DNA from: Parerythrobacter jejuensis | Lineage (GTDB): Bacteria; Pseudomonadota; Alphaproteobacteria; Sphingomonadales; Sphingomonadaceae | Length of the DNA stretch: 64,000 bases | Assembly: GCF_039536765.1 (NCBI RefSeq) | Contig: NZ_BAAAZF010000001.1 | Coordinates: forward strand, 186,001-250,000 | Direction of reading: 5' to 3' | Position numbers and translations under genes: made by a program | Shown here: piece by piece, positions 1 to 64,000 of the stretch | Numbering within the stretch: position 1 is the stretch's first letter | How the letters are laid out: every line of letters begins with the position of its first letter | Notes under the pieces: generated by a model | The model's database searches: none | What the model was told of the DNA's origin: nothing | Seen by the model: the letters and a program-made list of their open reading frames with translations, nothing else

Positions 1-1
1 C

Positions 2-298
2 GATAGCGGCGCAGCTTTGCGGGCAGCGGAGATGAATTGTGATGCCCTGCTGAAGGGTACGAGTGTTGACGGGGTCTATGACAGTGATCCCAAGAGCAAC
101 CCGGATGCCATCCGCTATGAAACCGTCAGCTTCGGCCGCGTCCTGGCCGATAATTTGAGAGTTATGGATGCTTCTGCCGTCGCGCTGTGCCGCGACAATG
201 ACATTCCCATCCTTGTCTTCTCCATCCGTGAGCAAGGCAATCTGGCGCGGGTCTTGTCAGGCGAGGGTGTCCAGACCATCGTACAAAAGGAAGACTGA
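2..298 (+). CDS. pyrH: UMP kinase, C-terminal part (cut by window edge)
   Basis: This open frame runs in from the window edge and ends at TGA 296-298, so only the last 98 codons are visible. The residues match the C-terminal third of bacterial UMP kinase (amino acid kinase fold): a [11 protein letters not shown] segment that shapes the nucleotide site, then a region ending in a short beta strand with VSGEG-like glycines. UMP kinase phosphorylates UMP to UDP in pyrimidine nucleotide synthesis. It sits 3 bases upstream of frr, the usual pyrH-frr order, so the two are probably co-transcribed. The N-terminus and Walker-like lysine lie outside the window. Confidence 0.93.
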
Positions 299-301
299 GC
301 A

Positions 302-859
302 ATGGCAAGATATGACAAAGCCGATATCGAACGACGGATGAACGGCGCAGTAGAAAGCCTCAAGGGCGACCTTTCCGGCCTTCGCACCGGCCGTGCGAAC
401 GTATCACTGCTCGATCCCGTCGTGTGCGAAGTCTATGGCGCGATGATGCCGCTCAATCAGGTCGCGACGGTCTCTGCGCCCGAACCGCGGATGTTGAGCG
501 TGCAGGTCTGGGACAAGGCCAATGTCACTGCGGTCGAAAAAGGCATTGCCCACGCCAATCTGGGTCTCAACCCGATGATCGATGGCCAGAGCGTCCGCCT
601 TCCCATGCCCGATCTGACCGAAGAGCGGCGCAAGGAACTGGCCAAGCTGGCCGGCAAATATGCCGAGAACGCCAAGATCGCTATCCGCAACGTGCGCCGT
701 GACGGGATGGAAGCGCTCAAGGACGACGAGAAGGCGAAGGAAATTTCCGAGGACGAACGCAAGCGTCATGAAGATGATGTCCAGAAGCTGACCGACAAAT
801 ATGTCGCTGAAACGGACACCGCTGCCGAGGCGAAGGAAAAGGAAATCATGACGCAGTGA
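302..859 (+). CDS. frr: Ribosome recycling factor
   Basis: This 185-residue protein has exactly the family length and splits post-termination ribosomes with EF-G. Diagnostic stretches are GLRTGRA near residue 26, the [13 protein letters not shown] region near residue 100, and the helix with IRNVRRD near residue 127. The ATG at 302 follows the pyrH stop by three bases, and the ribosome-binding purines (aaaaggaag) lie inside the end of pyrH. Coding continues into uppS after a short gap, so this is the second gene of the pyrH-frr-uppS-cdsA-dxr-rseP run. Confidence 0.98.
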
Positions 860-884
860 CGGCTTGCGAACCGGGGGAGAGCTC

Positions 885-1568
885 GTGAGCGAGACCGAAA
901 ATCGCGCACGTCATGTCGCGATCATCATGGACGGGAACGGGCGCTGGGCGAAGCGCAAGCACCTGCCGCGTGCAATGGGGCATCGTCAGGGCGTCGAAGC
1001 GGTGCGCAAACTGGTTCGCAGTGTTGAACCGATGGGCCTGGACTGCCTGACACTTTACGCCTTCTCGTCGGAGAACTGGAAGCGACCCGACGAGGAAGTC
1101 GATGACCTGATGAATCTGATGCGCAAGTTCATCAAATCAGACTTGCCAGAGTTTATCGCCAACGACGTCAAACTCCACATTATCGGCGACTGGCGTGGAT
1201 TGGCGCCGGATATCGTCGCAATGCTGGAAGATGCGCTCGAGCAGACTGCAAAGGGCGCACGGACTCTTGCCGTGGCGCTCAATTACGGCGGCCAGAGCGA
1301 GCTGGTGCACGCCGCAAAGCTGGCGGCACAGGGTGGAGAGATCACCGAAGAATCGATCGAGGCGAATCTGTTTACGGCTGGTCTGCCCCCGCTGGACCTG
1401 CTGATCCGCACCAGTGGCGAAGTGCGCTTGTCCAATTTCCTGTTGTGGCAATGTGCCTATGCGGAAATGCTGTTTGTCGATACGCTATGGCCTGATTTTA
1501 CTCCGGAGCATCTGCAACAGGCGCTCGACAATTTTGCCAGCCGGGAGAGGCGCTATGGCGGACGTTGA
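885..1568 (+). CDS. uppS: Isoprenyl (undecaprenyl) diphosphate synthase
   Basis: Cis-prenyltransferase that elongates farnesyl diphosphate to the C55 carrier lipid used for peptidoglycan and polysaccharide synthesis. The N-terminal motif IIMDGNGRWAK contains the catalytic Asp (D16 from this start), followed by the conserved GH/R substrate loop and the C-terminal RER-YGG end. I chose GTG 885 because a strong gggggaga Shine-Dalgarno lies about 6 bases upstream. A TTG at 864 would add seven residues that are not typical of the family. The 3' end overlaps cdsA by 14 bases. Length from 885 is 227 residues, normal for the family. Confidence 0.95.
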   Translation: MSETENRARHVAIIMDGNGRWAKRKHLPRAMGHRQGVEAVRKLVRSVEPMGLDCLTLYAFSSENWKRPDEEVDDLMNLMRKFIKSDLPEFIANDVKLHIIGDWRGLAPDIVAMLEDALEQTAKGARTLAVALNYGGQSELVHAAKLAAQGGEITEESIEANLFTAGLPPLDLLIRTSGEVRLSNFLLWQCAYAEMLFVDTLWPDFTPEHLQQALDNFASRERRYGGR

Positions 1569-2268
1569 GACCATTTTAGCCCCGAAAAAGTCGGATTTGC
1601 CGGTGCGGATAGTCTCTGCAGTGGTCATGCTAGCAATCCTCGGGGTTGCGCTCTGGCTCAACAATCCCGTCAAGATGTGGCTGATCGTTATTGTTGCCCT
1701 TGTTTGCTTTGTCGAATTTGTACTGCTGGTGACAAAGGCGACCCAGAATGTGCCGTTCCGGCTCGCAGGGATTCTCGCAGGTGCCGTCTATATCGGGTTG
1801 GCGGGAGTCACGATGGTCAACCTGCAGCTGCAAGCCTTCGGTGCAGCTATCGGCGCGGTCGTATTCACCGATGTGTTCGCCTATTTCACGGGCCGAGCAA
1901 TCGGAGGCCCCAAGATTGCACCCAGTATCAGCCCGTCCAAGACCTGGGCAGGCCTGATCGGAGGCATGATCGGCGCGGCCCTGTTTATGGTTTGCCTGGG
2001 GATCGTCCACTTCTCGGTCCAGGGTTATACGCTCGCTGATATGGGCGCAGAGCTGCCGATTGAATTCGGCACGATCATGTTGGTCGGGGCCGGGCTGGCA
2101 GTTGTCGCTCAGATGGGCGACTTTTTCGAAAGCTGGCTCAAGCGCAAGGCGGACGTGAAGGATTCGTCCAAGCTGATCCCGGGTCATGGCGGTGTGTTCG
2201 ACCGCATCGACGGCCTGCTCCCGGTAAGCATTGTCGTCGGCACACTCGCCAACCTCTTCGGCGCTTAG
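1555..2268 (+). CDS. cdsA: Phosphatidate cytidylyltransferase
   Basis: This integral membrane enzyme makes CDP-diacylglycerol from phosphatidate and CTP, the branch point for all phospholipids. The protein is 237 residues with several hydrophobic helices. It carries the full C-terminal signature: LKRK, then KDSSKLIPGHGG, then DRIDG (about residues 198-222). ATG 1555 lies within the end of uppS behind gggagagg. Frame-compatible starts further upstream would overlap uppS extensively and add non-hydrophobic, cysteine-rich sequence that is out of character. PgsA at 28162 uses the product. Confidence 0.95.
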   Translation: MADVETILAPKKSDLPVRIVSAVVMLAILGVALWLNNPVKMWLIVIVALVCFVEFVLLVTKATQNVPFRLAGILAGAVYIGLAGVTMVNLQLQAFGAAIGAVVFTDVFAYFTGRAIGGPKIAPSISPSKTWAGLIGGMIGAALFMVCLGIVHFSVQGYTLADMGAELPIEFGTIMLVGAGLAVVAQMGDFFESWLKRKADVKDSSKLIPGHGGVFDRIDGLLPVSIVVGTLANLFGA

Positions 2269-2271
2269 GCA

Positions 2272-3426
2272 ATGCGCACCATTTCCATACTTGGCGCCAC
2301 TGGCTCTGTCGGGACGTCGACGCTTGATCTGATCCGCCGTGAAAGGGACGATTGGCGGGTTGTGGCGCTTACCGCGAATTGCAGTGCAACAGAATTGGCA
2401 AAGCTCGCCATTGAATTCAGCGCGGAAACTGCCGTGGTTGGCGATGAGACCTGCTTACCCGAACTGCGCGAGGCCCTGGCAGGAACATCGATCGAGGCAT
2501 CTGGTGGCAAACAGGCGCTGTGCGACGCCTCTGCGCGACCAGTCGACATCACGGTTGCGGCGATCGTCGGATGTGCCGGTTTGGCCCCAGTGATGGCGGC
2601 GATAGAGCAAGGTGGGACCATTGCTCTCGCTAACAAGGAAGCGCTTGTGTCTGCCGGTGAGGTGATGACCGCCGCGGTGGAACGTCATGGTGCAACCTTG
2701 CTGCCGGTCGATTCCGAGCACAACGCGATTTTCCAGTGCTTGCAAGGCAACTCGATCGAAGATGTGCGCTGGATCACGTTGACGGCGAGCGGTGGCCCTC
2801 TGCGCACTCTTTCCGCAGAGCAACTGGAAACCGTGACGCCTGAACAGGCGGTGGCGCATCCCAACTGGGATATGGGGGCCAAAATCAGCGTCGATTCCGC
2901 GACCATGATGAACAAGGGGCTCGAATTCATCGAGGCCTATCACCTGTTCCCGGTCGGGCTCGATAGGCTGCGGATCGTGGTGCATCCGCAAAGCGTGATC
3001 CACTCGATGGTCGAATATCGCGATGGATCGACGCTCGCCCAACTTGGCCCTTCCGACATGAAAGTGCCGATTGCGTCTTGCCTTGCCTGGCCGGCACGGA
3101 TGGAAACAGGGTGCGAAGCGCTTGATCTGGCCGCCATTGGCGAGTTGAGCTTCTTCAATCCCGATGAAGTTCGCTTCCCGGCGACCCGCCTTGCCCGGGA
3201 GGCCGCCCATCACGGCGGTGCAGCGCCTGCGGTGCTCAATGCTGCCAATGAAGTGGCGGTGGCGGCATTCCTGGCCGGTCAGATAGCGTTCACGCGCATC
3301 GCTCTATCTGTCGAAACCATCCTCAATGATACTGAAATTCCGTCCGCGCTGACTTCGCTTGATGATGTCCTTGCGCTAGACACGATGACGCGGGAGCGCA
3401 CGGGCGCCTTGCTGGAGAGAGTCTGA
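2272..3426 (+). CDS. dxr: 1-deoxy-D-xylulose 5-phosphate reductoisomerase
   Basis: Second enzyme of the MEP isoprenoid pathway. It converts DXP to MEP with NADPH and a divalent metal. The N-terminus carries the Rossmann signature GATGSVG. The middle carries ALANKEALV and the metal-binding DSEHNAIFQ segment, and later come the conserved GGP and SATMMNKGLE/IEA stretches. At 384 residues the length is normal. It lies 3 bases after cdsA. Its products feed uppS, which sits in the same operon, so carrier-lipid supply is encoded together. Confidence 0.97.
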   Translation: MRTISILGATGSVGTSTLDLIRRERDDWRVVALTANCSATELAKLAIEFSAETAVVGDETCLPELREALAGTSIEASGGKQALCDASARPVDITVAAIVGCAGLAPVMAAIEQGGTIALANKEALVSAGEVMTAAVERHGATLLPVDSEHNAIFQCLQGNSIEDVRWITLTASGGPLRTLSAEQLETVTPEQAVAHPNWDMGAKISVDSATMMNKGLEFIEAYHLFPVGLDRLRIVVHPQSVIHSMVEYRDGSTLAQLGPSDMKVPIASCLAWPARMETGCEALDLAAIGELSFFNPDEVRFPATRLAREAAHHGGAAPAVLNAANEVAVAAFLAGQIAFTRIALSVETILNDTEIPSALTSLDDVLALDTMTRERTGALLERV

Positions 3427-3429
3427 ACA

Positions 3430-4545
3430 ATGTTCGAATCGCCCCCTTTTTGGATGTGGATCGTCGGATTCCTGCTGTTGCTGGGGCCGCTGGTGACCAT
3501 CCACGAGCTGGGCCACTATCTTGTCGGCAGATGGTTTGGCGTGAAAGCAGAGGCCTTCTCGATTGGCTTCGGCAAGGAAATTGCGGGATATACCGACAAA
3601 CGCGGCACGCGGTGGAAGCTCTCTGCACTGCCGCTTGGCGGATATGTCCAGTTCAAAGGGGATATGAACCCCGCTAGTATCCCGGATGCAGAAGCTGCCG
3701 AACAAATGGATCCGCAGGAGCGGGAAGGGGCGTTCCAGTTTGCCGCCCTGTGGAAGCGGGCGCTGATTGTTTTCGCCGGCCCGGCCACGAATATCATCGT
3801 TACGTTGGCAATTTTTGCGTCCTTCAACCTGGCCTATGGCAAGTTTGAAGCGTCCAACGAAATTGGCGGTTTCGCCGAGAACTCGGTGGCACAGGTGGCT
3901 GGCCTGGAGCTGGGTGACAAGATCGTTGCAATCGATGGCGAAGCGACGCCCGCCTTTGCCGAAATCAGCAAGCGCGTTTTGATGTATCCGGGCGAAACCA
4001 TTGATATCACGATTGAACGCGATGGTTCGGTGATGACTTTGCCGGTCACTATCGGTGACGTGACGGAGACGGACAGGTTCGGCAATGAATCGCGTATCGG
4101 GCGCCTTGGGGTCATGTCCGGCTCACCAAAAATCACCGAGCTTGGTGCTGGTGAAGCGCTCGCCCTGTCATGGCAGCAGACTGTCGATCTGACGAACATG
4201 ATGGTGACAGGCATCAAGCAGATCATCGTCGGGGATCGCTCGGTCAAGGAACTGGGCGGTCCGATCAAAATCGCCAAATATTCGGGTGAGCAGCTCAGCC
4301 TGGGGTGGCCTGCCTTTGTCAGCTTTGCTGCGCTGATCTCGCTTAACTTGGCATTCATCAACCTCCTGCCAATTCCGGCGCTCGACGGCGGGCACCTGGC
4401 CTTCTACGCAGCAGAGGCTGTCCGTAGGAAACCGGTGGGTCCGCGGGGAATGGAATTGGCGTATCGCACCGGCATGGCCCTCGTGCTCATGTTGATGCTT
4501 TTCGTCACCTTTAACGATCTGGCGTCGCTATCACTGTTCGGGTGA
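3430..4545 (+). CDS. rseP: Site-2 intramembrane metalloprotease RseP
   Basis: Membrane zinc protease that cuts transmembrane substrates such as anti-sigma factors and signal-peptide remnants. The zinc motif HELGH is at residues 25-29 inside the first transmembrane helix. A PDZ domain occupies roughly residues 115-200. The distal motif LPIPALDGG, supplying the third ligand, lies near residue 315 before the last helices. The 371-residue length fits a single-PDZ alphaproteobacterial RseP. It starts 3 bases after dxr and precedes bamA, the usual order. No rseA-type partner is visible in the window. Confidence 0.95.
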   Translation: MFESPPFWMWIVGFLLLLGPLVTIHELGHYLVGRWFGVKAEAFSIGFGKEIAGYTDKRGTRWKLSALPLGGYVQFKGDMNPASIPDAEAAEQMDPQEREGAFQFAALWKRALIVFAGPATNIIVTLAIFASFNLAYGKFEASNEIGGFAENSVAQVAGLELGDKIVAIDGEATPAFAEISKRVLMYPGETIDITIERDGSVMTLPVTIGDVTETDRFGNESRIGRLGVMSGSPKITELGAGEALALSWQQTVDLTNMMVTGIKQIIVGDRSVKELGGPIKIAKYSGEQLSLGWPAFVSFAALISLNLAFINLLPIPALDGGHLAFYAAEAVRRKPVGPRGMELAYRTGMALVLMLMLFVTFNDLASLSLFG

Positions 4546-4607
4546 TAGTGGGGGACAGGTAGGGAATGAGAGCCTGAATCTAGACGCTATTGCTTGATCG
4601 GGGGCGA

Positions 4608-4654
4608 CGCATCGGGCACAGGGCGGCGGATCGATCGATCCGGCAACCGATGCG
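4608..4654. repeat. Nested inverted repeat in the rseP-bamA gap
   Basis: Outer arms cgcatcgg (4608-4615) and ccgatgcg (4647-4654) enclose a perfect 16-base palindrome at 4627-4642 built from three overlapping GATC units. The element can fold into a long hairpin. It lacks a T-run, so it is not a simple terminator. Position, about 55 bases before bamA, suggests an mRNA leader structure or a protein site, but neither is shown by sequence alone. Confidence 0.45.
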
Positions 4655-4708
4655 CCAAGCAGGCGATGATCCGGGCCGGACAGAAATTGGACGGGACATC
4701 TTTTCGCA

Positions 4709-7408
4709 ATGAATGGCACCGATATGGGTTGCGAGCCTGTTTCGCGTAAGAAATCGGCTCCTAAGAGCCAGTGGGCTCTGGCCTTGCTTTCCAGCACTGT
4801 TCTGGCTGGCTTGCCGGTTGGCGCTTTGGCTCAGGATGCAACCGCGGCACCGCCCGCAACAGCGGAGACGCAGCCTACGCCGGCACCCACGCCCCAGCGG
4901 GATGTGATCCGGAGCATTGCGGTGCAGGGCGCGCAGCGTCTCGAGCCGCAAACGATCCTGACTTACATCAATTTGCGCCCGGGGCAGGAATACACCCAGG
5001 TCGCAGCCGACCAAGCGCTGAAGGACTTGTACGCGACCGAGCTGTTCTCGACTGCAAGTGTCCGGAACAATGGCGGCAATGTGGTGATCGACATCGTCGA
5101 GAACCCGGTCATCAACCGGATTATCCTGGAAGGGAACAAGCGGCTCAAGAACGACAAGATCGTTCCTGAGATCAAGCTGGCCCCGCGCCAGATCTTCACG
5201 CGCTCCAAAGTGCGCGCTGACGTCGCCCGCATTATCGAGTTGTACAAGCGTCAGGGGCGTTTCGCCGCCACTGTTGAACCAAAGACTGTTCAACTGAGCC
5301 AGAACCGGGTCGATCTCGTGTTCGAGATCAGCGAAGGGCCCAAGTCCAAAGTCCGGCAGATCAACATCATCGGCAATGATGTGTTCTCCGATGGCAAGCT
5401 GCGTGGCGAAATGGTCACCAAGCAGGCCCGCCTGACCAGCTTCTTCAGTTCTAACACCAGTTATGACCCAGACCGGTTGGCATTCGACCAGCAGAAGTTG
5501 CGCGAATTCTACCTGACCGAAGGTTATGTCGATTTCCGCGTTGTTTCGGCGGTTGCCGAACTGACGCCGGACAAGCGCGACTTCATCATCACTTACGTGG
5601 TGGAAGAGGGCGAGCGCTACAAGTTTGGCGACGTCACGGTCGATAGCAGCCTGCGCGACTTTGACAGCGACGCGATGACCAGCAATCTCGCGATCGAAAC
5701 CGGCGAGTGGTACGATGCGAAACGCATCGAGGATATCGTCGAGCAATTGACAGAGCTGGCCGGTACTTTTGGTTACGCCTTCGCCGATGTGCGTCCGCAA
5801 TTCACCCGCAACAAAGACGATTTGACCATGGACGTGGTGCTTGCGATCCGGGAAGCGGATCGCACCTATGTCGAGCGGATCGACGTCAACGGCAACACTC
5901 TGACGCAGGACAAGGTCATCCGCCGGGAATTCCGTCTGGCCGAGGGTGATGCCTTCAACTCGATCGGGGTCAAGCGTTCGACCAACCGGATCAACTCGCT
6001 GGGCTTCTTCCAGGAACAGTTCGAAATCGAGCAGAAGGAATCGGTCGATCCGGACCGGATCATCCTCGAGGCGAATGTTGAAGAGCAACCGACCGGCGAA
6101 TTGCAACTTTCTGCGGGCTTCTCCTCGATCGAAAGCTTCCTGCTATCAGCCTCTATCCGCCAGCGGAATTTCCGCGGTCGGGGGCAGACTGTTGGTGCAT
6201 CGGTCCAATGGTCACGCTTTTCGCGCTCGTTCAACCTGAGCTTCACCGAGCCGTATGTATTCGACCGGAATATTTCGGCTGGTATCGATCTCTATCGGCG
6301 TGACTTCAACAGCTTCAATTTCACCGGCAATGATCGCAACACGACCTACGAACAGTCGACCACAGGTGGCTCGTTGCGTCTCGGCGTTCCACTAACCGAG
6401 TATATTTCACTTATCGGCAGCTATACGCTGAACTTTGACGACATCACGCTCGACGAGAACACCTTCTTCTCCGACTTCGATGGCGATGGGGTCAGCACCT
6501 GTGAACCGCTTCTCGCCGGTCGCTTCCTGTGTGACGTAATCGGCAGCCGGACGAGCTCGATCCTCGGTGTGAACCTGATTTATGACGCGCTGAACAGTCG
6601 GTTTCGCCCGACCCGCGGCGAACAGCTGACCCTGAGTGTCGACTATGCCGGCCTTGGTGGATCGGTGAATTACATCAAGGCGCGCGCCAAGGCCGCGAAA
6701 TACTGGCAAGTACTGGGTGACTTCGTGTTCTCGCTCTCTGCCGAAGGTGGTTACATCAAGGGTCTGGAAGACCGTGGTGGCCCGGGTGTCGATGATGTCC
6801 GCCTGGTCGACCGTTTCTTCCTTGGTGAGCCGCAGATCCGTGGCTTCGATATTCGCGGTGTGGGCCCACGTGTTCTGCGCCAACCGATCATCGATGATGG
6901 CACGGGCAATCCGCTCGTGATCACCGATCGGGACCGGGTCGCGGATGATGCCATTGGCGGCAACGCGTATTATCTTGGCCGTGCAGAGCTGGAAATCCCG
7001 CTGGGGTCAGGTGCGCGTGAATTGGGCCTGCGGCCATCGATTTTCCTCGATGTCGGCGCCTTGTTCAATGTGACGACTCCGGTTCTGCAGCAAAGCCCGT
7101 TCCCGGGTGGTTTGAGCTTCCAATTGCGCGATGGCGATGGCAATCCGCTGTTCGTCACAGCAGCGGGTCTTCCAACCCTCGATACAGTTGACGCGAACGG
7201 CAATCCGCTGTCGCCGCTGAATCGCACTATCGATCCTTTCCAGGAAGTCTTCCTGGGTGATTCCGCAGCGCCGCGCGTTGCTCTCGGGATCGGTGTGAAC
7301 TGGAATTCACCCTTCGGTCCGTTCCGGATCGACTTTGCCCATGTGCTGAAGAAGCAGCCGGGTGATGATACCAAGACACTTTCCTTCAATGTAGGAACAC
7401 AATTCTAA
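4709..7408 (+). CDS. bamA: Outer membrane protein assembly factor BamA
   Basis: Omp85-family insertase, the core of the beta-barrel assembly machine. At 899 residues it is longer than the E. coli protein. It has a signal peptide (hydrophobic stretch about residues 22-38, cleavage near ALA-Q), a Pro/Ala/Thr-rich linker, then POTRA domains to about residue 420. A 16-strand barrel follows and ends in a C-terminal phenylalanine (VGTQF). Ribosome-binding purines before ATG 4709 are weak, and ATG 4724 is an in-frame alternative that keeps the signal peptide. The stop overlaps the skp start by one base (TAATG), indicating coupled translation. Confidence 0.96.
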   Translation: MNGTDMGCEPVSRKKSAPKSQWALALLSSTVLAGLPVGALAQDATAAPPATAETQPTPAPTPQRDVIRSIAVQGAQRLEPQTILTYINLRPGQEYTQVAADQALKDLYATELFSTASVRNNGGNVVIDIVENPVINRIILEGNKRLKNDKIVPEIKLAPRQIFTRSKVRADVARIIELYKRQGRFAATVEPKTVQLSQNRVDLVFEISEGPKSKVRQINIIGNDVFSDGKLRGEMVTKQARLTSFFSSNTSYDPDRLAFDQQKLREFYLTEGYVDFRVVSAVAELTPDKRDFIITYVVEEGERYKFGDVTVDSSLRDFDSDAMTSNLAIETGEWYDAKRIEDIVEQLTELAGTFGYAFADVRPQFTRNKDDLTMDVVLAIREADRTYVERIDVNGNTLTQDKVIRREFRLAEGDAFNSIGVKRSTNRINSLGFFQEQFEIEQKESVDPDRIILEANVEEQPTGELQLSAGFSSIESFLLSASIRQRNFRGRGQTVGASVQWSRFSRSFNLSFTEPYVFDRNISAGIDLYRRDFNSFNFTGNDRNTTYEQSTTGGSLRLGVPLTEYISLIGSYTLNFDDITLDENTFFSDFDGDGVSTCEPLLAGRFLCDVIGSRTSSILGVNLIYDALNSRFRPTRGEQLTLSVDYAGLGGSVNYIKARAKAAKYWQVLGDFVFSLSAEGGYIKGLEDRGGPGVDDVRLVDRFFLGEPQIRGFDIRGVGPRVLRQPIIDDGTGNPLVITDRDRVADDAIGGNAYYLGRAELEIPLGSGARELGLRPSIFLDVGALFNVTTPVLQQSPFPGGLSFQLRDGDGNPLFVTAAGLPTLDTVDANGNPLSPLNRTIDPFQEVFLGDSAAPRVALGIGVNWNSPFGPFRIDFAHVLKKQPGDDTKTLSFNVGTQF

Positions 7409-8097
7409 TGAAACAGCTTCTCAAGCCCGTCCTGGCTCTCGGCCTGATGACCGCCTCGGCTACCGCTATCACGGCTCCGGCCATGGCCCAGCAGGCGCAG
7501 GGCGTCGCCGTGGTCAACATTCCTGCCGTGGTGGCGAATTCGAACGCGTATCAGACGGCCCAGCAGCAACGCCAGACGACTTATGCTGCCCAGATCCAAC
7601 AGGCCGAAACCCGACAGCAGCAGATTTCTGCGCAGCTCAAGCCGCTAGTCGACAAGTTCAATGCCGACCGTCAGGCCGCGACTCCGGATCGCGCTTCGCT
7701 GCAACAGCAGGCAGGCCAGATCCAACAGATCGAACAGGCAGGCCAGCGCGAGCTCCAGCAGATCCTGGCACCTGTGGTCGCCAGCCAGACTTACGTTAAC
7801 GAGCAGATCGAAGACCGTCTCGACGAGGCCGTCCAGGCTGCCGCGACGAAGAATAACGTCACACTGGTTCTCAGCGCGTCGAATGGCCAGATCCTGTTTG
7901 CCGGACCCACGCATAACTTGAACCAGCAGGTTCTTGCGGAGCTCAACACGCTCCTGCCGGCCGCAGCGCTGGTTCCGCCACAGGGTTGGCTGCCCCGTGA
8001 AATCCGTCAACAGCAGGCCGCGCAGGCCGCTGCTCAGGCACAGCAGGCAGGTACAGCGCCGGCAGCGCCGGCGCAGCAACAGCCGACCGGCCGCTAA
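7408..8097 (+). CDS. skp: Periplasmic OmpH/Skp-family chaperone
   Basis: This 229-residue exported protein has a clear signal peptide (MKQLLK start, cleavage near AMA-Q), then VNIPAVVANS, the conserved opening strand of the OmpH family. Long Gln/Ala-rich helices predicted to form the tentacle coiled coil follow. The C-terminal 45 residues are an extra Gln/Ala/Pro-rich tail. Skp holds unfolded outer membrane proteins for delivery to BamA, which is encoded immediately upstream with a one-base overlap. Confidence 0.88.
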   Translation: MKQLLKPVLALGLMTASATAITAPAMAQQAQGVAVVNIPAVVANSNAYQTAQQQRQTTYAAQIQQAETRQQQISAQLKPLVDKFNADRQAATPDRASLQQQAGQIQQIEQAGQRELQQILAPVVASQTYVNEQIEDRLDEAVQAAATKNNVTLVLSASNGQILFAGPTHNLNQQVLAELNTLLPAAALVPPQGWLPREIRQQQAAQAAAQAQQAGTAPAAPAQQQPTGR

Positions 8098-8121
8098 ATC
8101 ACACGATCAGGGGGCAGGGGA

Positions 8122-8577
8122 ATGAGCGAGCAAGACGCTTACGATATCCAACGGGTGCTCAAGGCGCTCCCGCATCGCTATCCCCTGCTTCTGGTCGATC
8201 GGGTGAAGTCGCTCGAGCTTGGTGAACGCATTCACGCTGTCAAAGGCGTGACGATGAACGAAGAGTTCTTTCAGGGACACTTCCCTGGCGCGCCCATCAT
8301 GCCCGGAGTCCTTCAGATCGAAGCGATGGCGCAGGCGGCTGCAATCCTGGGGATTGAGACGCTGGAATTGGCCGGGACAGGCAAGTTGGTCTTCTTCATG
8401 GGGATCGACAATGCCAAGTTCCGCAAGCCGGTAACGCCGGGTTGCTTGCTCGATCTGGAAGTGGAATTTCTCCAGAAACGCAGCCGCGTCTACAAGTTCA
8501 AGGGCAAGGCGAGCGTAGAAGGCGTCACTACGAGCGAAGCCGAATTCACGGCAATGATTGGCGATCCGCCGTCCTGA
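8122..8577 (+). CDS. fabZ: 3-hydroxyacyl-ACP dehydratase FabZ
   Basis: Hot-dog fold dehydratase of type II fatty acid synthesis. It removes water from 3-hydroxyacyl-ACP. The active-site His lies in [12 protein letters not shown] and the Glu in QIEAMAQ, and [11 protein letters not shown] opens the domain. The protein has 151 residues, the normal length. ATG 8122 is preceded by an aggggaa purine run. In many Proteobacteria lpxD precedes and lpxA follows fabZ. Here skp precedes and rpmE follows. Confidence 0.96.
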
Positions 8578-8590
8578 CCGGCGGTTTCGC

Positions 8591-8619
8591 TTGATATTTG
8601 TGCGGTGCCCCTTTATGCG
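8591..8619 (+). promoter_or_regulatory. Sigma-70-like promoter for rpmE
   Basis: TTGATA at 8591-8596, a 17-base spacer, then TATGCG at 8614-8619. The predicted start lies about 56 bases before the rpmE ATG. This gives rpmE its own expression independent of the upstream envelope operon. Confidence 0.45.
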
Positions 8620-8681
8620 CGCCGCTTTCCAAAACAGCGCGTCCGGTCGGAACCGGGCACAAGCTACAAAGGACAGAGATA

Positions 8682-8906
8682 ATGAAGGCCGAAGGTCACC
8701 CCGAATACCACACCATCACGGTCAAGATGACCGATGGTACCGAATTCCAGACCCGCTCCACCTGGGGCAATGAGGGCGAAACCCTGACGCTGGAAATCGA
8801 TCCGACCAGCCACCCGGCGTGGACCGGCGGCAAACAGCAGCTTCAGGAAGGTGGCCGTGTCGCAGCCTTCAACAAGCGCTTCGGTGGGCTTTCGCTCAAG
8901 AAGTAA
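8682..8906 (+). CDS. rpmE: 50S ribosomal protein L31, zinc-free type
   Basis: Small ribosomal protein of the large subunit. From ATG 8682 it is 74 residues: an [10 protein letters not shown] start, a RSTWG motif, and the C-terminal [13 protein letters not shown] signature. The four cysteines that bind zinc in E. coli L31 are all missing, since the protein contains no Cys, so this is the C-minus form. A longer reading from 8598 would add 28 residues without similarity to L31. A strong terminator follows at 8942. Confidence 0.93.
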
Positions 8907-8941
8907 GCTTTTTGAAGCATTTGTAGCGCGAAGTTGCATTG

Positions 8942-8970
8942 AAGGGGTGGTCCGAAGGGGCCGCCCTTTT
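8942..8970 (+). terminator. Intrinsic terminator after rpmE
   Basis: Stem arms at 8942-8953 and 8958-8968 (one bulged G, two G-U pairs) close a GAAG tetraloop and are followed by TTTT. It lies 35 bases after rpmE and before the convergent dksA-like gene, so it ends the rightward envelope operon. Confidence 0.72.
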
Positions 8971-9025
8971 CGTATGCGGATGACGCCTGCGCCGGCCGGA
9001 ATGGCTACGTGCGGAGCTTGTCGAG

Positions 9026-9343
9026 CTAGTCTGCGTGTTTGATACAACGGGTTGCGATGGGGCGGGCCTTGAGTCGATCCAACCCTATATCTTCACCGCA
9101 AGTGGCGCAGCTGCCGTATGTGTCGTTCTCGATCCGCGCGAGGGCGTAGCGAATCTGCTGGATTTCTGCGCGAAGCACCTCGTCGACGCCCTCAAGAGCT
9201 TCGTCATCGGCCAGATCGACAGCTTGCTCGCTGGAATCGGCATCAAGAGGATGCCTAAGGTCATCCTCGATCACTTCTGCCCGCTCCAGCAAATCTGCCA
9301 AGCGTGTTTTCAACTGGGTTGCGATTTCATTGTATGCACTCAT
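9026..9343 (-). CDS. DksA/TraR-family zinc-finger protein
   Basis: This 105-residue protein has an N-terminal acidic helical region (ERAEVIEDDLRHPLD) and a C-terminal finger with CATC and a CIKH second pair, so a Cys3-His ligand set. DksA/TraR proteins enter the RNA polymerase secondary channel and modulate initiation, but this is shorter than DksA proper and its target is unknown. ATG 9343 overlaps the stop of the upstream oxygenase (ATGA) and has ggggatgg in front, so the pair is translationally coupled. Upstream in-frame starts would lie inside the oxygenase. Confidence 0.82.
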   Translation of the reverse strand: MSAYNEIATQLKTRLADLLERAEVIEDDLRHPLDADSSEQAVDLADDEALEGVDEVLRAEIQQIRYALARIENDTYGSCATCGEDIGLDRLKARPIATRCIKHAD

Positions 9344-9978
9344 GACCATCCCCATGGCTTTTCGCGGTACCACTTTGTTATCACATATTTTAGACCTTTG
9401 CGCACCTTCATGCCGTGATGCAGTGTGTTGGGATTGACCTGGCCGTCGGGCCGCAGGTTGTTCCAGCACACAAGTTTGCCCGCTTCGGGTTGGAAGCTTT
9501 TCTTGATCGTCTTGAACCGCGTCGCGCCACCAGCCTCAACGTCATTGAGGTAGATCATGAAGGTCCAGGTGCGTTGGCCGGCGACCGAACAATATTTTTC
9601 CCAGTCCTGACCGTCCGGATTGAAATAGTCGCAATGGGGTTTGAACTCTTGCCCTATGTCATACCGTTGCCCCTGCAGCGGTTCGCCGTGCGCGGGATCG
9701 ATGCCATTAAGGGTCGCCAGGAGGGTTTCCAATTCCTGCACGGCCGGATCACTTGCAGATAAATCGCATGTCTCGCTGGTGCGAAAATAGGCGTCACCAT
9801 TCTCGTCGGCCAAGGTTGATGGACGCCTCTCGGCCTCGATCATTTCGACAATCCGGGACATGTGCTCGGGGGCGAGAAAATTCTTGCGCTGGAACAGCTC
9901 GAGCTGGGTATAGGGGAGCTGCTGCACCCCCTCATTGCGGAGCAGTTGCGCGGCAGAGGATTCGCCCGACTTGGTCAT
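9340..9978 (-). CDS. 2-oxoglutarate/Fe(II) oxygenase, prolyl 4-hydroxylase type
   Basis: A 212-residue double-stranded beta-helix dioxygenase. Iron ligands are H115 and D117 (HCD within FKPHCDYF) and a distal His at 187. K197 in GLKYVITKW should bind the 2-oxoglutarate carboxylate. The family resembles the P4Hc domain, whose bacterial members hydroxylate proteins such as EF-Tu or small molecules. The substrate cannot be read from sequence. ATG 9978 (MTKSGESS) is chosen because upstream sequence is basic and low-complexity. The stop overlaps the dksA-like start. An 18-base palindrome lies 50 bases upstream. Confidence 0.85.
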   Translation of the reverse strand: MTKSGESSAAQLLRNEGVQQLPYTQLELFQRKNFLAPEHMSRIVEMIEAERRPSTLADENGDAYFRTSETCDLSASDPAVQELETLLATLNGIDPAHGEPLQGQRYDIGQEFKPHCDYFNPDGQDWEKYCSVAGQRTWTFMIYLNDVEAGGATRFKTIKKSFQPEAGKLVCWNNLRPDGQVNPNTLHHGMKVRKGLKYVITKWYREKPWGWS

Positions 9979-10027
9979 GCAAGCGAGTGTAAGCTTGAAG
10001 GGCGGTGCTGCAAGGCGGGAAATATTC

Positions 10028-10045
10028 TTGCGTGTCAGCACGCAA
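10028..10045 (-). promoter_or_regulatory. Palindrome upstream of the oxygenase-dksA pair
   Basis: Perfect 7-base arms TTGCGTG and CACGCAA separated by TCAG. The element lies 50-67 bases before the oxygenase ATG, where a promoter would be expected; an AATATT sequence just downstream on the minus strand could serve as part of a -10. It is a plausible dimeric regulator site; I cannot name the regulator. Confidence 0.4.
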
Positions 10046-10111
10046 TGCGAAGTTTTCGCTTCACAATCTACCCGCTCTATGCAACAGGCTCGCGCCCGCG
10101 CTTTCCGGCTC

Positions 10112-10139
10112 TTGACGGGGGCGCGCATGGGCGTAACAG
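10112..10139 (+). promoter_or_regulatory. Promoter for tRNA-His
   Basis: TTGACG at 10112-10117, a 16-base spacer, then TAACAG at 10134-10139, about 31 bases before the tRNA 5' end. Spacing to the tRNA is as expected for a short leader. Confidence 0.45.
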
Positions 10140-10170
10140 CCCCGCCTCATACGGCTTTTTCGGGGCTTGT

Positions 10171-10248
10171 GGCGATCGTAGCTCAGTTGGTTAGAGCGCC
10201 GGTTTGTGGTACCGGAGGTCGGGGGTTCGAGACCCCTCGATCGCCCCA
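10171..10248 (+). tRNA. tRNA-His (GTG)
   Basis: The cloverleaf is complete. The anticodon stem CCGGT/ACCGG holds loop TTGTGGT with anticodon GTG. The D arm is GCTC...GAGC and the T arm contains GGTTCGAGACC. The acceptor has the extra 5' G (10171) pairing with C73 (10245), the histidine identity element. CCA is encoded at 10246-10248. The next gene begins only 57 bases downstream, so tRNA processing may share a transcript with the dehydrogenase. Confidence 0.97.
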
Positions 10249-10305
10249 TTTTCCCGAATGTCCTGCCGTGGTTTCACCCGCAATGAAGCAGGGGCGATTG
10301 ACGCA

Positions 10306-11367
10306 ATGACGGCATTCTGGACAGAAGCGGATTACGACGATCACGAGCTGGTGCAGCTCGTTCGTGATTCCAAGAGCGGTCTGACCGCCATCATTGCGCT
10401 GCATTCAACCCATCTGGGCCCGGGTGCCGGCGGCACGCGGTTCTGGCACTATGCAGAGCCGAAGGCGGCAATGCGCGATGCGCTGCGTCTGAGCCGCGGC
10501 ATGAGCTACAAGAATGCGATGGCCGGGCTGCCGATGGGCGGCGGCAAGGCTGTTATTCTTGCCGATGCCGACAGGACCAAGACGCCGGAAATGCTCGCTG
10601 CCTTTGGAAATGCGGTCGAATCGCTGGGTGGCAAATATGTCACCGCCGAAGATGTTGGCATCAGCGAGGCTGATATGGTCGCGGTTTCCCAGCACACACA
10701 ATATGTCTCGGGCCTTCCTGTGGCTGAGGGGGAAGCCGGGGGCGATCCTGGCCCGTTTACAGCGATGGGCATCTATCACGGGATCAAGGCCGCCGTGCAC
10801 CACAAGCTGGGCAAGCCCGGCGTCAGCGGCGTGCACATTGCGATCCAGGGTACCGGTAGCGTTGGCGGCGGTGTGGCGCGGTTGCTGGCGAAGGACGGTG
10901 CCAAACTGATCCTGTCCGACATTCAAGAAGATCGTGCGGCTGCATTGGCAAGCGAACTGGATGCCAAGAGTGTTGCTCCTGATGCCATCATGAGCACAGC
11001 CTGCGATGTATTCAGTCCGAACGCGCTGGGGGCGATCCTTGATGAGGAGGGTATTGCACGACTTGATTGTGCAATCGTCGCCGGCGGAGCGAACAACCAG
11101 TTGGCTCGGGCGAAGCACGGTGCTCTCCTGGCAGAACGTGGGATCCTGTATGCACCCGACTACGTGATCAATGCCGGCGGTATCATCAGCGTGACGCTGG
11201 AATTCCTGTGCCGCCAACATGGCGATCCATGCGATATCAACGAGGTCCGCAAACGGATTGCACTGATCCCGGGCAGGTTGGAGGAAATCTGGCAGGAAAG
11301 CGAACGAACAGGCATTTCGTCTGATGTTGTTGCAGACCGCATGGCACAGAAACTGATCGGTCGCTGA
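10306..11367 (+). CDS. Leu/Glu/Phe/Val-family amino acid dehydrogenase
   Basis: A 353-residue NAD-dependent oxidative deaminase of the small (leucine/phenylalanine/valine) class. The catalytic lysines match the bacterial leucine dehydrogenase positions: K69 (SYKNAMAG) and K81 (PMGGGKAVIL). The C-terminal Rossmann domain has the GTGSVGGG nucleotide loop near residue 185. The product would be a 2-oxo acid plus ammonia from a branched or aromatic amino acid. Side-chain preference cannot be told by eye. ATG 10306 is chosen over upstream starts that run into tRNA-His. A purine run (gcagggg) precedes it. Confidence 0.88.
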   Translation: MTAFWTEADYDDHELVQLVRDSKSGLTAIIALHSTHLGPGAGGTRFWHYAEPKAAMRDALRLSRGMSYKNAMAGLPMGGGKAVILADADRTKTPEMLAAFGNAVESLGGKYVTAEDVGISEADMVAVSQHTQYVSGLPVAEGEAGGDPGPFTAMGIYHGIKAAVHHKLGKPGVSGVHIAIQGTGSVGGGVARLLAKDGAKLILSDIQEDRAAALASELDAKSVAPDAIMSTACDVFSPNALGAILDEEGIARLDCAIVAGGANNQLARAKHGALLAERGILYAPDYVINAGGIISVTLEFLCRQHGDPCDINEVRKRIALIPGRLEEIWQESERTGISSDVVADRMAQKLIGR

Positions 11368-11457
11368 CACCTACCCCGTCGCTTCGTATATAGCCCAATG
11401 TCCACGCTTGCCGGGCCGACCACAGCCTGCCAAAGCCTCATTCGGAAAAGCATGGTC

Positions 11458-12180
11458 ATGCACGGTTTCGCAAATCCCAAACGGTTTCTCTCGCTGGCAA
11501 GCTGGCTGACCCCGCTGCTGCTCGTCAGCGGTGTTGTCGTGACGGCGATTGCCCTTTGGTGGGGCCTGACGCAGGTGCCACCTGATCGATTGATGGGCGA
11601 AACCGTCCGCATCCTGTTCATCCACGTGCCGAGCGCGTGGTTGGGAATGGGCGGATGGACGGCAATAGCCATCTCCAGTCTTGTTTTCCTGGTCTGGCGC
11701 CACCCGCTTGCCAGCATCGCTGCCCGCGCAGCTGCAGCGCCGGGCATGGTCTTTACGGCGATTTGCCTTGCCACCGGCTCGATTTGGGGCCGGCCGACCT
11801 GGGGGGCGTGGTGGGTGTGGGACGGACGCCTTACGAGTATGCTGGTCCTGCTTTTTCTCTATGCTGCCTATCTGGCTTTGGCCCAGGCGAGTGAGAGGGA
11901 AGCGGCATCGGCACGGATTCCTGCCATTTTCGGTCTGGTCGGGGCGATCAATATTCCCATCATCAACCGGTCAGTCGTGTGGTGGAATTCGCTCCATCAA
12001 CCGCCCAGCATCACGATGGGCAAGAGCGCGATTGATCCCGCCTTTCTGTGGCCGTTGCTCGCGGCAGTGGCCGGTTTCTCTTTGATTTTTGGCGGGGTCG
12101 TTCTGGCACGAATGCGCGCTATCCTCGCTGACATCCAGGCCGAAGCCCGGCTGCGGCGCAAGGCAATGGAAGCCGAATGA
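11458..12180 (+). CDS. ccmC: Heme exporter/handler CcmC
   Basis: Six-helix membrane protein that loads heme on CcmE in cytochrome c maturation (System I). It carries the tryptophan-rich motif WGRPTWGAWWVWD (about residues 116-128) and the flanking periplasmic heme-ligating His regions. From ATG 11458 (MHGFANPKRF) it has 240 residues, close to the usual length; ATG 11452 and 11398 are in-frame alternatives. The stop overlaps ccmD by one base. The ABC partners ccmA and ccmB are not beside it in this window. Confidence 0.92.
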   Translation: MHGFANPKRFLSLASWLTPLLLVSGVVVTAIALWWGLTQVPPDRLMGETVRILFIHVPSAWLGMGGWTAIAISSLVFLVWRHPLASIAARAAAAPGMVFTAICLATGSIWGRPTWGAWWVWDGRLTSMLVLLFLYAAYLALAQASEREAASARIPAIFGLVGAINIPIINRSVVWWNSLHQPPSITMGKSAIDPAFLWPLLAAVAGFSLIFGGVVLARMRAILADIQAEARLRRKAMEAE

Positions 12181-12320
12181 TGCGCGAAGGTCTGGATCAA
12201 TGGAACTACGTCGCGGCGTCCTATATCGTCGGCATCGCGGCAACTCTCGCGATGATCGCATGGGCATGGTGGTCCATGAAACGTGCTGAAGCCAAACGCG
12301 AAAAGGCGCGGAAGAAATGA
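12180..12320 (+). CDS. ccmD: Heme exporter subunit CcmD, 46 residues
   Basis: Very short gene between ccmC and ccmE. The ATG at 12180 overlaps the ccmC TGA (TGATG) and its TGA at 12318-12320 overlaps the ccmE ATG at 12317. The protein begins MREGLDQWNYVAASY, has one transmembrane helix (about residues 11-32) and a strongly basic tail (KRAEAKREKARKK), the standard CcmD layout. CcmD helps release holo-CcmE from the CcmABC complex. Its position and overlaps make the call secure despite its size. Confidence 0.93.
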   Translation: MREGLDQWNYVAASYIVGIAATLAMIAWAWWSMKRAEAKREKARKK

Positions 12321-12781
12321 GTGTGATGAAAGCTAAACACCAGAGACTGGTTCTGGTCGTGATTGCACTGCTGGCCTTGATCGGTGCAGGGCTCCTGGCG
12401 GCCTGGGCGCTGCGCAACCAGGCCAGCTATTACTATTTTCCGAGCCAGATCGTTGTTGAAAATCCGCCAGCAGACCGTCTCGTACGATTGGGCGGCATGG
12501 TCCAGGAGGGATCGATAGAAACACTGGCTGACGGGGTCACCGTCGCCTTTGTGGTTGGAGATGGCGAAGCGACTGTTCCGGTTCGGTTTTCAGGCATCCT
12601 GCCGGACCTGTTTGTTGAAGGCTCCGGCGTTGTCGCCGACGGTCGCTATCAACCCGACGGCACGTTTTTGGCCGAGAATATGCTGGCAAAGCATGACGAG
12701 AATTACGTCCCACGCGAATTTCAGGATATGGATGAGCATCAGGCGCGCGACGTAATTGCCGAAACGGTGGAAGGTTCATGA
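12317..12781 (+). CDS. ccmE: Periplasmic heme chaperone CcmE
   Basis: A 154-residue protein with an N-terminal membrane anchor (about residues 10-31) and an OB-fold domain. The heme-binding motif HDENY places the covalent His at 126 and Tyr at 130. CcmE carries heme from CcmC to the CcmF/H ligase. It overlaps ccmD upstream and ccmF downstream by 4 bases each. Confidence 0.96.
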   Translation: MSVMKAKHQRLVLVVIALLALIGAGLLAAWALRNQASYYYFPSQIVVENPPADRLVRLGGMVQEGSIETLADGVTVAFVVGDGEATVPVRFSGILPDLFVEGSGVVADGRYQPDGTFLAENMLAKHDENYVPREFQDMDEHQARDVIAETVEGS

Positions 12782-14727
12782 TCGCAGAGGTTGGGCTGGT
12801 TGCTCTGTGGCTCGCTGCGGCCCTGGCCTTTGCCCAGTTCGTCTGTGGCGCGTTGGCGTTGCGGGAACAGGGGCGTGAGGTCGGCCAACTCACCCGGCCA
12901 AGCGCGATTATCCAGGGATTGTTGCTGGCGATTTCCTTTGCCACCCTGCTTTACATCTTCGCGATAACCGATCTGAGTGTGAAGCTGGTTGCGTCCAATT
13001 CCCATATCGACAAGCCGATGGTCTTCAAGATCGCAGGCGCATGGGGCAACCACGAAGGTTCGATGCTCCTATGGGTGACCGTGATGGTCTTGGCTGGCGC
13101 TTTGATCGCATGGTTGGAGCGCAGACTGCCTGAGCGCACGATGCAGGCGACACTGTCTGCGCAAGGCTTTGTCGCGCTGGGCTTCTATGCGTTTCTGTTG
13201 TTCAGTTCGAATCCGTTCGAACGCTTGCCGACCCCGGCGCAAGAGGGATTGGGTCTCAACCCGTTGCTGCAGGATATCGGCCTCGCATTCCATCCCCCTA
13301 CTTTGTACGTCGGCTATGTCGGGCTGTCGGTGGCCTTCAGTTTTGTCGTCGGGGCCTTGGTAACGCGTCAGGTGACCCCCGATTTTGCCCGCGCCATGCG
13401 GCCTTGGGTCCTGGCTGCATGGGTGGCTCTGACCTTGGGCATCACAGCCGGTAGTTATTGGGCCTATTACGAACTGGGCTGGGGCGGATACTGGTTCTGG
13501 GACCCGGTCGAGAACGCTTCACTCATGCCATGGCTTGCGGCAACGGCTCTGTTGCATTCAGTCAGCGTATTAGCCTCTCGCGACGCGTTGAGAACCTGGA
13601 CCGTGATGCTTGGCGTCGTGGCGTTTTCGATGAGCATGTTGGGAACATTCCTCGTTCGCTCGGGCGTGCTAACCAGTGTCCATGCCTTTGCTGTAGATCC
13701 GGAGCGGGGCGCTTTCATTCTCGCTTTGCTCTGCATCAATATCGGCGGTGCACTGGTGTTGTTCGCATTGCGCGCTGGTAGCGTTGCAGAGGGAGAACGG
13801 TTTGCTGCGACCAGCCGAGAGAGCGCTCTTGTATTCAACAACGTGATGTTGAGCGCCATTCTCGGGGTTGTCCTGCTCGGCACGCTCTATCCCTTGCTTG
13901 CCGAGGCGTTCGACTCTCGTGTCTCGGTTGGGCCGCCTTACTTCAATCCAGTCGGTGCGGTGTTTACCTTCCCGATGCTCGCGATCATGGCGATTGGCCC
14001 GTTGCTGCGCTGGAGGCGCGATAAGCCAGCGCGCATCTGGAAGCCTATGGCCTTGGTCGCCGCCATCGCCCTAGCGGTGCTGGTGGTAACTTTGGTGCAA
14101 GTGGAGATTGCGATACTGCCCTTGTTGGGTCTCGCATTCTCGATCGCTCTTGCAATTGCCAGCCTGCTGCCATTGCGTGGACGCAAATTGCGCCGTGTTG
14201 CTCTTACAACCTGGGGCATGGTCCTCGCACATCTCGGCATCGCAGTGGCCTTGTTTGGCATGGCCAGCGAGAGTGCGTTCTCGAGTGAAAAACTGGCTGC
14301 GCTAAGCGTGGGCGAGAGTGTTGTGGTCGGCGAATGGATCGTGACGCTTGAAGGTGTGGAGCCGACAGCAGGTCCAAACTGGACGGCTCTGGAAGCGCGA
14401 TTGTCTGCGAGCTACGGGGAAGGGCAATCGAGCATCGTGCGCCCCCAGGCACGCAATTTTTATGACCCTTCACAGGCGACGACCGAGAGTGCGCTGCTGA
14501 CGCGCTGGAACGGGCAACTCTACGCAGTTTTGGGCAATGCGTCAGAGGATGGGCGTTGGCAGGTCCGCCTGTGGTGGAAACCTTTCGTCACGATGATCTT
14601 TTATGGCGGATTGCTCGTTGCATTGGGGGGCTTCCTGGCCATGATCGGGCACCTTTTGGCGCATGTCCGCCAGCGGAACATCCGGCATCAGAGCGCGCTG
14701 CGTCGTGGTTTGGAGCCAGCGCAATGA
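12778..14727 (+). CDS. ccmF: Cytochrome c heme lyase subunit CcmF
   Basis: Large polytopic membrane protein (649 residues) that receives heme from CcmE and attaches it to apocytochrome c. The family's tryptophan-rich segment GGYWFWDPVEN lies near residues 237-247. Many hydrophobic helices follow, with a periplasmic loop near residues 510-590 before the last helix. It overlaps ccmE by ATGA and ccmG by ATGA, so the operon is translationally coupled. Confidence 0.96.
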   Translation: MIAEVGLVALWLAAALAFAQFVCGALALREQGREVGQLTRPSAIIQGLLLAISFATLLYIFAITDLSVKLVASNSHIDKPMVFKIAGAWGNHEGSMLLWVTVMVLAGALIAWLERRLPERTMQATLSAQGFVALGFYAFLLFSSNPFERLPTPAQEGLGLNPLLQDIGLAFHPPTLYVGYVGLSVAFSFVVGALVTRQVTPDFARAMRPWVLAAWVALTLGITAGSYWAYYELGWGGYWFWDPVENASLMPWLAATALLHSVSVLASRDALRTWTVMLGVVAFSMSMLGTFLVRSGVLTSVHAFAVDPERGAFILALLCINIGGALVLFALRAGSVAEGERFAATSRESALVFNNVMLSAILGVVLLGTLYPLLAEAFDSRVSVGPPYFNPVGAVFTFPMLAIMAIGPLLRWRRDKPARIWKPMALVAAIALAVLVVTLVQVEIAILPLLGLAFSIALAIASLLPLRGRKLRRVALTTWGMVLAHLGIAVALFGMASESAFSSEKLAALSVGESVVVGEWIVTLEGVEPTAGPNWTALEARLSASYGEGQSSIVRPQARNFYDPSQATTESALLTRWNGQLYAVLGNASEDGRWQVRLWWKPFVTMIFYGGLLVALGGFLAMIGHLLAHVRQRNIRHQSALRRGLEPAQ

Positions 14728-15251
14728 AGCGGGCGATGATCTGGGCGCCCTTTGCGTTGTTCTTCCTGTTTGCCGGCCTCGCCGCTTATCAGCTTACCCA
14801 GCCAAAGGATGAGACCATCCGCAGCGCGATGGTTGGCAAGGCCCTGCCAGAGTTCGATCTGCCGGGGCAGACAGAAGGGGCACCGCGACTGACCCAGGCA
14901 TACTTCACCGATGGCAAGCCGCGTCTGCTCAACATTTGGGCTAGCTGGTGTTTGCCCTGCATTGCCGAGGCCCCCCAACTCGAAGCCCTCGAACGCGAAG
15001 GCGCCGAAATCGTAGGGATCGCGATCCGCGACACGCCGGACGATATAGCGACCTTTCTCGCTCGGCATGGAGACCCGTATTCCCGTATTGCGCGAGACGA
15101 TATCTCCGAGGTGCAATTGGGCATAGGCTCTAGCGGAGTGCCGGAGACTTTCGTTGTCGATGGTAATGGGATTATCCGTCACCAGCATATCGGCGACATC
15201 CGGGCGGACGATGTACCATTCCTTCTGGAAAAGCTGGAGGAAGCGCAGTGA
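14724..15251 (+). CDS. ccmG: Thiol:disulfide oxidoreductase CcmG/DsbE
   Basis: A 175-residue membrane-anchored thioredoxin-like protein that reduces the apocytochrome haem-binding cysteines. The anchor helix spans residues 5-24. The active site WCLPC has C76 and C79, and cis-proline lies in GVPETF. ATG 14724 forms ATGA with the ccmF stop; longer readings would lie inside ccmF in another frame. The stop overlaps ccmH (GTGA). Confidence 0.94.
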   Translation: MKRAMIWAPFALFFLFAGLAAYQLTQPKDETIRSAMVGKALPEFDLPGQTEGAPRLTQAYFTDGKPRLLNIWASWCLPCIAEAPQLEALEREGAEIVGIAIRDTPDDIATFLARHGDPYSRIARDDISEVQLGIGSSGVPETFVVDGNGIIRHQHIGDIRADDVPFLLEKLEEAQ

Positions 15252-15649
15252 TCCGAATTTTCGCTTTGCTAGCTCTCGTTGTCACATCGCCGTTGGCTGC
15301 GCAGCAAAAGCTGCCCGATGCACCCTATGCCAATACGCAACTGGCCGATCCGGCGCAGGAGGCGCGCGCTGTAGAATTGATGGAGACGCTGCGCTGTCTC
15401 ACCTGCCAATCGCAGTCGATTAACGATAGCGATGCCGCGATGGCGGGTGATATGCGGCATCAGGTCCGCTCGCGCATTGCCGCTGGCGAAGAGCCCGAAG
15501 CGATCCGGGCCTGGATGGTCGAGCGCTACGGCGACTATATCAGCTATGCGCCGGTGGTGAACGAAATGACCTGGCCGCTCTATGCGGTGCCGATAGTCTT
15601 GTTGCTGTTTGCCGGACTTGTCTGGATGCGCAGGATGAAACGGCGATGA
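15248..15649 (+). CDS. ccmH: Cytochrome c maturation protein CcmH (CcmH/CycL/NrfF domain)
   Basis: A 133-residue protein with signal peptide, a three-helix periplasmic domain with the redox motif LRCLTCQ (C50, C53), and one C-terminal transmembrane helix ending in RRMKRR. It reduces apocytochrome together with CcmG and binds CcmF. It starts with GTG 15248, overlapping the ccmG TGA. It lacks the TPR half found in fused E. coli CcmH; that half is the next gene. Confidence 0.94.
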   Translation: MIRIFALLALVVTSPLAAQQKLPDAPYANTQLADPAQEARAVELMETLRCLTCQSQSINDSDAAMAGDMRHQVRSRIAAGEEPEAIRAWMVERYGDYISYAPVVNEMTWPLYAVPIVLLLFAGLVWMRRMKRR

Positions 15650-16290
15650 TCGGGTGGCTAGCAATTGGAGCGGTGGCTCTGGTGGCTTTCGCGCTCGGGG
15701 CATGGCTGCTGCGGGAGCAACGAAACCTGCTGACCTTGTTGGCAGCTATCATCGTGTTTGGCCTTGCGGGCTATGCCTGGCAGGGTGCGCCGTCCTATCC
15801 GGCTGCACCTGCAACGGCGACATCGTCGAGTGCGGCCAACCCCGGCCTGATCGAGGCGCGTCGCGAGTTCTTCGACCCTGCCAATACGGCCAGTCGCTTC
15901 GTCGTCGTCGCCGATGGTTTCGCCAGAAACGGTGATTTCGAACGGGCGGCTGTCATCCTGCGCGGCGCCGTGGTCGAAAATCCCAATGATGGCGAAGCGT
16001 GGCTGGCGCTGGGCGTGGCTCTGGTCGAGCATGCCGAGGGTGAGGTCACACCGCCAGCCCTGTTTGCTTTCCAGCGCGCTCGGGCACTGCTGACGGGCAA
16101 CCCTGCACCTGCCTTCTTCCTCGGAGTTTCGGAATTGCGCGCGGGCAGGCTGATCGAAACCCGTGAATTGTGGGCGCAAGCTCTCGAAGCGGCGCCGGAA
16201 GGTGCTCCGGGCCGGACATATCTGGCGGAGCGGTTGGCGGGTCTCGACGCCTTGATGGCGGAGATTGTTGCACGTCAAACGCCGCAGTGA
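15646..16290 (+). CDS. CcmI-like TPR protein of cytochrome c maturation
   Basis: A 214-residue protein. One or two N-terminal transmembrane helices (about residues 1-50) are followed by a periplasmic TPR domain (residues 75-205) with typical repeats such as NPNDGEAWLALGVAL. CcmI-type TPR modules hold the C-terminal helix of apocytochromes. It begins with ATG overlapping the ccmH stop and is the last gene of the ccm operon. About 117 bases without a clear feature follow before kup. Confidence 0.85.
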   Translation: MIGWLAIGAVALVAFALGAWLLREQRNLLTLLAAIIVFGLAGYAWQGAPSYPAAPATATSSSAANPGLIEARREFFDPANTASRFVVVADGFARNGDFERAAVILRGAVVENPNDGEAWLALGVALVEHAEGEVTPPALFAFQRARALLTGNPAPAFFLGVSELRAGRLIETRELWAQALEAAPEGAPGRTYLAERLAGLDALMAEIVARQTPQ

Positions 16291-16406
16291 TGCGGTTGCG
16301 TGCGGGGGGACAGGCTGCTAGGCGCGCCCGTCGCCATTGGCATGGGGGAAGTGCGGCGCGCGCGTCGTAGTGAATTCACAAGCCCAGGGGTCGGGAAGCC
16401 GTAAAC

Positions 16407-18338
16407 ATGAGCGAAGCCTCGCAAGACATTGACCGCGCGCCTCCAGGAGGAGGCTCGAAGCATGTCGATTCGACCACCAAGCTGGCGGTCGGGGCTATCG
16501 GTATTGTGTTCGGCGATATCGGCACCAGCCCGCTTTACGCTTTCCGTGAGACCTTTACCGCGACGGATCGCTTCGCCATCGCGATTGACCGGATGCATGT
16601 GCTGGGCGTTGTCAGCCTGATTTTCTGGTCGATGCTGCTGGTTGTGGCGATCCAGTATGTGACGATTCTGATGCGCGCGGATAACAAGGGGCAGGGCGGT
16701 AGTCTGGCCCTGGTCGCGCTGCTTTCGCGGCATATGGGCAAGTCCAACTATGGCTGGCTGGTCGTGCTGCTCGGAGTATTTGCGACCTCGCTGTTTTACG
16801 GCGACAGCATGATTACCCCTGCCATCTCGGTCCTCTCTGCAGTCGAGGGGCTAACGGTGGTTGACCCTGGCTTGCAAAGCTATGTGATCCCGATTGCGCT
16901 GATCCTGCTGGTGTTCCTGTTTCTGCTGCAAAAGCGCGGCACGGCGAAAGTCGGCGCGTTGTTTGCCCCGGTGATGATCATCTACTTCACCACCATCGCG
17001 CTGCTCGGCGCGAGCCAGATCTGGCAAAATCCTGACATCCTGTGGGCACTGAACCCCTATTACGCGGTCATGTTCTTTATCTCGGACGGCTTCATTGCCT
17101 TCCTTGCGCTGGGCGCAGTGGTGCTGGCCGTGACGGGGTCAGAAGCGCTCTATTCGGATATGGGGCATTTTGGACGGGGGCCGATGCGGCTTTCGTGGTT
17201 TGGCTTCGTCATGCCTTGCCTGCTGCTCAATTATTTCGGGCAAGGGGCAATGATCGCCGGCCTGCCGCCGGAACAGGCCGCAGAGGTGGTACGCAACCCG
17301 TTCTTCCTGTTGGCGAGTGAAGAATGGCGCTTGCCGCTGGTGATTCTGGCGACATTCGCGACTTTCATTGCCAGCCAGGCCGTTATCTCCGGTGCCTTTG
17401 CCATTACGCATCAGGCGATCCAGCTGGGCTTCGTTCCGCGCCTATCGATCCGCCACACCAGCGATACCCATTCGGGACAGATCTACATTCCAGTCGTGAA
17501 CTGGGCCCTGATGTTCGCAGTGATTATCCTGGTTCTCACATTCCAGAATTCGTCCAACCTGGCGTCGGCCTATGGCATCGCGGTCACCGGGGCGGTGACG
17601 ATCGACACCCTTTTGATGGGCGTTCTGTTCGTGGGCGTGTGGAAATGGAAGTGGTGGTATGCCGCGCCCGTTGTGCTGCTGTTCCTGGTGATCGACGGGG
17701 CCTATTTCGCCGCCAACCTGACCAAGGTGCCCGATGGCGGGTGGTTCCCGTTGGTAGTCGGCCTGATTGCTTTCACTTTGCTCACGACCTGGGCGCGCGG
17801 GCGCAAGCTGATGCGCGAACGGATGACCGAGGTCGCGCTGCCGATCGAGATTTTCGCTAAATCTGCCAACAATAGCGCCACTCGGGTGCCGGGCACGGCA
17901 ATCTTCATGGCCTCGAGCACGGCCGGCGTGCCCTCGGCCTTGCTGCACAATATCAAGCACAACAAGGTACTGCACGAACGTGTCGTGATCCTGACGGTTG
18001 AAATCGCCGACATCCCTTATGTCGATCCAGCCAAGCGCTGCGAGTATTCGGAAATCGGCGACGGCTTCTTCCGCGCTGTGCTTCATTATGGCTTTATGGA
18101 AGAGACCAACGTGCCCGAAGGGCTCAAATCGATGCAACAATGCGGTGGCGAGTTCGACATGATGCAAACCAGCTTCTTCCTCAGCCGGCAGACCCTGTTG
18201 CCCAGCGACAAGCCTGGCATGCCGATCTGGCGCGAGAAGATTTTTGCCTGGATGCTGCGCAATGCCGCGACAGCGATGGAGTTCTTCGGGCTGCCGACCA
18301 ATCGCGTGGTGGAGCTAGGTAGCCAGGTGCGGATATAG
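16407..18338 (+). CDS. kup: Kup-type potassium uptake protein
   Basis: A 643-residue proton-coupled potassium symporter of the KUP/HAK/KT family. The first helix holds the signature [11 protein letters not shown] near residue 37. Around twelve transmembrane helices follow to about residue 460. The C-terminal cytoplasmic domain of about 180 residues includes the TAIFMAS and [13 protein letters not shown] segments usual for the family. Ribosome-binding purines (cgggaag) precede ATG 16407. The GNAT gene starts 38 bases downstream. Confidence 0.96.
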
Positions 18339-18375
18339 AGGCACCTATTCGCAACACATCGGGGAAACGGCGCGA

Positions 18376-18795
18376 ATGATTAAGATCGTCGCTTACAAGG
18401 CAGAGCACTTCGACGGTGTAAAGGCGCTTTGGGAAACCGTTTTCCCACACGATCCGCCTTGGAACCGAGCCGAGAATGCAATTCCCCCCAAGCTAAAGGT
18501 TCAGCCAGACCTTTTTCTGGTCGCAATCAACCAAAGCGTTGTGATTGGCACAGCTATGGCGGGGTATGATGGCCATCGTGGTTGGCTCTATTCGATTGCG
18601 GTCGATCCTAATCATCATCGTCGCGGGGTGGGTTCGCGATTGCTTGCATTTGCGGAGGCAAAGCTGACCGAGATGGGCTGCGCAAAAGTAAACTTGCAGA
18701 TCAGGGCCGGCAATGAAGCGGTAGCAGCCTTTTATGGGCATCACGGCTACTCGGTCGAAGAACGAGTGAGCATGGGCAAGCGCCTAGGGGGCTAG
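18376..18795 (+). CDS. GNAT-family N-acetyltransferase
   Basis: A 139-residue acetyl-CoA-dependent transferase. Motif A reads VDPNHHRRGVGSRLL (about residues 75-89), with the RRGVGS pyrophosphate loop. Motif B follows as NEAVAAFYGHHGY. This resembles the YpeA/RimI-like stand-alone enzymes, but the acceptor substrate is not evident. It starts behind a gggaaa purine run and converges on yciB, with 22 bases between stops. Confidence 0.85.
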   Translation: MIKIVAYKAEHFDGVKALWETVFPHDPPWNRAENAIPPKLKVQPDLFLVAINQSVVIGTAMAGYDGHRGWLYSIAVDPNHHRRGVGSRLLAFAEAKLTEMGCAKVNLQIRAGNEAVAAFYGHHGYSVEERVSMGKRLGG

Positions 18796-18816
18796 GTATG
18801 TGGCCAGCTTGAATTG

Positions 18817-19479
18817 TCAGGCACCAGTCGGCGGCTCGTCTTTCACCACTTCGTCTACATCTTCGATGGCCAAACCGTGCTTCAGCAGCATCGGAATTTG
18901 GGAGAAAGTGAACAGGAAGCTCAACGGCATAAAGACCCAGAATTTGGCCCAGAGCCAGCCTTCGAAATCCATCGTGCGGATAAGGATCTCGTTGAGGCCA
19001 GCGAGTGCGAAGAAAAAGAGACCCCAATTGCGTGAGAGCTTGAGCCAGCCTTCCTTGTCGACCCCCTCGAACGCCGCTTCGAGCAGGATTTGCAGCAGCG
19101 CCTTGCCGCGCAACCACCCGCCAACCAGCAGGGCGCCGAAAAGCAGGTAAATCGCTGTCGGCTTGAACTGGATAAATCGTTCGTCCTGAAGCCAGATCGT
19201 AAGCCCGCCGAATCCGACGATCAGCGTGGTCGAAAGGATCAACATGGGCGAGACATGCCCGAATTTGAACTTGCTGAAGGCGAGGGCAACCACTGCTGCC
19301 ACCATGAAGGCTATCGTGCCATATATGACCGCTGCAATCTCGCCAAAGGCGGAGGATTCAGGTGGCTGGTAGAACTTGTAAACGCCGAGGAAGACAAGCA
19401 GCGGGCCGTAATCGACTGCGATATTGAGCCAGCCGCTCTTTGGCTTGGCGGCTTTGCCTTCAGGAGACGGACTGCTCAT
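18817..19479 (-). CDS. yciB: Inner membrane septation protein YciB/IspZ
   Basis: Polytopic membrane protein of 220 residues with about five or six helices. Family hallmarks are the opening DYGPLLVFLGVYKF, the central FKPT-IY stretch, and NWGLFFFALAGLNE with WLWAKFWVF. YciB helps keep normal envelope properties and septation. The ATG overlaps the ftsY stop by one base (TAATG), so it is the last gene of dapF-mtaB-ftsY-yciB. Confidence 0.93.
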   Translation of the reverse strand: MSSPSPEGKAAKPKSGWLNIAVDYGPLLVFLGVYKFYQPPESSAFGEIAAVIYGTIAFMVAAVVALAFSKFKFGHVSPMLILSTTLIVGFGGLTIWLQDERFIQFKPTAIYLLFGALLVGGWLRGKALLQILLEAAFEGVDKEGWLKLSRNWGLFFFALAGLNEILIRTMDFEGWLWAKFWVFMPLSFLFTFSQIPMLLKHGLAIEDVDEVVKDEPPTGA

Positions 19480-20402
19480 TATGCGATCCCCGCAATAACA
19501 CGTGCGACCAAATCAGGGTCGAATGGTCGCAAATCGTCGATAGTTTCGCCCACGCCAATCGCATGGATGGGCAGGCCATACTGCTCTGCCGCCGCGACCA
19601 ACACGCCGCCGCGGGCGGTGCCGTCAAGTTTGGTCATGATCAGGCCGGTTACTCCGGCCACCTCCTTGAACACGTCGATCTGGCTCAGTGCGTTCTGACC
19701 GTTAGTGGCGTCGAGAACGAGCAAGACGTCATGCGGAGCCTCGGGATTGAGCCGCCCGAGAACTTTCCGAATCTTGGCCAATTCGTCCATCAACTCGCGC
19801 TTGTTCTGGAGCCGGCCTGCCGTATCGACGACCAGTGCATCGATGCCTTGATCCGTGGCGGCCTTGACGCCGTCAAACACGATTGAGGCCGGGTCGCCTC
19901 CTTCCGGCCCACGTATGATCGGAACACCAACTCGCTCCGCCCATGTCGCCAATTGGCCGATTGCAGCGGCGCGGAACGTGTCGCCCGCGGCAAGCATCAC
20001 GCCGTAGTCGTCTTCCTGCAACCAATGGGCAAGCTTGGCGATGGTGGTGGTCTTGCCGCTGCCATTTACTCCGATCACCAGAATGACTTGCGGGCGGGGA
20101 AATGCAGTGATTTCCAGCGGAACCGCAACTGGGCGCAGGATGGCTGCGATCTCTTCCGCGACGGCTTCTTTCAACTCGCTCTCACTGATCTGGAGACCGA
20201 AGCGCTTTTCCCTCAGTTTTTCACGGATGCGACCGGCTGCTGCGGGCCCGAGATCGGACATTATGAGGGCATCTTCGACCTCGTCCAGTGTGGCATCGTC
20301 AAGCGTCGCGGTGCCGACGGCGGTGCTCAGGTTTTCCGTCAGGCGTTCGGAAGTCTTGCGAAAGCCGCCGAACAGGCGCTCGGCCCAGCTGGTCTCGGTC
20401 AC
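19479..20402 (-). CDS. ftsY: Signal recognition particle receptor FtsY
   Basis: SRP GTPase that docks ribosome-nascent chains at the membrane. The NG domain makes up the whole 307 residues; the acidic A domain of E. coli FtsY is missing, as is common in alphaproteobacteria. P-loop GVNGSGKT is at residues 111-118, followed by DTAGRLQN and TKLDGTARGG. It starts with GTG 20402, which overlaps the mtaB stop (GTGA). Confidence 0.96.
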   Translation of the reverse strand: MTETSWAERLFGGFRKTSERLTENLSTAVGTATLDDATLDEVEDALIMSDLGPAAAGRIREKLREKRFGLQISESELKEAVAEEIAAILRPVAVPLEITAFPRPQVILVIGVNGSGKTTTIAKLAHWLQEDDYGVMLAAGDTFRAAAIGQLATWAERVGVPIIRGPEGGDPASIVFDGVKAATDQGIDALVVDTAGRLQNKRELMDELAKIRKVLGRLNPEAPHDVLLVLDATNGQNALSQIDVFKEVAGVTGLIMTKLDGTARGGVLVAAAEQYGLPIHAIGVGETIDDLRPFDPDLVARVIAGIA

Positions 20403-21607
20403 GTCAGCAGGCCCTTTTCAACTGTTCTCGGGGTAATGGTCACGATGGAACCGGGCGCTGTCCCGTCCGGTACTGCAACCCTTGCGAAGGCGGGCGTATA
20501 CCCGCTGCCATCGCGTTCTGCGAGTACGTCGTGCGGCAAACCAACACATCGTTGCAACCAATTCTGGCGAACATCAGACACTGCCTCACGCAACTCGGCA
20601 GCCCTTTCCTTGATAACTTTCTTGTCGAGCTGAGGCATGCGCGCAGCAGGCGTATCCGGCCGGGGGGAATACGGAAAGATGTGCCCGTGTACGATATCGA
20701 GCTGGCGAATGATCGACAGGTTGGACTGGTGATGCTCCGCAGTTTCGGTCGGGAAGCCCGCGATCAGATCTGCGCCGACCGCGATGACTGGCCGCCTTTC
20801 CTGCAGCGCCCGGACTAGGTCGACAGCATCACCCCGGAGATGCCGCCGTTTCATGCGCTTAAGGATCAGATCATGGCCATGCTGCAGCGACAAATGGATA
20901 TGCGGCATGATCCGGGGTTCGCTGGCAAACAGCTCGAAAAGTTCGGGATCGACCTCTATCCCGTCCAGCGATGACATGCGCAACCGGGGCAGGTCGGAGA
21001 ACCTGTCCAGCACAGCTCTAACGAGTTTTCCCAGGGAGGGGGTGTCGGGCAAGTCGTAACCCCATGAGGTCACGTCGACACCTGTTAACACAACTTCGCG
21101 AGCGCCGTAGGCACGGTGCCTTTCTACCTCGCGCAAGACTTGATCGATTGTCAGTGACCGGCTTTTTCCGCGACCCTGGGGAATCACGCAAAAGGTGCAG
21201 GCATGATCGCAGCCGTTTTGCACCGCTATGAAAGCGCGAGTGCGCGCGGCCGGTGCGGGCCTTGTGCTGGCAGGCACATTCCAGGCCCTGGGGTCGAGCT
21301 TGGCCGTGTTTGCGACCAGCCCGTCGACTTCGGGCATCTCAGCCAGTTGTTCACGCTCTATATCGGCCGCGCATCCCGTCACCAGCAGGCGAGCGTCCGG
21401 ACGGGCACGGCGTGCCTTGCGGATGGCCTGGCGGGTTTGGCGAACTGCCTCGGACGTGACTGCGCAACTGTTGATCACAACGACATCGCTCTCATCAGCC
21501 AGCATTGTGCGCATTTGCTCGCTCTCGGCGATATTTAGCCGGCAGCCGAGTGAAATGATCTCCGCACCGTTGGGGGTTGTGGCGCTGCTCACGCGAAATC
21601 GTCCCAT
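20399..21607 (-). CDS. mtaB: tRNA t6A37 methylthiotransferase MtaB
   Basis: Radical-SAM methylthiotransferase, 402 residues. The N-terminal UPF0004 domain offers three cluster cysteines (C22, C48, C79). The radical-SAM motif CDHACTFC gives C133, C137 and C140, and a short TRAM-like C-terminus follows. The MtaB branch adds methylthio to t6A37 of ANN-reading tRNAs; MiaB is the main alternative but the SSLDG/HIHLSLQHG pattern and genomic position beside dapF/ftsY favour MtaB. ATG 21607 overlaps dapF by 19 bases; GTG 21592 would give a tighter GTGA overlap. Confidence 0.88.
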   Translation of the reverse strand: MGRFRVSSATTPNGAEIISLGCRLNIAESEQMRTMLADESDVVVINSCAVTSEAVRQTRQAIRKARRARPDARLLVTGCAADIEREQLAEMPEVDGLVANTAKLDPRAWNVPASTRPAPAARTRAFIAVQNGCDHACTFCVIPQGRGKSRSLTIDQVLREVERHRAYGAREVVLTGVDVTSWGYDLPDTPSLGKLVRAVLDRFSDLPRLRMSSLDGIEVDPELFELFASEPRIMPHIHLSLQHGHDLILKRMKRRHLRGDAVDLVRALQERRPVIAVGADLIAGFPTETAEHHQSNLSIIRQLDIVHGHIFPYSPRPDTPAARMPQLDKKVIKERAAELREAVSDVRQNWLQRCVGLPHDVLAERDGSGYTPAFARVAVPDGTAPGSIVTITPRTVEKGLLT

Positions 21608-22410
21608 TCGAAACTGCCGCGAAAGCTTTCACTCGCCGGGCCGGTCATGATGATCCGGTCATTGTCATCCCATTCGATGGCGAGCGTACCACCGGGCAGG
21701 GTCACGTCCACGGTACGTGCCGTGATCCCGCGTCGCATGGCCGCAATGGCTGTAGCACATGCGCCGGTGCCGCAAGCCCGGGTAAGCCCCACACCGCGTT
21801 CCCAGACATGTAACTTGAGGGCATTCTCGGACGACAGGCTCGCCACGTTGACGTTGACGCGTTCCGGGAAGAGAGGGTCTTGTTCTATGACAGGGCCAAG
21901 CTGTCCCAGCGCAATATCGTCTGCGTTGTCGACGAAGAAAACGACATGCGGATTGCCGACATTGATCCCGACCGGATTCTCGAGAGTGTCCCACCCGACC
22001 GGCATGGAAAGAGTATCCATCGCATAGGCGAGGGGGATAGCGTCCCATTCAAAGCGAGGGATGCCCATATCCACGCGTGCACCGATCTCTGCAGGGGCGA
22101 CGTCAATAATTCCGCCCGAAGTTTCGACACGGGCAGCCTTTCCATGAAGCAAGGCCACGGCCCGAGATGCGTTGCCGCACGCTTCCACCTCGCCGCCGTC
22201 GGCGTTGAAAATCCGCATGCGGAAATCGGCATTGGTGGAAGGTTCCAGGACAATCAGCTGATCGCAGCCAATCCCTGTCTTGCGATCGGAAAGCGCACGC
22301 ACCGCTGGGCTTGCCAGGACAGGCAAGGCATTGTCGCGGCCATCGAGCATGATGAAATCATTGCCAAGGCCGTGCATCTTGGTGAAGGAGACGCGCATCG
22401 CCTTGCGCAT
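21589..22410 (-). CDS. dapF: Diaminopimelate epimerase
   Basis: Converts LL- to meso-diaminopimelate for lysine and peptidoglycan. At 273 residues it has KMHGLGNDF at the start and both active-site cysteines: C78 in EACGNASR and C213 in RACGTGACA. The first motif reads CGNASR instead of the common CGNGAR, a mild variation. Start may be ATG 22410 or the in-frame ATG 22398 (MRVSFTKMHG). The 3' end overlaps mtaB, which begins the rest of the operon. Confidence 0.95.
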   Translation of the reverse strand: MRKAMRVSFTKMHGLGNDFIMLDGRDNALPVLASPAVRALSDRKTGIGCDQLIVLEPSTNADFRMRIFNADGGEVEACGNASRAVALLHGKAARVETSGGIIDVAPAEIGARVDMGIPRFEWDAIPLAYAMDTLSMPVGWDTLENPVGINVGNPHVVFFVDNADDIALGQLGPVIEQDPLFPERVNVNVASLSSENALKLHVWERGVGLTRACGTGACATAIAAMRRGITARTVDVTLPGGTLAIEWDDNDRIIMTGPASESFRGSFEWDDFA

Positions 22411-22451
22411 GTATGGTCAGCGCCCGTTCCCGTAAAGGGCGCGCGGACACC

Positions 22452-24110
22452 TCAGGCCGATTTGCGTGCGGGCTTGGCCTTTGGTGTGTCGCTAGTGTCG
22501 TCGCTGGCAGCTTTTGGTTCAACCAGAAGCCCGGCAGAGGACAAGCGCTTGCGAACCTGGTCTGCCGCCTCGGGCCGACCATAGAGATAACCCTGGCCCT
22601 TCATCTGGCCCATGCCCTTGAGCGTTTCCAGGACGCGGTCATCCTCGATCCCTTCTGCGGTAATCGGCATTTCAAGGCCGTTGCCCAAAGAGATTATGGC
22701 ACTGACAATTTTGGAACTGGCGTCTTCATCTTTCAGCTCGCTGACAAAGCTGCGGTCAATCTTGATCCGGTCAAACGGAAGCGAGCGCAGTTGCGACAGG
22801 CTGGAATAGCCGGTTCCGAAATCGTCGAGGCTGATCTTGACGCCCTGGTTCTTCAGGCTTGTGATCATCGATCTGACTACACCGATATTGTCGTGCAGGC
22901 AGCTCTCGGTAATCTCGATATCGAGCCTTTGCGGCGGAAAGTTGCATTCCACCAGAAGCTTCAGGATCTTCTGTGAGAACCACGGATCACGGAGCTGCAC
23001 CGGGGAGATATTGACCGAAACCGTTAGCGACGGGTCCCAATCGCGCGCATCGGTGAATGCCTGACGCATAAGGCTTTCCGACATGTCACCGATCACGCCG
23101 ATTTCTTCGGCGATCGGAATGAAGATATCGGGGCTGACGAGACCAAGCTTGGGCGATTGCCAGCGCGCCAGCATTTCGAAACCCATCAGCTTGCCGGTGG
23201 CTATGTCGACCTGCTGCTCATAATGCGGGACAAATTCACCACGTTCGACTCCGACACGGATGCCGGTTTCCAGCTGATTACGGAACCGCAGCTCGTTTTC
23301 CATTGTATCTTCAAACCAGTAGAAGCGGTTCTTGCCCTGCTTTTTGGCGTGATACATGGCGATATCAGCCTGGTGCATCAGTACCTGGGCATCGCAATCG
23401 AGCTTTTCACCAAAGCGGCCGGACAGGCCGGATGCGATGCCTACCGACATGGTGATTTCGACCTTCTGGCCCACGACATCCATCGGTTTGGCCACTGCGT
23501 CGATCAAGCGCGAAACAAATTGCTCAACCCGGTCAGGCGCATGGGCCTCGTAAGGGTAGACGAAAGCGAATTCATCGCCGCCAAGGCGTGCTAGGATAGC
23601 ATCGCGTGGGAGCAGGGACGACATGCGCTCGGCCGCCCGAACAAGAACTTCGTCCCCGGTCTGGTGACCGCTCAGATCGTTCACCTGCTTGAAATTGTCC
23701 AGATCAACCATGATGAAGGCGAGTGCCTTGCCACCCTTGGCGGCCAGAGCAATTGCGCGATCGGTTTCAATTGTTGCGGCGCGGCGGTTGAGGCAACCGG
23801 TCAACGGATCAATTTCCGCCAATTCGCGGGCCTTTTCCTCGGCAACGCGTCGGTCGGTAATCTCAACGGTCAATTCGCGGTAACGACGCCAACCGAAAAT
23901 AATGAGTGCAATGTTGAGCAGGAGCGCGTTGACCAGCACATAGTCGGTCCCACCAGACACGCCGCTGGTCCACTGCTGGACGATACCGGGCAAAACCGCA
24001 CTACCGGTCCCAACAAACATGATAATGGCTGCTGCGGCGATGCCTAGTGCGACGACGTCGCGGCGTGCCTTCTCCAGCCCATTCTGGCGCTTGATCACGT
24101 GATGCCCCAT
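22452..24110 (-). CDS. Membrane GGDEF-EAL bifunctional cyclic-di-GMP protein
   Basis: A 552-residue protein. Two N-terminal transmembrane helices (about 20-42 and 56-73) and a short coiled coil precede a GGDEF domain with intact GGDEF at 177-181. No inhibitory RxxD lies at the usual place before it. The EAL domain has EML at 312-314 instead of EAL but keeps the metal Glu. DDFGTGYSS at 429-437, K450 and E486 are also present, so phosphodiesterase activity is likely retained. An Ala/Lys-rich tail ends the protein. It lies 41 bases upstream of dapF on the same strand. Input signal unknown. Confidence 0.92.
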   Translation of the reverse strand: MGHHVIKRQNGLEKARRDVVALGIAAAAIIMFVGTGSAVLPGIVQQWTSGVSGGTDYVLVNALLLNIALIIFGWRRYRELTVEITDRRVAEEKARELAEIDPLTGCLNRRAATIETDRAIALAAKGGKALAFIMVDLDNFKQVNDLSGHQTGDEVLVRAAERMSSLLPRDAILARLGGDEFAFVYPYEAHAPDRVEQFVSRLIDAVAKPMDVVGQKVEITMSVGIASGLSGRFGEKLDCDAQVLMHQADIAMYHAKKQGKNRFYWFEDTMENELRFRNQLETGIRVGVERGEFVPHYEQQVDIATGKLMGFEMLARWQSPKLGLVSPDIFIPIAEEIGVIGDMSESLMRQAFTDARDWDPSLTVSVNISPVQLRDPWFSQKILKLLVECNFPPQRLDIEITESCLHDNIGVVRSMITSLKNQGVKISLDDFGTGYSSLSQLRSLPFDRIKIDRSFVSELKDEDASSKIVSAIISLGNGLEMPITAEGIEDDRVLETLKGMGQMKGQGYLYGRPEAADQVRKRLSSAGLLVEPKAASDDTSDTPKAKPARKSA

Positions 24111-24272
24111 TTCAACTCGGTCGCGTTAGACCACACCTTTACAGGAATTCTGCGGCTGTGCTTATGCTACCTGCGATTGAAAATTGGGTTAATTGGCGCA
24201 TTTATCCTGATTGACTGTAATGTGGGCATTTCTGGGATTTCGCCTATTGTGCTGTAGGGACATCGTAAGATC

Positions 24273-24683
24273 ATGGCTCGTTATTGGCTCTTGAAATCCG
24301 AACCATACAAATATGGTTGGGATGATCTGATTGCTGAGGGAGAAGGTGTTTGGGACGGGGTCCGCAACCACCGTGCGAAGAACAATCTTGCTGCGATGGA
24401 AGTTGGTGACGAAGCGTTCTTCTACCATTCCCGAGAGGGGCTGGAGATTGTGGGCATCTGTGAAGTTAGCGTTGCCGGAATTACCGATCCGACCGATCCG
24501 GACGGGAAATGGGCGGCAGTCAAAGTGAAGCCCAAGACGAAATTCCCGACGCCCGTAACCTTAAAGCAGATCAAGGCCGATCCCGAGCTTGCAGATTGTG
24601 AACTCGTAAAGCTATCGCGCCTGTCGGTCGCTGAGATTACACCGGACGAATGGTTGACCATCTGTGCGATGGCCGGGCTTTAG
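24273..24683 (+). CDS. EVE-domain protein
   Basis: A 136-residue single-domain protein of the EVE (PUA-like) family. It opens with ARYWLLKSEPYKYGWDDL, and an aromatic cage would recognise modified bases. Bacterial EVE proteins bind modified cytosines or act in RNA contexts. Nothing beside it (a TPP enzyme, a GGDEF protein) reveals a restriction or toxin partner. Its stop lies 6 bases from the end of the convergent TPP enzyme. The upstream 162 bases are unusually AT-rich and contain a TTGACT at 24211. Confidence 0.9.
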   Translation: MARYWLLKSEPYKYGWDDLIAEGEGVWDGVRNHRAKNNLAAMEVGDEAFFYHSREGLEIVGICEVSVAGITDPTDPDGKWAAVKVKPKTKFPTPVTLKQIKADPELADCELVKLSRLSVAEITPDEWLTICAMAGL

Positions 24684-24689
24684 GCTCTC

Positions 24690-26351
24690 TTATCTCGCCC
24701 GCAATCCGCTGATTGTTGCCCCGCTGGCAGCCAATTGCTCAACCTCGATCTTGCAATGGATCAAGCGTAGGCCATCTCTCGCCTTGGCCTCCTTCAGTAC
24801 ATCCTTGAATGCGTCGGTGCTGTCTGCCGTGGCGGACCAACCGCCGAATGCACTGGCGAGGGCGGCGAAGTCGGGATTGACCAATTCGGTGGCAGAAATG
24901 CGCTCGGGAAACTCTCGCTCCTGATGCATCCGGATGGTGCCATAGGCGCCATTGTCGATCACGATCACGATCAGGTTAAGCCTATATTGGGCTGCCGTGG
25001 CCAATTCCTGGCCATTCATCAGGAAATCGCCATCTCCGGCCACGGCCACGACCGTACGCTCTGGAAAACGCCGCGCTGCCGCAACTGCCGCAGGAACCCC
25101 GTAGCCCATCGCGCCGCAGGTAGGCGCCAGTTGCGTCGGATGCCCGGCATATCGCCAATATCTGTGCCACCAGCCAGCAAAATTGCCCGCTCCATTGCAA
25201 ACAATCGTATCGGCAGGGAGCGTTTCGCGCATGAAGGTGACGCAGCGTGCCAGGTCGAGCTGCCAGTCACCCGGTTTTGGGCTGGCCCATTCTTCCCATT
25301 CGGTATGTGCCTGGGCCCCCGCGTCGAACGAGATGATCGAGTGATCTTCCCACATTGCGGCTGTCTCGGCGAATTCGCCCATATCGGCGCAAATCGCCAG
25401 ATCGGCGCGGTAAACGCTTCCCAATTCATTCGCGTCAGGGTGGATGTGGATCAATTGCTGGTCCGGATGATCTGGCGTGATCAGCGTGTAGCCGTCGGTT
25501 GTTGCTTCCCCGAGCCGCGCGCCAACTGCCAGCACCAGGTCGGCATTCTTGACCCGATCAACCAGCCCCGGATTGGGGCCATAGCCAAGGTTGCCAGCGT
25601 AAACCGGCGAGGAGGGGTCGATCGCGTCCTGACGCCGGAAGGCCGTTGCAACCGGGATGCCGATCCGCTCTGCGAAGAGCTGGAAGTGTTCGCGCGCCTT
25701 GGCATTCCATCCAGCGCCGCCGATGATGGCCACCGGCGATGCGGCGTCTGCAATCATCGCCATCATTGTTTGCATGGCGTCCGGGCAAGTCGCCTGGGCA
25801 GGGCGAACAACCGCAGGGCGAGGTCGTTGGCTGGTCGCGTCGGAAAGCATATCTTCGGGCAAGGCGAGGACCACCGGGCCGGGCCGTCCCGATATGGCAA
25901 CCGACCACGCCCGCGCAACATATTCGGGGATCCGATCAGCATCGTCGATCCGTGCAGACCATTTGGCGAGTGGAGCGAATAAGGCAGGAAAATCCACCTC
26001 CTGAAATCCTTCCCGATCGCGCATTTCGCGCGCAACATCGCCCACGAACAGGATCATCGGTTGCGAATCCTGAAACGCGACATGGACGCCGATGCTGGCA
26101 TTGGTCGCGCCCGGGCCGCGGGTCACGAAGGCTACACCCGGTCGGCCTGTCATGGCACCGTCTGCGCATGCCATGAACGACACTCCACCTTCTTGCCGGC
26201 AGGTAATCACGTCTACGGTCTCATGCTGATGCAACCCGTCGAGGACTTGCAGGAAGCTTTCTCCGGGAACAGTAAAAACACGGTCGCACCCTTGCTCTAC
26301 AAGGCATTCGACCAGCAGACGGGCGGCATCGGGCGTAGTGGATTGGCTCAT
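24690..26351 (-). CDS. Thiamine diphosphate enzyme, acetolactate-synthase-like
   Basis: A 553-residue three-domain TPP enzyme. The catalytic Glu lies at residue 31 in VPGESFL. The central domain is FAD/ADP-type, and the C-terminal TPP-Mg site begins GDGDFLMN with the following Asn in VIDNGAYG. It resembles acetolactate synthase large subunits but no regulatory small subunit is adjacent, so it may serve another decarboxylation or carboligation. ATG 26351 (MSQSTTPDAA) is chosen; the upstream in-frame start adds an atypical basic leader. Confidence 0.85.
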   Translation of the reverse strand: MSQSTTPDAARLLVECLVEQGCDRVFTVPGESFLQVLDGLHQHETVDVITCRQEGGVSFMACADGAMTGRPGVAFVTRGPGATNASIGVHVAFQDSQPMILFVGDVAREMRDREGFQEVDFPALFAPLAKWSARIDDADRIPEYVARAWSVAISGRPGPVVLALPEDMLSDATSQRPRPAVVRPAQATCPDAMQTMMAMIADAASPVAIIGGAGWNAKAREHFQLFAERIGIPVATAFRRQDAIDPSSPVYAGNLGYGPNPGLVDRVKNADLVLAVGARLGEATTDGYTLITPDHPDQQLIHIHPDANELGSVYRADLAICADMGEFAETAAMWEDHSIISFDAGAQAHTEWEEWASPKPGDWQLDLARCVTFMRETLPADTIVCNGAGNFAGWWHRYWRYAGHPTQLAPTCGAMGYGVPAAVAAARRFPERTVVAVAGDGDFLMNGQELATAAQYRLNLIVIVIDNGAYGTIRMHQEREFPERISATELVNPDFAALASAFGGWSATADSTDAFKDVLKEAKARDGLRLIHCKIEVEQLAASGATISGLRAR

Positions 26352-26462
26352 GCGCGTGCATCTAGCGCCGCTCTGCCGAAGCGGCAATGCGCGGAAAGGT
26401 GATGAAGAGGCACCGTTAACGTCCCGCGATGCGACACGGCTGATTTTGCAGAGGCGCGATGG

Positions 26463-26478
26463 TTAGCGAAGCGTTAAC
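26463..26478 (+). promoter_or_regulatory. CtrA-like site before a small membrane-protein gene
   Basis: TTAG-N7-TTAAC at 26463-26478 fits the alphaproteobacterial CtrA pattern TTAA-N7-TTAAC with one mismatch. A second CGTTAACG palindrome sits at 26414-26421. The site ends 9 bases before the ATG at 26487, so it would more likely repress or sit in the leader. Confidence 0.3.
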
Positions 26479-26486
26479 GGGCAGAC

Positions 26487-26696
26487 ATGACTGCAAAAGC
26501 ACATAAGAGACGGTCGCTCGTCATAACCGATGAAACAGCACAACATCCCTTCCGTGCGGCGCTTCCGCCGCATGTAAGGGCCCAAAGCGCTCCGGAACCA
26601 GCCCGCACCAAATGGTATATCACGCGCAATGATGTGAAGGGGTTTGCGAGTGCATACTTCGCGTGCCTTGCAGCGGCGATCGTCTTTATCATCTAG
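26487..26696 (+). CDS. Small tail-anchored membrane protein, function unknown
   Basis: A 69-residue protein: basic start (MTAKAHKRRS), a hydrophilic Pro/Ala-rich middle, then one hydrophobic helix (about residues 52-69) that ends at the stop, so a cytoplasmic domain with a C-terminal anchor. I do not recognise a family. In favour of a real gene: its stop TAG lies in the CTAG shared with the convergent MFS gene, as at two other convergent pairs in the window, and no other good frame covers the gap. Against: no clear ribosome-binding site. Confidence 0.55.
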   Translation: MTAKAHKRRSLVITDETAQHPFRAALPPHVRAQSAPEPARTKWYITRNDVKGFASAYFACLAAAIVFII

Positions 26697-28042
26697 GCGA
26701 TTGCGGCTTGCTCCGTGAGTTCGGCGTTGTGCAGTCTTTTGCCCAGCCATGCAGATATCAGGCACATGCCGGCGCTTAGCAGCAATTGTTCCGCGATCGG
26801 GATGCCTGCAGCGGTCAGCGCCATGGCCATCAAAGATCCGCCAACCATCGCACCGGAATTGACGATGTTGTTGGCCGCAATCGTGCGCGAAGCCTGGCTT
26901 GTCGCGACCCTTGTGGTGAGAAACGCATAGAGCGGCACTACAAACATGCCGCCAGCTACCGAGATTCCCAACAGGCAAAGAAGGAGCACTGTGGCCATGG
27001 GCCAGGCGATGAATTCGGCAACATTCAGTAGCTCGGTAGGCTGGTCGGCCTGCCACATTTTGCAAACAACGTAGAACGCCACCACAAATGCGCCCATCGC
27101 GATCACCGAAACAGGGGAGTAGCGGGCGGAGACTGTTCCTTTGAGCAGGTGGTTGATCGTTACCGACCCGATTGCAACTCCAACCGAGAAAACCACCAGG
27201 AAGACACTGGCGACTTCCTTGCTGGCCATGATCACATTCTTGGCGAGGGGCGGGAACTGGATGAAGAGAACCGCGCCAATCGTCCAGAAAAAGCTGATGG
27301 CCAGAATGGCGTAGTAGACCTGCGCATCATGCATAGTGTTGCGGACCAGCTTGATCGAGGCACGGATGATATTCAGATCGATCTTCTCGACGTCCCCGAG
27401 CGGCGGGGCGGGGGGCACTTGCCGCGCCGAGATGTAACCGATCATCGAGGTCAGGATGATACCAGCCGCAGCGATTTCGACCGGGATCCAGCCCGCTAGG
27501 ATGGTTCCGGCCAAAATGGCGACATAGGTTCCGGCCTCCACCAGCCCCGTGCCGGCAAGCACCTCGTCTTCTTGCAGATGCTGTGGCAGGATGGCGTATT
27601 TGATCGGGCCCAGGAAGGTCGATTGCACACCAGTTAGAAACAGCGCAAACAGCATCAGGACAATCGGAAAAGTGGTGTCGATTGTCATGAAGCCGAGCGG
27701 GATCGAAACGGGCAGGTCATATCCCCGCCAGGCGAGGTACAAGCCGCTGGCCCCGATAATCATCAAGCCGATTTCGCAGAATTTTACTTTGCGGATGATG
27801 GAGGCTTTGTCCCGCATATCCGCCAATTGCCCTGCCAACGCTGAGAGCACGAAGAAGGGGAGGATAAACAAGCCGGAGGCAACCGCGCTGAAAAGTCCCT
27901 CAGCTGCTTCGGAATTGTAGACGAAATAGACCACAAACAGGACCATCGCGGTCTTGTAGAGGTTGTCGTTGAAGGCATTCAGCAGCTGTGTTGTGAACAG
28001 CGGCAGGAAGCGGCGGCGGCGCAGCAGTTTGAGCGTCGTCAT
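26693..28042 (-). CDS. MFS transporter, LplT (lysophospholipid) type
   Basis: A 449-residue twelve-helix permease. The start LLRRRRFLPLFTTQLLNAFNDNLYK is the hallmark of the LplT/Aas MFS branch that flips lysophospholipids across the inner membrane. In many alphaproteobacteria this module is fused to an acyltransferase and acyl-ACP synthetase; here it stands alone and no acyltransferase is adjacent. Neighbouring pgsA, transcribed divergently, also works in phospholipid metabolism. Its stop shares a CTAG with the convergent small gene. Confidence 0.85.
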   Translation of the reverse strand: MTTLKLLRRRRFLPLFTTQLLNAFNDNLYKTAMVLFVVYFVYNSEAAEGLFSAVASGLFILPFFVLSALAGQLADMRDKASIIRKVKFCEIGLMIIGASGLYLAWRGYDLPVSIPLGFMTIDTTFPIVLMLFALFLTGVQSTFLGPIKYAILPQHLQEDEVLAGTGLVEAGTYVAILAGTILAGWIPVEIAAAGIILTSMIGYISARQVPPAPPLGDVEKIDLNIIRASIKLVRNTMHDAQVYYAILAISFFWTIGAVLFIQFPPLAKNVIMASKEVASVFLVVFSVGVAIGSVTINHLLKGTVSARYSPVSVIAMGAFVVAFYVVCKMWQADQPTELLNVAEFIAWPMATVLLLCLLGISVAGGMFVVPLYAFLTTRVATSQASRTIAANNIVNSGAMVGGSLMAMALTAAGIPIAEQLLLSAGMCLISAWLGKRLHNAELTEQAAIA

Positions 28043-28161
28043 AGGTTCCCCTTGCGCGCCATCGGCGCCGTCATGGCGACCCTAGAGGAGCAATGTGCCG
28101 GGGCATAGGGTGCAGAACCGCTTTTTCCTGCGCGCAAGCTAGGCTAGGTGATCAAAGCAAG

Positions 28162-28728
28162 ATGCTGAACCTGCCAAACATCCTGACCCTGTCGCGCATA
28201 TTTGCGGTACCGTTGCTGGCCTTCTTCATTTGGTGGCCAGGTTGGGAAGTCGGTTTTGCAATCGGCTTCGTGCTCTATGCCCTGATCGGAATTACCGACT
28301 ATTTCGACGGTTACGTCGCCCGGGCGCAAGGCACCGTGTCGAAACTGGGCATGTTTCTGGACCCAATTGCAGACAAGATAATGGTCGCGGCCGTTATCCT
28401 GGTTCTTACGGCGCAAGGCGTATTGCGCGGACCCTATGTTGGCGATTTCCATGTGGTCGCCGGCCTGATTATCCTGATGCGCGAAATCGCCGTATCAGGC
28501 TTGCGGGAGTTTCTTGCCGGACTTCAGGTGTCCGTGCCGGTAACGAAGCTGGCCAAATGGAAAACAACGCTTCAGCTTCTTGCGCTAGGTGCTCTGATCC
28601 TTGGGCAAGCGGTGCCGCACTATGAATGGGTCCACCTGACCGGTCTGGTAAGCCTCTGGAGCGCCGCGGTGTTGACGCTGATCACCGGTTGGGATTACCT
28701 GCGTGTCGGTCTCAAGCACATGGATTAA
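28162..28728 (+). CDS. pgsA: CDP-diacylglycerol-glycerol-3-phosphate 3-phosphatidyltransferase
   Basis: Commits CDP-diacylglycerol to phosphatidylglycerol. The CDP-alcohol phosphatidyltransferase motif DGxxAR-x8-GxxxDxxxD is complete (DGYVAR, then GMFLDPIAD, about residues 49-71). From ATG 28162 (MLNLPNILTLSR) the protein has 188 residues, the standard size with several membrane helices. An in-frame start at 28093 would add a non-conserved leader. It runs divergently from the LplT-like gene. Confidence 0.95.
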   Translation: MLNLPNILTLSRIFAVPLLAFFIWWPGWEVGFAIGFVLYALIGITDYFDGYVARAQGTVSKLGMFLDPIADKIMVAAVILVLTAQGVLRGPYVGDFHVVAGLIILMREIAVSGLREFLAGLQVSVPVTKLAKWKTTLQLLALGALILGQAVPHYEWVHLTGLVSLWSAAVLTLITGWDYLRVGLKHMD

Positions 28729-28752
28729 GACTGCAAGAGCGCGCAGCACCTC

Positions 28753-29724
28753 CTAGATCAGTGCGCCAAGCGCTTCGCTGAATGCGTGGCTGGATGATGC
28801 CAGTGTGCGCGGCTGCCGGCGGTGCACCCTATTTTCCGGATCGGCACGCAGTTCCAAGGCAAGATCTTCGATCAGGGCTTCTATCTCGCTAGCGGTTGAG
28901 GCTTGCATGCGCGCCAGGCCCGGCAGGTGTTTGAGGTCTAGATGGGTCAGACCGAACTGGAAGAGTTCGCGGAAGGCAACGCGCTCGCTCAGGCCCCGGC
29001 CAATTCGAAAATCGTGCCGGATTGCGAGTTTCTCGAGTGCCTCATCCACACGCTCAATCTGGCGGCGTTCTGCATGGCGGACCCGGTTCTTGGTAACAAT
29101 CCAGTCTATCGGGCCCTGGCCGATCCGAGCTCTCTCTTCGCGCAAATCCGTTACCAGCGAGGCGAAGCAGCCAGAATTGCTGACCGCGCCGGTAACCGGA
29201 CTATGGCGGCCCAGCAATTCAAGATCGAGGAAGGAGGCATTGACCGGAGTGACCAAAGTATCGGCCATCGCAATTGCGCGGCGGAATACGGGCGAGTCTG
29301 CGCCCGCTGCATCGATGACTATGAAGTCCGCCTTGGAATCCAACCTCAGGATTTCCTGCCATAACTGGGCTGCGCACGGACGTTCGAGGACGGAATGAGA
29401 CGGCATCGGCAGGTCGACTGCCAGGCTTGTCGCGGTGCCTTCCCGGTATTGAAGGACCCTGTGGAGGGTCCGTTGGCGACGGTCGAGATCAATCGCGACA
29501 ACCCGCTGCCCCATGTCGGCAAGAGCAATTGCGCAATGGAATGCGAGTGTCGATTTTCCGACGCCTCCCTTTTCGTTGGCGAAGGTTACGACCTTTCCGG
29601 GGAGTTTTCTGCGATTCTTGATATCGGCGAGTATGACGCTGGGATGCTCGCCATCGCTAGAAACCGGAGATAACGCACGAGGCGGCGATCCAAATCCGCC
29701 GTTATGGCCATTGTCATTCAGCAT
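28753..29724 (-). CDS. mipZ: Division plane positioning ATPase MipZ
   Basis: ParA-superfamily ATPase that forms a bipolar gradient and blocks FtsZ assembly away from midcell in alphaproteobacteria. The deviant Walker A KGGVGKST is at residues 52-59 from this start. DLDRRQRTLHR and the conserved pairs VTPVNASFLDLELLG and GLSERVAFRELFQFGLTHLDL match MipZ rather than plasmid ParA. The N-terminal 40 residues and C-terminal tail are longer than in Caulobacter. ATG 29724 has ggggg nine bases upstream; GTG 29772 is possible. A perfect DnaA box lies just upstream. Confidence 0.9.
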   Translation of the reverse strand: MLNDNGHNGGFGSPPRALSPVSSDGEHPSVILADIKNRRKLPGKVVTFANEKGGVGKSTLAFHCAIALADMGQRVVAIDLDRRQRTLHRVLQYREGTATSLAVDLPMPSHSVLERPCAAQLWQEILRLDSKADFIVIDAAGADSPVFRRAIAMADTLVTPVNASFLDLELLGRHSPVTGAVSNSGCFASLVTDLREERARIGQGPIDWIVTKNRVRHAERRQIERVDEALEKLAIRHDFRIGRGLSERVAFRELFQFGLTHLDLKHLPGLARMQASTASEIEALIEDLALELRADPENRVHRRQPRTLASSSHAFSEALGALI

Positions 29725-29764
29725 TAAAGGCAGCCCCCAGAACTCGTGCCCAAAACCGATTCGG

Positions 29765-29773
29765 TTATCCACA
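29765..29773 (+). promoter_or_regulatory. Perfect DnaA box upstream of mipZ
   Basis: TTATCCACA, the consensus R1-type DnaA box, lies about 41 bases before the mipZ ATG at 29724. It is the only one I noticed here, so it is not an origin but could let DnaA influence mipZ expression. Confidence 0.5.
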
Positions 29774-29792
29774 GGAGGCTAACAGGTTTTTT

Positions 29793-29835
29793 CTGACGGA
29801 CTAGCCGGTAACGCGAGCTAGCCGAGTCCGATCAG
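29793..29835. repeat. Imperfect hairpin between the PilZ gene and mipZ
   Basis: Arms CTGA-GGACT (29793-29802) and AGTCC-TCAG (29825-29835) form a nine-pair stem with a small internal loop. No T-run follows on the minus strand, so it is not a canonical terminator for the PilZ gene; it may be part of the mipZ leader. Confidence 0.35.
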
Positions 29836-29910
29836 TAAGCTCGCGGTATTTCAAATAGTTGCGCGCAAATTCATGCTTAATGCAGGGGTGAACCTGCGAC
29901 GCACTTGGCC

Positions 29911-30246
29911 TTAGCCGATGAGTGGCAGGCCGAATCGATCCCGTGGATCGTTGGCGTCAAACTTCTCCGCAGTCGCAGTATAACCAAGCATTTCGACGAT
30001 CTTCTGGTGCACGGGGGTCGCGAATTTCACGCCGGCTTGTTTATCGACTTTCCAGACGATGATGCCCTGTGCTGTCGCCATGTCACGCAGATTGACTTCG
30101 ATCTCCGATCCCTCGCGGGCCGAGGAATTGCGCGTTTCGATCATGCAACCACCGCTGGAAAGGTTGTAGAGCGTAGCAACATCCTTCTCGCCGTCGATGC
30201 GGCAAGGAATTTCTTCATCGGTATCAAAACGATTGAACGAGCGCAT
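29911..30246 (-). CDS. PilZ-domain protein
   Basis: A 111-residue single PilZ domain. The cyclic-di-GMP pattern is only partly kept: the N-terminal RFDTDEEIPCRI replaces the usual RxxxR, and the second motif is LSSGGCMIET in place of D/NxSxxG. Binding may thus be weak. From ATG 30246 (MRSFNRFD) a strong ggagggg ribosome site lies upstream; the reading upstream of it enters oxyR in another frame. It follows oxyR on the same strand with an 85-base gap containing a 14-base palindrome. Confidence 0.82.
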   Translation of the reverse strand: MRSFNRFDTDEEIPCRIDGEKDVATLYNLSSGGCMIETRNSSAREGSEIEVNLRDMATAQGIIVWKVDKQAGVKFATPVHQKIVEMLGYTATAEKFDANDPRDRFGLPLIG

Positions 30247-30292
30247 CTGTGCCCCTCCTGCGAAACAAGTAGGGCTCCTTATGGGCAAAGAT

Positions 30293-30306
30293 ACCAAATA
30301 TTTGGT
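30293..30306 (-). promoter_or_regulatory. 14-base perfect palindrome before the PilZ gene
   Basis: ACCAAATATTTGGT is a perfect palindrome about 47 bases upstream of the PilZ start, AT-rich and beyond the oxyR stop. It is well placed for an operator. Confidence 0.4.
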
Positions 30307-30331
30307 GAATTTGGCTGATGGCGCTGGTTTG

Positions 30332-31228
30332 CTAGCCGGCGCGCAACTCCTCCGCGAACAGTTTGAACTCGTCAGCGCGGGGCGAATTCTTACGCCAGAT
30401 GAGGGCGATTTCACGCTGGGCCGCAGCCGATTTGAGCGGTCTCGCCACGACGTCGGTCCCTTTGAGGATCCCGGCATCCAGGGCCATCTGCGGTAACATG
30501 GTAAGGCCCAATCCGTTGTCGACCATCTGGACCAGCGTGTGCAAGCTGGTACCGATCATCGTGGCGCTGCCCCTCAATTCTGGCCGGTTGCACGCTGCCA
30601 AAGCGTGCTCCTTCAAACAGTGCCCGTCTTCCAGCAGCAGTAACCGACCTTCATCGATCATGCTTGGTTTTACGATCTCGGGCGGGTCCCGCGGGTCGTC
30701 CTTCGGAAACGCTACGAAAAGCCGATCCTCGGCAATGTTCTCCAGTTCGACCTCACCGGTCGCGAAGGGCAGGGCGAGCAGCACGCAATCCACGCGTCCG
30801 TGATGCAGAGATTCCACCGCGTCTGCGCTCGTTTCTTCGCGCAAGAACAGCTTCAATTCTGGCCGCTCTTTGCGCAGGCGGGGGAGGATGCGCGGCAGCA
30901 AGAAGGGCGCGATTGTGGGAATCACACTCATCCGCAGCGTGCCCGACAGCGGTTTTCCTGCCGCTTGGACAAGGTCAGAAAGTTCCTCTGCCTCGCGCAA
31001 CAAGCGGTGTGCTTTCTCGACCACCTGATTGCCGAGCGGAGTGAAACGAACTACGCGCCGGCTCCGCTCGACCAATGTCACACCCAGCAAAGATTCCAGT
31101 TCGCGGATGCCTGCACTCAGTGTCGACTGGGAGACAAAACTGGCCTCTGCCGCGCGCCCGAAATGGCCATGCTCGTGCAGGGCAACGAGATACTGCAATT
31201 GCTTGATGGTGGGGAGGTAAGTGCTCAC
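30332..31228 (-). CDS. oxyR: Hydrogen peroxide sensor OxyR (LysR family)
   Basis: A 298-residue LysR-type regulator. The N-terminal winged helix-turn-helix (LPTIKQLQYLVALHEHGHFGRAAE) is followed by the sensor domain with the two peroxide-reactive cysteines in GHCLKEHALAAC, C204 and C213, spaced as in E. coli OxyR. The C-terminal segment TLVQMVDNGLGLTMLPQMAL is also conserved. It regulates catalase and peroxidase genes elsewhere; no catalase lies beside it. It ends 9 bases upstream-strandwise of rnd, which precedes it on the minus strand, so rnd-oxyR may be one unit. Confidence 0.93.
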   Translation of the reverse strand: MSTYLPTIKQLQYLVALHEHGHFGRAAEASFVSQSTLSAGIRELESLLGVTLVERSRRVVRFTPLGNQVVEKAHRLLREAEELSDLVQAAGKPLSGTLRMSVIPTIAPFLLPRILPRLRKERPELKLFLREETSADAVESLHHGRVDCVLLALPFATGEVELENIAEDRLFVAFPKDDPRDPPEIVKPSMIDEGRLLLLEDGHCLKEHALAACNRPELRGSATMIGTSLHTLVQMVDNGLGLTMLPQMALDAGILKGTDVVARPLKSAAAQREIALIWRKNSPRADEFKLFAEELRAG

Positions 31229-31237
31229 TGCCGGGGC

Positions 31238-32449
31238 CTATTCCGCAGCCAATTCGTCCTGGGCCTCGGCCAATTGCTCCGCCATATCATCGACGTGGGT
31301 CATGGTCAGCTTGCCTCGTTTTACGGCGAAGGCCAATTTTCCCTCGACCAGCTCGAGTGCATCCTTGCCGAAGACTTCATACCGCCAGCCTTCCAGGATA
31401 GGCAGGTCGCGGACCCCTGCGGCGAGGGCTTCCATCTCGTCTGATTTGGTAAGCAACCGTGAGGCTATGTCGATTTCGCGAGCGCGGATTTTGAGCAGCA
31501 GCTTGAGCAGGTCGGCTACCAGTGCGCCTTCCTTGCCGAGCGGAGCGCCACGCTTGGACTTGACCGGCATTTCATCCTGCGGGAGCGGCTCAGCTTTCTC
31601 GATCACTTTTAGAAGCCGCTTGCCAATGTCATTGTCGCGCCAGGCCTGACTTAGCCCGCGAACCTTTGCCAAGTCAGCCTGTCGCTTCGGCGGATGGCTG
31701 GCAATATCGCTCAGCGTCTCATCGCGCATGATCCGGCCACGCGGGATGTTCTTGTGTTGGGCCTCGCTTTCGCGCCACGCGGCCAGGGCCTTCAACCGGC
31801 CAAGAACGGCCGGATTGCGGCCGGGTGACCGGATTCGGCGCCAGGCGATAGCCGCGTCATTCTCGTAATTGGACGGGTCTGCGAGCTTTTCCATTTCGGC
31901 ATTCAGCCATGCACCGCGACCGGTCTTGATCAGTTTCTTCAAAATCTTGGGAAAGATCTTGGCAAGGTGGGTCACGTCGCCGATGGCATATTCGATTTGG
32001 CGGTCGGTCAGCGGGCGACGCCCCCAATCGGTAAAGCGCGCACCCTTGTCTACCGTAATGCCCAGCCAGCTCTCGACCAGATTGGCGTAGCCGATCTGTT
32101 CGGACTGGCTGATCGCCATCATCGCGATTTGCGTATCGAAGATAGGGTGAGGCGTCTTGCCGGTCAGGTTGTAGATGATTTCAACATCCTGGCCGCCAGC
32201 ATGGAAGATCTTGAGGATGTCCTCGTTGTCGCACATCAGATCGAGGAGCGGGGCAAGATCGATACCGTCGGCCAGAGGATCAATCGCTGCTGCCTCGTCT
32301 TCATTGCCCACCTGGACCAGGCAAAGCTCAGGCCAGTAGGTGTTTTCGCGCATGAATTCTGTATCGATGCAGACGAACTCTCCTTCAGAGAGGCGTTCGC
32401 ACAACGCGGCCAGCGTTTCGGTATCGGTAATCAGATCGTGTATTTTCAT
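31238..32449 (-). CDS. rnd: Ribonuclease D
   Basis: A 403-residue 3'-to-5' exoribonuclease of the DEDD family. D29 and E31 (CIDTEFMRE) form Exo I, FHAGGQDVEII forms Exo II, and the YAIGDVTHL element forms Exo III. The C-terminal half contains an HRDC domain beginning near residue 205 (AWRRIRSPGRN). It matures tRNA and other RNA 3' ends. ATG 32449 follows an aagaaaaagacag stretch. Confidence 0.94.
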   Translation of the reverse strand: MKIHDLITDTETLAALCERLSEGEFVCIDTEFMRENTYWPELCLVQVGNEDEAAAIDPLADGIDLAPLLDLMCDNEDILKIFHAGGQDVEIIYNLTGKTPHPIFDTQIAMMAISQSEQIGYANLVESWLGITVDKGARFTDWGRRPLTDRQIEYAIGDVTHLAKIFPKILKKLIKTGRGAWLNAEMEKLADPSNYENDAAIAWRRIRSPGRNPAVLGRLKALAAWRESEAQHKNIPRGRIMRDETLSDIASHPPKRQADLAKVRGLSQAWRDNDIGKRLLKVIEKAEPLPQDEMPVKSKRGAPLGKEGALVADLLKLLLKIRAREIDIASRLLTKSDEMEALAAGVRDLPILEGWRYEVFGKDALELVEGKLAFAVKRGKLTMTHVDDMAEQLAEAQDELAAE

Positions 32450-32512
32450 CTGTCTTTTTCTTGTTTGGGCGGAGTGCCGCCTCTCGGGAGTAATCCCAGT
32501 CAGGCCGCCGAC

Positions 32513-32541
32513 TTGACAAAGCCGCCGGCTTCCCCTGTTAG
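32513..32541 (+). promoter_or_regulatory. Promoter for aspS
   Basis: Perfect TTGACA at 32513-32518, a 17-base spacer and TGTTAG at 32536-32541, about 98 bases before the aspS ATG. It is among the best sigma-70 matches in the window. Confidence 0.55.
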
Positions 32542-32638
32542 CGCGCGCAAATTCCGGCTAGGGCGATGCTGATTTTGCAACCCTGTTGCGAACGAGCGCG
32601 CCCTTAGCCCTATAGCTCCGAAAATGGAAAGATTTTAG

Positions 32639-34432
32639 ATGCACGCCTATCGTACCCACAACTGTGCACAGCTGACGAAGGAAAAAGTCGGCGAAACAGT
32701 CCGCCTTTCGGGCTGGATCCACCGCAAGCGCGACCATGGCGGAGTGCTGTTTGTCGATCTCCGCGACCATTATGGCATCACGCAAGTGGTCGCCGATGAG
32801 GATTCGCCCGCGCTGCCGATCCTAGACGCCCTGAAACTGGAAAGCGTGGTAACCATCGATGGCGATGTGAAGGCGCGCGATGCAGAGGCGGTTAACGCCA
32901 ACCTCCCTACTGGCGAGATCGAAGTGTTCGCGCGCTCTGTGACCGTGCAGAGCAAAGCGGAAGAGCTGCCCCTGCCAGTTGCAGGCGAGCAGGACTACCC
33001 CGAAGATATCCGCCTCAAATATCGTTTTGTCGATCTGCGACGCGAAACGATGCACCGCAACATCATGCTGCGGAGCCAGGTTATCAGTTCAATCCGCAAG
33101 CGTATGATCGAACAGGATTTCAACGAAATCCAGACGCCAATTCTAGCGGCTTCCAGCCCCGAAGGCGCGCGTGATTACATTGTGCCAAGCCGGCTGCATC
33201 CAGGCACTTTCTACGCGCTCCCGCAGGCACCCCAGATGTTCAAGCAGCTTCTGATGGTGGCTGGCTTTGACCGCTATTTCCAGATTGCCCCATGCTTTCG
33301 CGACGAAGATCTACGTGCCGACCGGAGCCCGGAATTTTACCAGCTCGACTTCGAAATGAGCTTCGCAACACAGGAAGATGTGTTCCAGGCTATCGAGCCT
33401 GTCCTCGCGGGGGTATTCGAGGAGTTTGCCAATGGCAAAAGTGTTACGCCGTCCGGCGAATTCCCTCGCATTCCCTATGCCGAAGCGATGCTGAAATATG
33501 GCAGTGACAAGCCGGACCTACGCAATCCACTGGTGATCAGCGATGTGACAGATCACTTCCAGACTTCAGGGTTTGGCTTGTTCGAGAAGATTGTCGGCAC
33601 TGGTGGATGTGTCCGCGTGATTCCAGCACCAAACACCAATGAGAAGAGCCGCAAGTTTTTCGACGAGATGAATGACTGGGCGCGCAGGGAAGGTTTTGCC
33701 GGACTTGGCTACGTTACGCGCAAGGGCGGTGAATTTGGCGGCCCAATCGCCAAGAATCACGGCCCTGAGAACATGGCAAAGCTCTATGACGAGCTGGGCC
33801 TTGGCGAAAATGATGGACTGTTCTTCGCAGCAGGTAAGGATAAGGATGCAGCGAAGCTCGCTGGAGCCGCCCGGACACGCGTTGGCGAGTTGTTGGAGCT
33901 GATCGAAGAAGGCTGCTTCAAATTCTGCTGGATCGTCGACTTCCCGATGTTCGAGTATGACGAAGAAGCGAAGAAGGTCGACTTCAGCCATAACCCGTTC
34001 TCCATGCCGCAGGGCGAGATGGAAGCGCTGGAAAATGAAGACCCGCTTGAAATCCTCGCCTGGCAATATGACATTGTGTGCAACGGTTACGAATTGAGTT
34101 CAGGCGCGATCCGGAACCACCGGCCGGATATCATGTACAAGGCCTTCGAAATCGCGGGCTACGACAAGGAAACCGTTGATCGCGAATTCTCGGGCATGAT
34201 CGAGGCATTCAAGCTGGGGGCGCCGCCGCATGGTGGTTCTGCACCGGGAATTGACCGGATTGTCATGCTGCTCGCTGACGAGCCGAATATTCGTGAAGTG
34301 ATCGCGTTCCCGCTCAATCAGAAGGCACAGGACCTGATGATGGGCGCACCATCACAGGTGCCAGCGCGGGCCCTGCGCGATGTCCACATTCGCACGGTCG
34401 AACCGCCTAAGAAGGAAGGCGAGGGCCAGTAG
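32639..34432 (+). CDS. aspS: Aspartyl-tRNA synthetase
   Basis: Class II synthetase of the bacterial type, 597 residues, with the N-terminal OB-fold anticodon domain (residues 1-110), then the catalytic domain with [18 protein letters not shown] (motif 2) and the GIDRIVMLL motif 3, and the GAD insertion domain in the middle. Alphaproteobacteria usually have a non-discriminating form that also charges tRNA-Asn for GatCAB, but I cannot decide that by eye. ATG 32639 lacks a strong ribosome site but the N-terminus [12 protein letters not shown] is standard. Confidence 0.97.
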
Positions 34433-34676
34433 GCGGCTGCCAAGAAACTCACCCATGCAAGAAACGGGTTGTGGAGCTTTGTGCTCCTGACGAGGGCCAG
34501 CTTGCGTCAAAGAGGCCTTGGGCGAAGCCGAGCCGATCGAAACGAATACGACTGCAGAGTGGTGATTGCAAAACCGCCGTGTCGTGGTCATTGTCATGCC
34601 AAAAGATGCCGCGCAGCTTTAGACGAGGCACAATCCAGTCGGGTCGATAATTCTTACGGATTGGGGACAGATTCAG

Positions 34677-35606
34677 ATGCGACTGAAACGGCGAATTTTT
34701 GGCACCGGTGCAATTGCTTCCTTGGCCTTTGCCGCACCGGTGGCTGCAGAGACCATGACAGTATCCGGGATTTACCCCGCGCCAAATGCGCGTGCTGCGG
34801 TGCTCGACTCGATTGCAATCGAACAATTTGGCGGGGAGGAGGGCGGTAGCCTTTCGATAACGGTGGGTGATCGCCTGCGCGGTGTTTCGATTGATGGCAC
34901 GCCCTATTTCAGGATACTTCCGGCCAGTGTCGCACGTGATGCCGATGCTGCATTGCGCGGCGCCGTGATCACGGACATCGATGTCGAACGCAGCTCTTCG
35001 AAGACCGTGAGCCAATGTGTCGAGCGGGACGAGCATCGCAAATGTGTCCAGCGACGCAAGGAAGAGGTGCCGTGCGAACGCTTGTTGGTGTCGGTCAGGC
35101 CGTCCTTGCGGCTGATTTCGGTGGACGGAGAATTGCTTCATTCGCAGGATCGCAGGGTCACCCGTGAAAAAAGATACTGCGCCGACGAGGACCAACCCTC
35201 GCCAATGCCTATGATCCGCGAAGCAGTGAACGAGATTGCAGACAGTTTGCGGTATGCCATTGCGCCGGTTGAACGCTCCGAAGCCATCCGCTTGCTCGAA
35301 TCCCGCAAGGGCATGGATCGTGATGCAGGGCGTTCTTTCCGTGATGCTGTGCGCATGACAAAACGCAATGTGACTGCTGCATGTGATGCGTTCTCGGCGC
35401 TAGAGCCGACGATCGGAGACCATGTTTCACTGATCTTCAATCTGGGCCTGTGCGCCGAGTCTGCAAATGATTTTGATGCTGCGGAACGGTATTATAATCA
35501 GGCACTTCAGATTGATTCTTCCAAGACGCAATCTGCCTCAGGCCTTGAGAGAATCAGGCAACGGGAATTGGGGCTACAACAGGTTGCCTCGCGCTACGGG
35601 GCATAG
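34677..35606 (+). CDS. Secreted TPR protein of unknown function
   Basis: A 309-residue protein with a signal peptide (MRLKRR start, cleavage near VAAE). A beta-rich domain (about residues 25-190) includes a cysteine cluster ([23 protein letters not shown]). A helical end with one or two TPR-like repeats ([23 protein letters not shown]) follows. I do not recognise a named family. It stands alone between aspS and acpP. ATG 34677 is preceded by ttggggaca. The 244 bases before it hold no gene; they contain only a short GGAGC/GCTCC hairpin (34473-34487). Confidence 0.75.
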
Positions 35607-35728
35607 ATCTCAGGAGAATTGCTGCTCGGGCCCATGTTTGCACAAAGCCGCTACGGCTCTTGCACATGCCCCTTGCGTTCATTAGGGCGAAAGCCAATCT
35701 AATAACCCCACCAAATAGAGGGATGAAT

Positions 35729-35965
35729 ATGAGCGATACTGCTGACCGCGTGCAGAAAATTGTTGTCGAGCATCTCGGCGTCGAAGGTGACAAGGTCACC
35801 CAGGAAGCCAGCTTCATTGATGATCTGGGCGCAGACAGCCTCGACATCGTCGAGCTGGTGATGGCCTTCGAAGAAGAATTCGGTGTGGAAATCCCCGACG
35901 ATGCGGCTGAGAAAATCAGCACAGTTGGCGACGCCACGAAGTATATCGAAGAGCACAAGGGCTAA
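35729..35965 (+). CDS. acpP: Acyl carrier protein
   Basis: Carrier of growing acyl chains in type II fatty acid synthesis. The 78-residue acidic protein has the phosphopantetheine serine S37 in [15 protein letters not shown] 35729 ([11 protein letters not shown]) follows gagggatga; an ATG two codons earlier (35723) is possible. A hairpin separates it from fabF, and the order acpP-fabF-mltG is common. Confidence 0.97.
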
Positions 35966-36011
35966 TCGCTCTTCACGCTTTTCCCCGTCTGCCCATGGCA
36001 GCGGGGCCTGA

Positions 36012-36040
36012 CAGGCCCGACCCTTCGAGGGCCGGGCCTG
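36012..36040 (+). terminator. Hairpin between acpP and fabF (possible attenuator)
   Basis: Thirteen-base arms, CAGGCCCGACCCT and AGGGCCGGGCCTG, with one mismatch and a three-base TCG loop. The following bases (TTGCATATTC) give only a poor T-run. This would reduce read-through or protect the acpP 3' end, allowing more acpP than fabF. Confidence 0.5.
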
Positions 36041-36077
36041 TTGCATATTCAGCTAGACTGATTTTTCGGAGAATTGC

Positions 36078-37340
36078 ATGCGCCGCGTAGTTGTCACCGG
36101 ACTTGGCCTTGTCACCCCTCTGGGCGGCGACGTCGAGACGTCGTGGAAGAACCTGATCGCTGGAGAAAGCGGTGCCGGCCAGATCACCAAGTTCGACACT
36201 AGCGACCAGAAATGCACGATTGCCTGTGAAGTGAAGCCCAAGGATCATCCGTGGGGCTTTGATGCGGACAAGCGGGTGGATCACAAGATCCAGCGTCAGG
36301 TCGATCCCTTCATCGTATTCGGCATTGATGCTGCGGGCCAGGCATTGGAAGATGCCGGGCTGGAAGACATGACGGACGAACAGAAGCGGCGGGCCGGTTG
36401 CTCGATCGGGTCCGGCATTGGTGGGTTGCCCGGTATCGAGAGCGAGTCCCTGGTCCTCGCCAACCGTGGGCCTGGCCGGGTCAGCCCGCACTTCGTGCAC
36501 GGGCGCCTTATCAACCTGATTTCGGGTCAGGTCTCGATCAAATATGGCTTGATGGGGCCGAATCACGCTGTCGTGACCGCGTGCTCCACCGGTGCGCACT
36601 CCATTGGTGATGCCGCACGTATGATCCGCGACGATGATGCCGATATTATGCTGGCGGGTGGTGCTGAGGCGACGATTTGTCCTATCGGTATCGCCGGATT
36701 TGCCCAGGCTCGCGCGCTCAATATGAGCATGAACGATCGACCGACCGAGGCGAGCCGCCCATATGACAAGGAGCGCGACGGTTTTGTCATGGGAGAGGGC
36801 GCAGGTGTCGTGGTTCTGGAAGAATATGAGCACGCCAAAGCACGTGGCGCGACGATCTATGGTGAAGTCGTGGGCTATGGCCTCTCAGGCGACGCCTATC
36901 ACGTCACTGCACCTCATCCCGAAGGCCTGGGCGCGCAGCTGGCGATGGAAATGGCATTGAAGAAGGCCGGTATCGACGCTGACATGGTCGACTATGTCAA
37001 TGCGCACGGCACCTCGACCATGGCCGACACGATTGAGCTGGCATCGGTTAAGAGAGTGCTGGGCGATGATCTTGGTGGCGCATCGATGAGTTCTACCAAG
37101 TCTGCCATCGGTCACTTGCTGGGCGGAGCGGGTGCAGTCGAAGCGATTTTCTGCCTGCTCGCCATCCGTGACCAAATCGTGCCGCCAACGCTCAATCTGA
37201 ATACGCCGGACGAGGGCACCGAGGGTGTCGATTTGGTCCCGCTCAAGGCCAAGAAGCGTCAAGTGCGCGCCGTGCTGAACAACAGCTTCGGCTTTGGCGG
37301 CACCAATGCCTCGCTGGTGATGAAGAAGGTCGACGATTGA
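36078..37340 (+). CDS. fabF: 3-oxoacyl-ACP synthase II
   Basis: Condensing enzyme that elongates acyl-ACP. At 420 residues it carries the nucleophile C169 (VVTACSTGAHSIG), and the catalytic histidines lie in NAHGTSTMADTIE and SAIGHLLGGAG. Start ATG 36078 has ggaga upstream. The TGA overlaps the mltG ATG by one base. acpP upstream supplies its substrate carrier. Confidence 0.97.
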   Translation: MRRVVVTGLGLVTPLGGDVETSWKNLIAGESGAGQITKFDTSDQKCTIACEVKPKDHPWGFDADKRVDHKIQRQVDPFIVFGIDAAGQALEDAGLEDMTDEQKRRAGCSIGSGIGGLPGIESESLVLANRGPGRVSPHFVHGRLINLISGQVSIKYGLMGPNHAVVTACSTGAHSIGDAARMIRDDDADIMLAGGAEATICPIGIAGFAQARALNMSMNDRPTEASRPYDKERDGFVMGEGAGVVVLEEYEHAKARGATIYGEVVGYGLSGDAYHVTAPHPEGLGAQLAMEMALKKAGIDADMVDYVNAHGTSTMADTIELASVKRVLGDDLGGASMSSTKSAIGHLLGGAGAVEAIFCLLAIRDQIVPPTLNLNTPDEGTEGVDLVPLKAKKRQVRAVLNNSFGFGGTNASLVMKKVDD

Positions 37341-38308
37341 TGAAACGTCTCGGCTGCCTCCTCGCGGCCGTTCTCTTGGCGCTATTGGCGGGCGGCGCAT
37401 GGTTTGTGTCCGGCTGGTACGGTTCGAGCGAACTCGAAGAGGACAAGACCTTCATTGTCCCGTCAGGATCGACACTGACGGCAGTTGCCAATAAGCTGGA
37501 AGAGGAAGGCATCATTGCCTCAGCTGATGCCTTCTTGTTGCGCGCAAAAATTCTGGGGGGGGGGGACCCGATCCAGGCTGGTGAATTTGCTCTGACGGCG
37601 GGGGCCAGCCCCTCTTCCATACTCCGAGCGTTTCAGTCGGGCGAAACCATCAATCGCTTTGTCACCATACCCGAAGGCATGCCCTCAATCATGGTCTTCG
37701 AGCGACTGATGGCGGAGGAATTGCTGACCGGTGAAATTCCGGTCCCGGTAGAAGGCAGTGTCCTGCCGGACACCTATTCTTTCGAGCGTGGCGAAGATCG
37801 CACCGCGGTCTTGGCGCGGATGCAGGCTGCGATGCGCAATTACCTGGCCGAGGCATGGCCCAAGCGGGGGCCTGATACAGCTGTCGATAATATCCAGGAC
37901 GCGGTCATTCTTGCCTCTGTCGTGGAGAAGGAAACCGGCATTGGCAGTGAGCGCGAGATGGTTGCGGGGCTCTATTCCAACCGGGTCAAGCGCGGGATGC
38001 TGCTCCAGGCTGACCCTACGATCATCTACCCTATCACCAAGGGCAAACCGCTTGGTCGACGCATCCGCCAATCGGAGATTGCGGCGATCAATGGTTACAA
38101 TACCTATACCCGGACCGGTCTGCCCGAGGGGCCGATTACCAATCCGGGCCGGGAAGCCATCGCCGCCGTGCTCAATCCGGCCAGGACCAGCGCGATTTAC
38201 ATGGTGGCAGACGGTACGGGCGGTCACAAATTCGCTGACACACTCGAAGAGCATAATGCCAATGTCGAGGAGTGGTACGAACTGCGCCGCCAGCGGGGCG
38301 AAATGTGA
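37340..38308 (+). CDS. mltG: Endolytic transglycosylase MltG
   Basis: Inner-membrane lytic transglycosylase that cuts nascent glycan strands. The 322-residue protein has one N-terminal transmembrane helix (about residues 6-26), a LysM-like subdomain (about residues 35-100) and the YceG catalytic domain with VEKETGIGSEREMVAGLYSNR and the LLQADPTIIY motif. ATG 37340 overlaps the fabF TGA. The gene contains an 11-G tract (37555-37565) at codons 72-76, reading Leu-Gly-Gly-Gly-Asp in frame. The stop overlaps the next gene (GTGA). Confidence 0.94.
   Translation: MKRLGCLLAAVLLALLAGGAWFVSGWYGSSELEEDKTFIVPSGSTLTAVANKLEEEGIIASADAFLLRAKILGGGDPIQAGEFALTAGASPSSILRAFQSGETINRFVTIPEGMPSIMVFERLMAEELLTGEIPVPVEGSVLPDTYSFERGEDRTAVLARMQAAMRNYLAEAWPKRGPDTAVDNIQDAVILASVVEKETGIGSEREMVAGLYSNRVKRGMLLQADPTIIYPITKGKPLGRRIRQSEIAAINGYNTYTRTGLPEGPITNPGREAIAAVLNPARTSAIYMVADGTGGHKFADTLEEHNANVEEWYELRRQRGEM
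37555..37565 (+). repeat. Eleven-G homopolymer inside mltG
   Basis: Eleven consecutive G residues within codons 72-76 of mltG. The frame is intact at this length, and the reading LGGGDPIQAGEF fits the family. Such tracts slip easily in replication and in sequencing. Confidence 0.9.
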
Positions 38309-38838
38309 GCACGGGGCAGAGCGGCTATCCGCTCATTCTGACGGCCCAATTGCCGAAGGACATGCACCGCTGGGCGACGGCTTTGCGCACGGCCTATTTC
38401 CCGCCAGAACGAAACTATCTCGAGGCGCATGTGACGCTGTTCCACGCTCTGCCATCGCAGTGCGAGGACGAGGTGCGTGATGTGTTGAAGGACGTCGCCA
38501 GGGAATTTGCGCCGGTCGACGCACGCCTGACCGGGTTGATGTCGCTGGGTGGCGGTACCGCGCTCAAGCTGGAGAGCGACGGGATCCTGCATTTGCGCGA
38601 CGGGATCGCGGACCATTTTCACGGCATGCTGACAAGTCAGGACCAGCATAGGCCGCGCCTGCATGTAACGATCCAGAACAAGGTCACCAGCAAGGTTGCC
38701 AAGGCGTTGCAAGCTGAGCTGGAATCGCAGATCATACCGCGCGCATTCACCTTTCGCGGGCTGGAGCTGCACCGCTATTGCGGTGGGCCCTGGGACCTTG
38801 TGCGAGACTTTTCCTTTCGTGGTCAGGCCAGAGCCTGA
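38305..38838 (+). CDS. 2H phosphoesterase (2'-5' RNA ligase superfamily)
   Basis: A 177-residue protein with the two defining HxTx motifs: HVTL at residue 42 and HVTI at residue 120. 2H enzymes act on cyclic or 2'-5' phosphoesters of RNA and nucleotides. The exact substrate is unknown. GTG 38305 overlaps the mltG stop (GTGA), so it is translationally coupled to the fatty acid/peptidoglycan group. A longer start at 38272 lies inside mltG. Confidence 0.85.
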   Translation: MSTGQSGYPLILTAQLPKDMHRWATALRTAYFPPERNYLEAHVTLFHALPSQCEDEVRDVLKDVAREFAPVDARLTGLMSLGGGTALKLESDGILHLRDGIADHFHGMLTSQDQHRPRLHVTIQNKVTSKVAKALQAELESQIIPRAFTFRGLELHRYCGGPWDLVRDFSFRGQARA

Positions 38839-38847
38839 AAGCAGGTG

Positions 38848-38876
38848 TTGACCCTATGGCAGCGCCGCCCTAATAG
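38848..38876 (+). promoter_or_regulatory. Promoter for tRNA-Met
   Basis: TTGACC (38848-38853), a 17-base spacer and TAATAG (38871-38876), about 45 bases before the tRNA. Strong match for a stable-RNA promoter. Confidence 0.65.
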
Positions 38877-38920
38877 CGCCGCCTGCCACGCAGCTATCTG
38901 GCCAGCGTGGAGCCTTTCGG

Positions 38921-38997
38921 GGCGGAGTAGCTCAGGTGGTTAGAGCAGCGGAATCATAATCCGCGTGTCGGGGGTTCAAGTCCCTCCTCCGCTACCA
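38921..38997 (+). tRNA. tRNA-Met (CAT), elongator type
   Basis: Complete cloverleaf. Acceptor GGCGGAG pairs with CTCCGCT (G1-U72), discriminator A, encoded CCA at 38995-38997. The anticodon stem GCGGA/TCCGC carries loop ATCATAA with CAT. A paired 1-72 position argues against initiator tRNA. A CAT anticodon can also be tRNA-Ile2 if lysidinylated, but the acceptor and T-arm match the usual alphaproteobacterial elongator Met. Confidence 0.93.
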
Positions 38998-39033
38998 ATT
39001 TCCATAAATCGATGCCGTTTCTTACCAGATTGG

Positions 39034-39393
39034 CTAGCCGAGAATGCCTTGTATCTTTGGCCGAATGCGAAGAAACGCGCGGTAGAGCCTTTCGAGCACC
39101 CACAGAGCTGGGCGCAGTCTGAAAATATGGCCAAGCGGTTTCAAGAGCGGGATGTGGCGCCACATCGCCGCGAACGCTGCTGCCCCGGATAGCAGTGTGC
39201 CGTCTTCTTTGGCATGGAAGCGAGCGAGCAGATCGGCCCGATCAATGGGGCAGGCGCTTTCTCCTGCCGTGGCGACATCAATGAAATGGATGTTGCTGCT
39301 ACGGTCGAGCCTACGCATGAAAGAGATCTCGCGCCGGCAGAGCGGGCATTCGCCATCAAACCAGACTAATAATCGCTGCTGCATGGGTTCCAT
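39034..39393 (-). CDS. DCC-family thiol-disulfide protein (DUF393)
   Basis: A 119-residue protein. The opening WFDGECPLCRRE gives the DxxCxxC signature (C16, C19) of the DUF393/DCC family, predicted thioredoxin-like oxidoreductases. Electron partner and substrate are unknown. The alternative start M4 is possible. It diverges from the ABC operon across a 176-base gap, which holds the ABC promoter and palindrome. Confidence 0.85.
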   Translation of the reverse strand: MEPMQQRLLVWFDGECPLCRREISFMRRLDRSSNIHFIDVATAGESACPIDRADLLARFHAKEDGTLLSGAAAFAAMWRHIPLLKPLGHIFRLRPALWVLERLYRAFLRIRPKIQGILG

Positions 39394-39517
39394 ATCGGAC
39401 TGAACGTCGATCGCGACAACGGGTACGATAGGCGGTATTGCGCGTCGTGTCTCTAAGGGCTGAATTGGTCATTCGTCGGCGCGCGGTTGTTATTCGCAGA
39501 ACAATCGGGGAGGCTGC

Positions 39518-39556
39518 TTTACTTCCCCAACACACCTTCATAGTTTCAAATGAAAC
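39518..39556 (+). promoter_or_regulatory. Promoter with overlapping operator for the ABC-M1 operon
   Basis: TTTACT (39518-39523), a 17-base spacer and TAGTTT (39541-39546). The inverted repeat GTTTCA-AA-TGAAAC (39543-39556) covers the -10 and predicted start site, 14 bases before the ATP-binding gene. This is a typical position for a repressor of the MarR/TetR/GntR kind; identity is not shown. Confidence 0.45.
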
Positions 39557-39569
39557 AGGGAGTGTGGTT

Positions 39570-40463
39570 ATGTTGGAATTGCAGAATGTGACGCATGTCT
39601 ATTCGAATGGGACGCGGGCACTGGATGACGTAACACTGAGCATTCCCAAGGGTATGTACGGGCTGCTAGGCCCCAATGGCGCCGGCAAATCGACCCTCAT
39701 GCGCACTGTCGCAACATTGCAAACACCGACATCGGGCAGCATCTCGTTTGATGGTCTCGACATTCTCGACCAGCCGGAGGAGCTTCGCAAACGGCTCGGC
39801 TATTTGCCTCAGGATTTCGGAGTCTATCCGCGCGTTTCGGCCTACGATATGTTGGACCACATGGCGGTACTGAAGGGTGTAGCATCATCCAAGGATCGCA
39901 AGGACACTGTCGAAACCCTGCTCGACCAGGTCAACCTTTGGGATGTGCGCAAGAAAGCCATTGCAGGTTTCTCCGGCGGAATGCGCCAACGGTTCGGGAT
40001 TGCGCAGGCGCTGATCGGGAATCCTGATCTGATCATTGTCGACGAACCTACGGCAGGCCTGGATCCCGAAGAACGCAATCGCTTCCTCAACCTGCTGGCG
40101 GAGATCGGCGAGAATGTCGTCGTGATCCTGTCCACCCATATCGTTGAAGACGTGGCGGACCTGTGCCCTCGCATGGCTGTCATTGTAGAGGGCTCGATCA
40201 AGCTGGAAGGCGCCCCCAAGGAACTGATCGAGCGATCACGCGGCAGCATCTGGGCGAAAACCATCGCCCGCGCAGAGCTGGATGCCTATCGCGAGAAATA
40301 TGAAGTGATTTCGACGCGCCTGTTTGCGGGCAACACGATTGTCCATATCCAGTCGGACAAGGATCCGACCGATGGCTTCGCTGCAGTCGATGGCGGGCTG
40401 GAGGATGTCTATTTCTCGACCCTGAGCGCCACGCGTCGCCCCGTTTCCGCCGAAGCGGCATAA
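39570..40463 (+). CDS. ABC transporter ATP-binding protein
   Basis: A 297-residue ABC-2 type ATPase. Walker A is GPNGAGKST (34-42), the signature is FSGGMRQRFG, and Walker B with the D-loop is LIIVDEPTAGLDPEER; the switch His lies in STHIVED. ATG 39570 (MLELQNVTHV) is preceded by cagggagtg; upstream in-frame starts would cross the promoter-operator. It pairs with the large permease-peptidase 14 bases downstream. Confidence 0.92.
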   Translation: MLELQNVTHVYSNGTRALDDVTLSIPKGMYGLLGPNGAGKSTLMRTVATLQTPTSGSISFDGLDILDQPEELRKRLGYLPQDFGVYPRVSAYDMLDHMAVLKGVASSKDRKDTVETLLDQVNLWDVRKKAIAGFSGGMRQRFGIAQALIGNPDLIIVDEPTAGLDPEERNRFLNLLAEIGENVVVILSTHIVEDVADLCPRMAVIVEGSIKLEGAPKELIERSRGSIWAKTIARAELDAYREKYEVISTRLFAGNTIVHIQSDKDPTDGFAAVDGGLEDVYFSTLSATRRPVSAEAA

Positions 40464-40477
40464 GGGAGGGCGCGACC

Positions 40478-43400
40478 ATGTTTGGCAAGATTGCGCTCTT
40501 CGAGCTGCGTTACCAGTTCCGCAACCCGGTGTTCTGGGTGGCGGCAATTATCTTCTTCCTGCTGACCTTCGGGGCGGCAACCAGTGACGACATCCAGATT
40601 GGTGGTGGCGGCAATATCAACGCCAACGCACCATTGGCGATCATCCAGACGCATCTGGTGCTGACGCTGTTTTTCATGTTCGTCTCGACTGCCTTCGTCG
40701 CCAATGTGATCGTACGTGATGATGACAGCGGTTTCGGGCCGATGGTCCGATCCACGCAGGTGAGAAAATTCGACTATCTGCTCGGGCGATTTACAGGCGC
40801 GTTTCTGGCCGCAGCGGTTGCGTTTGCGACGGTTCCCCTCGCAATATGGCTCGGCTCGCTCATGCCATGGGTGGACTCCGAGACTATCGGTCCCAACCAT
40901 CTTTCGTACTACGCCAGCGCCTATTTCGTCTTCGCTTTGCCTGGCATGTTTATGGTCTCGGCGCTGTTCTTCGCTGTTGCCACCATGACGCGATCGATGA
41001 TGTATACCTACATCGCGGTGGTCGTATTTTTGGTCCTGTGGACCATCCTGATCGCAGCAGTGCAAGGCCGTCCGGATTTGCAGGATACCGCAGCCCTGTT
41101 CGAGCCTTTCGGCCTGGGCGCCCTATCCAATGCTACCCGATATTGGACCGCGTCGGAGGCAAATACGCTTGTCCCCGCGCTGGAGGGTGGCCTGCTCTAC
41201 AATCGCATTATCTGGACCGGTTTCGCGCTGGCGATGCTGGTGTTGGCATACTTGCGCTTCAGCTTTGCAGAAAAAGGTGCGTCGAAGCGGAAGCTGCGCA
41301 GGCAAGCCAAGAAGGCTGCCAAACTCTCCGGCGTTGCGGCGCAGACAGTTGATAGCTTGCCGGCACTTGAACCGGAAAAGAGCGCCTGGATCAGGCTGGT
41401 GACGCGTACACGGTTCGAAGTCGCGCAGGTGGTCAAGCACCCGGCTTTCTTCGTTCTGCTGCTGATCGGATTGTTCAACACCAGCGGCGCCTTGTTCCTG
41501 GGTAACCAGCTCTATGGCACACCAGCACGGCCCCTCACTTTTGCGGTCATTCCGATTTTGCAGGGCGGTTTCACGCTGATCCCGATCATAATCGCGATCT
41601 ACTATGCAGGTGAGCTCGTCTGGCGCGATCGTGATCGCAAGATGCACGAGATCATCGATTCTACCTCGGTTCCCGGGTGGAGCTATATGGTGCCCAAGAC
41701 GATCGCCGTGGCGGTTGTTCTGTTTGCCGCACTCGCAGTCAGCATTATCTCAGCCATGCTGATCCAGTCTGCACGGGGTGTGACGCCGGAGGCCGCCAAG
41801 TACTTCAGCTGGTACATGCTCCCGCTGACGATCGACATGCTGATCCTCGCGATTCTGGCCGTATTCGTGCAGGCGCTTAGTCCCAACAAATATGTCGGCT
41901 GGGGCATCATGGTAGTCTACATCGTCGCCACGACGGTGCTTTCAAACCTCGGCTTCGAGCATCCGCTCTACCTCTACGGTTCGACTGGCGGGAACCCGAT
42001 TTCGGACCTGAATGGCAATGCCGTTGGCAATGCTCTGGGCTGGTGGCTTCGGCTTTATTGGGGCGCCTTTGCTCTCGTTTTGGCCGTGTTGGCGCATCTT
42101 ATGTGGAGGCGGGGAACCGACACTGCACTGATGCCGCGCGTCAAGCGTGTTCCGGCAAGGCTGAAGTCCCCAGCCGGTGCCGTATTGGCGGCAGGCATAT
42201 TGGCAGTGGTTGGCTCCGGATCGTTCCTGTTCAACCAGATGAACCGGGTTGAGCAATATCGTACCAGTGATGACAACGAAGCGCAGCTGGCTGCGTACGA
42301 GAAGAAATATCTCAAATATGACGGGATCATCCAGCCAACAGTGACCGACATGTCGATTGACGTGGAACTGTGGCCGCAAGAGACGCGGATGGAGGCCAGC
42401 GGTCGCTACGCCATTTTCAATGATACCGATGAAACCATCGAAACGCTGCATGTGCGCTTGCAGGATGCCGACGTGGAAGTGCTCGATATCCAGGTTGCCG
42501 GTGCGACGCTTGAAAGCGATGACGAGGAATTCAAGTACCGTATCTATCGCTTCGACGAACCCTTGGCTCCCGGAGCGACGAGTGAACTGACTTTCAAGAC
42601 GCAGCGCTGGCAACGCGGACTGCGCGCTAGCGGCAACGACACGCGATTGGTTCGCAACGGCACGTTTCTCAACAGTGCAGAGTTTGCTCCGCAAATCGGA
42701 ATGAACCGGTCCGGCCTGTTGCAGGACCGCGCAACCCGGCGGAAATATGATCTTCCTCCGGAACTGCGTCCGGCCCCGTTGGGCGACGAAGCCTCTCGCG
42801 ATCAGAACTATGTTGGCGCGGAATGGGTCACGGCCGATATAACCGTCACGACCGATGCCGGGCAGACCCCCATTGCACCAGGTGTGCGTGTTTCGGATAC
42901 GGTCGAAAATGGTCGTCGCACCGCGCGCTTCGTGTCGGATACGCCGATCCTGGCCTTCTTCTCAATCCAGTCAGCCGATTATGAGATCGCCAAACGCGAT
43001 TCCAACGGTGTCGAGTTACAGGTCTATTATCACACTACGCACGACACCAATGTTGAACGGATGTTGGATGCCCTGGGATCGTCGCTCGATTACTATCGCG
43101 CCAATTTCGGTCCATACCAGTTCCCGCATGCGCGCATCATTGAGTTTCCGGGCTATGCCAGCTTCGCGCAGGCATTTGCCGGGACCATGCCCTATTCGGA
43201 GAGCATCGGCTTCGTTGCCGACTATGCCGACGAAGGTGATATCGATGCGGTGACCTATGTCGTCGCACACGAGGTGGCCCACCAGTACTGGGCGCACCAG
43301 TTGATCAGTGCAAACCAGCAGGGCGGCACGATCATGGTCGAAACTATGGCGCAGTATTCCGCGATGATGGTGATGAAAGAGATTTATGGCGAGGACCAAA

Positions 43401-44056
43401 TGCGCCGGTTCCTCAAATACGAGCTGGACAATTACCTGACCTCACGCGGTAGCGAGGCGATTGAAGAGCTGCCGCTCGAGAAGGTCGAGAACCAGGGATA
43501 CATTCATTACCGTAAAGGCGCGGTGGTCATGTATCTGCTGCAAGACCGGCTTGGCGAAACCAGGGTCAATGCGATGCTGTCCGAACTGCTGGATCGCTAT
43601 CGGTTCAAAGGACCTCCATACGCCATCTCCACCGATCTTGTTGATGGCTTCATGAGCCTTGCCCGCAATGACCAGGAGCGCCAACTGGTCGAAGACCTAC
43701 TGCGCAAGATCACGCTCTACGACCTCAAGGTCGACGAGGCCGAGACCAAAGAGCTGCCGGATGGGAGTTGGGAGACGGTGATGACGGTCGAGGCCACCAA
43801 GTTCTATGCCGATGGCCAGGGCAAGGAGACTGAAAGCCCGCTTGCCGACCAGATCGAAATCGGTGCGTTTACCGCCCGGCCAGGACTTGGTGCTTTTGAT
43901 AGCGCGAATGTCCTGTCGATGGAGCGGAAGGCCATCACATCGGGCAAGCAGGAAATCCGCGTCGTGACCGACAAGGAACCCACCTTTGTCGGTATCGATC
44001 CGTACAACAAATACATTGATCGGAACTCGGACGACAATGTGTTCGAGCTAGGCTAG
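40478..44056 (+). CDS. ABC-2 permease fused to M1-family zinc metallopeptidase
   Basis: A 1192-residue fusion. Residues 1-260 and 310-570 are two six-helix permease halves separated by a highly basic linker (RKLRRQAKKAAK). A further helix near 575-590 precedes a long extracytoplasmic region. This region holds the M1 gluzincin motif HEVAH (931-935), with the candidate third ligand E955 in VETMAQYS. Spacing to that Glu is 19 residues instead of the usual 18, and the GAMEN exopeptidase loop is not recognisable (AGTMPYSES is at the equivalent place). The adjacent ATPase should energise it. Substrate unknown: either a transporter whose peptidase trims cargo or a powered peptidase. Confidence 0.9.
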   Translation: MFGKIALFELRYQFRNPVFWVAAIIFFLLTFGAATSDDIQIGGGGNINANAPLAIIQTHLVLTLFFMFVSTAFVANVIVRDDDSGFGPMVRSTQVRKFDYLLGRFTGAFLAAAVAFATVPLAIWLGSLMPWVDSETIGPNHLSYYASAYFVFALPGMFMVSALFFAVATMTRSMMYTYIAVVVFLVLWTILIAAVQGRPDLQDTAALFEPFGLGALSNATRYWTASEANTLVPALEGGLLYNRIIWTGFALAMLVLAYLRFSFAEKGASKRKLRRQAKKAAKLSGVAAQTVDSLPALEPEKSAWIRLVTRTRFEVAQVVKHPAFFVLLLIGLFNTSGALFLGNQLYGTPARPLTFAVIPILQGGFTLIPIIIAIYYAGELVWRDRDRKMHEIIDSTSVPGWSYMVPKTIAVAVVLFAALAVSIISAMLIQSARGVTPEAAKYFSWYMLPLTIDMLILAILAVFVQALSPNKYVGWGIMVVYIVATTVLSNLGFEHPLYLYGSTGGNPISDLNGNAVGNALGWWLRLYWGAFALVLAVLAHLMWRRGTDTALMPRVKRVPARLKSPAGAVLAAGILAVVGSGSFLFNQMNRVEQYRTSDDNEAQLAAYEKKYLKYDGIIQPTVTDMSIDVELWPQETRMEASGRYAIFNDTDETIETLHVRLQDADVEVLDIQVAGATLESDDEEFKYRIYRFDEPLAPGATSELTFKTQRWQRGLRASGNDTRLVRNGTFLNSAEFAPQIGMNRSGLLQDRATRRKYDLPPELRPAPLGDEASRDQNYVGAEWVTADITVTTDAGQTPIAPGVRVSDTVENGRRTARFVSDTPILAFFSIQSADYEIAKRDSNGVELQVYYHTTHDTNVERMLDALGSSLDYYRANFGPYQFPHARIIEFPGYASFAQAFAGTMPYSESIGFVADYADEGDIDAVTYVVAHEVAHQYWAHQLISANQQGGTIMVETMAQYSAMMVMKEIYGEDQMRRFLKYELDNYLTSRGSEAIEELPLEKVENQGYIHYRKGAVVMYLLQDRLGETRVNAMLSELLDRYRFKGPPYAISTDLVDGFMSLARNDQERQLVEDLLRKITLYDLKVDEAETKELPDGSWETVMTVEATKFYADGQGKETESPLADQIEIGAFTARPGLGAFDSANVLSMERKAITSGKQEIRVVTDKEPTFVGIDPYNKYIDRNSDDNVFELG

Positions 44057-44065
44057 CGGGCGGGC

Positions 44066-44869
44066 CTAGCCGCCGGTGAAATTGGGCGGTCGCTTTTCGA
44101 GGAAGGAATCGACCGCCTCGCCGTGATCGTCGGTAGTATGGGCGAGTGCCTGATAGGCTGCAGAAAGCTCGAGTATGTCGGACATCCGGCTGTGCTGCGC
44201 CTCCCGCAGCAAGCGTTTGGTGAGCCTTAGAGCCCGTGCGGGGTTTGCCGCAATGCGCTCGGCAATTTCGATGGAGGTATCGAGCAGGTCCCCGTCGGGC
44301 ACAACGCGTCCGACCAACCCGAAGCTCTTGGCTTCCTGTGCCGAATAGCGGTCTCCGGTCAGAAACATTTCTGCCGCTTGGGAGTAGCCGACGACCCGCT
44401 GGAGCGACCATGCCCCGCCATCGCCGGGCACGATGCCGACCTTGATGAAGCTGGCTGAGAACTTCGCGCTTTCTGCGGCGACACGAATGTCGCACAGGCA
44501 GGCAAGATCACATCCCAGACCCACAGCATGGCCGTTCACAGCGGCGATCAAAGGGACTTCGCAATCCATGAATGCGCGGGTGATCCGCTGGACCCCGCGG
44601 CGATAATTGCTGCGGGTTTCATCAGGCTTGCCGCGCGGGCCAATGCCCGACTTTTCCTTCATCGCCTTGATGTTCCCACCAGCGCTGAAGCCTTTGCCGC
44701 TACCGGTCAGGATAGCGCAGGAGATATTGCTATCCTCGCCTATCGCGTGAAGCGCGGCGATAACGTCTTCGCAGTCTTCCTGGGTGCCGATAGCGTTGAG
44801 TGTTTCCGGGCTGTTGAGCGTCATGATCGCGATTTTTCCGCGCGTTTCCAGCTTGACGAAATCACCCAT
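44066..44869 (-). CDS. Enoyl-CoA hydratase/isomerase family protein
   Basis: A 267-residue crotonase-fold protein. The first oxyanion-hole motif is FSAGGNIKAM near residue 64 and the second is VNGHAVGLGCDLA. The usual catalytic Glu positions are replaced: GLGCDLA in place of GGGxE, and VPGDGG with Asp. The activity may therefore be isomerase or another crotonase reaction. It ends 10 bases from the convergent permease-peptidase and diverges from the acyl-CoA dehydrogenase pair, with which it likely forms a CoA-pathway unit. Confidence 0.87.
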   Translation of the reverse strand: MGDFVKLETRGKIAIMTLNSPETLNAIGTQEDCEDVIAALHAIGEDSNISCAILTGSGKGFSAGGNIKAMKEKSGIGPRGKPDETRSNYRRGVQRITRAFMDCEVPLIAAVNGHAVGLGCDLACLCDIRVAAESAKFSASFIKVGIVPGDGGAWSLQRVVGYSQAAEMFLTGDRYSAQEAKSFGLVGRVVPDGDLLDTSIEIAERIAANPARALRLTKRLLREAQHSRMSDILELSAAYQALAHTTDDHGEAVDSFLEKRPPNFTGG

Positions 44870-44924
44870 TCACTCTCTCCTCACTGCATTTGGCGAGACC
44901 CTACCAGCACTTTTGGTAAGCGCC

Positions 44925-44947
44925 AGTGGCTTGCGCAAGCTGCCACT
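44925..44947. promoter_or_regulatory. Inverted repeat between the divergent hydratase and dehydrogenase genes
   Basis: Arms AGTGGC (44925-44930) and GCCACT (44942-44947) flank the palindrome TTGCGCAA. It lies in the 97-base divergent gap, ideally placed for one regulator controlling both directions, such as a fatty-acid TetR/GntR protein. Confidence 0.4.
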
Positions 44948-44966
44948 TTTGCGCATCAGTGCAGGC

Positions 44967-46106
44967 GTGCAAACATTTGCTGTCCATCCTTTCGAAGCTC
45001 CGGAAAACGCGCAGTCGATCAGATCGGACTTGCGGGCATTCCTCGCTCAGCATCAGCCTGACAAGGATCCGGTGCTGAGAGCCAATTGCTGGACCGAATT
45101 TGATCCCGCATTCTCACAAGCGCTTGGGGCGGCGGGTTACCTCGGCATGCTCTGGCCCAGCCAGTATGGTGGGCATGAGCGTCTTCCGCTTGAGCGCTAT
45201 ATCGTGTTGGAAGAGCTGTTGGCGGCAGGCGCTCCCGTCGGCGCGCATTGGATCGCCGATCGTCAAACCGGGCCACTGTTGCTGCGTTACGGCACCGAGG
45301 AGCAGCGAGAGAAATACCTGCCCGGCTTCGCTGCCGGAACGATGTATGCCTGTATCGGGCTAAGTGAACCTGGTTCTGGTTCCGATCTTGCCTCCGTCCG
45401 GTCTTCAGCGCGCAAGACCGATGCAGGCTGGGTGCTCAGCGGGCAAAAAGTCTGGACTACCGGCGCGCACATCAGCCACGCCATGCTGGCATTGATGCGC
45501 AGCGAAGAGAGCAGTGAGCGCCAATCGGGGCTTAGCCAGTTCCTGATCGATCTCGACCTGCCTGGCATAACGATCAGGCCGATCATCGACATGTTCGGGA
45601 CCCACCATTTCAACGAGGTGTTCTTTGACGACGTGTTGGTTCCGCATGGTGCTTTGGTAGGGAAAGAGGGTGAAGGCTGGAAGCAGGCGACCGCGGAACT
45701 GGCGCTAGAACGTTCGGGCCCTGAGCGGTACCTTTCCAGTCACGCTTTGCTGGCTGCCGTGATCGATAGCCTCGGACCGGATGCATCTGCAGAAGTGACG
45801 GCCACCATTGGCCGGCTTGTCTCTGAAATGTGGACCCTGCGCCAGATGTCTATGTCTGTCGCGGCCAAGCTCGCCAGTGGTGTCGATCCGGTGGTCGAAG
45901 CGTCGATCGTCAAGGATCTGGGCAACACGTTTGAACAGGAAATGCCTCTGGCGATCCAGGCTGTACTCGATGCGGATTTGGCGGATGGTTCCGATCTGTC
46001 ACGGCTGTTGGCGACGCTGCTCCAAGTTTCGCCCAGCTTTTCTTTGCGTGGTGGTACGCGGGAAATCTTGCGCGGGATTATCGCCCGCGGATTGGGCCTC
46101 AGATGA
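44967..46106 (+). CDS. Acyl-CoA dehydrogenase (large-type subunit of a pair)
   Basis: FAD-dependent acyl-CoA dehydrogenase, 379 residues from GTG 44967. It shows the FAD contact IGLSEPGSGSDLAS and the KVWTTGAH strand. The C-terminal end is GGTREILRGIIARGLGL. The usual catalytic Glu of the YEG loop is not present (SLRGGTREI), a pattern seen in heteromeric acyl-CoA dehydrogenases. The next gene, overlapping by ATGA, is a second, smaller homolog, so an alpha2beta2 enzyme acting on a bulky CoA ester is likely. Confidence 0.86.
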   Translation: MQTFAVHPFEAPENAQSIRSDLRAFLAQHQPDKDPVLRANCWTEFDPAFSQALGAAGYLGMLWPSQYGGHERLPLERYIVLEELLAAGAPVGAHWIADRQTGPLLLRYGTEEQREKYLPGFAAGTMYACIGLSEPGSGSDLASVRSSARKTDAGWVLSGQKVWTTGAHISHAMLALMRSEESSERQSGLSQFLIDLDLPGITIRPIIDMFGTHHFNEVFFDDVLVPHGALVGKEGEGWKQATAELALERSGPERYLSSHALLAAVIDSLGPDASAEVTATIGRLVSEMWTLRQMSMSVAAKLASGVDPVVEASIVKDLGNTFEQEMPLAIQAVLDADLADGSDLSRLLATLLQVSPSFSLRGGTREILRGIIARGLGLR

Positions 46107-47050
46107 GCGAGAACCGGGAACAGCTTGCCGAAATGGCAGATGGCCTTTTTGCGGGCCTGCGCGGTGGTGAATTTGACACCTTTCAAACCCAAATCGGGGA
46201 AGCAGGCTTTGGCTTGCTCCTCGTTCCGGAAAGCAGCGAAGGGTTTGGCGGTGATTGGGGCGATCTGGCGACCGTGATGCGGTTAGCAGGAAAGCATGCG
46301 CTCGCATGGCCCCTGGGCGAGCATATCCTTGCTGCTCGCCTGTTGCACGATGCGGGAAGGCATGCAGATGCACTGACCCTATTGGCTGGTGAATCTTCCA
46401 TCCCTTGGGGGCGTGAAGCGGGCGATGTGCTCGTCGAAAGGGACGGGCAAATCTTGCTTGTGAGCGGGGAAGTGTCAGCTGGTGAAAGCCCTGCAGGCGA
46501 ACCGCGTGACATGGTAGCGTATGATTGGGATCGTGCTGTCCCTCTAGGCATTGAGGCGGACCTGTTCGGTCTGATCGCGTTCCTGCGAGTTTGCCAGACA
46601 GCTGGCGCATTGGATGCAGCGCTGGAGCTTGCCATTGAACATACCGGGCAACGCGAGCAATTCGGCCGGCCCCTGTCAAAATTCCAATCCGTCCAGCAAA
46701 GCATTGCATTGCTGGCTGTGGAAGCGGCGGCTGCGAATTGTGCAGCCCAGGGCGCCGCTGCTGCGCTGGATCGCTTCGGTCATGGCGGAGATGCGCGTTT
46801 CGAAATTGGCGCGGCGAAACTGCGATCAAATATTGCGATCAAGGTCGGGGCAGCGCTTGCGCATCAGGTTCATGGTGCGATCGGCTTTACCCAAGACTAT
46901 CCCTTGCATGAACTCACTCGCCGGATGATGGGCTGGCGTAGTGAAGGCGGGAATGATGCCTATTGGAGTGCGCGACTAGGGGCTCAAACGCTTGAGTGGG
47001 GTGGCCAGGGCCTGTGGGACCAGATTACTCGGCGAACGGACCCGGGCTGA
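46103..47050 (+). CDS. Acyl-CoA dehydrogenase (small-type subunit)
   Basis: A 315-residue acyl-CoA dehydrogenase homolog. The N-terminal domain is short and degenerate, and the C-terminal helical bundle is well kept (REQFGRPLSKFQSVQQ, QVHGAIGFTQDYPLHELTRR). It starts with ATG overlapping the upstream stop. Together with the previous gene it fits the heteromeric dehydrogenases that use one active and one structural subunit. Confidence 0.84.
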   Translation: MSENREQLAEMADGLFAGLRGGEFDTFQTQIGEAGFGLLLVPESSEGFGGDWGDLATVMRLAGKHALAWPLGEHILAARLLHDAGRHADALTLLAGESSIPWGREAGDVLVERDGQILLVSGEVSAGESPAGEPRDMVAYDWDRAVPLGIEADLFGLIAFLRVCQTAGALDAALELAIEHTGQREQFGRPLSKFQSVQQSIALLAVEAAAANCAAQGAAAALDRFGHGGDARFEIGAAKLRSNIAIKVGAALAHQVHGAIGFTQDYPLHELTRRMMGWRSEGGNDAYWSARLGAQTLEWGGQGLWDQITRRTDPG

Positions 47051-47106
47051 TTTCACCTGAATACATATGCCGGGACATCGCGCTTGCGCAGTTGTGCCGA
47101 GCCGCT

Positions 47107-47850
47107 ATGCCTAGCCCCATGTTGCAGCGCAGCACCTTGCCAGCACCGACCCCGCTTCTTGGTATCGAGCGGCCTGCGCTATTCCTCGATTTTGACGGTA
47201 CTTTGGTGGATATCGCCAGCAATCCGGACGCGATCAGCGTGGCCGATGACCTGGGGCAGAAGCTAGAAAGCTTGAGCCGTCGCTTGGAAGGACGCCTCGC
47301 AGTTGTGACGGGCAGGGGGATCGACAATCTGGAGCAGTTTCTAGGGTCTCGCGCTATGTTTCGCGCCGGCTCTCATGGTGCGCATGTGTTGACTGCAGAG
47401 GGCGCTGTCTTGCGGCAGGCGCAGGCATTGCCGGACGAAGTCACTGCCAGACTCTCGAGCTTCGCGCGTGATCATAACCTGCTATACGAGCGCAAGGCAC
47501 ATGGCGGCGCCTTGCATTATCGAACCAAGCCCGAACTCGAGGAGCAAGTTCGCGGGTTCGCGAATGATCTGGCGCAAGCCCATGATCTCTCCGCCAAATC
47601 TGGCAAGTGTGTCGTCGAACTAGTATGGCCCGGGGCCGACAAGGGTGGGGCGGTGCATTTGCTGATGCAGCAGGCTGAATTCTCCTCCTGTACGCCGATC
47701 TTCGTTGGCGACGATGTCACTGATGACGATGGCATGGCTGCTGCGGTTGAGCACGGCGGCTTTGGCATCGCTGTTGGCGAACGCCCCTCGAATAACGCCT
47801 CTTACCATCTCGATACCGTGAAAGACGTCCATACATGGCTGAACCTGTGA
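47107..47850 (+). CDS. otsB: Trehalose-6-phosphate phosphatase
   Basis: HAD-superfamily phosphatase, 247 residues. Motif I is LFLDFDGTLVD, with the nucleophile Asp. The end motif GDDVTDDDGM binds magnesium, and the cap region carries the GxHGA signature (AGSHGAH). It dephosphorylates trehalose 6-phosphate made by OtsA two genes downstream. ATG 47107 (MPSPMLQRS) is chosen over 46996, which would lie in the preceding gene. It overlaps the next gene by 16 bases. Confidence 0.92.
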   Translation: MPSPMLQRSTLPAPTPLLGIERPALFLDFDGTLVDIASNPDAISVADDLGQKLESLSRRLEGRLAVVTGRGIDNLEQFLGSRAMFRAGSHGAHVLTAEGAVLRQAQALPDEVTARLSSFARDHNLLYERKAHGGALHYRTKPELEEQVRGFANDLAQAHDLSAKSGKCVVELVWPGADKGGAVHLLMQQAEFSSCTPIFVGDDVTDDDGMAAAVEHGGFGIAVGERPSNNASYHLDTVKDVHTWLNL

Positions 47851-49646
47851 CTTCCGATCTCGAACTTTGGCCTATCGGCAATTGCCAGGTGTCCGGCTTG
47901 ATCGATCGCACCGGGGCGATCGTGTGGGGCTGTGTCCCACGGGTCGACGGTGATCCGGTTTTCTGCTCATTGCTCAACGACAGCAACCGCGGCGCGGGCA
48001 TTTGGCGGTTCGAACTGGAAGGCCAAGTCTCGGCCACTCAGGAATATATCCGCAATACACCGATACTTGTCACACGGCTTGAGGCGGAGGACGGAAGCGC
48101 CGTTGAAGTGCTCGATTTCTGTCCACGTTACGAAGGCAACGGCCGCATGTATCGACCGGTCGCCTTTGGCCGCATTGTCCGCCCAGTGGCCGGCAATCCA
48201 CGGATCCGGGTCGTCTTGCGTCCAATGAAGAATTATGGCGCACAGCCTGTCGAGACCACAAACGGGACGAACCACATCCGCTATTTGGTGGGGCAACAGG
48301 GCTTGCGGCTCAGCACCGATGCCCCAGTCGGCTATGTGCTCGAAAGCCGCACCTTCCGGATTGAGGGGGATACACATTTCTTCCTTGGGCCTGACGAGCC
48401 ATTTTCGGGTAACCTGCGCGAGGAAATCCGCCGGATGGAGCAATCCACCCGCAAGTACTGGCAGACCTGGGTGCGTGGGCTGGCAACTCCGTTTGAATGG
48501 CAGGACGAGGTGATCCGCTGCGCCATAACCCTCAAACTGTGCCAACATGAGGAAACCGGTGCGATTGTTGCTGCGCTGACGACCTCGATCCCGGAGGCGG
48601 CACATTCCGAACGTAACTGGGACTATCGTTACTGCTGGATCCGCGATTCCTATTACACGGTTCAGGCTCTCAATCGGCTTGGTGCGCTGGATGTGCTCGA
48701 GAAGTATCTCGGATATCTCCGTAATATTGTCGACAGCGCCAAAGGCGGGCACATCCAGCCGCTCTATTCGGTGATGGGCGAAAGCGAGCTGGATGAGACG
48801 ACGGCTGCGTACCTCGCTGGCTATCGCGGTATGGGCCCGGTGCGGCGCGGCAATGCGGCCTACAAGCAGATACAGCATGACTGTTACGGCCAGATCGTGA
48901 TGCCAACTGTGCAGGGTTTCTTTGACCGCCGCTTACTTCGGATTGCCGATGATCGGGACTTCGAAAGTCTTGAGGAAGTGGGCGAGATGGCGTGGAAGAT
49001 GCATGACCAGCCCGATGCCGGTTTGTGGGAATTCCGCACAAGGCAGGAAGTTCATACCTATTCTGCCGTAATGAGCTGGGCCGCCTGTGATCGCCTGGCC
49101 GGCACCGCGGAGTTAATCGGCAAGCCGGATCGTGCCAAATTGTGGCAGGATCGCGCGGAGGCAATCCGCACGAAGATCGAGGCCGAGGCCTGGGTAGAGG
49201 GTGATAGCAACGGCAATTCGGGGCACTACAAGGCGAGTTTTGAAACCGATTACCTTGATGCAAGCCTGCTGCAGATGATCGATCTCCGCTTTCTCAAGCC
49301 CGACGATCCGCGCTTCCAGTCCACCTTCGCTGCGATCGAGAAAGAACTGCGGCGCGGCGAGCATATGCTGCGCTATGCGACCGAAGATGATTTCGGCGCT
49401 CCCGAAACAGCCTTCAATGTCTGCACGTTCTGGTTGATTGAAGCCTTGCATCTCGCCGGACGCAGTGACGAGGCGAGGGGTTTGTTCTCTACCATGCTGG
49501 GCCATCGGACCGGTTCGGGCATGCTGAGCGAGGATCTCGACTGGGAATCAGGCGAGCTGTGGGGGAACTTCCCGCAAACCTACTCGCTGGTAGGTATAAT
49601 CAATTGTGCAGGGCTTCTTTCAAGGCCCTGGAGTGAGGTACGTTGA
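47835..49646 (+). CDS. Glycoside hydrolase family 15 protein
   Basis: A 603-residue GH15 enzyme. The family has glucoamylases and, in actinobacteria, trehalases. Catalytic-site landmarks are RNWDYRYCWIRDSYY (about 260-274) and LSEDLDWESGELWGNFPQ (about 562-580), where the second Glu is expected. Its place between otsB and otsA, overlapping both, suggests trehalose turnover or processing of a related glucan. I cannot separate the two activities from sequence. The stop overlaps the otsA start (TTGA). Confidence 0.88.
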   Translation: MAEPVTSDLELWPIGNCQVSGLIDRTGAIVWGCVPRVDGDPVFCSLLNDSNRGAGIWRFELEGQVSATQEYIRNTPILVTRLEAEDGSAVEVLDFCPRYEGNGRMYRPVAFGRIVRPVAGNPRIRVVLRPMKNYGAQPVETTNGTNHIRYLVGQQGLRLSTDAPVGYVLESRTFRIEGDTHFFLGPDEPFSGNLREEIRRMEQSTRKYWQTWVRGLATPFEWQDEVIRCAITLKLCQHEETGAIVAALTTSIPEAAHSERNWDYRYCWIRDSYYTVQALNRLGALDVLEKYLGYLRNIVDSAKGGHIQPLYSVMGESELDETTAAYLAGYRGMGPVRRGNAAYKQIQHDCYGQIVMPTVQGFFDRRLLRIADDRDFESLEEVGEMAWKMHDQPDAGLWEFRTRQEVHTYSAVMSWAACDRLAGTAELIGKPDRAKLWQDRAEAIRTKIEAEAWVEGDSNGNSGHYKASFETDYLDASLLQMIDLRFLKPDDPRFQSTFAAIEKELRRGEHMLRYATEDDFGAPETAFNVCTFWLIEALHLAGRSDEARGLFSTMLGHRTGSGMLSEDLDWESGELWGNFPQTYSLVGIINCAGLLSRPWSEVR

Positions 49647-51034
49647 GCCGACTGGTTGTGATCTCGAACCGCGTAGCGGTACCCAAGGCTAGAGGTGCCG
49701 CGGGTGCGCAAGGCGGGTTGGCCGGGGCGCTCAATTCCGCGTTGAAGAAGTTCGGTGGGATATGGTTCGGCTGGTCTGGACAGGAGAGTGAAGACCGTAC
49801 CGGCAATATCAATCTGCAACGCAGTGAAGGGGTGACAACCGCCACGATCGATCTCTCGGCTCGCGATATCGATGAATATTACAATGGCTACGCCAATTCG
49901 ACGCTGTGGCCGCTGTTCCATTACCGGCTCGATCTTACGGAATATGAACGCGAAACCGGCATCAGTTACGAGCGGGTCAACGAACGTTTCGCCGAATGCG
50001 TCACGCCGCTGATTGAAAGCGATGATCTGGTTTGGGTGCATGATTATCATCTGCTCCCATTGGGCGAACGGCTCCGGTCTCGCGGGTTGAAGAACCGGAT
50101 CGGGTTCTTTCTCCACATCCCGTGGCCTCCAACACGGTTGTTCGTGTCGCTGCCTTTTCATGAGCGGCTGGTGAAAACCATGCTGCACTATGACGTGATC
50201 GGCTTCCAGACACAGGAATGGCTGGAGAGCTTCCTCCACTATTGCACCAAGGAACTGGGCGCGGATGTTGATGAAGCGACTGGCTTGATTTCCTACGAAG
50301 GGCGCACGGTCCGGGCCAAAGCCTATCCGATCGGGATCGATTGGGACCATTTCCAGGCCCAGGGCGATAGTGAAGAGGCCAAAGTAGCCGAACAGAGACT
50401 GATTGAATCCACCCGCAACCGGACCGCCATGATCGGGGTTGATCGGTTGGATTATTCCAAGGGCTTGCCAGAGCGGATCGACGGTATCGGACGCTTTTTT
50501 GACCAGCATTCCGAACGGGTTCGCGACCTTGTCTACATCCAGATCGCGCCGCCCAGCCGTGAAGACGTACAAAGTTATCAACAAATACGCGAAACACTCG
50601 AACAGAAGACCGGACAGATCAACGGAGCGCGGTCGGAAGTCGATCTTGTTCCGATCCGCTACGTCAATCGCGGGTATAGCCATGGTGAATTGTTCGGTTT
50701 TTTCCGGGCCTGCAAGATCGGATTGGTGACGCCGCTGCGGGACGGGATGAACTTGGTCGCCAAGGAGTATCTTGCCGCGCAGGACCCTGAGGATCCCGGG
50801 GTCCTAATCCTGTCGCGTTTTGCAGGTGCTGCCGCGCAGATGCCCGAGGCTGTTCTGGTCAATCCGCATAGCCCGGACGATGTCAGCCATGCGATCAAAC
50901 TGGCCCTGGACATGCCTCTGGAGGAGCGCAAGCGACGCTATCATGCGATGATTCAGACGGTTCGGGATGACAATGTGCAGGATTGGACAGAAGCCTTCAC
51001 GCGCGATTTGGCAGAAGTCTCCTGCAAGACCTGA
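49643..51034 (+). CDS. otsA: Alpha,alpha-trehalose-phosphate synthase
   Basis: GT20 glycosyltransferase, 463 residues. It joins UDP- or ADP-glucose with glucose 6-phosphate. Landmarks are WVHDYHLLP near residue 131, GVDRLDYSKG near 265 with the phosphate-binding Arg, and PLRDGMNLVAKEY near 370. It begins with a rare TTG at 49643 that overlaps the GH15 TGA, so translation probably depends on the upstream gene. Confidence 0.93.
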   Translation: MSRLVVISNRVAVPKARGAAGAQGGLAGALNSALKKFGGIWFGWSGQESEDRTGNINLQRSEGVTTATIDLSARDIDEYYNGYANSTLWPLFHYRLDLTEYERETGISYERVNERFAECVTPLIESDDLVWVHDYHLLPLGERLRSRGLKNRIGFFLHIPWPPTRLFVSLPFHERLVKTMLHYDVIGFQTQEWLESFLHYCTKELGADVDEATGLISYEGRTVRAKAYPIGIDWDHFQAQGDSEEAKVAEQRLIESTRNRTAMIGVDRLDYSKGLPERIDGIGRFFDQHSERVRDLVYIQIAPPSREDVQSYQQIRETLEQKTGQINGARSEVDLVPIRYVNRGYSHGELFGFFRACKIGLVTPLRDGMNLVAKEYLAAQDPEDPGVLILSRFAGAAAQMPEAVLVNPHSPDDVSHAIKLALDMPLEERKRRYHAMIQTVRDDNVQDWTEAFTRDLAEVSCKT

Positions 51035-51078
51035 TCCAACGCTTGTCGGGGATGGATTCGCCGTGCCACTAGGCCGTC

Positions 51079-51858
51079 ATGGCAAACGAACGCGTCCTTC
51101 CGCTCGAGCAAGTTCACAATTTCCGCGATTATGGCGGCTACGCCACGCGTGACGGAGGGACTGTGCGGCGCAACCTGCTGTTCCGCTCCGGCCATCATGC
51201 GGAAGCAACCACGGACGATTTGTCCGCAATTGATGCCTTGGCATTGGCGCATGTCGTCGACCTTCGCGGCAATGGGGAACGCGAAAGCCACCCGGTCCGG
51301 CTGCCGGGAGGTTTTGCAGGCGAGCTACTCCATTTCGATGGTGAGACGGCCGGGCTTGGGGCGCATCTGGGCGCCTTGGACGGCGCGATGACGGCGGAAG
51401 ACGCGCATTCAGCGATGGAGAAGCTCTATTCTACCCTGCCAAAGCGCGAAAACCTGATCTGGATCTTGAAGCGCTATTTTACGGCGCTTGCCAAAGGGGA
51501 GGGGGCGAGCTTGGTTCATTGCCATGCGGGTAAGGATCGCACCGGTATGGCCGTCGACTTGCTCCACCATGCCCTGGGAGTGCATCCCGATGACGCGATG
51601 GAAGATTTCTTGCTGACCAATAAGGCCGGCGATCAGGATGCGCGCATAGCCCAAAGTGCGCCGACCATTCGCGCGCGCTACGGCGCGGTGGATGATGAGA
51701 CCGTGCGGGTCGTCATGGGAGTGGATGCCCGCTACCTGCATGCCGCGCGTAAAGCACTGGTCGATGCGCATGGATCGGTCGACGCTTTCCTGCACGACGT
51801 GCTTGGCGTTGACGAAGAAGGCCGCAAGGCCCTGCGCTTGCATCTGGTGGAAATGTAA
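51079..51858 (+). CDS. Tyrosine-protein phosphatase, CX5R type
   Basis: A 259-residue phosphatase of the tyrosine/lipid dual-specificity class. The P-loop is HCHAGKDRTG, with nucleophile C148 and R154; the AGK pattern is typical of bacterial lipid-like PTPs (Pfam Y_phosphatase3). The N-terminal FRDYGGY is also conserved. ATG 51079 begins 44 bases after otsA and could be part of the same operon. Substrate unknown. Confidence 0.88.
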   Translation: MANERVLPLEQVHNFRDYGGYATRDGGTVRRNLLFRSGHHAEATTDDLSAIDALALAHVVDLRGNGERESHPVRLPGGFAGELLHFDGETAGLGAHLGALDGAMTAEDAHSAMEKLYSTLPKRENLIWILKRYFTALAKGEGASLVHCHAGKDRTGMAVDLLHHALGVHPDDAMEDFLLTNKAGDQDARIAQSAPTIRARYGAVDDETVRVVMGVDARYLHAARKALVDAHGSVDAFLHDVLGVDEEGRKALRLHLVEM

Positions 51859-51946
51859 CCAGATCGGCTGGACCGGCGAAGGTCCCGCCATCACAAGAGA
51901 CGCTTAGCGCGCCCGACCGGCCCGCACAGATACGGAATTGCAGACT

Positions 51947-52915
51947 ATGGCTACGCATCGCACCAAAATGCTCATCATCGGCTCCGGCCCGGCGGGATAC
52001 TCCGCCGCCATCTACGGTGCGCGCGCCATGATGGAACCGATTGTAGTACAGGGTCTTCAGCCTGGCGGTCAGCTTACCATCACCACCGATGTCGAGAATT
52101 ACCCCGGTTTTCGCGATGTGGTTCAGGGGCCCTGGTTGATGGAAGAGATGCAGGCCCAGGCCGAACATGTCGGAACCCGCATGATGTGGGATACGATCGT
52201 GGAAGTCGATATCGAGAATGGCTCCCCTTTCCGCGCGATTGGCGATAGCGGCGACGAGTATATTGGCGATGTACTGGTGATTGCGACCGGTGCACAGGCG
52301 AAGTGGCTCGGCGTTCCTGGCGAGCAGGAGCTTGGTGGCAAGGGTGTCAGCGCCTGTGCGACGTGCGACGGGTTCTTTTATCGCGGCAAGAAGGTGGCCG
52401 TGATCGGCGGGGGCAACACCGCTGTCGAAGAGGCGCTCTATCTCACCAACCATTCTGACGATGTGACGTTGATCCACCGTCGTGACGAGCTGCGTTCGGA
52501 GAAGATCCTGCAAGAGAGGCTCTTCAAATCCGACAAGATCAGCACCTTGTGGAACAAGACCGTCGAGAGTTTCGAGGCGGGGGATGATGGGTCATTGAGC
52601 CATCTTGTCCTCATAGACACCCAGACGGGCGAGAGATCGACGCTGGAAGTCGATGGCGCATTCGTGGCGATTGGCCATGCCCCGGCGACCGAGTTGTTCA
52701 AGGGCAAGTTGCCGATGGACGAGACGGGCTATTTGCTGGTTGAGCCGGGCACGCCCAAGACTTCCATACCGGGTGTATTCGCGGCCGGTGATGTGATGGA
52801 TCACACCTACCGTCAGGCGGTAACGGCTGCGGGTGTCGGTTGCATGGCCGCTCTCGATGCCGAACGCTTCCTCGCAACGCTAGAGGAGACGCGGGAAGTG
52901 GAGGCGGCGGAGTAA
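51947..52915 (+). CDS. trxB: Thioredoxin reductase
   Basis: FAD/NADPH disulfide reductase, 322 residues. FAD loop GSGPAGYSAA is at residues 12-21, redox motif CATC at 137-140, NADPH loop GGGNTAVEEA, and the C-terminal FAD motif GVFAAGDVMDHTYRQAVTAAG. ATG 51947 is used; the TTG three codons earlier is unlikely. It supplies reduced thioredoxin. It converges on the MAPEG pair with 35 bases between. Confidence 0.95.
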   Translation: MATHRTKMLIIGSGPAGYSAAIYGARAMMEPIVVQGLQPGGQLTITTDVENYPGFRDVVQGPWLMEEMQAQAEHVGTRMMWDTIVEVDIENGSPFRAIGDSGDEYIGDVLVIATGAQAKWLGVPGEQELGGKGVSACATCDGFFYRGKKVAVIGGGNTAVEEALYLTNHSDDVTLIHRRDELRSEKILQERLFKSDKISTLWNKTVESFEAGDDGSLSHLVLIDTQTGERSTLEVDGAFVAIGHAPATELFKGKLPMDETGYLLVEPGTPKTSIPGVFAAGDVMDHTYRQAVTAAGVGCMAALDAERFLATLEETREVEAAE

Positions 52916-52950
52916 GCTCCAACCCGCCCCATTTGCTGCCCCACCACCTT

Positions 52951-53397
52951 TTACATGTGAATGTCGAAGACCGTGATGGTTGCGTGAAAGATCAGCGCAA
53001 TCAGGATCAGGCTCGACAATGCGAACAGGATAAAGCGCACCAGAACCTTGTTAGCGGTTACCTGGACCAGCGAGTGGATTACCCTAAGGCCCATATACAT
53101 CCAGCCTAGCAGCGCGTTGATGCCGTCGCCCTGGCCCGTTATCGCGAGCACGATTGCTACGGCGTAGAACACGGTCGGTTGCTCGTGCAGATGATTGTAA
53201 TTGTCTGCCTTCCAATTGACATTGTCCGGCAGTTTTTCGCGCAAGCCGGCACCGGTTGTCCCGACGAGTTTGGCGGGCTCCTGGATGTCGGGAGCTTTGT
53301 TCATGGCGGGAATGCGGGTGGCATACATCCACGCCCACATCACCATGGTCCAGATCGCCAGGGCGACCACTGGCTGAAGGATATTCATGCCGATCAT
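52951..53397 (-). CDS. MAPEG-family membrane protein (copy B)
   Basis: A 148-residue four-helix protein of the MAPEG family (eicosanoid/glutathione metabolism proteins). The conserved block NWKADNYNHLHEQPTVFY lies between helices 1 and 2, and WMYMGLRVIHS precedes helix 3. Bacterial MAPEG functions are largely unknown; some bind glutathione. ATG overlaps the stop of copy A (ATGA), so the two are coupled. Confidence 0.85.
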   Translation of the reverse strand: MIGMNILQPVVALAIWTMVMWAWMYATRIPAMNKAPDIQEPAKLVGTTGAGLREKLPDNVNWKADNYNHLHEQPTVFYAVAIVLAITGQGDGINALLGWMYMGLRVIHSLVQVTANKVLVRFILFALSSLILIALIFHATITVFDIHM

Positions 53398-53843
53398 ACG
53401 AGAACTCCGGGATCATGAAACAGGGTTGCCATCACCGCGCGTACTGCGAGCACCACGAGGGATAGAGTGGACAAAACGAAGATCAGGAAGCGGACAGACA
53501 CAACGTTGACCATTGCCTGCCAGATCGAATGGACAATACGTAGGCCGACATAGACCCAGGCCAGCGTCACATCGAGCGCGCCGGCACCCATGATCGCAAG
53601 GATTACCACGGTAGGGTAGAAGATGGTCGGCTGTTCCATCAAGTGGGCGTAATTGTGTGCCTTCCAGTTTACCTTGTCGGGGATGACCCCCTCCAGATCC
53701 TGGCCGCGACCGCCGGGTTTGGCGTCCTTGAGATCAGCACCGGACTTGGCCATGGCCGGAAATCGTGTCCCGGCTGTCCAGAACAGCATGATCAGTGACC
53801 AGACGACCAAAACGGCGGCTGGCGCGAGCATTTGAGCCTGCAT
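53394..53843 (-). CDS. MAPEG-family membrane protein (copy A)
   Basis: A 149-residue paralog of the next gene on the minus strand. The shared pattern is NWKAHNYAHLMEQPTIFYP and WVYVGLRIVHS, with the same four-helix layout. The two proteins are clearly diverged duplicates and could form a mixed trimer, since MAPEG proteins are trimeric. It is preceded by a ggaggggaa-rich sequence before ATG 53843. Confidence 0.85.
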   Translation of the reverse strand: MQAQMLAPAAVLVVWSLIMLFWTAGTRFPAMAKSGADLKDAKPGGRGQDLEGVIPDKVNWKAHNYAHLMEQPTIFYPTVVILAIMGAGALDVTLAWVYVGLRIVHSIWQAMVNVVSVRFLIFVLSTLSLVVLAVRAVMATLFHDPGVLV

Positions 53844-53906
53844 GGGTTCCCCTCCCTTGAAATCGTTCCCTTGGTGGCGAGGGCATGGTGGAATGTCAAA
53901 CGCGGC

Positions 53907-54863
53907 CTATGCCGCTGCGATCGTCTGCGCGAAGGCAACTGCGTCGGTATTGCCTCCGGTGATCATGATAACGGTATCTGCATCAAGCTCGACCTTGCCC
54001 GCCAGGGCTGCGGCAAGTGCGGCGGCACCTCCGGGTTCCACCACCAGTTGCAATCGGGAAAAGGCGAAGCGCTGGGCTGCGCGCACTTCATCGTCGGTCA
54101 CTGTGACTCCTGGTTCCGAGCGACCGCCTAAGACAGACAAGTTGATCGGCTTGGTCGCCGTAGGTTGCAGCGCGTCGCAGATCGTCGCAGGCGGGTGTTC
54201 GCCGACCGGCACGATCTCTCCAGCGGCAATGGCCTGGCCGACCATATCCCAGCCGACGGGTTCCACCGGGACAATCCGGGCATCGGGGCAGGCAAGAGAG
54301 AGTCCGGCGGCGAGGCCACCCCCACCGCAACAGGCGATCACGCGGGACGGTTGCCGACCAAGCTGGTTCGTGATCTCGATCCCTGCGCTGCCCTGTCCTT
54401 CGATGACCCACTTGTCGCCAAAGGCATGGACCAGCGTGCCGCCTTTCTCGGCGATGATCGCGGCGGCGACCGCATCGCGATCTTCGCCCGGCCGGTCATA
54501 AAGGACGATCTCGGCTCCCAGCGCTTTGGTCGCCTCCAGCTTCACCTTGGGTGCATCGCGCGGCATCACAATGGTCGCTGCAATCCCCAACCGGCGAGCG
54601 GCCCATGCCACACCCTGCGCGTGGTTGCCGCTCGAGACTGCGACCACGCCTCGCGCCCGTTGTGCGTCGTCAAGCACGCGCAACCGGTTCCACCCGCCAC
54701 GGATCTTGAACGCGCCAATAGGCTGCAGGTTTTCGGCCTTCACCCAACACGCCGTTCCGTCGATTTCGACAGGCAGCAGCGGGGTAGGGGGCAGGAACGT
54801 GGCGATTGATTCTGCTGCCTCGATCACACCATCACGCGTCGGCATCGTATCGGCGCCGGTCAT
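53907..54863 (-). CDS. PLP-dependent threonine dehydratase/serine racemase-type enzyme
   Basis: A 318-residue fold-type II PLP enzyme. The Schiff-base Lys is K53 in PIGAFKIRGG, and the phosphate-binding glycine loop is CCGGGGLAAG. No regulatory ACT domain follows, as in catabolic threonine dehydratase or serine racemase. ATG 54863 (MTGADTMPTR) is chosen; the upstream in-frame ATG 54911 would place a 9-base tandem repeat inside the coding region. Confidence 0.87.
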   Translation of the reverse strand: MTGADTMPTRDGVIEAAESIATFLPPTPLLPVEIDGTACWVKAENLQPIGAFKIRGGWNRLRVLDDAQRARGVVAVSSGNHAQGVAWAARRLGIAATIVMPRDAPKVKLEATKALGAEIVLYDRPGEDRDAVAAAIIAEKGGTLVHAFGDKWVIEGQGSAGIEITNQLGRQPSRVIACCGGGGLAAGLSLACPDARIVPVEPVGWDMVGQAIAAGEIVPVGEHPPATICDALQPTATKPINLSVLGGRSEPGVTVTDDEVRAAQRFAFSRLQLVVEPGGAAALAAALAGKVELDADTVIMITGGNTDAVAFAQTIAAA

Positions 54864-54880
54864 GCGCAAAGTCCTACACG

Positions 54881-54898
54881 ATGGAACACATGGAACAC
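54881..54898. repeat. Two tandem copies of a 9-base unit
   Basis: ATGGAACAC occurs twice in direct tandem just upstream of the threonine dehydratase gene. It may be a chance duplication or a regulator half-site array. Confidence 0.6.
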
Positions 54899-55094
54899 TG
54901 TCCTGAAGCAAAATTTGCAGGGGCCGTGCGCGGATGAAAAGGCGCTGCGGAGGGCGGGCATGTAACTGGTCGGGATTGCGGTCATATCCGCGCTATGCCG
55001 CATCGCTGCGCAGTAGGAAATCGCCGGATCGTTTTACCCCCACTCCGCATTACACTAAGAGTCGCGCAAGAATCGCATTTGAAAGGCCAATCCC

Positions 55095-56306
55095 ATGTCT
55101 ACAGTCCTCGTGATCGGAGCCGGTGGCGTCAGCTCGGTCTGCGTCCACAAAATGGCGTTCAATGCCGATATCTTCACCAGCATCCATCTGGCCAGCCGCA
55201 CCAAGAGCAAATGCGATGCCATCGCCGCCAGTGTTAAGGAGCGCGCCGGGCAGGATGTCAGCACCTACGAGATCGATGCTGAAGAAGTTCCGGCGATGGT
55301 GAATTTGATCCGCAAGGTGCAGCCCAGCCTCGTCGTCAATCTCGCATTGCCGTATCAGGACCTGCCAATCATGGATGCGTGCCTGGAGGCTGGTGTGCAC
55401 TATCTCGACACCGCCAATTACGAGCCCAAGGACGAGGCGAAGTTCGAATACAAATGGCAATGGGCCTATCACGACCGCTTCAAGGAAGCGGGACTGATGG
55501 CTCTGCTCGGCAGCGGCTTCGATCCAGGCGTGACCAGCGTTTTCACGATGTGGTTCAAGAAGCACAAGCTGAAGACTATCCGCCAACTCGATATCCTCGA
55601 CTGCAATGGCGGCGATCACGGGCAGGCCTTTGCCACGAATTTCAACCCGGAAATCAATATCCGCGAAGTCACCGCGCCGGCCCGGCATTGGGAAAACGGG
55701 GAGTGGGTAGAAACGCCAGCGATGCAGGTGATGACCGAGTTCGATTTTGACGCGGTCGGGCCGAAGAACGCCTACATGATGTATCACGAGGAGCTGGAGA
55801 GCCTGACCAAGTTCAATCCGGAGATAGAGCGCGCGCGTTTCTGGATGACCTTTGGAGACGAGTATATCAAGCACCTCACCGTGCTGCAGAATGTCGGCAT
55901 GACAGGGATTGATCCGATCAAGTACCAGGGTCGGGAGATCATCCCGCTGCAATTCCTCGCCGCTGTCTTGCCCAAGCCGGAGACCCTGGGCGAGACCACC
56001 ACCGGCAACACCAATATTGGCTGCATTGCGACCGGCGAGGCGCTCGATGGATCAGGTGAGAAGACCTTCTACATCAACAATATTTGCAGCCATGAAGCAG
56101 CCTTCGAAGAGACCGGTAATCAGGGTGTCAGCTATACGACCGGCGTCCCCGCCATGATCGGCAGTGCCATGATGCTGAGCGGAACCTGGATTGGTGACGG
56201 CGTGTTCAACATGGAAGAGTTCGACCCCGATCCGTTTATGGACATGCTGAACCAGCACGGCCTGCCGTGGCAGGTGAAGGAGCTGGACGGACCGGTGGAG
56301 TTCTAA
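55095..56306 (+). CDS. Carboxy(nor)spermidine dehydrogenase (saccharopine dehydrogenase family)
   Basis: A 403-residue NADPH-dependent enzyme that reductively joins aspartate beta-semialdehyde to putrescine or diaminopropane. The N-terminal Rossmann loop is VIGAGGVSSVC. The segment VVNLALPYQDLPIMDACLEAGVHYLDTA is typical of the saccharopine dehydrogenase family. The name rests on family plus context: a matching decarboxylase (57828) and ornithine decarboxylase (60743) lie within 7 kb. Saccharopine dehydrogenase proper is less likely. Its stop shares CTAA with the convergent serine hydrolase. Confidence 0.87.
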   Translation: MSTVLVIGAGGVSSVCVHKMAFNADIFTSIHLASRTKSKCDAIAASVKERAGQDVSTYEIDAEEVPAMVNLIRKVQPSLVVNLALPYQDLPIMDACLEAGVHYLDTANYEPKDEAKFEYKWQWAYHDRFKEAGLMALLGSGFDPGVTSVFTMWFKKHKLKTIRQLDILDCNGGDHGQAFATNFNPEINIREVTAPARHWENGEWVETPAMQVMTEFDFDAVGPKNAYMMYHEELESLTKFNPEIERARFWMTFGDEYIKHLTVLQNVGMTGIDPIKYQGREIIPLQFLAAVLPKPETLGETTTGNTNIGCIATGEALDGSGEKTFYINNICSHEAAFEETGNQGVSYTTGVPAMIGSAMMLSGTWIGDGVFNMEEFDPDPFMDMLNQHGLPWQVKELDGPVEF

Positions 56307-57745
56307 ACCTGCTCCGGCGCAGCCTTACCAAAATATGCCAAGATCAGCCGGAAGACAGCCCACAAAACACCCATGGTCGCGGTGGCTATAAGGAGCAGAC
56401 CAACATCAGGTTGGAACAGTCCTATAGTTGCCAATGATGCGCCAAATATCCTTGGCACCGCGACAAGAATGAAGATAGCCGCAGCCACAGTTGTGACGAG
56501 CGGAAACCACAGGCTGAACAGGCCGAAAGGACCCGTTTTCGCACGGAGGGCTGCTCTGTAGCGATAGGCCCAGACCATGCTCAACAGATAGATGATGGGC
56601 AGCAATGCCAAGCTGATGAAAAGCGCTTTCTGCCATGTCCTACTGGTTTCGCCATGGTACGCGAGGCCGAGTGCTCTGGCCGTGATGCCATTGCGGAGCT
56701 GGATTGTTTCGCCAAAGCCGGTTCCACTTCCGGCGTTTACCAGGACTATGGCAGCCTTTTTCTCTGCCGGTTTCATCGTAGCCAGGGCTTCAAAGCCGGG
56801 AGATGACCCGGAATGAAAGACGGTTCCTTTCTCCTCGTCCAGAAACCATCCGAAGCCGTAGTATGGTGACAGCTCGCTCGCAGGTTGCATCATCGCTTGT
56901 TTGCCGGCAGCGCTCAGGATGTCGTCCTTCTCGTTCATCATCAATTGCAGATAGCGGGCCAGATCAGCCGCGCTTGCCACAATGCCACCCTGCGGGGCCG
57001 AGCCTGGACCCGAGGGGTTGAAGGTCATTGCCTTCTTTGTGCCAAACCAGGGCCTGTGACCGGTGGCCATGTCGCCGTTGATTGTTCCGTCCGAGACGAA
57101 ACTGTCGCGCATTTCCGCAGGCTCCATGATGCGCGATTCTATGTAGGTGGCAAAGTCTTGTCCGCTAACCACCTCGATAACGCGGCCCAGCACCTTGTAA
57201 TTGTGGTTCGAGTATTCCCACCGGGTACCGGGGGAGTAGGCGGGCTCCTCCTGTGCAATCTGGGCGGCTTGATACGCGAGGATATCCCCATCATCGGTAC
57301 GATCTTTGTGGGATGCGTTGCCCTGAAAGGTTGAAAAGCCGCTTGTGTGACTAAGCAATTGGCGAATTGTTACGCCACCTGCGGGGCGCTCGGCAAAGAC
57401 CGGGAGATAGTCGGACACGGGCGCATCAAGCTCGATCTTCTCGGCTTCCATCAACTGCATGATGGCCAGTGCAGTGAAGCTTTTCGAAACGGAACCCGTG
57501 AGGAACGGGGTGTCTTCGGTTACGACTGTTCCTGTGTCCACATTCGATACGCCGCGCGCTCGCGCGACAATGGCGTTTCCATTTGTGACAATTCCATAGG
57601 CCAGGCCCGGAACCCCGGAATTCGGCATTTCGCGCTCAACGAAATCTTCGATGGAGCCCAAACCCTGATTTGCCGACAGAGTAACGGCGAAGCCGAAAGC
57701 GAGCGCAGTTAGCGAAAACCATTTGGTCAAAACCGAAAGTACCAT
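56303..57745 (-). CDS. Class C beta-lactamase-fold serine hydrolase with membrane tail
   Basis: A 480-residue protein: a signal peptide, then a class C/PBP4-type hydrolase domain with S85-x-x-K88 (GSVSK), Y178-S-N, and HSGSSPGF as the third motif. About 110 C-terminal residues then form several transmembrane helices (from about residue 365). The hydrolase is most likely an esterase or peptidase; the membrane tail suggests an envelope substrate. It lies between polyamine genes but runs against them. Confidence 0.87.
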   Translation of the reverse strand: MVLSVLTKWFSLTALAFGFAVTLSANQGLGSIEDFVEREMPNSGVPGLAYGIVTNGNAIVARARGVSNVDTGTVVTEDTPFLTGSVSKSFTALAIMQLMEAEKIELDAPVSDYLPVFAERPAGGVTIRQLLSHTSGFSTFQGNASHKDRTDDGDILAYQAAQIAQEEPAYSPGTRWEYSNHNYKVLGRVIEVVSGQDFATYIESRIMEPAEMRDSFVSDGTINGDMATGHRPWFGTKKAMTFNPSGPGSAPQGGIVASAADLARYLQLMMNEKDDILSAAGKQAMMQPASELSPYYGFGWFLDEEKGTVFHSGSSPGFEALATMKPAEKKAAIVLVNAGSGTGFGETIQLRNGITARALGLAYHGETSRTWQKALFISLALLPIIYLLSMVWAYRYRAALRAKTGPFGLFSLWFPLVTTVAAAIFILVAVPRIFGASLATIGLFQPDVGLLLIATATMGVLWAVFRLILAYFGKAAPEQV

Positions 57746-57827
57746 CCTTGGATGTCTAGCACGTGCGTGCCTCCGACCAAGACGTATCCCCGTTCATTCG
57801 ACCAATGACATGTGAAAGGATTGGTTT

Positions 57828-59024
57828 ATGGGGAGCGCTATGACCATGGAAACCAAGGCTGGCGATCCCGGTGCATTCGCCCAATTCGACCTTTCGCGTG
57901 TCGACAGCCCTGCCTTCGTCGTCGATGCGGCGAAATTGCGGGCGAACCTGCAGATCCTCGCTGAAATTCGCGATGTGGCGGATATCAAGATGCTGGCTGC
58001 GCTCAAGGCGTTCTCGATGCATGCGGTGGCCCCGATGATCGGGGAGTATCTCGATGGCACCTGCACCAGCGGCTTGTGGGAGGCGCGGCTGGCGAGCGAG
58101 TTTTATGATGGCGAGATCAGCACCTATTGCGCGGCGTACAAGCCCGAGGACCTGGAAGAAGTCTGTCGCCTGTCAGACCATGTCATATTCAATTCGCCGC
58201 AGCAGAAAGAGCGGGCGCGGTTGATCCTTGATCAAGCGCGACTGACCGGCGGCGACTTCGATATTGGATTGCGGATCAATCCGCAGGTCCCGACGGGGGA
58301 AGTGCCGCGTTATGATCCTTCCTCCCCCGGCTCGCGGCTCGGCTTTCCGATCGACCAGCTTGAGCCGGAGATGATGGAAGGCGTGGACGGGATCCACTTC
58401 CATAATCTGTGCGAGCAGGGCTTCGAGCCGTTGGCGCAGACATGGGACAAGGTGTTCGATGCGATCGAGCCATGGTTCGGACAGCTCAAATGGATCAATA
58501 TGGGCGGCGGGCACCACATTACGCGAGCCGACTATGCGCGCGAGGAACTGGTGGAATTCCTGCGTGACGCGAAAGAGGATACCGGCGCCGAGATTTACCT
58601 CGAGCCGGGCGAGGCTGTGGCGCTGGATGCAGGAATACTGGTCGGGACCATTCTCGACAGCGGTTTCAACGAAGTGCCTTTCGCGATCACCGATGTCTCT
58701 GCCACGTGCCATATGCCCGATGTTATCGAAGCTCCGTATCGGCCGGCGATGCTGGGCGAAGAAGCGGGTGGGGAGGGCGCTCCCGTGCGCCTTGGTGGCC
58801 CGTCATGCCTCGCAGGGGACGTGATTGGCGATTACAGCCTGCCGGTGCCCAACCAGGCCGGGCAGCGTGTCGCCTTCCTCGACCAGGCGCATTATTCGAT
58901 GGTGAAGACCAACACATTCAACGGTGTGCCGCTGCCGAGCATCTATCTGTGGGATAGCGAAACCGACCAGCTCGAGCTGGTCAAAGAGTTCGGCTACGAG
59001 GATTTCCGCAACCGGTTGAGCTAG
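57828..59024 (+). CDS. nspC: Carboxynorspermidine/carboxyspermidine decarboxylase
   Basis: PLP fold-type III decarboxylase, 398 residues. It makes norspermidine or spermidine from the carboxy precursor. The PLP Lys is K60 in MLAALKAFSMHAV, and the glycine-rich phosphate site lies around WINMGGGHHIT. The pair with the dehydrogenase at 55095 defines the alternative spermidine route. The start ATG 57828 follows aaagga. Its TAG shares CTAG with the opposite DUF3137 gene. Confidence 0.9.
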   Translation: MGSAMTMETKAGDPGAFAQFDLSRVDSPAFVVDAAKLRANLQILAEIRDVADIKMLAALKAFSMHAVAPMIGEYLDGTCTSGLWEARLASEFYDGEISTYCAAYKPEDLEEVCRLSDHVIFNSPQQKERARLILDQARLTGGDFDIGLRINPQVPTGEVPRYDPSSPGSRLGFPIDQLEPEMMEGVDGIHFHNLCEQGFEPLAQTWDKVFDAIEPWFGQLKWINMGGGHHITRADYAREELVEFLRDAKEDTGAEIYLEPGEAVALDAGILVGTILDSGFNEVPFAITDVSATCHMPDVIEAPYRPAMLGEEAGGEGAPVRLGGPSCLAGDVIGDYSLPVPNQAGQRVAFLDQAHYSMVKTNTFNGVPLPSIYLWDSETDQLELVKEFGYEDFRNRLS

Positions 59025-59998
59025 TCGCCAAATCCGTAGGTGCGGTTGATCGATTTCGCCAGTCGTCCCATCGAGGCGAATTGCTCGGCGCATTTTTCGA
59101 CCATGAAGCGGTCGCTTGCCGGGTTCATAGTACCCCCTTCGAACATGTTGCCGCCACGGACCGCAACCACGATATCGCCCTCTACGAAAAGCGAGCAGAT
59201 ATCCTGCCCGTCAAATGCGGCCTCCAGCTTGAGCAAGCGTTCGACATAGAGTGGATCGACGAGGAAGCGGGCTTCGGTCTGGTCGTCGCTCCAGACTTCG
59301 AACAGATCGTCAAATTCAGGGTGGACCATGTCGACCGTGTCGAGTTGGTGCCCCTCGAATTTCACGCTGTCTTTGCGATCGCCAAAGCCGAGCCAGCTCT
59401 TATGTTTGCCCGCACGTTGCACCAGCGTGATGCCGTGGAAGCGACGCCCCGATGCAATCCGGATGATGGCGCCGCGGAAAACCGTAACCCAGCGGCGGTT
59501 CTTGCCCGAGCCCTTCTTCTGGCACAGATGCGCTTCGTGGAGCAGGAATGGCAGCCCCTCCAGTTCTCCGCTCCAGAAATCTTCCAGTTCGGCGCGCTGG
59601 TGGCGTGGGACCAGCCTGAACTGTTTCGCCAAGTCGAACTCGCGACCTTCTTTGCCATCATGGCTGTAAGTCATACCCAGCGCGTCGGCGATACCTTCGT
59701 TGATGCCGATTTTGACCCGCTTCTTGGCCGCGCGGATCGGCCCCGTCGCCCAGCCAAATGCGAAGGTGACGATGAACCCTGAGACCCACAATTTGGGGAA
59801 CAGCTCGACAGGCACCAGTATGATTGCGATCAACAAGAGCGGGCCGAGTACCATTGCGGCCTTCCAGCCCCGGGCCCACGCCTGCGCAGTCGCCTCAACA
59901 CGCGCATGGCGCTGTTCTTCCAGGAATTGCCCCAGAGATCCGGCCATCAGCCGGTCGATATCGGGTATCTCGACTATGCGCTTGACCCCCAGTGCCAC
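59021..59998 (-). CDS. DUF3137 membrane protein
   Basis: A protein of 325 residues from GTG 59998 (308 from ATG 59947). A short N-terminal part (IDRLMAGSLGQFLEEQ) is followed by two transmembrane helices and a long cytoplasmic DUF3137 domain with GKNRRWVTVFRGAIIRI. DUF3137 proteins commonly sit beside lemA, as here. I pick GTG 59998 because IPDIDRLMAG belongs to the family pattern, but it leaves just 39 bases to the divergent lemA start, so ATG 59947 is not excluded. Confidence 0.8.
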   Translation of the reverse strand: MALGVKRIVEIPDIDRLMAGSLGQFLEEQRHARVEATAQAWARGWKAAMVLGPLLLIAIILVPVELFPKLWVSGFIVTFAFGWATGPIRAAKKRVKIGINEGIADALGMTYSHDGKEGREFDLAKQFRLVPRHQRAELEDFWSGELEGLPFLLHEAHLCQKKGSGKNRRWVTVFRGAIIRIASGRRFHGITLVQRAGKHKSWLGFGDRKDSVKFEGHQLDTVDMVHPEFDDLFEVWSDDQTEARFLVDPLYVERLLKLEAAFDGQDICSLFVEGDIVVAVRGGNMFEGGTMNPASDRFMVEKCAEQFASMGRLAKSINRTYGFGD

Positions 59999-60037
59999 TT
60001 GCGTTCCAATACCCAGACTAACGAAGGGGAGTTGGCG

Positions 60038-60589
60038 ATGGAATGGGTGATCGTGATTGGCGTGGTGGTTGTCCTCGCGATTTTCGTGATCGGTATCTAC
60101 AATCGCCTGGTCGGCTTGCGGCAGAATGTCCGGCAAGGGGTGGCGGATATCGACGCCCAGTTGCGCCAACGCCATGATCTGATCCCCAATCTGGTCGAGA
60201 CGGTGAAGGGCTATGCGTCGCACGAGACGGACACTCTGGAACAGGTGACCGAAGCGCGCAATCGCGCGGCTTCGGGGCAAGTCAGCTCTTCGGATGAGGC
60301 GCAGCTGAAGATCGCGCTCGATCGCCTGTTGGCGCTGAGCGAGAATTATCCGGACCTGAAGGCCAATGTGAACTTCCAGGAGCTGCAACGCGAACTGGCA
60401 AATACCGAAGACAAACTGGCTGCCGCCCGACGTGCGCTGAATGCCGCAGTGTCGCGGTTCAATACCGCGCGGGAGAGTTTCCCGGCGATCCTGTTTGCCG
60501 GTGCTCTCGGTTTTCAGGAAGCCGATTTTCATCGCCTCGATGACAGCGAGAAGGGCACGGTGGACCAGGTTCCCCAAGTGTCATTCTGA
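60038..60589 (+). CDS. lemA: LemA-family protein
   Basis: A 183-residue protein: one N-terminal transmembrane helix (about residues 3-21), then a helical-bundle LemA domain. The typical signature is YNRLVGLRQNVRQGVADIDAQLRQRHDLIPNLVE, with NFQELQRELANTEDKLAAARR. Function in bacteria is unresolved, and the divergent DUF3137 neighbour is the usual partner. ATG 60038 has aaggggag upstream; readings starting at 59906 run across the divergent gap and into the DUF3137 gene. Confidence 0.9.
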   Translation: MEWVIVIGVVVVLAIFVIGIYNRLVGLRQNVRQGVADIDAQLRQRHDLIPNLVETVKGYASHETDTLEQVTEARNRAASGQVSSSDEAQLKIALDRLLALSENYPDLKANVNFQELQRELANTEDKLAAARRALNAAVSRFNTARESFPAILFAGALGFQEADFHRLDDSEKGTVDQVPQVSF

Positions 60590-60621
60590 CCGGGCAAGAA
60601 CGCGCGCATTGGATGCATTTT

Positions 60622-60655
60622 TTGATTTGCGATTCCGCGCCACTCGCTTATAGGC
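60622..60655 (+). promoter_or_regulatory. Putative promoter of the ornithine decarboxylase leader
   Basis: TTGATT at 60622-60627 and a TATAGG/TTATAG box around 60648-60655 with a spacer slightly longer than ideal. It stands immediately upstream of the RNA leader. Confidence 0.35.
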
Positions 60656-60664
60656 GCGCGCTCT

Positions 60665-60742
60665 GCCCCAAGGGACAATAACCGCAAGGCAGCCCTACAT
60701 CGACATACGGTCAGAACCTAAACCTTCTGGGGGTCCCTTGAG
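60665..60742 (+). ncRNA. speF-type cis-regulatory RNA leader of ornithine decarboxylase
   Basis: The leader contains ACAATAACCGCAAGGC and CCTACATCGACATACGG blocks that I recognise as the alphaproteobacterial speF motif. Arms CAAGGGA (60669-60675) and TCCCTTG (60734-60740) pair exactly and bring the leader's end, with gggg near the ribosome site, next to the TTG start at 60743. The motif is known upstream of ornithine decarboxylase genes; I know of no proven ligand for it. Presumably translation is switched by polyamine-related signals. Confidence 0.78.
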
Positions 60743-61945
60743 TTGCACATTTATCCAGATGCCAAGGCTGTAGTTCGCGCCCTAGCGCCGGACGAACCCA
60801 TTATCCTCAACCGCCCGCATGCCGCCGCACGCGCCGCCCGATTCTTCGTGCAGAAGTTTCCGGGCAAGTCGCTGTATGCCGTAAAGGCAAACCCGTCGCC
60901 CGACCTGTTGCAGGTCCTGTGGGAGAACGGGGTGACGCATTATGATGTGGCCTCGATTGCAGAGGTGCGTCTGGTGCGTGAAACGCTGCCCGGTGCGCAT
61001 TTGTGCTTCATGCATCCGGTCAAAACGCCGCGTGCGATTGCAGAGGCCTATCACAAGCATGGCTGCCGCACGTTCAGCCTGGACACGTTGGAAGAGCTTG
61101 AAAAAATCGTGGCTGCTTGTGCAGACGATGCCGGCAATCCGGCGACCGATCTGAAATTGTGTGTGCGCTTGCGGGTTTCTTCGGAATATTCCGAATTGTC
61201 GCTGGCCAGCAAGTTCGGCTGTGACCTGACTGAAGCCCCGGCACTGTTGCAAGCGACCCGCCAGCATTGCGATTGGCTGGGTGTGTGTTTCCATGTCGGC
61301 AGCCAGGCGATGACGCCGTTTGCATTCGTGCAGGCAATCGAGCGTGCCCGCGCAGCCATTGCCGATGCGAGCGTGGTGATCGATATGGTGGATGTCGGCG
61401 GCGGCTTCCCCAGTATTTATCCCGAACTCGATCCTCCTCCGCTGGAAGACTATTTCGAGATCATCCACAAGCATTTCGAAGCGCTGCCGATCGCCTATAA
61501 TGCTGAATTGTGGTGCGAGCCGGGACGCGCTCTGAGCGCAGAATACTCCTCCCTTGTCGTCAGGGTTGAGAAACGCCGCGGCGAAGAACTCTATATCAAT
61601 GATGGCGCTTACGGGGCCCTCTACGATGCAGCGCATGTAGGATGGAAATTCCCGGTCAAGGCGCTGGAAGATGATCTGATCAAGCCCGAGATAGGCTTTT
61701 CCTTCTATGGGCCGACTTGCGATGATGCGGATTTCATGGAGGGGCCATTCCTGCTGCCGGAAGACATTCAGGCGGGGGACTTCATCGAGGTCGGGATGCT
61801 GGGTGCCTATGGCGCGGCCATGAAAACCGGGTTCAACGGGTTCGGCAATGCGGAACAGTATGTGGTGGAGGACGAACCGATGGCCAGTCTCTATCGTGGC
61901 GATCGAGTGCTGCCTGCCAGCGACAATGTTGTGAGCCTACGCTAG
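60743..61945 (+). CDS. Ornithine decarboxylase (type III PLP)
   Basis: A 400-residue eukaryotic-like PLP decarboxylase. K48 in YAVKANPSP forms the Schiff base. The glycine loop is VDVGGGFPS, and the catalytic Cys is C326 in GPTCDDAD. It forms putrescine from ornithine; arginine or lysine preference cannot be excluded. It starts with TTG 60743 directly behind the RNA stem. No nearby ATG fits. Its product feeds the carboxyspermidine dehydrogenase/decarboxylase pair encoded upstream. Confidence 0.93.
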   Translation: MHIYPDAKAVVRALAPDEPIILNRPHAAARAARFFVQKFPGKSLYAVKANPSPDLLQVLWENGVTHYDVASIAEVRLVRETLPGAHLCFMHPVKTPRAIAEAYHKHGCRTFSLDTLEELEKIVAACADDAGNPATDLKLCVRLRVSSEYSELSLASKFGCDLTEAPALLQATRQHCDWLGVCFHVGSQAMTPFAFVQAIERARAAIADASVVIDMVDVGGGFPSIYPELDPPPLEDYFEIIHKHFEALPIAYNAELWCEPGRALSAEYSSLVVRVEKRRGEELYINDGAYGALYDAAHVGWKFPVKALEDDLIKPEIGFSFYGPTCDDADFMEGPFLLPEDIQAGDFIEVGMLGAYGAAMKTGFNGFGNAEQYVVEDEPMASLYRGDRVLPASDNVVSLR

Positions 61946-61950
61946 CGCCG

Positions 61951-61988
61951 TTGACCGTTGCATCCTTACTGTATTACATCAGTAATAC
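61951..61988 (+). promoter_or_regulatory. Promoter overlapped by an 18-base operator before the DUF5694 gene
   Basis: TTGACC (61951-61956) and a TATTAC/TTACAT box around 61972-61979. The perfect inverted repeat GTATTAC-ATCA-GTAATAC (61971-61988) covers the -10. The arrangement is typical of a repressor site. Confidence 0.5.
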
Positions 61989-62005
61989 GATAAGGAGTCT
62001 GTTTG

Positions 62006-62866
62006 ATGGTGATACGGTTTCTGGCAACCCTGCTGGCTTTTACGCTGCCAACCTCGCTCATGGCGCAGGGGACGGACACGCCCGATCCGGTCGAGGTCAT
62101 GATCCTGGGCAGTTACCACTTCGCCAATCCAGGCCGCGATGCGGTTAATATGGAGGTCGACGACGTTCTCAGTCCGCGCCGCCAGAAGGAAATCGCGACC
62201 CTCTCCAATACTCTCGCTCAATGGGCGCCGACACGGGTGGTCGTGGAGGCGAGGGCATCCGGCCCGGACTTCGAACTTGCCGACTATGCTGACACAGACA
62301 CGTTGCTGAGCACGTCTCGCAACGAGAGTGTGCAGATCGGGTACCGGCTGGCCCGGGCGATGGGACACCGGGCTGTGTTCGGATTTGATGAGCAACCCGA
62401 GGGCGATGAGCCTGATTACTTCCCTTTGCAGTCGGTCCAGCAATTCGCCCGGGCAAATGGACAGGAGGCTATCCTGACCAGCCTGTTCGCTGATCTGCAG
62501 GAGCAAATTTCCGCAGAGCAGGCGCGCTTGCCAGACCAGACAATCGCAGGATCACTCATCTTTCACAATCGTCCCGATCTGGTCGAGGCGCAGCATCACA
62601 AGCTCTATTACAGCTTGCTGTCGATCGGCGATGGCGATGCCCAACCCGGCGCTGAGCTCAATGCCTATTGGTATATGCGCAATGCCAAGATGTTCGCCAA
62701 GCTGAACAAGGTCGCACAGCCAGGGGACCGGGTCTTGGTAATTGTGGGTAGCGGCCATTCGGCCTGGCTACGCCACTTTGCCGAACGCATGCCAGGCTAT
62801 CGCCTGGTGGAGGTAATGCCCTACCTGATCGGTGCTAATGCTGCTTCTCGCGTGGATGGCGAATAA
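62006..62866 (+). CDS. Exported DUF5694 protein
   Basis: A 286-residue protein with a signal peptide (cleavage near LMAQ). The DUF5694 core starts ILGSYHFANPGRDAVNMEVDDVLSPRRQKEI and ends with VIVGSGHSAWLRHFAE, which is reminiscent of TraB/PrgY-type metal-dependent hydrolases (conserved GxxH). Catalytic function is not established. ATG 62006 follows ataaggagt. The gene stands alone between an operator and a terminator. Confidence 0.85.
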   Translation: MVIRFLATLLAFTLPTSLMAQGTDTPDPVEVMILGSYHFANPGRDAVNMEVDDVLSPRRQKEIATLSNTLAQWAPTRVVVEARASGPDFELADYADTDTLLSTSRNESVQIGYRLARAMGHRAVFGFDEQPEGDEPDYFPLQSVQQFARANGQEAILTSLFADLQEQISAEQARLPDQTIAGSLIFHNRPDLVEAQHHKLYYSLLSIGDGDAQPGAELNAYWYMRNAKMFAKLNKVAQPGDRVLVIVGSGHSAWLRHFAERMPGYRLVEVMPYLIGANAASRVDGE

Positions 62867-62907
62867 AAAGACCGCCGCAGACGGGATCAGTCGCGGCGGT
62901 CCTGTTT
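62866..62907. terminator. Bidirectional intrinsic terminator
   Basis: A GACCGCCGC/GCGGCGGTC stem (62870-62878 with 62893-62901), extended by GAC/GTC inside. On the plus strand it is followed by CTGTTTT; on the minus strand by TTTTTATT. It ends the DUF5694 transcript rightward and any leftward transcript from the photoreceptor or small RNA. Confidence 0.8.
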
Positions 62908-63032
62908 TGCGACCCTTTCGGGCCCGGTGCGTTAGAGGCGGCTTGCGTCTCACACCAAGGGGATGTGCCGGGCCGGTCAAAAGACGCTTCGGGAGGGACA
63001 GGAGGAAACAATCATCAACCGGCCCCGGGCAC
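62866..63032 (-). ncRNA. Candidate small RNA downstream of the EL222-like gene
   Basis: On the minus strand about 167 bases without a reading frame run from a promoter-like TAATTA box (63044-63039) to the terminator above. Arms at 63032-63018 and 62977-62965 pair as a GC-rich stem. The 40-base loop between them is CU-rich, TCCTCCTGTCCCTCCC (63006-62991), able to pair with ribosome-binding sites. A further hairpin GGCCC-GAAA-GGGTC (62924-62911) has a GNRA loop only on this strand. This could be an independent small RNA or a processed 3' end of the EL222-like mRNA. I know of no name for it. Confidence 0.5.
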
Positions 63033-63038
63033 TGTTTT

Positions 63039-63082
63039 TAATTAGGCCGATTCGAATAGATGCAAAAGATGGACCTTGGTCC
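63039..63082 (-). promoter_or_regulatory. EL222-type binding site with weak promoter
   Basis: GGACCAAGGTCC (63082-63071, minus strand) fits the EL222 consensus RGNCYWWRGNCY as I recall it. It lies 4 bases before a poor -35 (TTTTGC, 63067-63062), with TAATTA 17 bases further on. The site centre is about 45 bases before the predicted start, where a LuxR-type activator would act. Confidence 0.45.
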
Positions 63083-63106
63083 GTGGCTTGTGTTGCACCA
63101 AATGCA

Positions 63107-63790
63107 CTAGATTCCAGCTTCGACCGCAATCCTCACAAGATCAGCGCTTGTCCGCAGGCCAAGCTTTTCCATCACCAAGCCGCGGTGCATCTTGACCGTC
63201 TTTTCAGACAGGCCAAGCTCCGCCGCGACTTGCTTGTTGCGCAGGCCTGATGCGACCAATGTCGTCACCTGGAGTTGACGCGGAGACAGCGTTTTGAGCA
63301 TCTCGGCCGCTCTTTCCCGGCGGGCCATACCCATATTGGGTTGGTCATCGTCAACCTCGACCTGGCTGCCGAGGAAATAGAGCAATTCGTCTGTGTCATC
63401 GTAAATCGGCGCGACCAAGACGGCGTTGCGGAATGGCGATCCGTCTTTCTTGTAATTGAGGATCTCAACCAAGACCGGCTTATGTTCGCGCACGCCTTCA
63501 CGGATCTTTTCGGTCAGCCATGGTTCGGTTCCCGATCCGGACAGGAACCGGCAATTGCGACCGACGCATTCGCTTTCTTCATAGCCGGTCAGATCGGCAA
63601 ATGCCTTGTTGATGGCGACCAGCGGATTGTCGGGCAGTCGGGGATCGGACACGACCGAGGCGATCGGGCTCGCTTCAATCAGGTCAAGCACCCATTGATC
63701 GGGCTGCGGAATCGCAGCGGGATCAGTGACTTCCGTGTCATCCGATTGGCTCGGCGGAGGGCTGTTTGAGTCCGGTCCCATACACTGCAT
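63107..63790 (-). CDS. Blue-light LOV-HTH transcription factor, EL222 type
   Basis: A 227-residue protein. The LOV photosensor (about residues 30-155) has GRNCRFLSG with flavin-adduct cysteine C80 (C75 in EL222) and [14 protein letters not shown]-alpha linker follows, then a LuxR-type helix-turn-helix ([36 protein letters not shown]). I recognise it as almost collinear with EL222 of Erythrobacter litoralis HTCC2594, which dimerises and binds DNA under blue light. ATG 63790 gives the known length; the upstream in-frame ATG lies inside the preceding gene. A likely target site lies 25 bases after its stop. Confidence 0.93.
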
Positions 63791-63836
63791 ATCGCTCGTG
63801 TCCGGTGCAATTGCAATGGCTTGGGGCAGTTCTTCC

Positions 63837-64000
63837 CTATCCGTTGCCGACCTGGACTTCGAGGAATTGCGGCTTGGATGTGGATGCGCCATGCATTTGT
63901 TGCAGCGGATAGCTGCCATTGGGAAGAGACGTCAGTGGCATGCCTGCGGCCGCAAGCGCATAGGGCGATACCCGGTGGCGGGTCACGAGCCCACCCGCAC
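63837..64000 (-). CDS. C-terminal end of an unrecognised protein (cut by window edge)
   Basis: An open frame enters from the window end and stops at TAG 63839-63837, giving about 53 residues ([14 protein letters not shown]... FLEVQVGNG). Third-position GC is high, as in the neighbouring genes, and the other frames look less coding, which is why I report it. The gene lies 46 bases upstream of the EL222-like start on the same strand and could share its transcript. I do not recognise the family. Confidence 0.4.

Follow-up and report, generated by a model that had tools for sequence, protein, structure and literature searches.

The window, a stretch of 64,000 nucleotides from Parerythrobacter jejuensis, carries on its forward strand a gene of 400 amino acids with a TTG start (60743..61945). 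On sequence similarity, its product is predicted to be a pyridoxal-dependent ornithine decarboxylase-like enzyme (Pfam PF02784 and PF00278), whose best matches among solved structures are lysine/ornithine decarboxylases (5gjm, E 1.2e-40). The gene is preceded by a structured leader, which is compared below with the published odc1 motif. The arrangement suggests that the odc1 leader region is part of a polyamine gene cluster. A carboxynorspermidine decarboxylase-like gene is located 1.7 kb upstream on the same strand (57828-59024), with a TIGR01047 score of 375.6 bits, below the cut-off of 409; in several relatives, the apparent C-terminal end of such a gene was seen by eye just ahead of the odc1 leader. 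About 1.2 kb beyond the decarboxylase gene, the reverse strand encodes a protein with PAS plus LuxR-type domains (63107-63919) that is closely related to EL222, a blue-light DNA-binding protein (PDB 8a5r, E 4.7e-119).

The leader element and its distribution

The odc1-type leader RNA element spans positions 60659..60742 (+). It was described with R1, an RNA model of 75 positions that ends at the gene's start codon and was trained on the 55 rows of alignment A1. These rows represent 55 of 65 non-redundant leaders shorter than 106 nt; the other ten, which had inserts or unusual forms, were excluded. R1 matches the window at 60659-60745 with 67.6 bits (E 3.9e-17), the window's own copy being one of the 55 training rows. 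The conserved blocks pointed out in the earlier note are real, as 20 columns are invariant across 55 leaders that differ by roughly 10% or more. The common form among relatives is CTGCC - GGGAC - ACCGCAAGGCAG - GG(A/G)GGTCCC - TTG, and the distance from AAGGC to the first start codon ranges from 28 to 113 nt. In the block ACCGCAAGG (60681..60689, +), each of the nine columns is either invariant in A1 or conserved to 90% or more, and its final two bases (60688-60689) form part of the pseudoknot helix described below. A Shine-Dalgarno-like GGGGG can be read directly at 60729..60733 (+); it is conserved in A1 and is replaced by GGAGG in many relatives. A possible -10 element, TTATAG, lies at 60648..60653 (+), and similar TATA-like boxes were seen by eye directly 5' of the element in relatives; a consensus scan found no promoter. 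The interval 60622-60745, which the earlier note had assigned to an RNA switch, does contain the RNA element (about 60659-60742) and also takes in what is probably promoter sequence.

At E≤0.01, R1 matches 212 of 296 genomes of the order, with at most two matches per genome, and all 212 belong to one family, that of the window. In the source genome one strong match was found, together with two others at E 0.6-0.7. When 289 genomes of the class were searched, four of the window's family matched at E≤1.8e-15, and four outside it reached only E 0.008-0.009, which were taken as chance. Among the genomes listed, from which 64 non-matching ones are missing, a single member of the window's family (G438) has no R1 match; no orthologue of the decarboxylase was found in it, only a relative 29% identical to the enzyme. 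Orthologues were collected from three sources: 59 related genomes (57 with any match, paralogues included), 142 genomes of the class, of which 40 gave a match at E≤1e-40, and a set of 80 named loci, most of them from Erythrobacteraceae. A simple pattern detected the AAGGC-anchored leader block in 109 of 115 loci above 55% identity; five are variants, and the L155 leader was left out. By eye, two leaders outside the family (L031, 520-574; L048, 2647-2699 on the reverse strand) resemble divergent relatives, with start codons 4 or 5 bases apart and a possible pseudoknot. Their R1 scores are weak (E 0.0028 and 0.012, respectively, over 10 kb), and they were excluded from the members.

Pairing at the ribosome-binding site and the pseudoknot helix

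The segment CAAGGGAC (60669..60676, +) is the perfect complement of GTCCCTTG (60733..60740, +), which includes the first start codon, so that an 8-bp stem can be formed whose 3' end lies two bases ahead of TTG 60743. By this complementarity, the ribosome-binding site (RBS) of the ornithine decarboxylase gene sits inside the helix. The seven-base stem proposed earlier (AAGGGAC 60670-60676 with GTCCCTT 60733-60739, ending three bases short of the TTG) is thereby confirmed and extended by one C-G pair, and the accompanying suggestion of control over ribosome access gains support in so far as the structured leader is able to hide the RBS. A perfect stem of at least 8 bp occurred anywhere in 49 of 2000 dinucleotide shuffles of 60659-60742, and one whose 3' arm ended in the last six bases in 14 of 2000. 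The folding energy of the single leader sequence is ordinary relative to shuffles (z -0.38), and the real evidence for structure is therefore comparative.

The second helix pairs CTGCC (60663..60667, +) with GGCAG (60688..60692, +). It crosses the first, in which the loop segment CAAGGGAC pairs with GTCCCTTG at the RBS. In the window it comprises five pairs, the sixth, outer pair of the family being absent. Among the 55 sequences, 97.9% of the cells of this helix are paired, a percentage that may be raised by the exclusion of the ten odd leaders from A1, which also lowers the variation seen. Three of its six pairs show changes on both sides, a number attained in 12 of 500 shuffles; for the whole structure, six cells with both-side changes were counted against a shuffled mean of 1.0, and six were attained in none of the 500. 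Compensatory changes include GCAGCC/GGCTGC in L153 and GTCGCC/GGCGAC in L041. No covariation was found in the RBS stem, where none of the seven pairs counted in the 55 sequences changes on both sides and one pair is broken in 19 of them. In the Sphingomonas-like clade alone, visual inspection also suggested that a coding segment GGGG(Y)UAGC may pair with the 5' arm GCUGCCCC.

The overlapping short open reading frame

Two start codons, TTG 60738-60740 and TTG 60743-60745, are offset by five bases with two bases between them. The first opens a short ORF of 11 codons (60738..60773, +; LSCTFIQMPRL as coded) that overlaps the decarboxylase gene and ends at TAG 60771-60773. Its conservation was followed through 258 loci with a decarboxylase match, of which 40 below 53% identity, outside the family, were uncounted. 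From the remaining 218 (at least 58% identity), L155 and L017, the latter with start codons 4 rather than 5 bases apart and a 10-codon ORF, were excluded, and the merging of 23 duplicates over the first 100 bases left 193 distinct loci. A stop within 16 codons is present at 190 of these, the length being 11 codons at 183, 16 at six and 9 at one. The early stop is absent at three loci (22, 48 and 48 codons); L108, L148 and L234, which have kept the first start codon and lost the early stop, constitute a natural test of the role of the short ORF. The first codon is TTG at 186 loci, GTG at five and ATG at two. Since R1 reaches no further than the gene's start codon and supplied many of these loci, there is some selection for the start codons in this set, and none for the stop.

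The stop varies in identity among loci (TAG, TAA or TGA) and usually falls in a valine or leucine codon of the decarboxylase gene; in the rest of these genes, GTA makes up 5.1% of valine codons, and CTA and TTA together 2.9% of leucine codons. A tree of 158 complete genes built with FastTree needs at least 16 changes to account for the four states TAG, TAA, TGA and none, and three for stop versus no stop. In several lineages, about five codons have been inserted in the short-ORF region. Six of them retain the old stop, which gives 16 codons; L093 and L121 possess both the old stop and one that comes earlier; in L084 there is an earlier stop and the old stop codon is now GTC; and L234 is left with no early stop. 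With the exception of L234, these insert lineages point to the stop itself. At L232 the short ORF is kept and the 5' helix has apparently been lost, as judged by eye, which together with the loss of the early stop at L108, L148 and L234 indicates that the RNA fold and the short ORF are not strictly coupled.

On comparing synonymous identity along the genes, it was found that the two clades differ. In 107 genes more than 74% identical to that of the window, peptide positions 5-11 have values of 0.36-0.77 against a gene mean of 0.56, with 0.96 at the stop column; in 50 genes below 70% identity, the same positions reach 0.67-0.98 against a mean of 0.54 elsewhere. Position 4 of the peptide scores high in either clade (0.93 and 1.0). 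Out-of-frame stops also occur elsewhere, at column 233 in 0.92 and column 413 in 0.68 of the sequences (0.97 at both columns when only the clade above 74% identity is taken), and these arise largely from methionine codons; that at column 27 (0.97; GTA or CTA) is not explained in this way. Judged by these patterns, it is the stop of the short ORF, more than its peptide, that part of the family seems to preserve. This is a new observation, and it disagrees with Brewer et al. on constant length and conserved residues. Two further candidates were considered. An ornithine-sensing arrest peptide was rejected, the peptide being too variable in one clade, and for a programmed frameshift leading out of the short ORF to the enzyme frame, no conserved slippery site was seen by eye.

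Interpretation and comparison with known systems

The odc1 (uORF-25-1) motif was described by Brewer et al. (2021, PMC8632094), in the part of the article drawn on here, as an orphan candidate with 272 representatives and no known ligand. A pseudoknot, an RBS within a stem, two UUG codons two bases apart and an upstream ORF (uORF) of 11 amino acids were given as its features. When the copy of Sphingomonas echinoides was fused to lacZ in E. coli, both start codons were active, the uORF start being about 3-fold stronger than the main start, and expression from both was higher in minimal than in rich medium (PMC8632094). In mutants M4 to M6, strictly conserved positions immediately ahead of the pseudoknot bases were altered; main-frame expression was lost in all three, while that of the uORF was barely changed in M4 and M5 (PMC8632094); the mutated positions are probably equivalent to the block ACCGCAAGG of the window.

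The basis for an interpretation of the window's leader is the conservation of sequence and fold, some covariation in the pseudoknot helix and the retention of the short ORF's start and stop. We consider it likely that this is an odc1-motif RNA in which a pseudoknot masks the first UUG along with the Shine-Dalgarno sequence, and in which fold and short ORF together set the output of the enzyme. The 5' end of the leader would form a short helix with the hairpin loop, and the same loop region would pair with the RBS, giving a pseudoknot that conceals both the Shine-Dalgarno sequence and the first UUG. Once it opened, ribosomes would choose between UUG 60738, which would lead them into an 11-codon dead end, and UUG 60743, which would lead to ornithine decarboxylase, so that the RNA fold and the short ORF would jointly determine how many ribosomes enter the enzyme frame. 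The trigger is presumably a polyamine-linked metabolite or cell state. We infer that the window copy uses both starts, as the S. echinoides copy does, and that a ligand or signal exists. A more specific version, which is put forward tentatively and falls short of probable, is a ribosome-partitioning switch in which the decoy start and the nearby stop are kept, the peptide drifts and a polyamine could tip the choice of UUG.

The same features could be read in other ways. UUG is a weak start codon, and its occurrence at both positions in nearly all loci, together with the unremarkable folding energy, would suit a passive brake, in which structure and weak starts simply hold down the output of the enzyme and neither ligand nor signal is involved. 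This is unlikely in our view, since the strong conservation of the loop bases ACCGCAA of ACCGCAAGG suggests more than a brake, and since three odc1 mutants abolish main-frame expression, two of them sparing the uORF (PMC8632094). It was suggested by Brewer et al., for whom the length of the uORF peptide is invariant and most of its positions are conserved, that the peptide is functional (PMC8632094); the short ORF would then act through a nascent or free 11-residue peptide that senses or signals the polyamine state. In addition to the conserved, constant-length peptide reported there, the high synonymous identity of positions 5-11 in the 50 more distant genes, the conservation of position 4 in both clades and a ..ARWG ending that is common among relatives agree with this proposal. 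We nevertheless regard it as quite unlikely, because in the 107 closer genes these positions behave like the rest of the gene, yet the stop column stands at 0.96, and because ORFs of 9, 11 and 16 codons occur with widely differing peptides.

The earlier note had called the leader speF-type, a label to be given up if the covariance score proved too low. The speF leader family (Rfam RF00518) shares with the window both the class of the downstream enzyme and the bacterial class. When the search was run, RF00518 remained below its 37-bit threshold, with no match in the window at the gathering score or in 60500-60900 at E≤10 (Rfam 15). It had no match genome-wide either, the same search being negative also in 14 control genomes. 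With stricter filters, a wider search of 289 alphaproteobacterial genomes located RF00518 in 11 (9 above the cut-off) and in none of the four of the window's family within that sample. The decarboxylases at the 11 loci are distant, being 29-33% identical to the window's enzyme, and at all four of these loci that were scanned with Rfam the ar45 sRNA is directly upstream. Given these results, there is hardly any chance that the leader belongs to RF00518. In two RF00518 leaders (L161 and L165), GGTCTC near the 5' end could, by eye, pair with GGGAGACC at the RBS.

If the pseudoknot reading of the leader is correct, the choice of start codon on a knotted RNA would set polyamine synthesis in this family, which includes relatives of Erythrobacter and Sphingomonas. 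The observation on the stop codon turns the vague notion of a "functional peptide" into a sharp test of stop versus peptide. The odc1 motif, described in 2021, is still an orphan as far as the literature searched shows; no work on it later than that of Brewer et al. was found there, most subscription journals lying outside that literature. The earlier note's statement that the ligand is not established, made for speF, is equally apt for the odc1 element, for which the consulted part of the article reports none (PMC8632094).

No family of Rfam 15 matches the window's copy of the element or the copies of three relatives. The spermidine riboswitch, a SAM-I variant, likewise represents RNA control of polyamine synthesis genes, and differs, according to its description (PMC10853860), in being Gram-positive, in acting by transcription termination and in having the SAM-I fold; SAM-I is absent from the three chance-level Rfam matches listed at E≤10 in 60500-60900. 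In the case of speF, the available text of Corbino et al. (2005, PMC1273637) states that the RNA bound none of six pathway compounds, namely ornithine, lysine, diaminopimelate, putrescine, cadaverine and spermidine. The window element resembles RF00518 in being the leader of a COG0019-type decarboxylase in Alphaproteobacteria, with no ligand found for speF in that account, whereas speF has a different sequence and structure, is longer and precedes a distant enzyme lineage. Compared by its published description, the window leader is filed as a member of the odc1 motif and as a candidate start-choice switch. It shares with odc1 the occurrence in Alphaproteobacteria, an RBS in a stem with the upstream leader (60669-60676 / 60733-60740, by complementarity), a pseudoknot between 5' end and hairpin loop (60663-60667 / 60688-60692, with covariation in relatives), two UUG codons two bases apart (60738-60740 and 60743-60745), an 11-residue uORF overlapping the main gene (60738-60773) and, by similarity, a predicted ornithine decarboxylase gene downstream. 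Unlike the odc1 motif as described in the portion of the article consulted, the relatives have ORFs of 9, 11 or 16 codons with differing stop codons, some of these ORFs begin with GTG or ATG, and conservation at peptide positions 5-11 does not rise above background in the clade above 74% identity.
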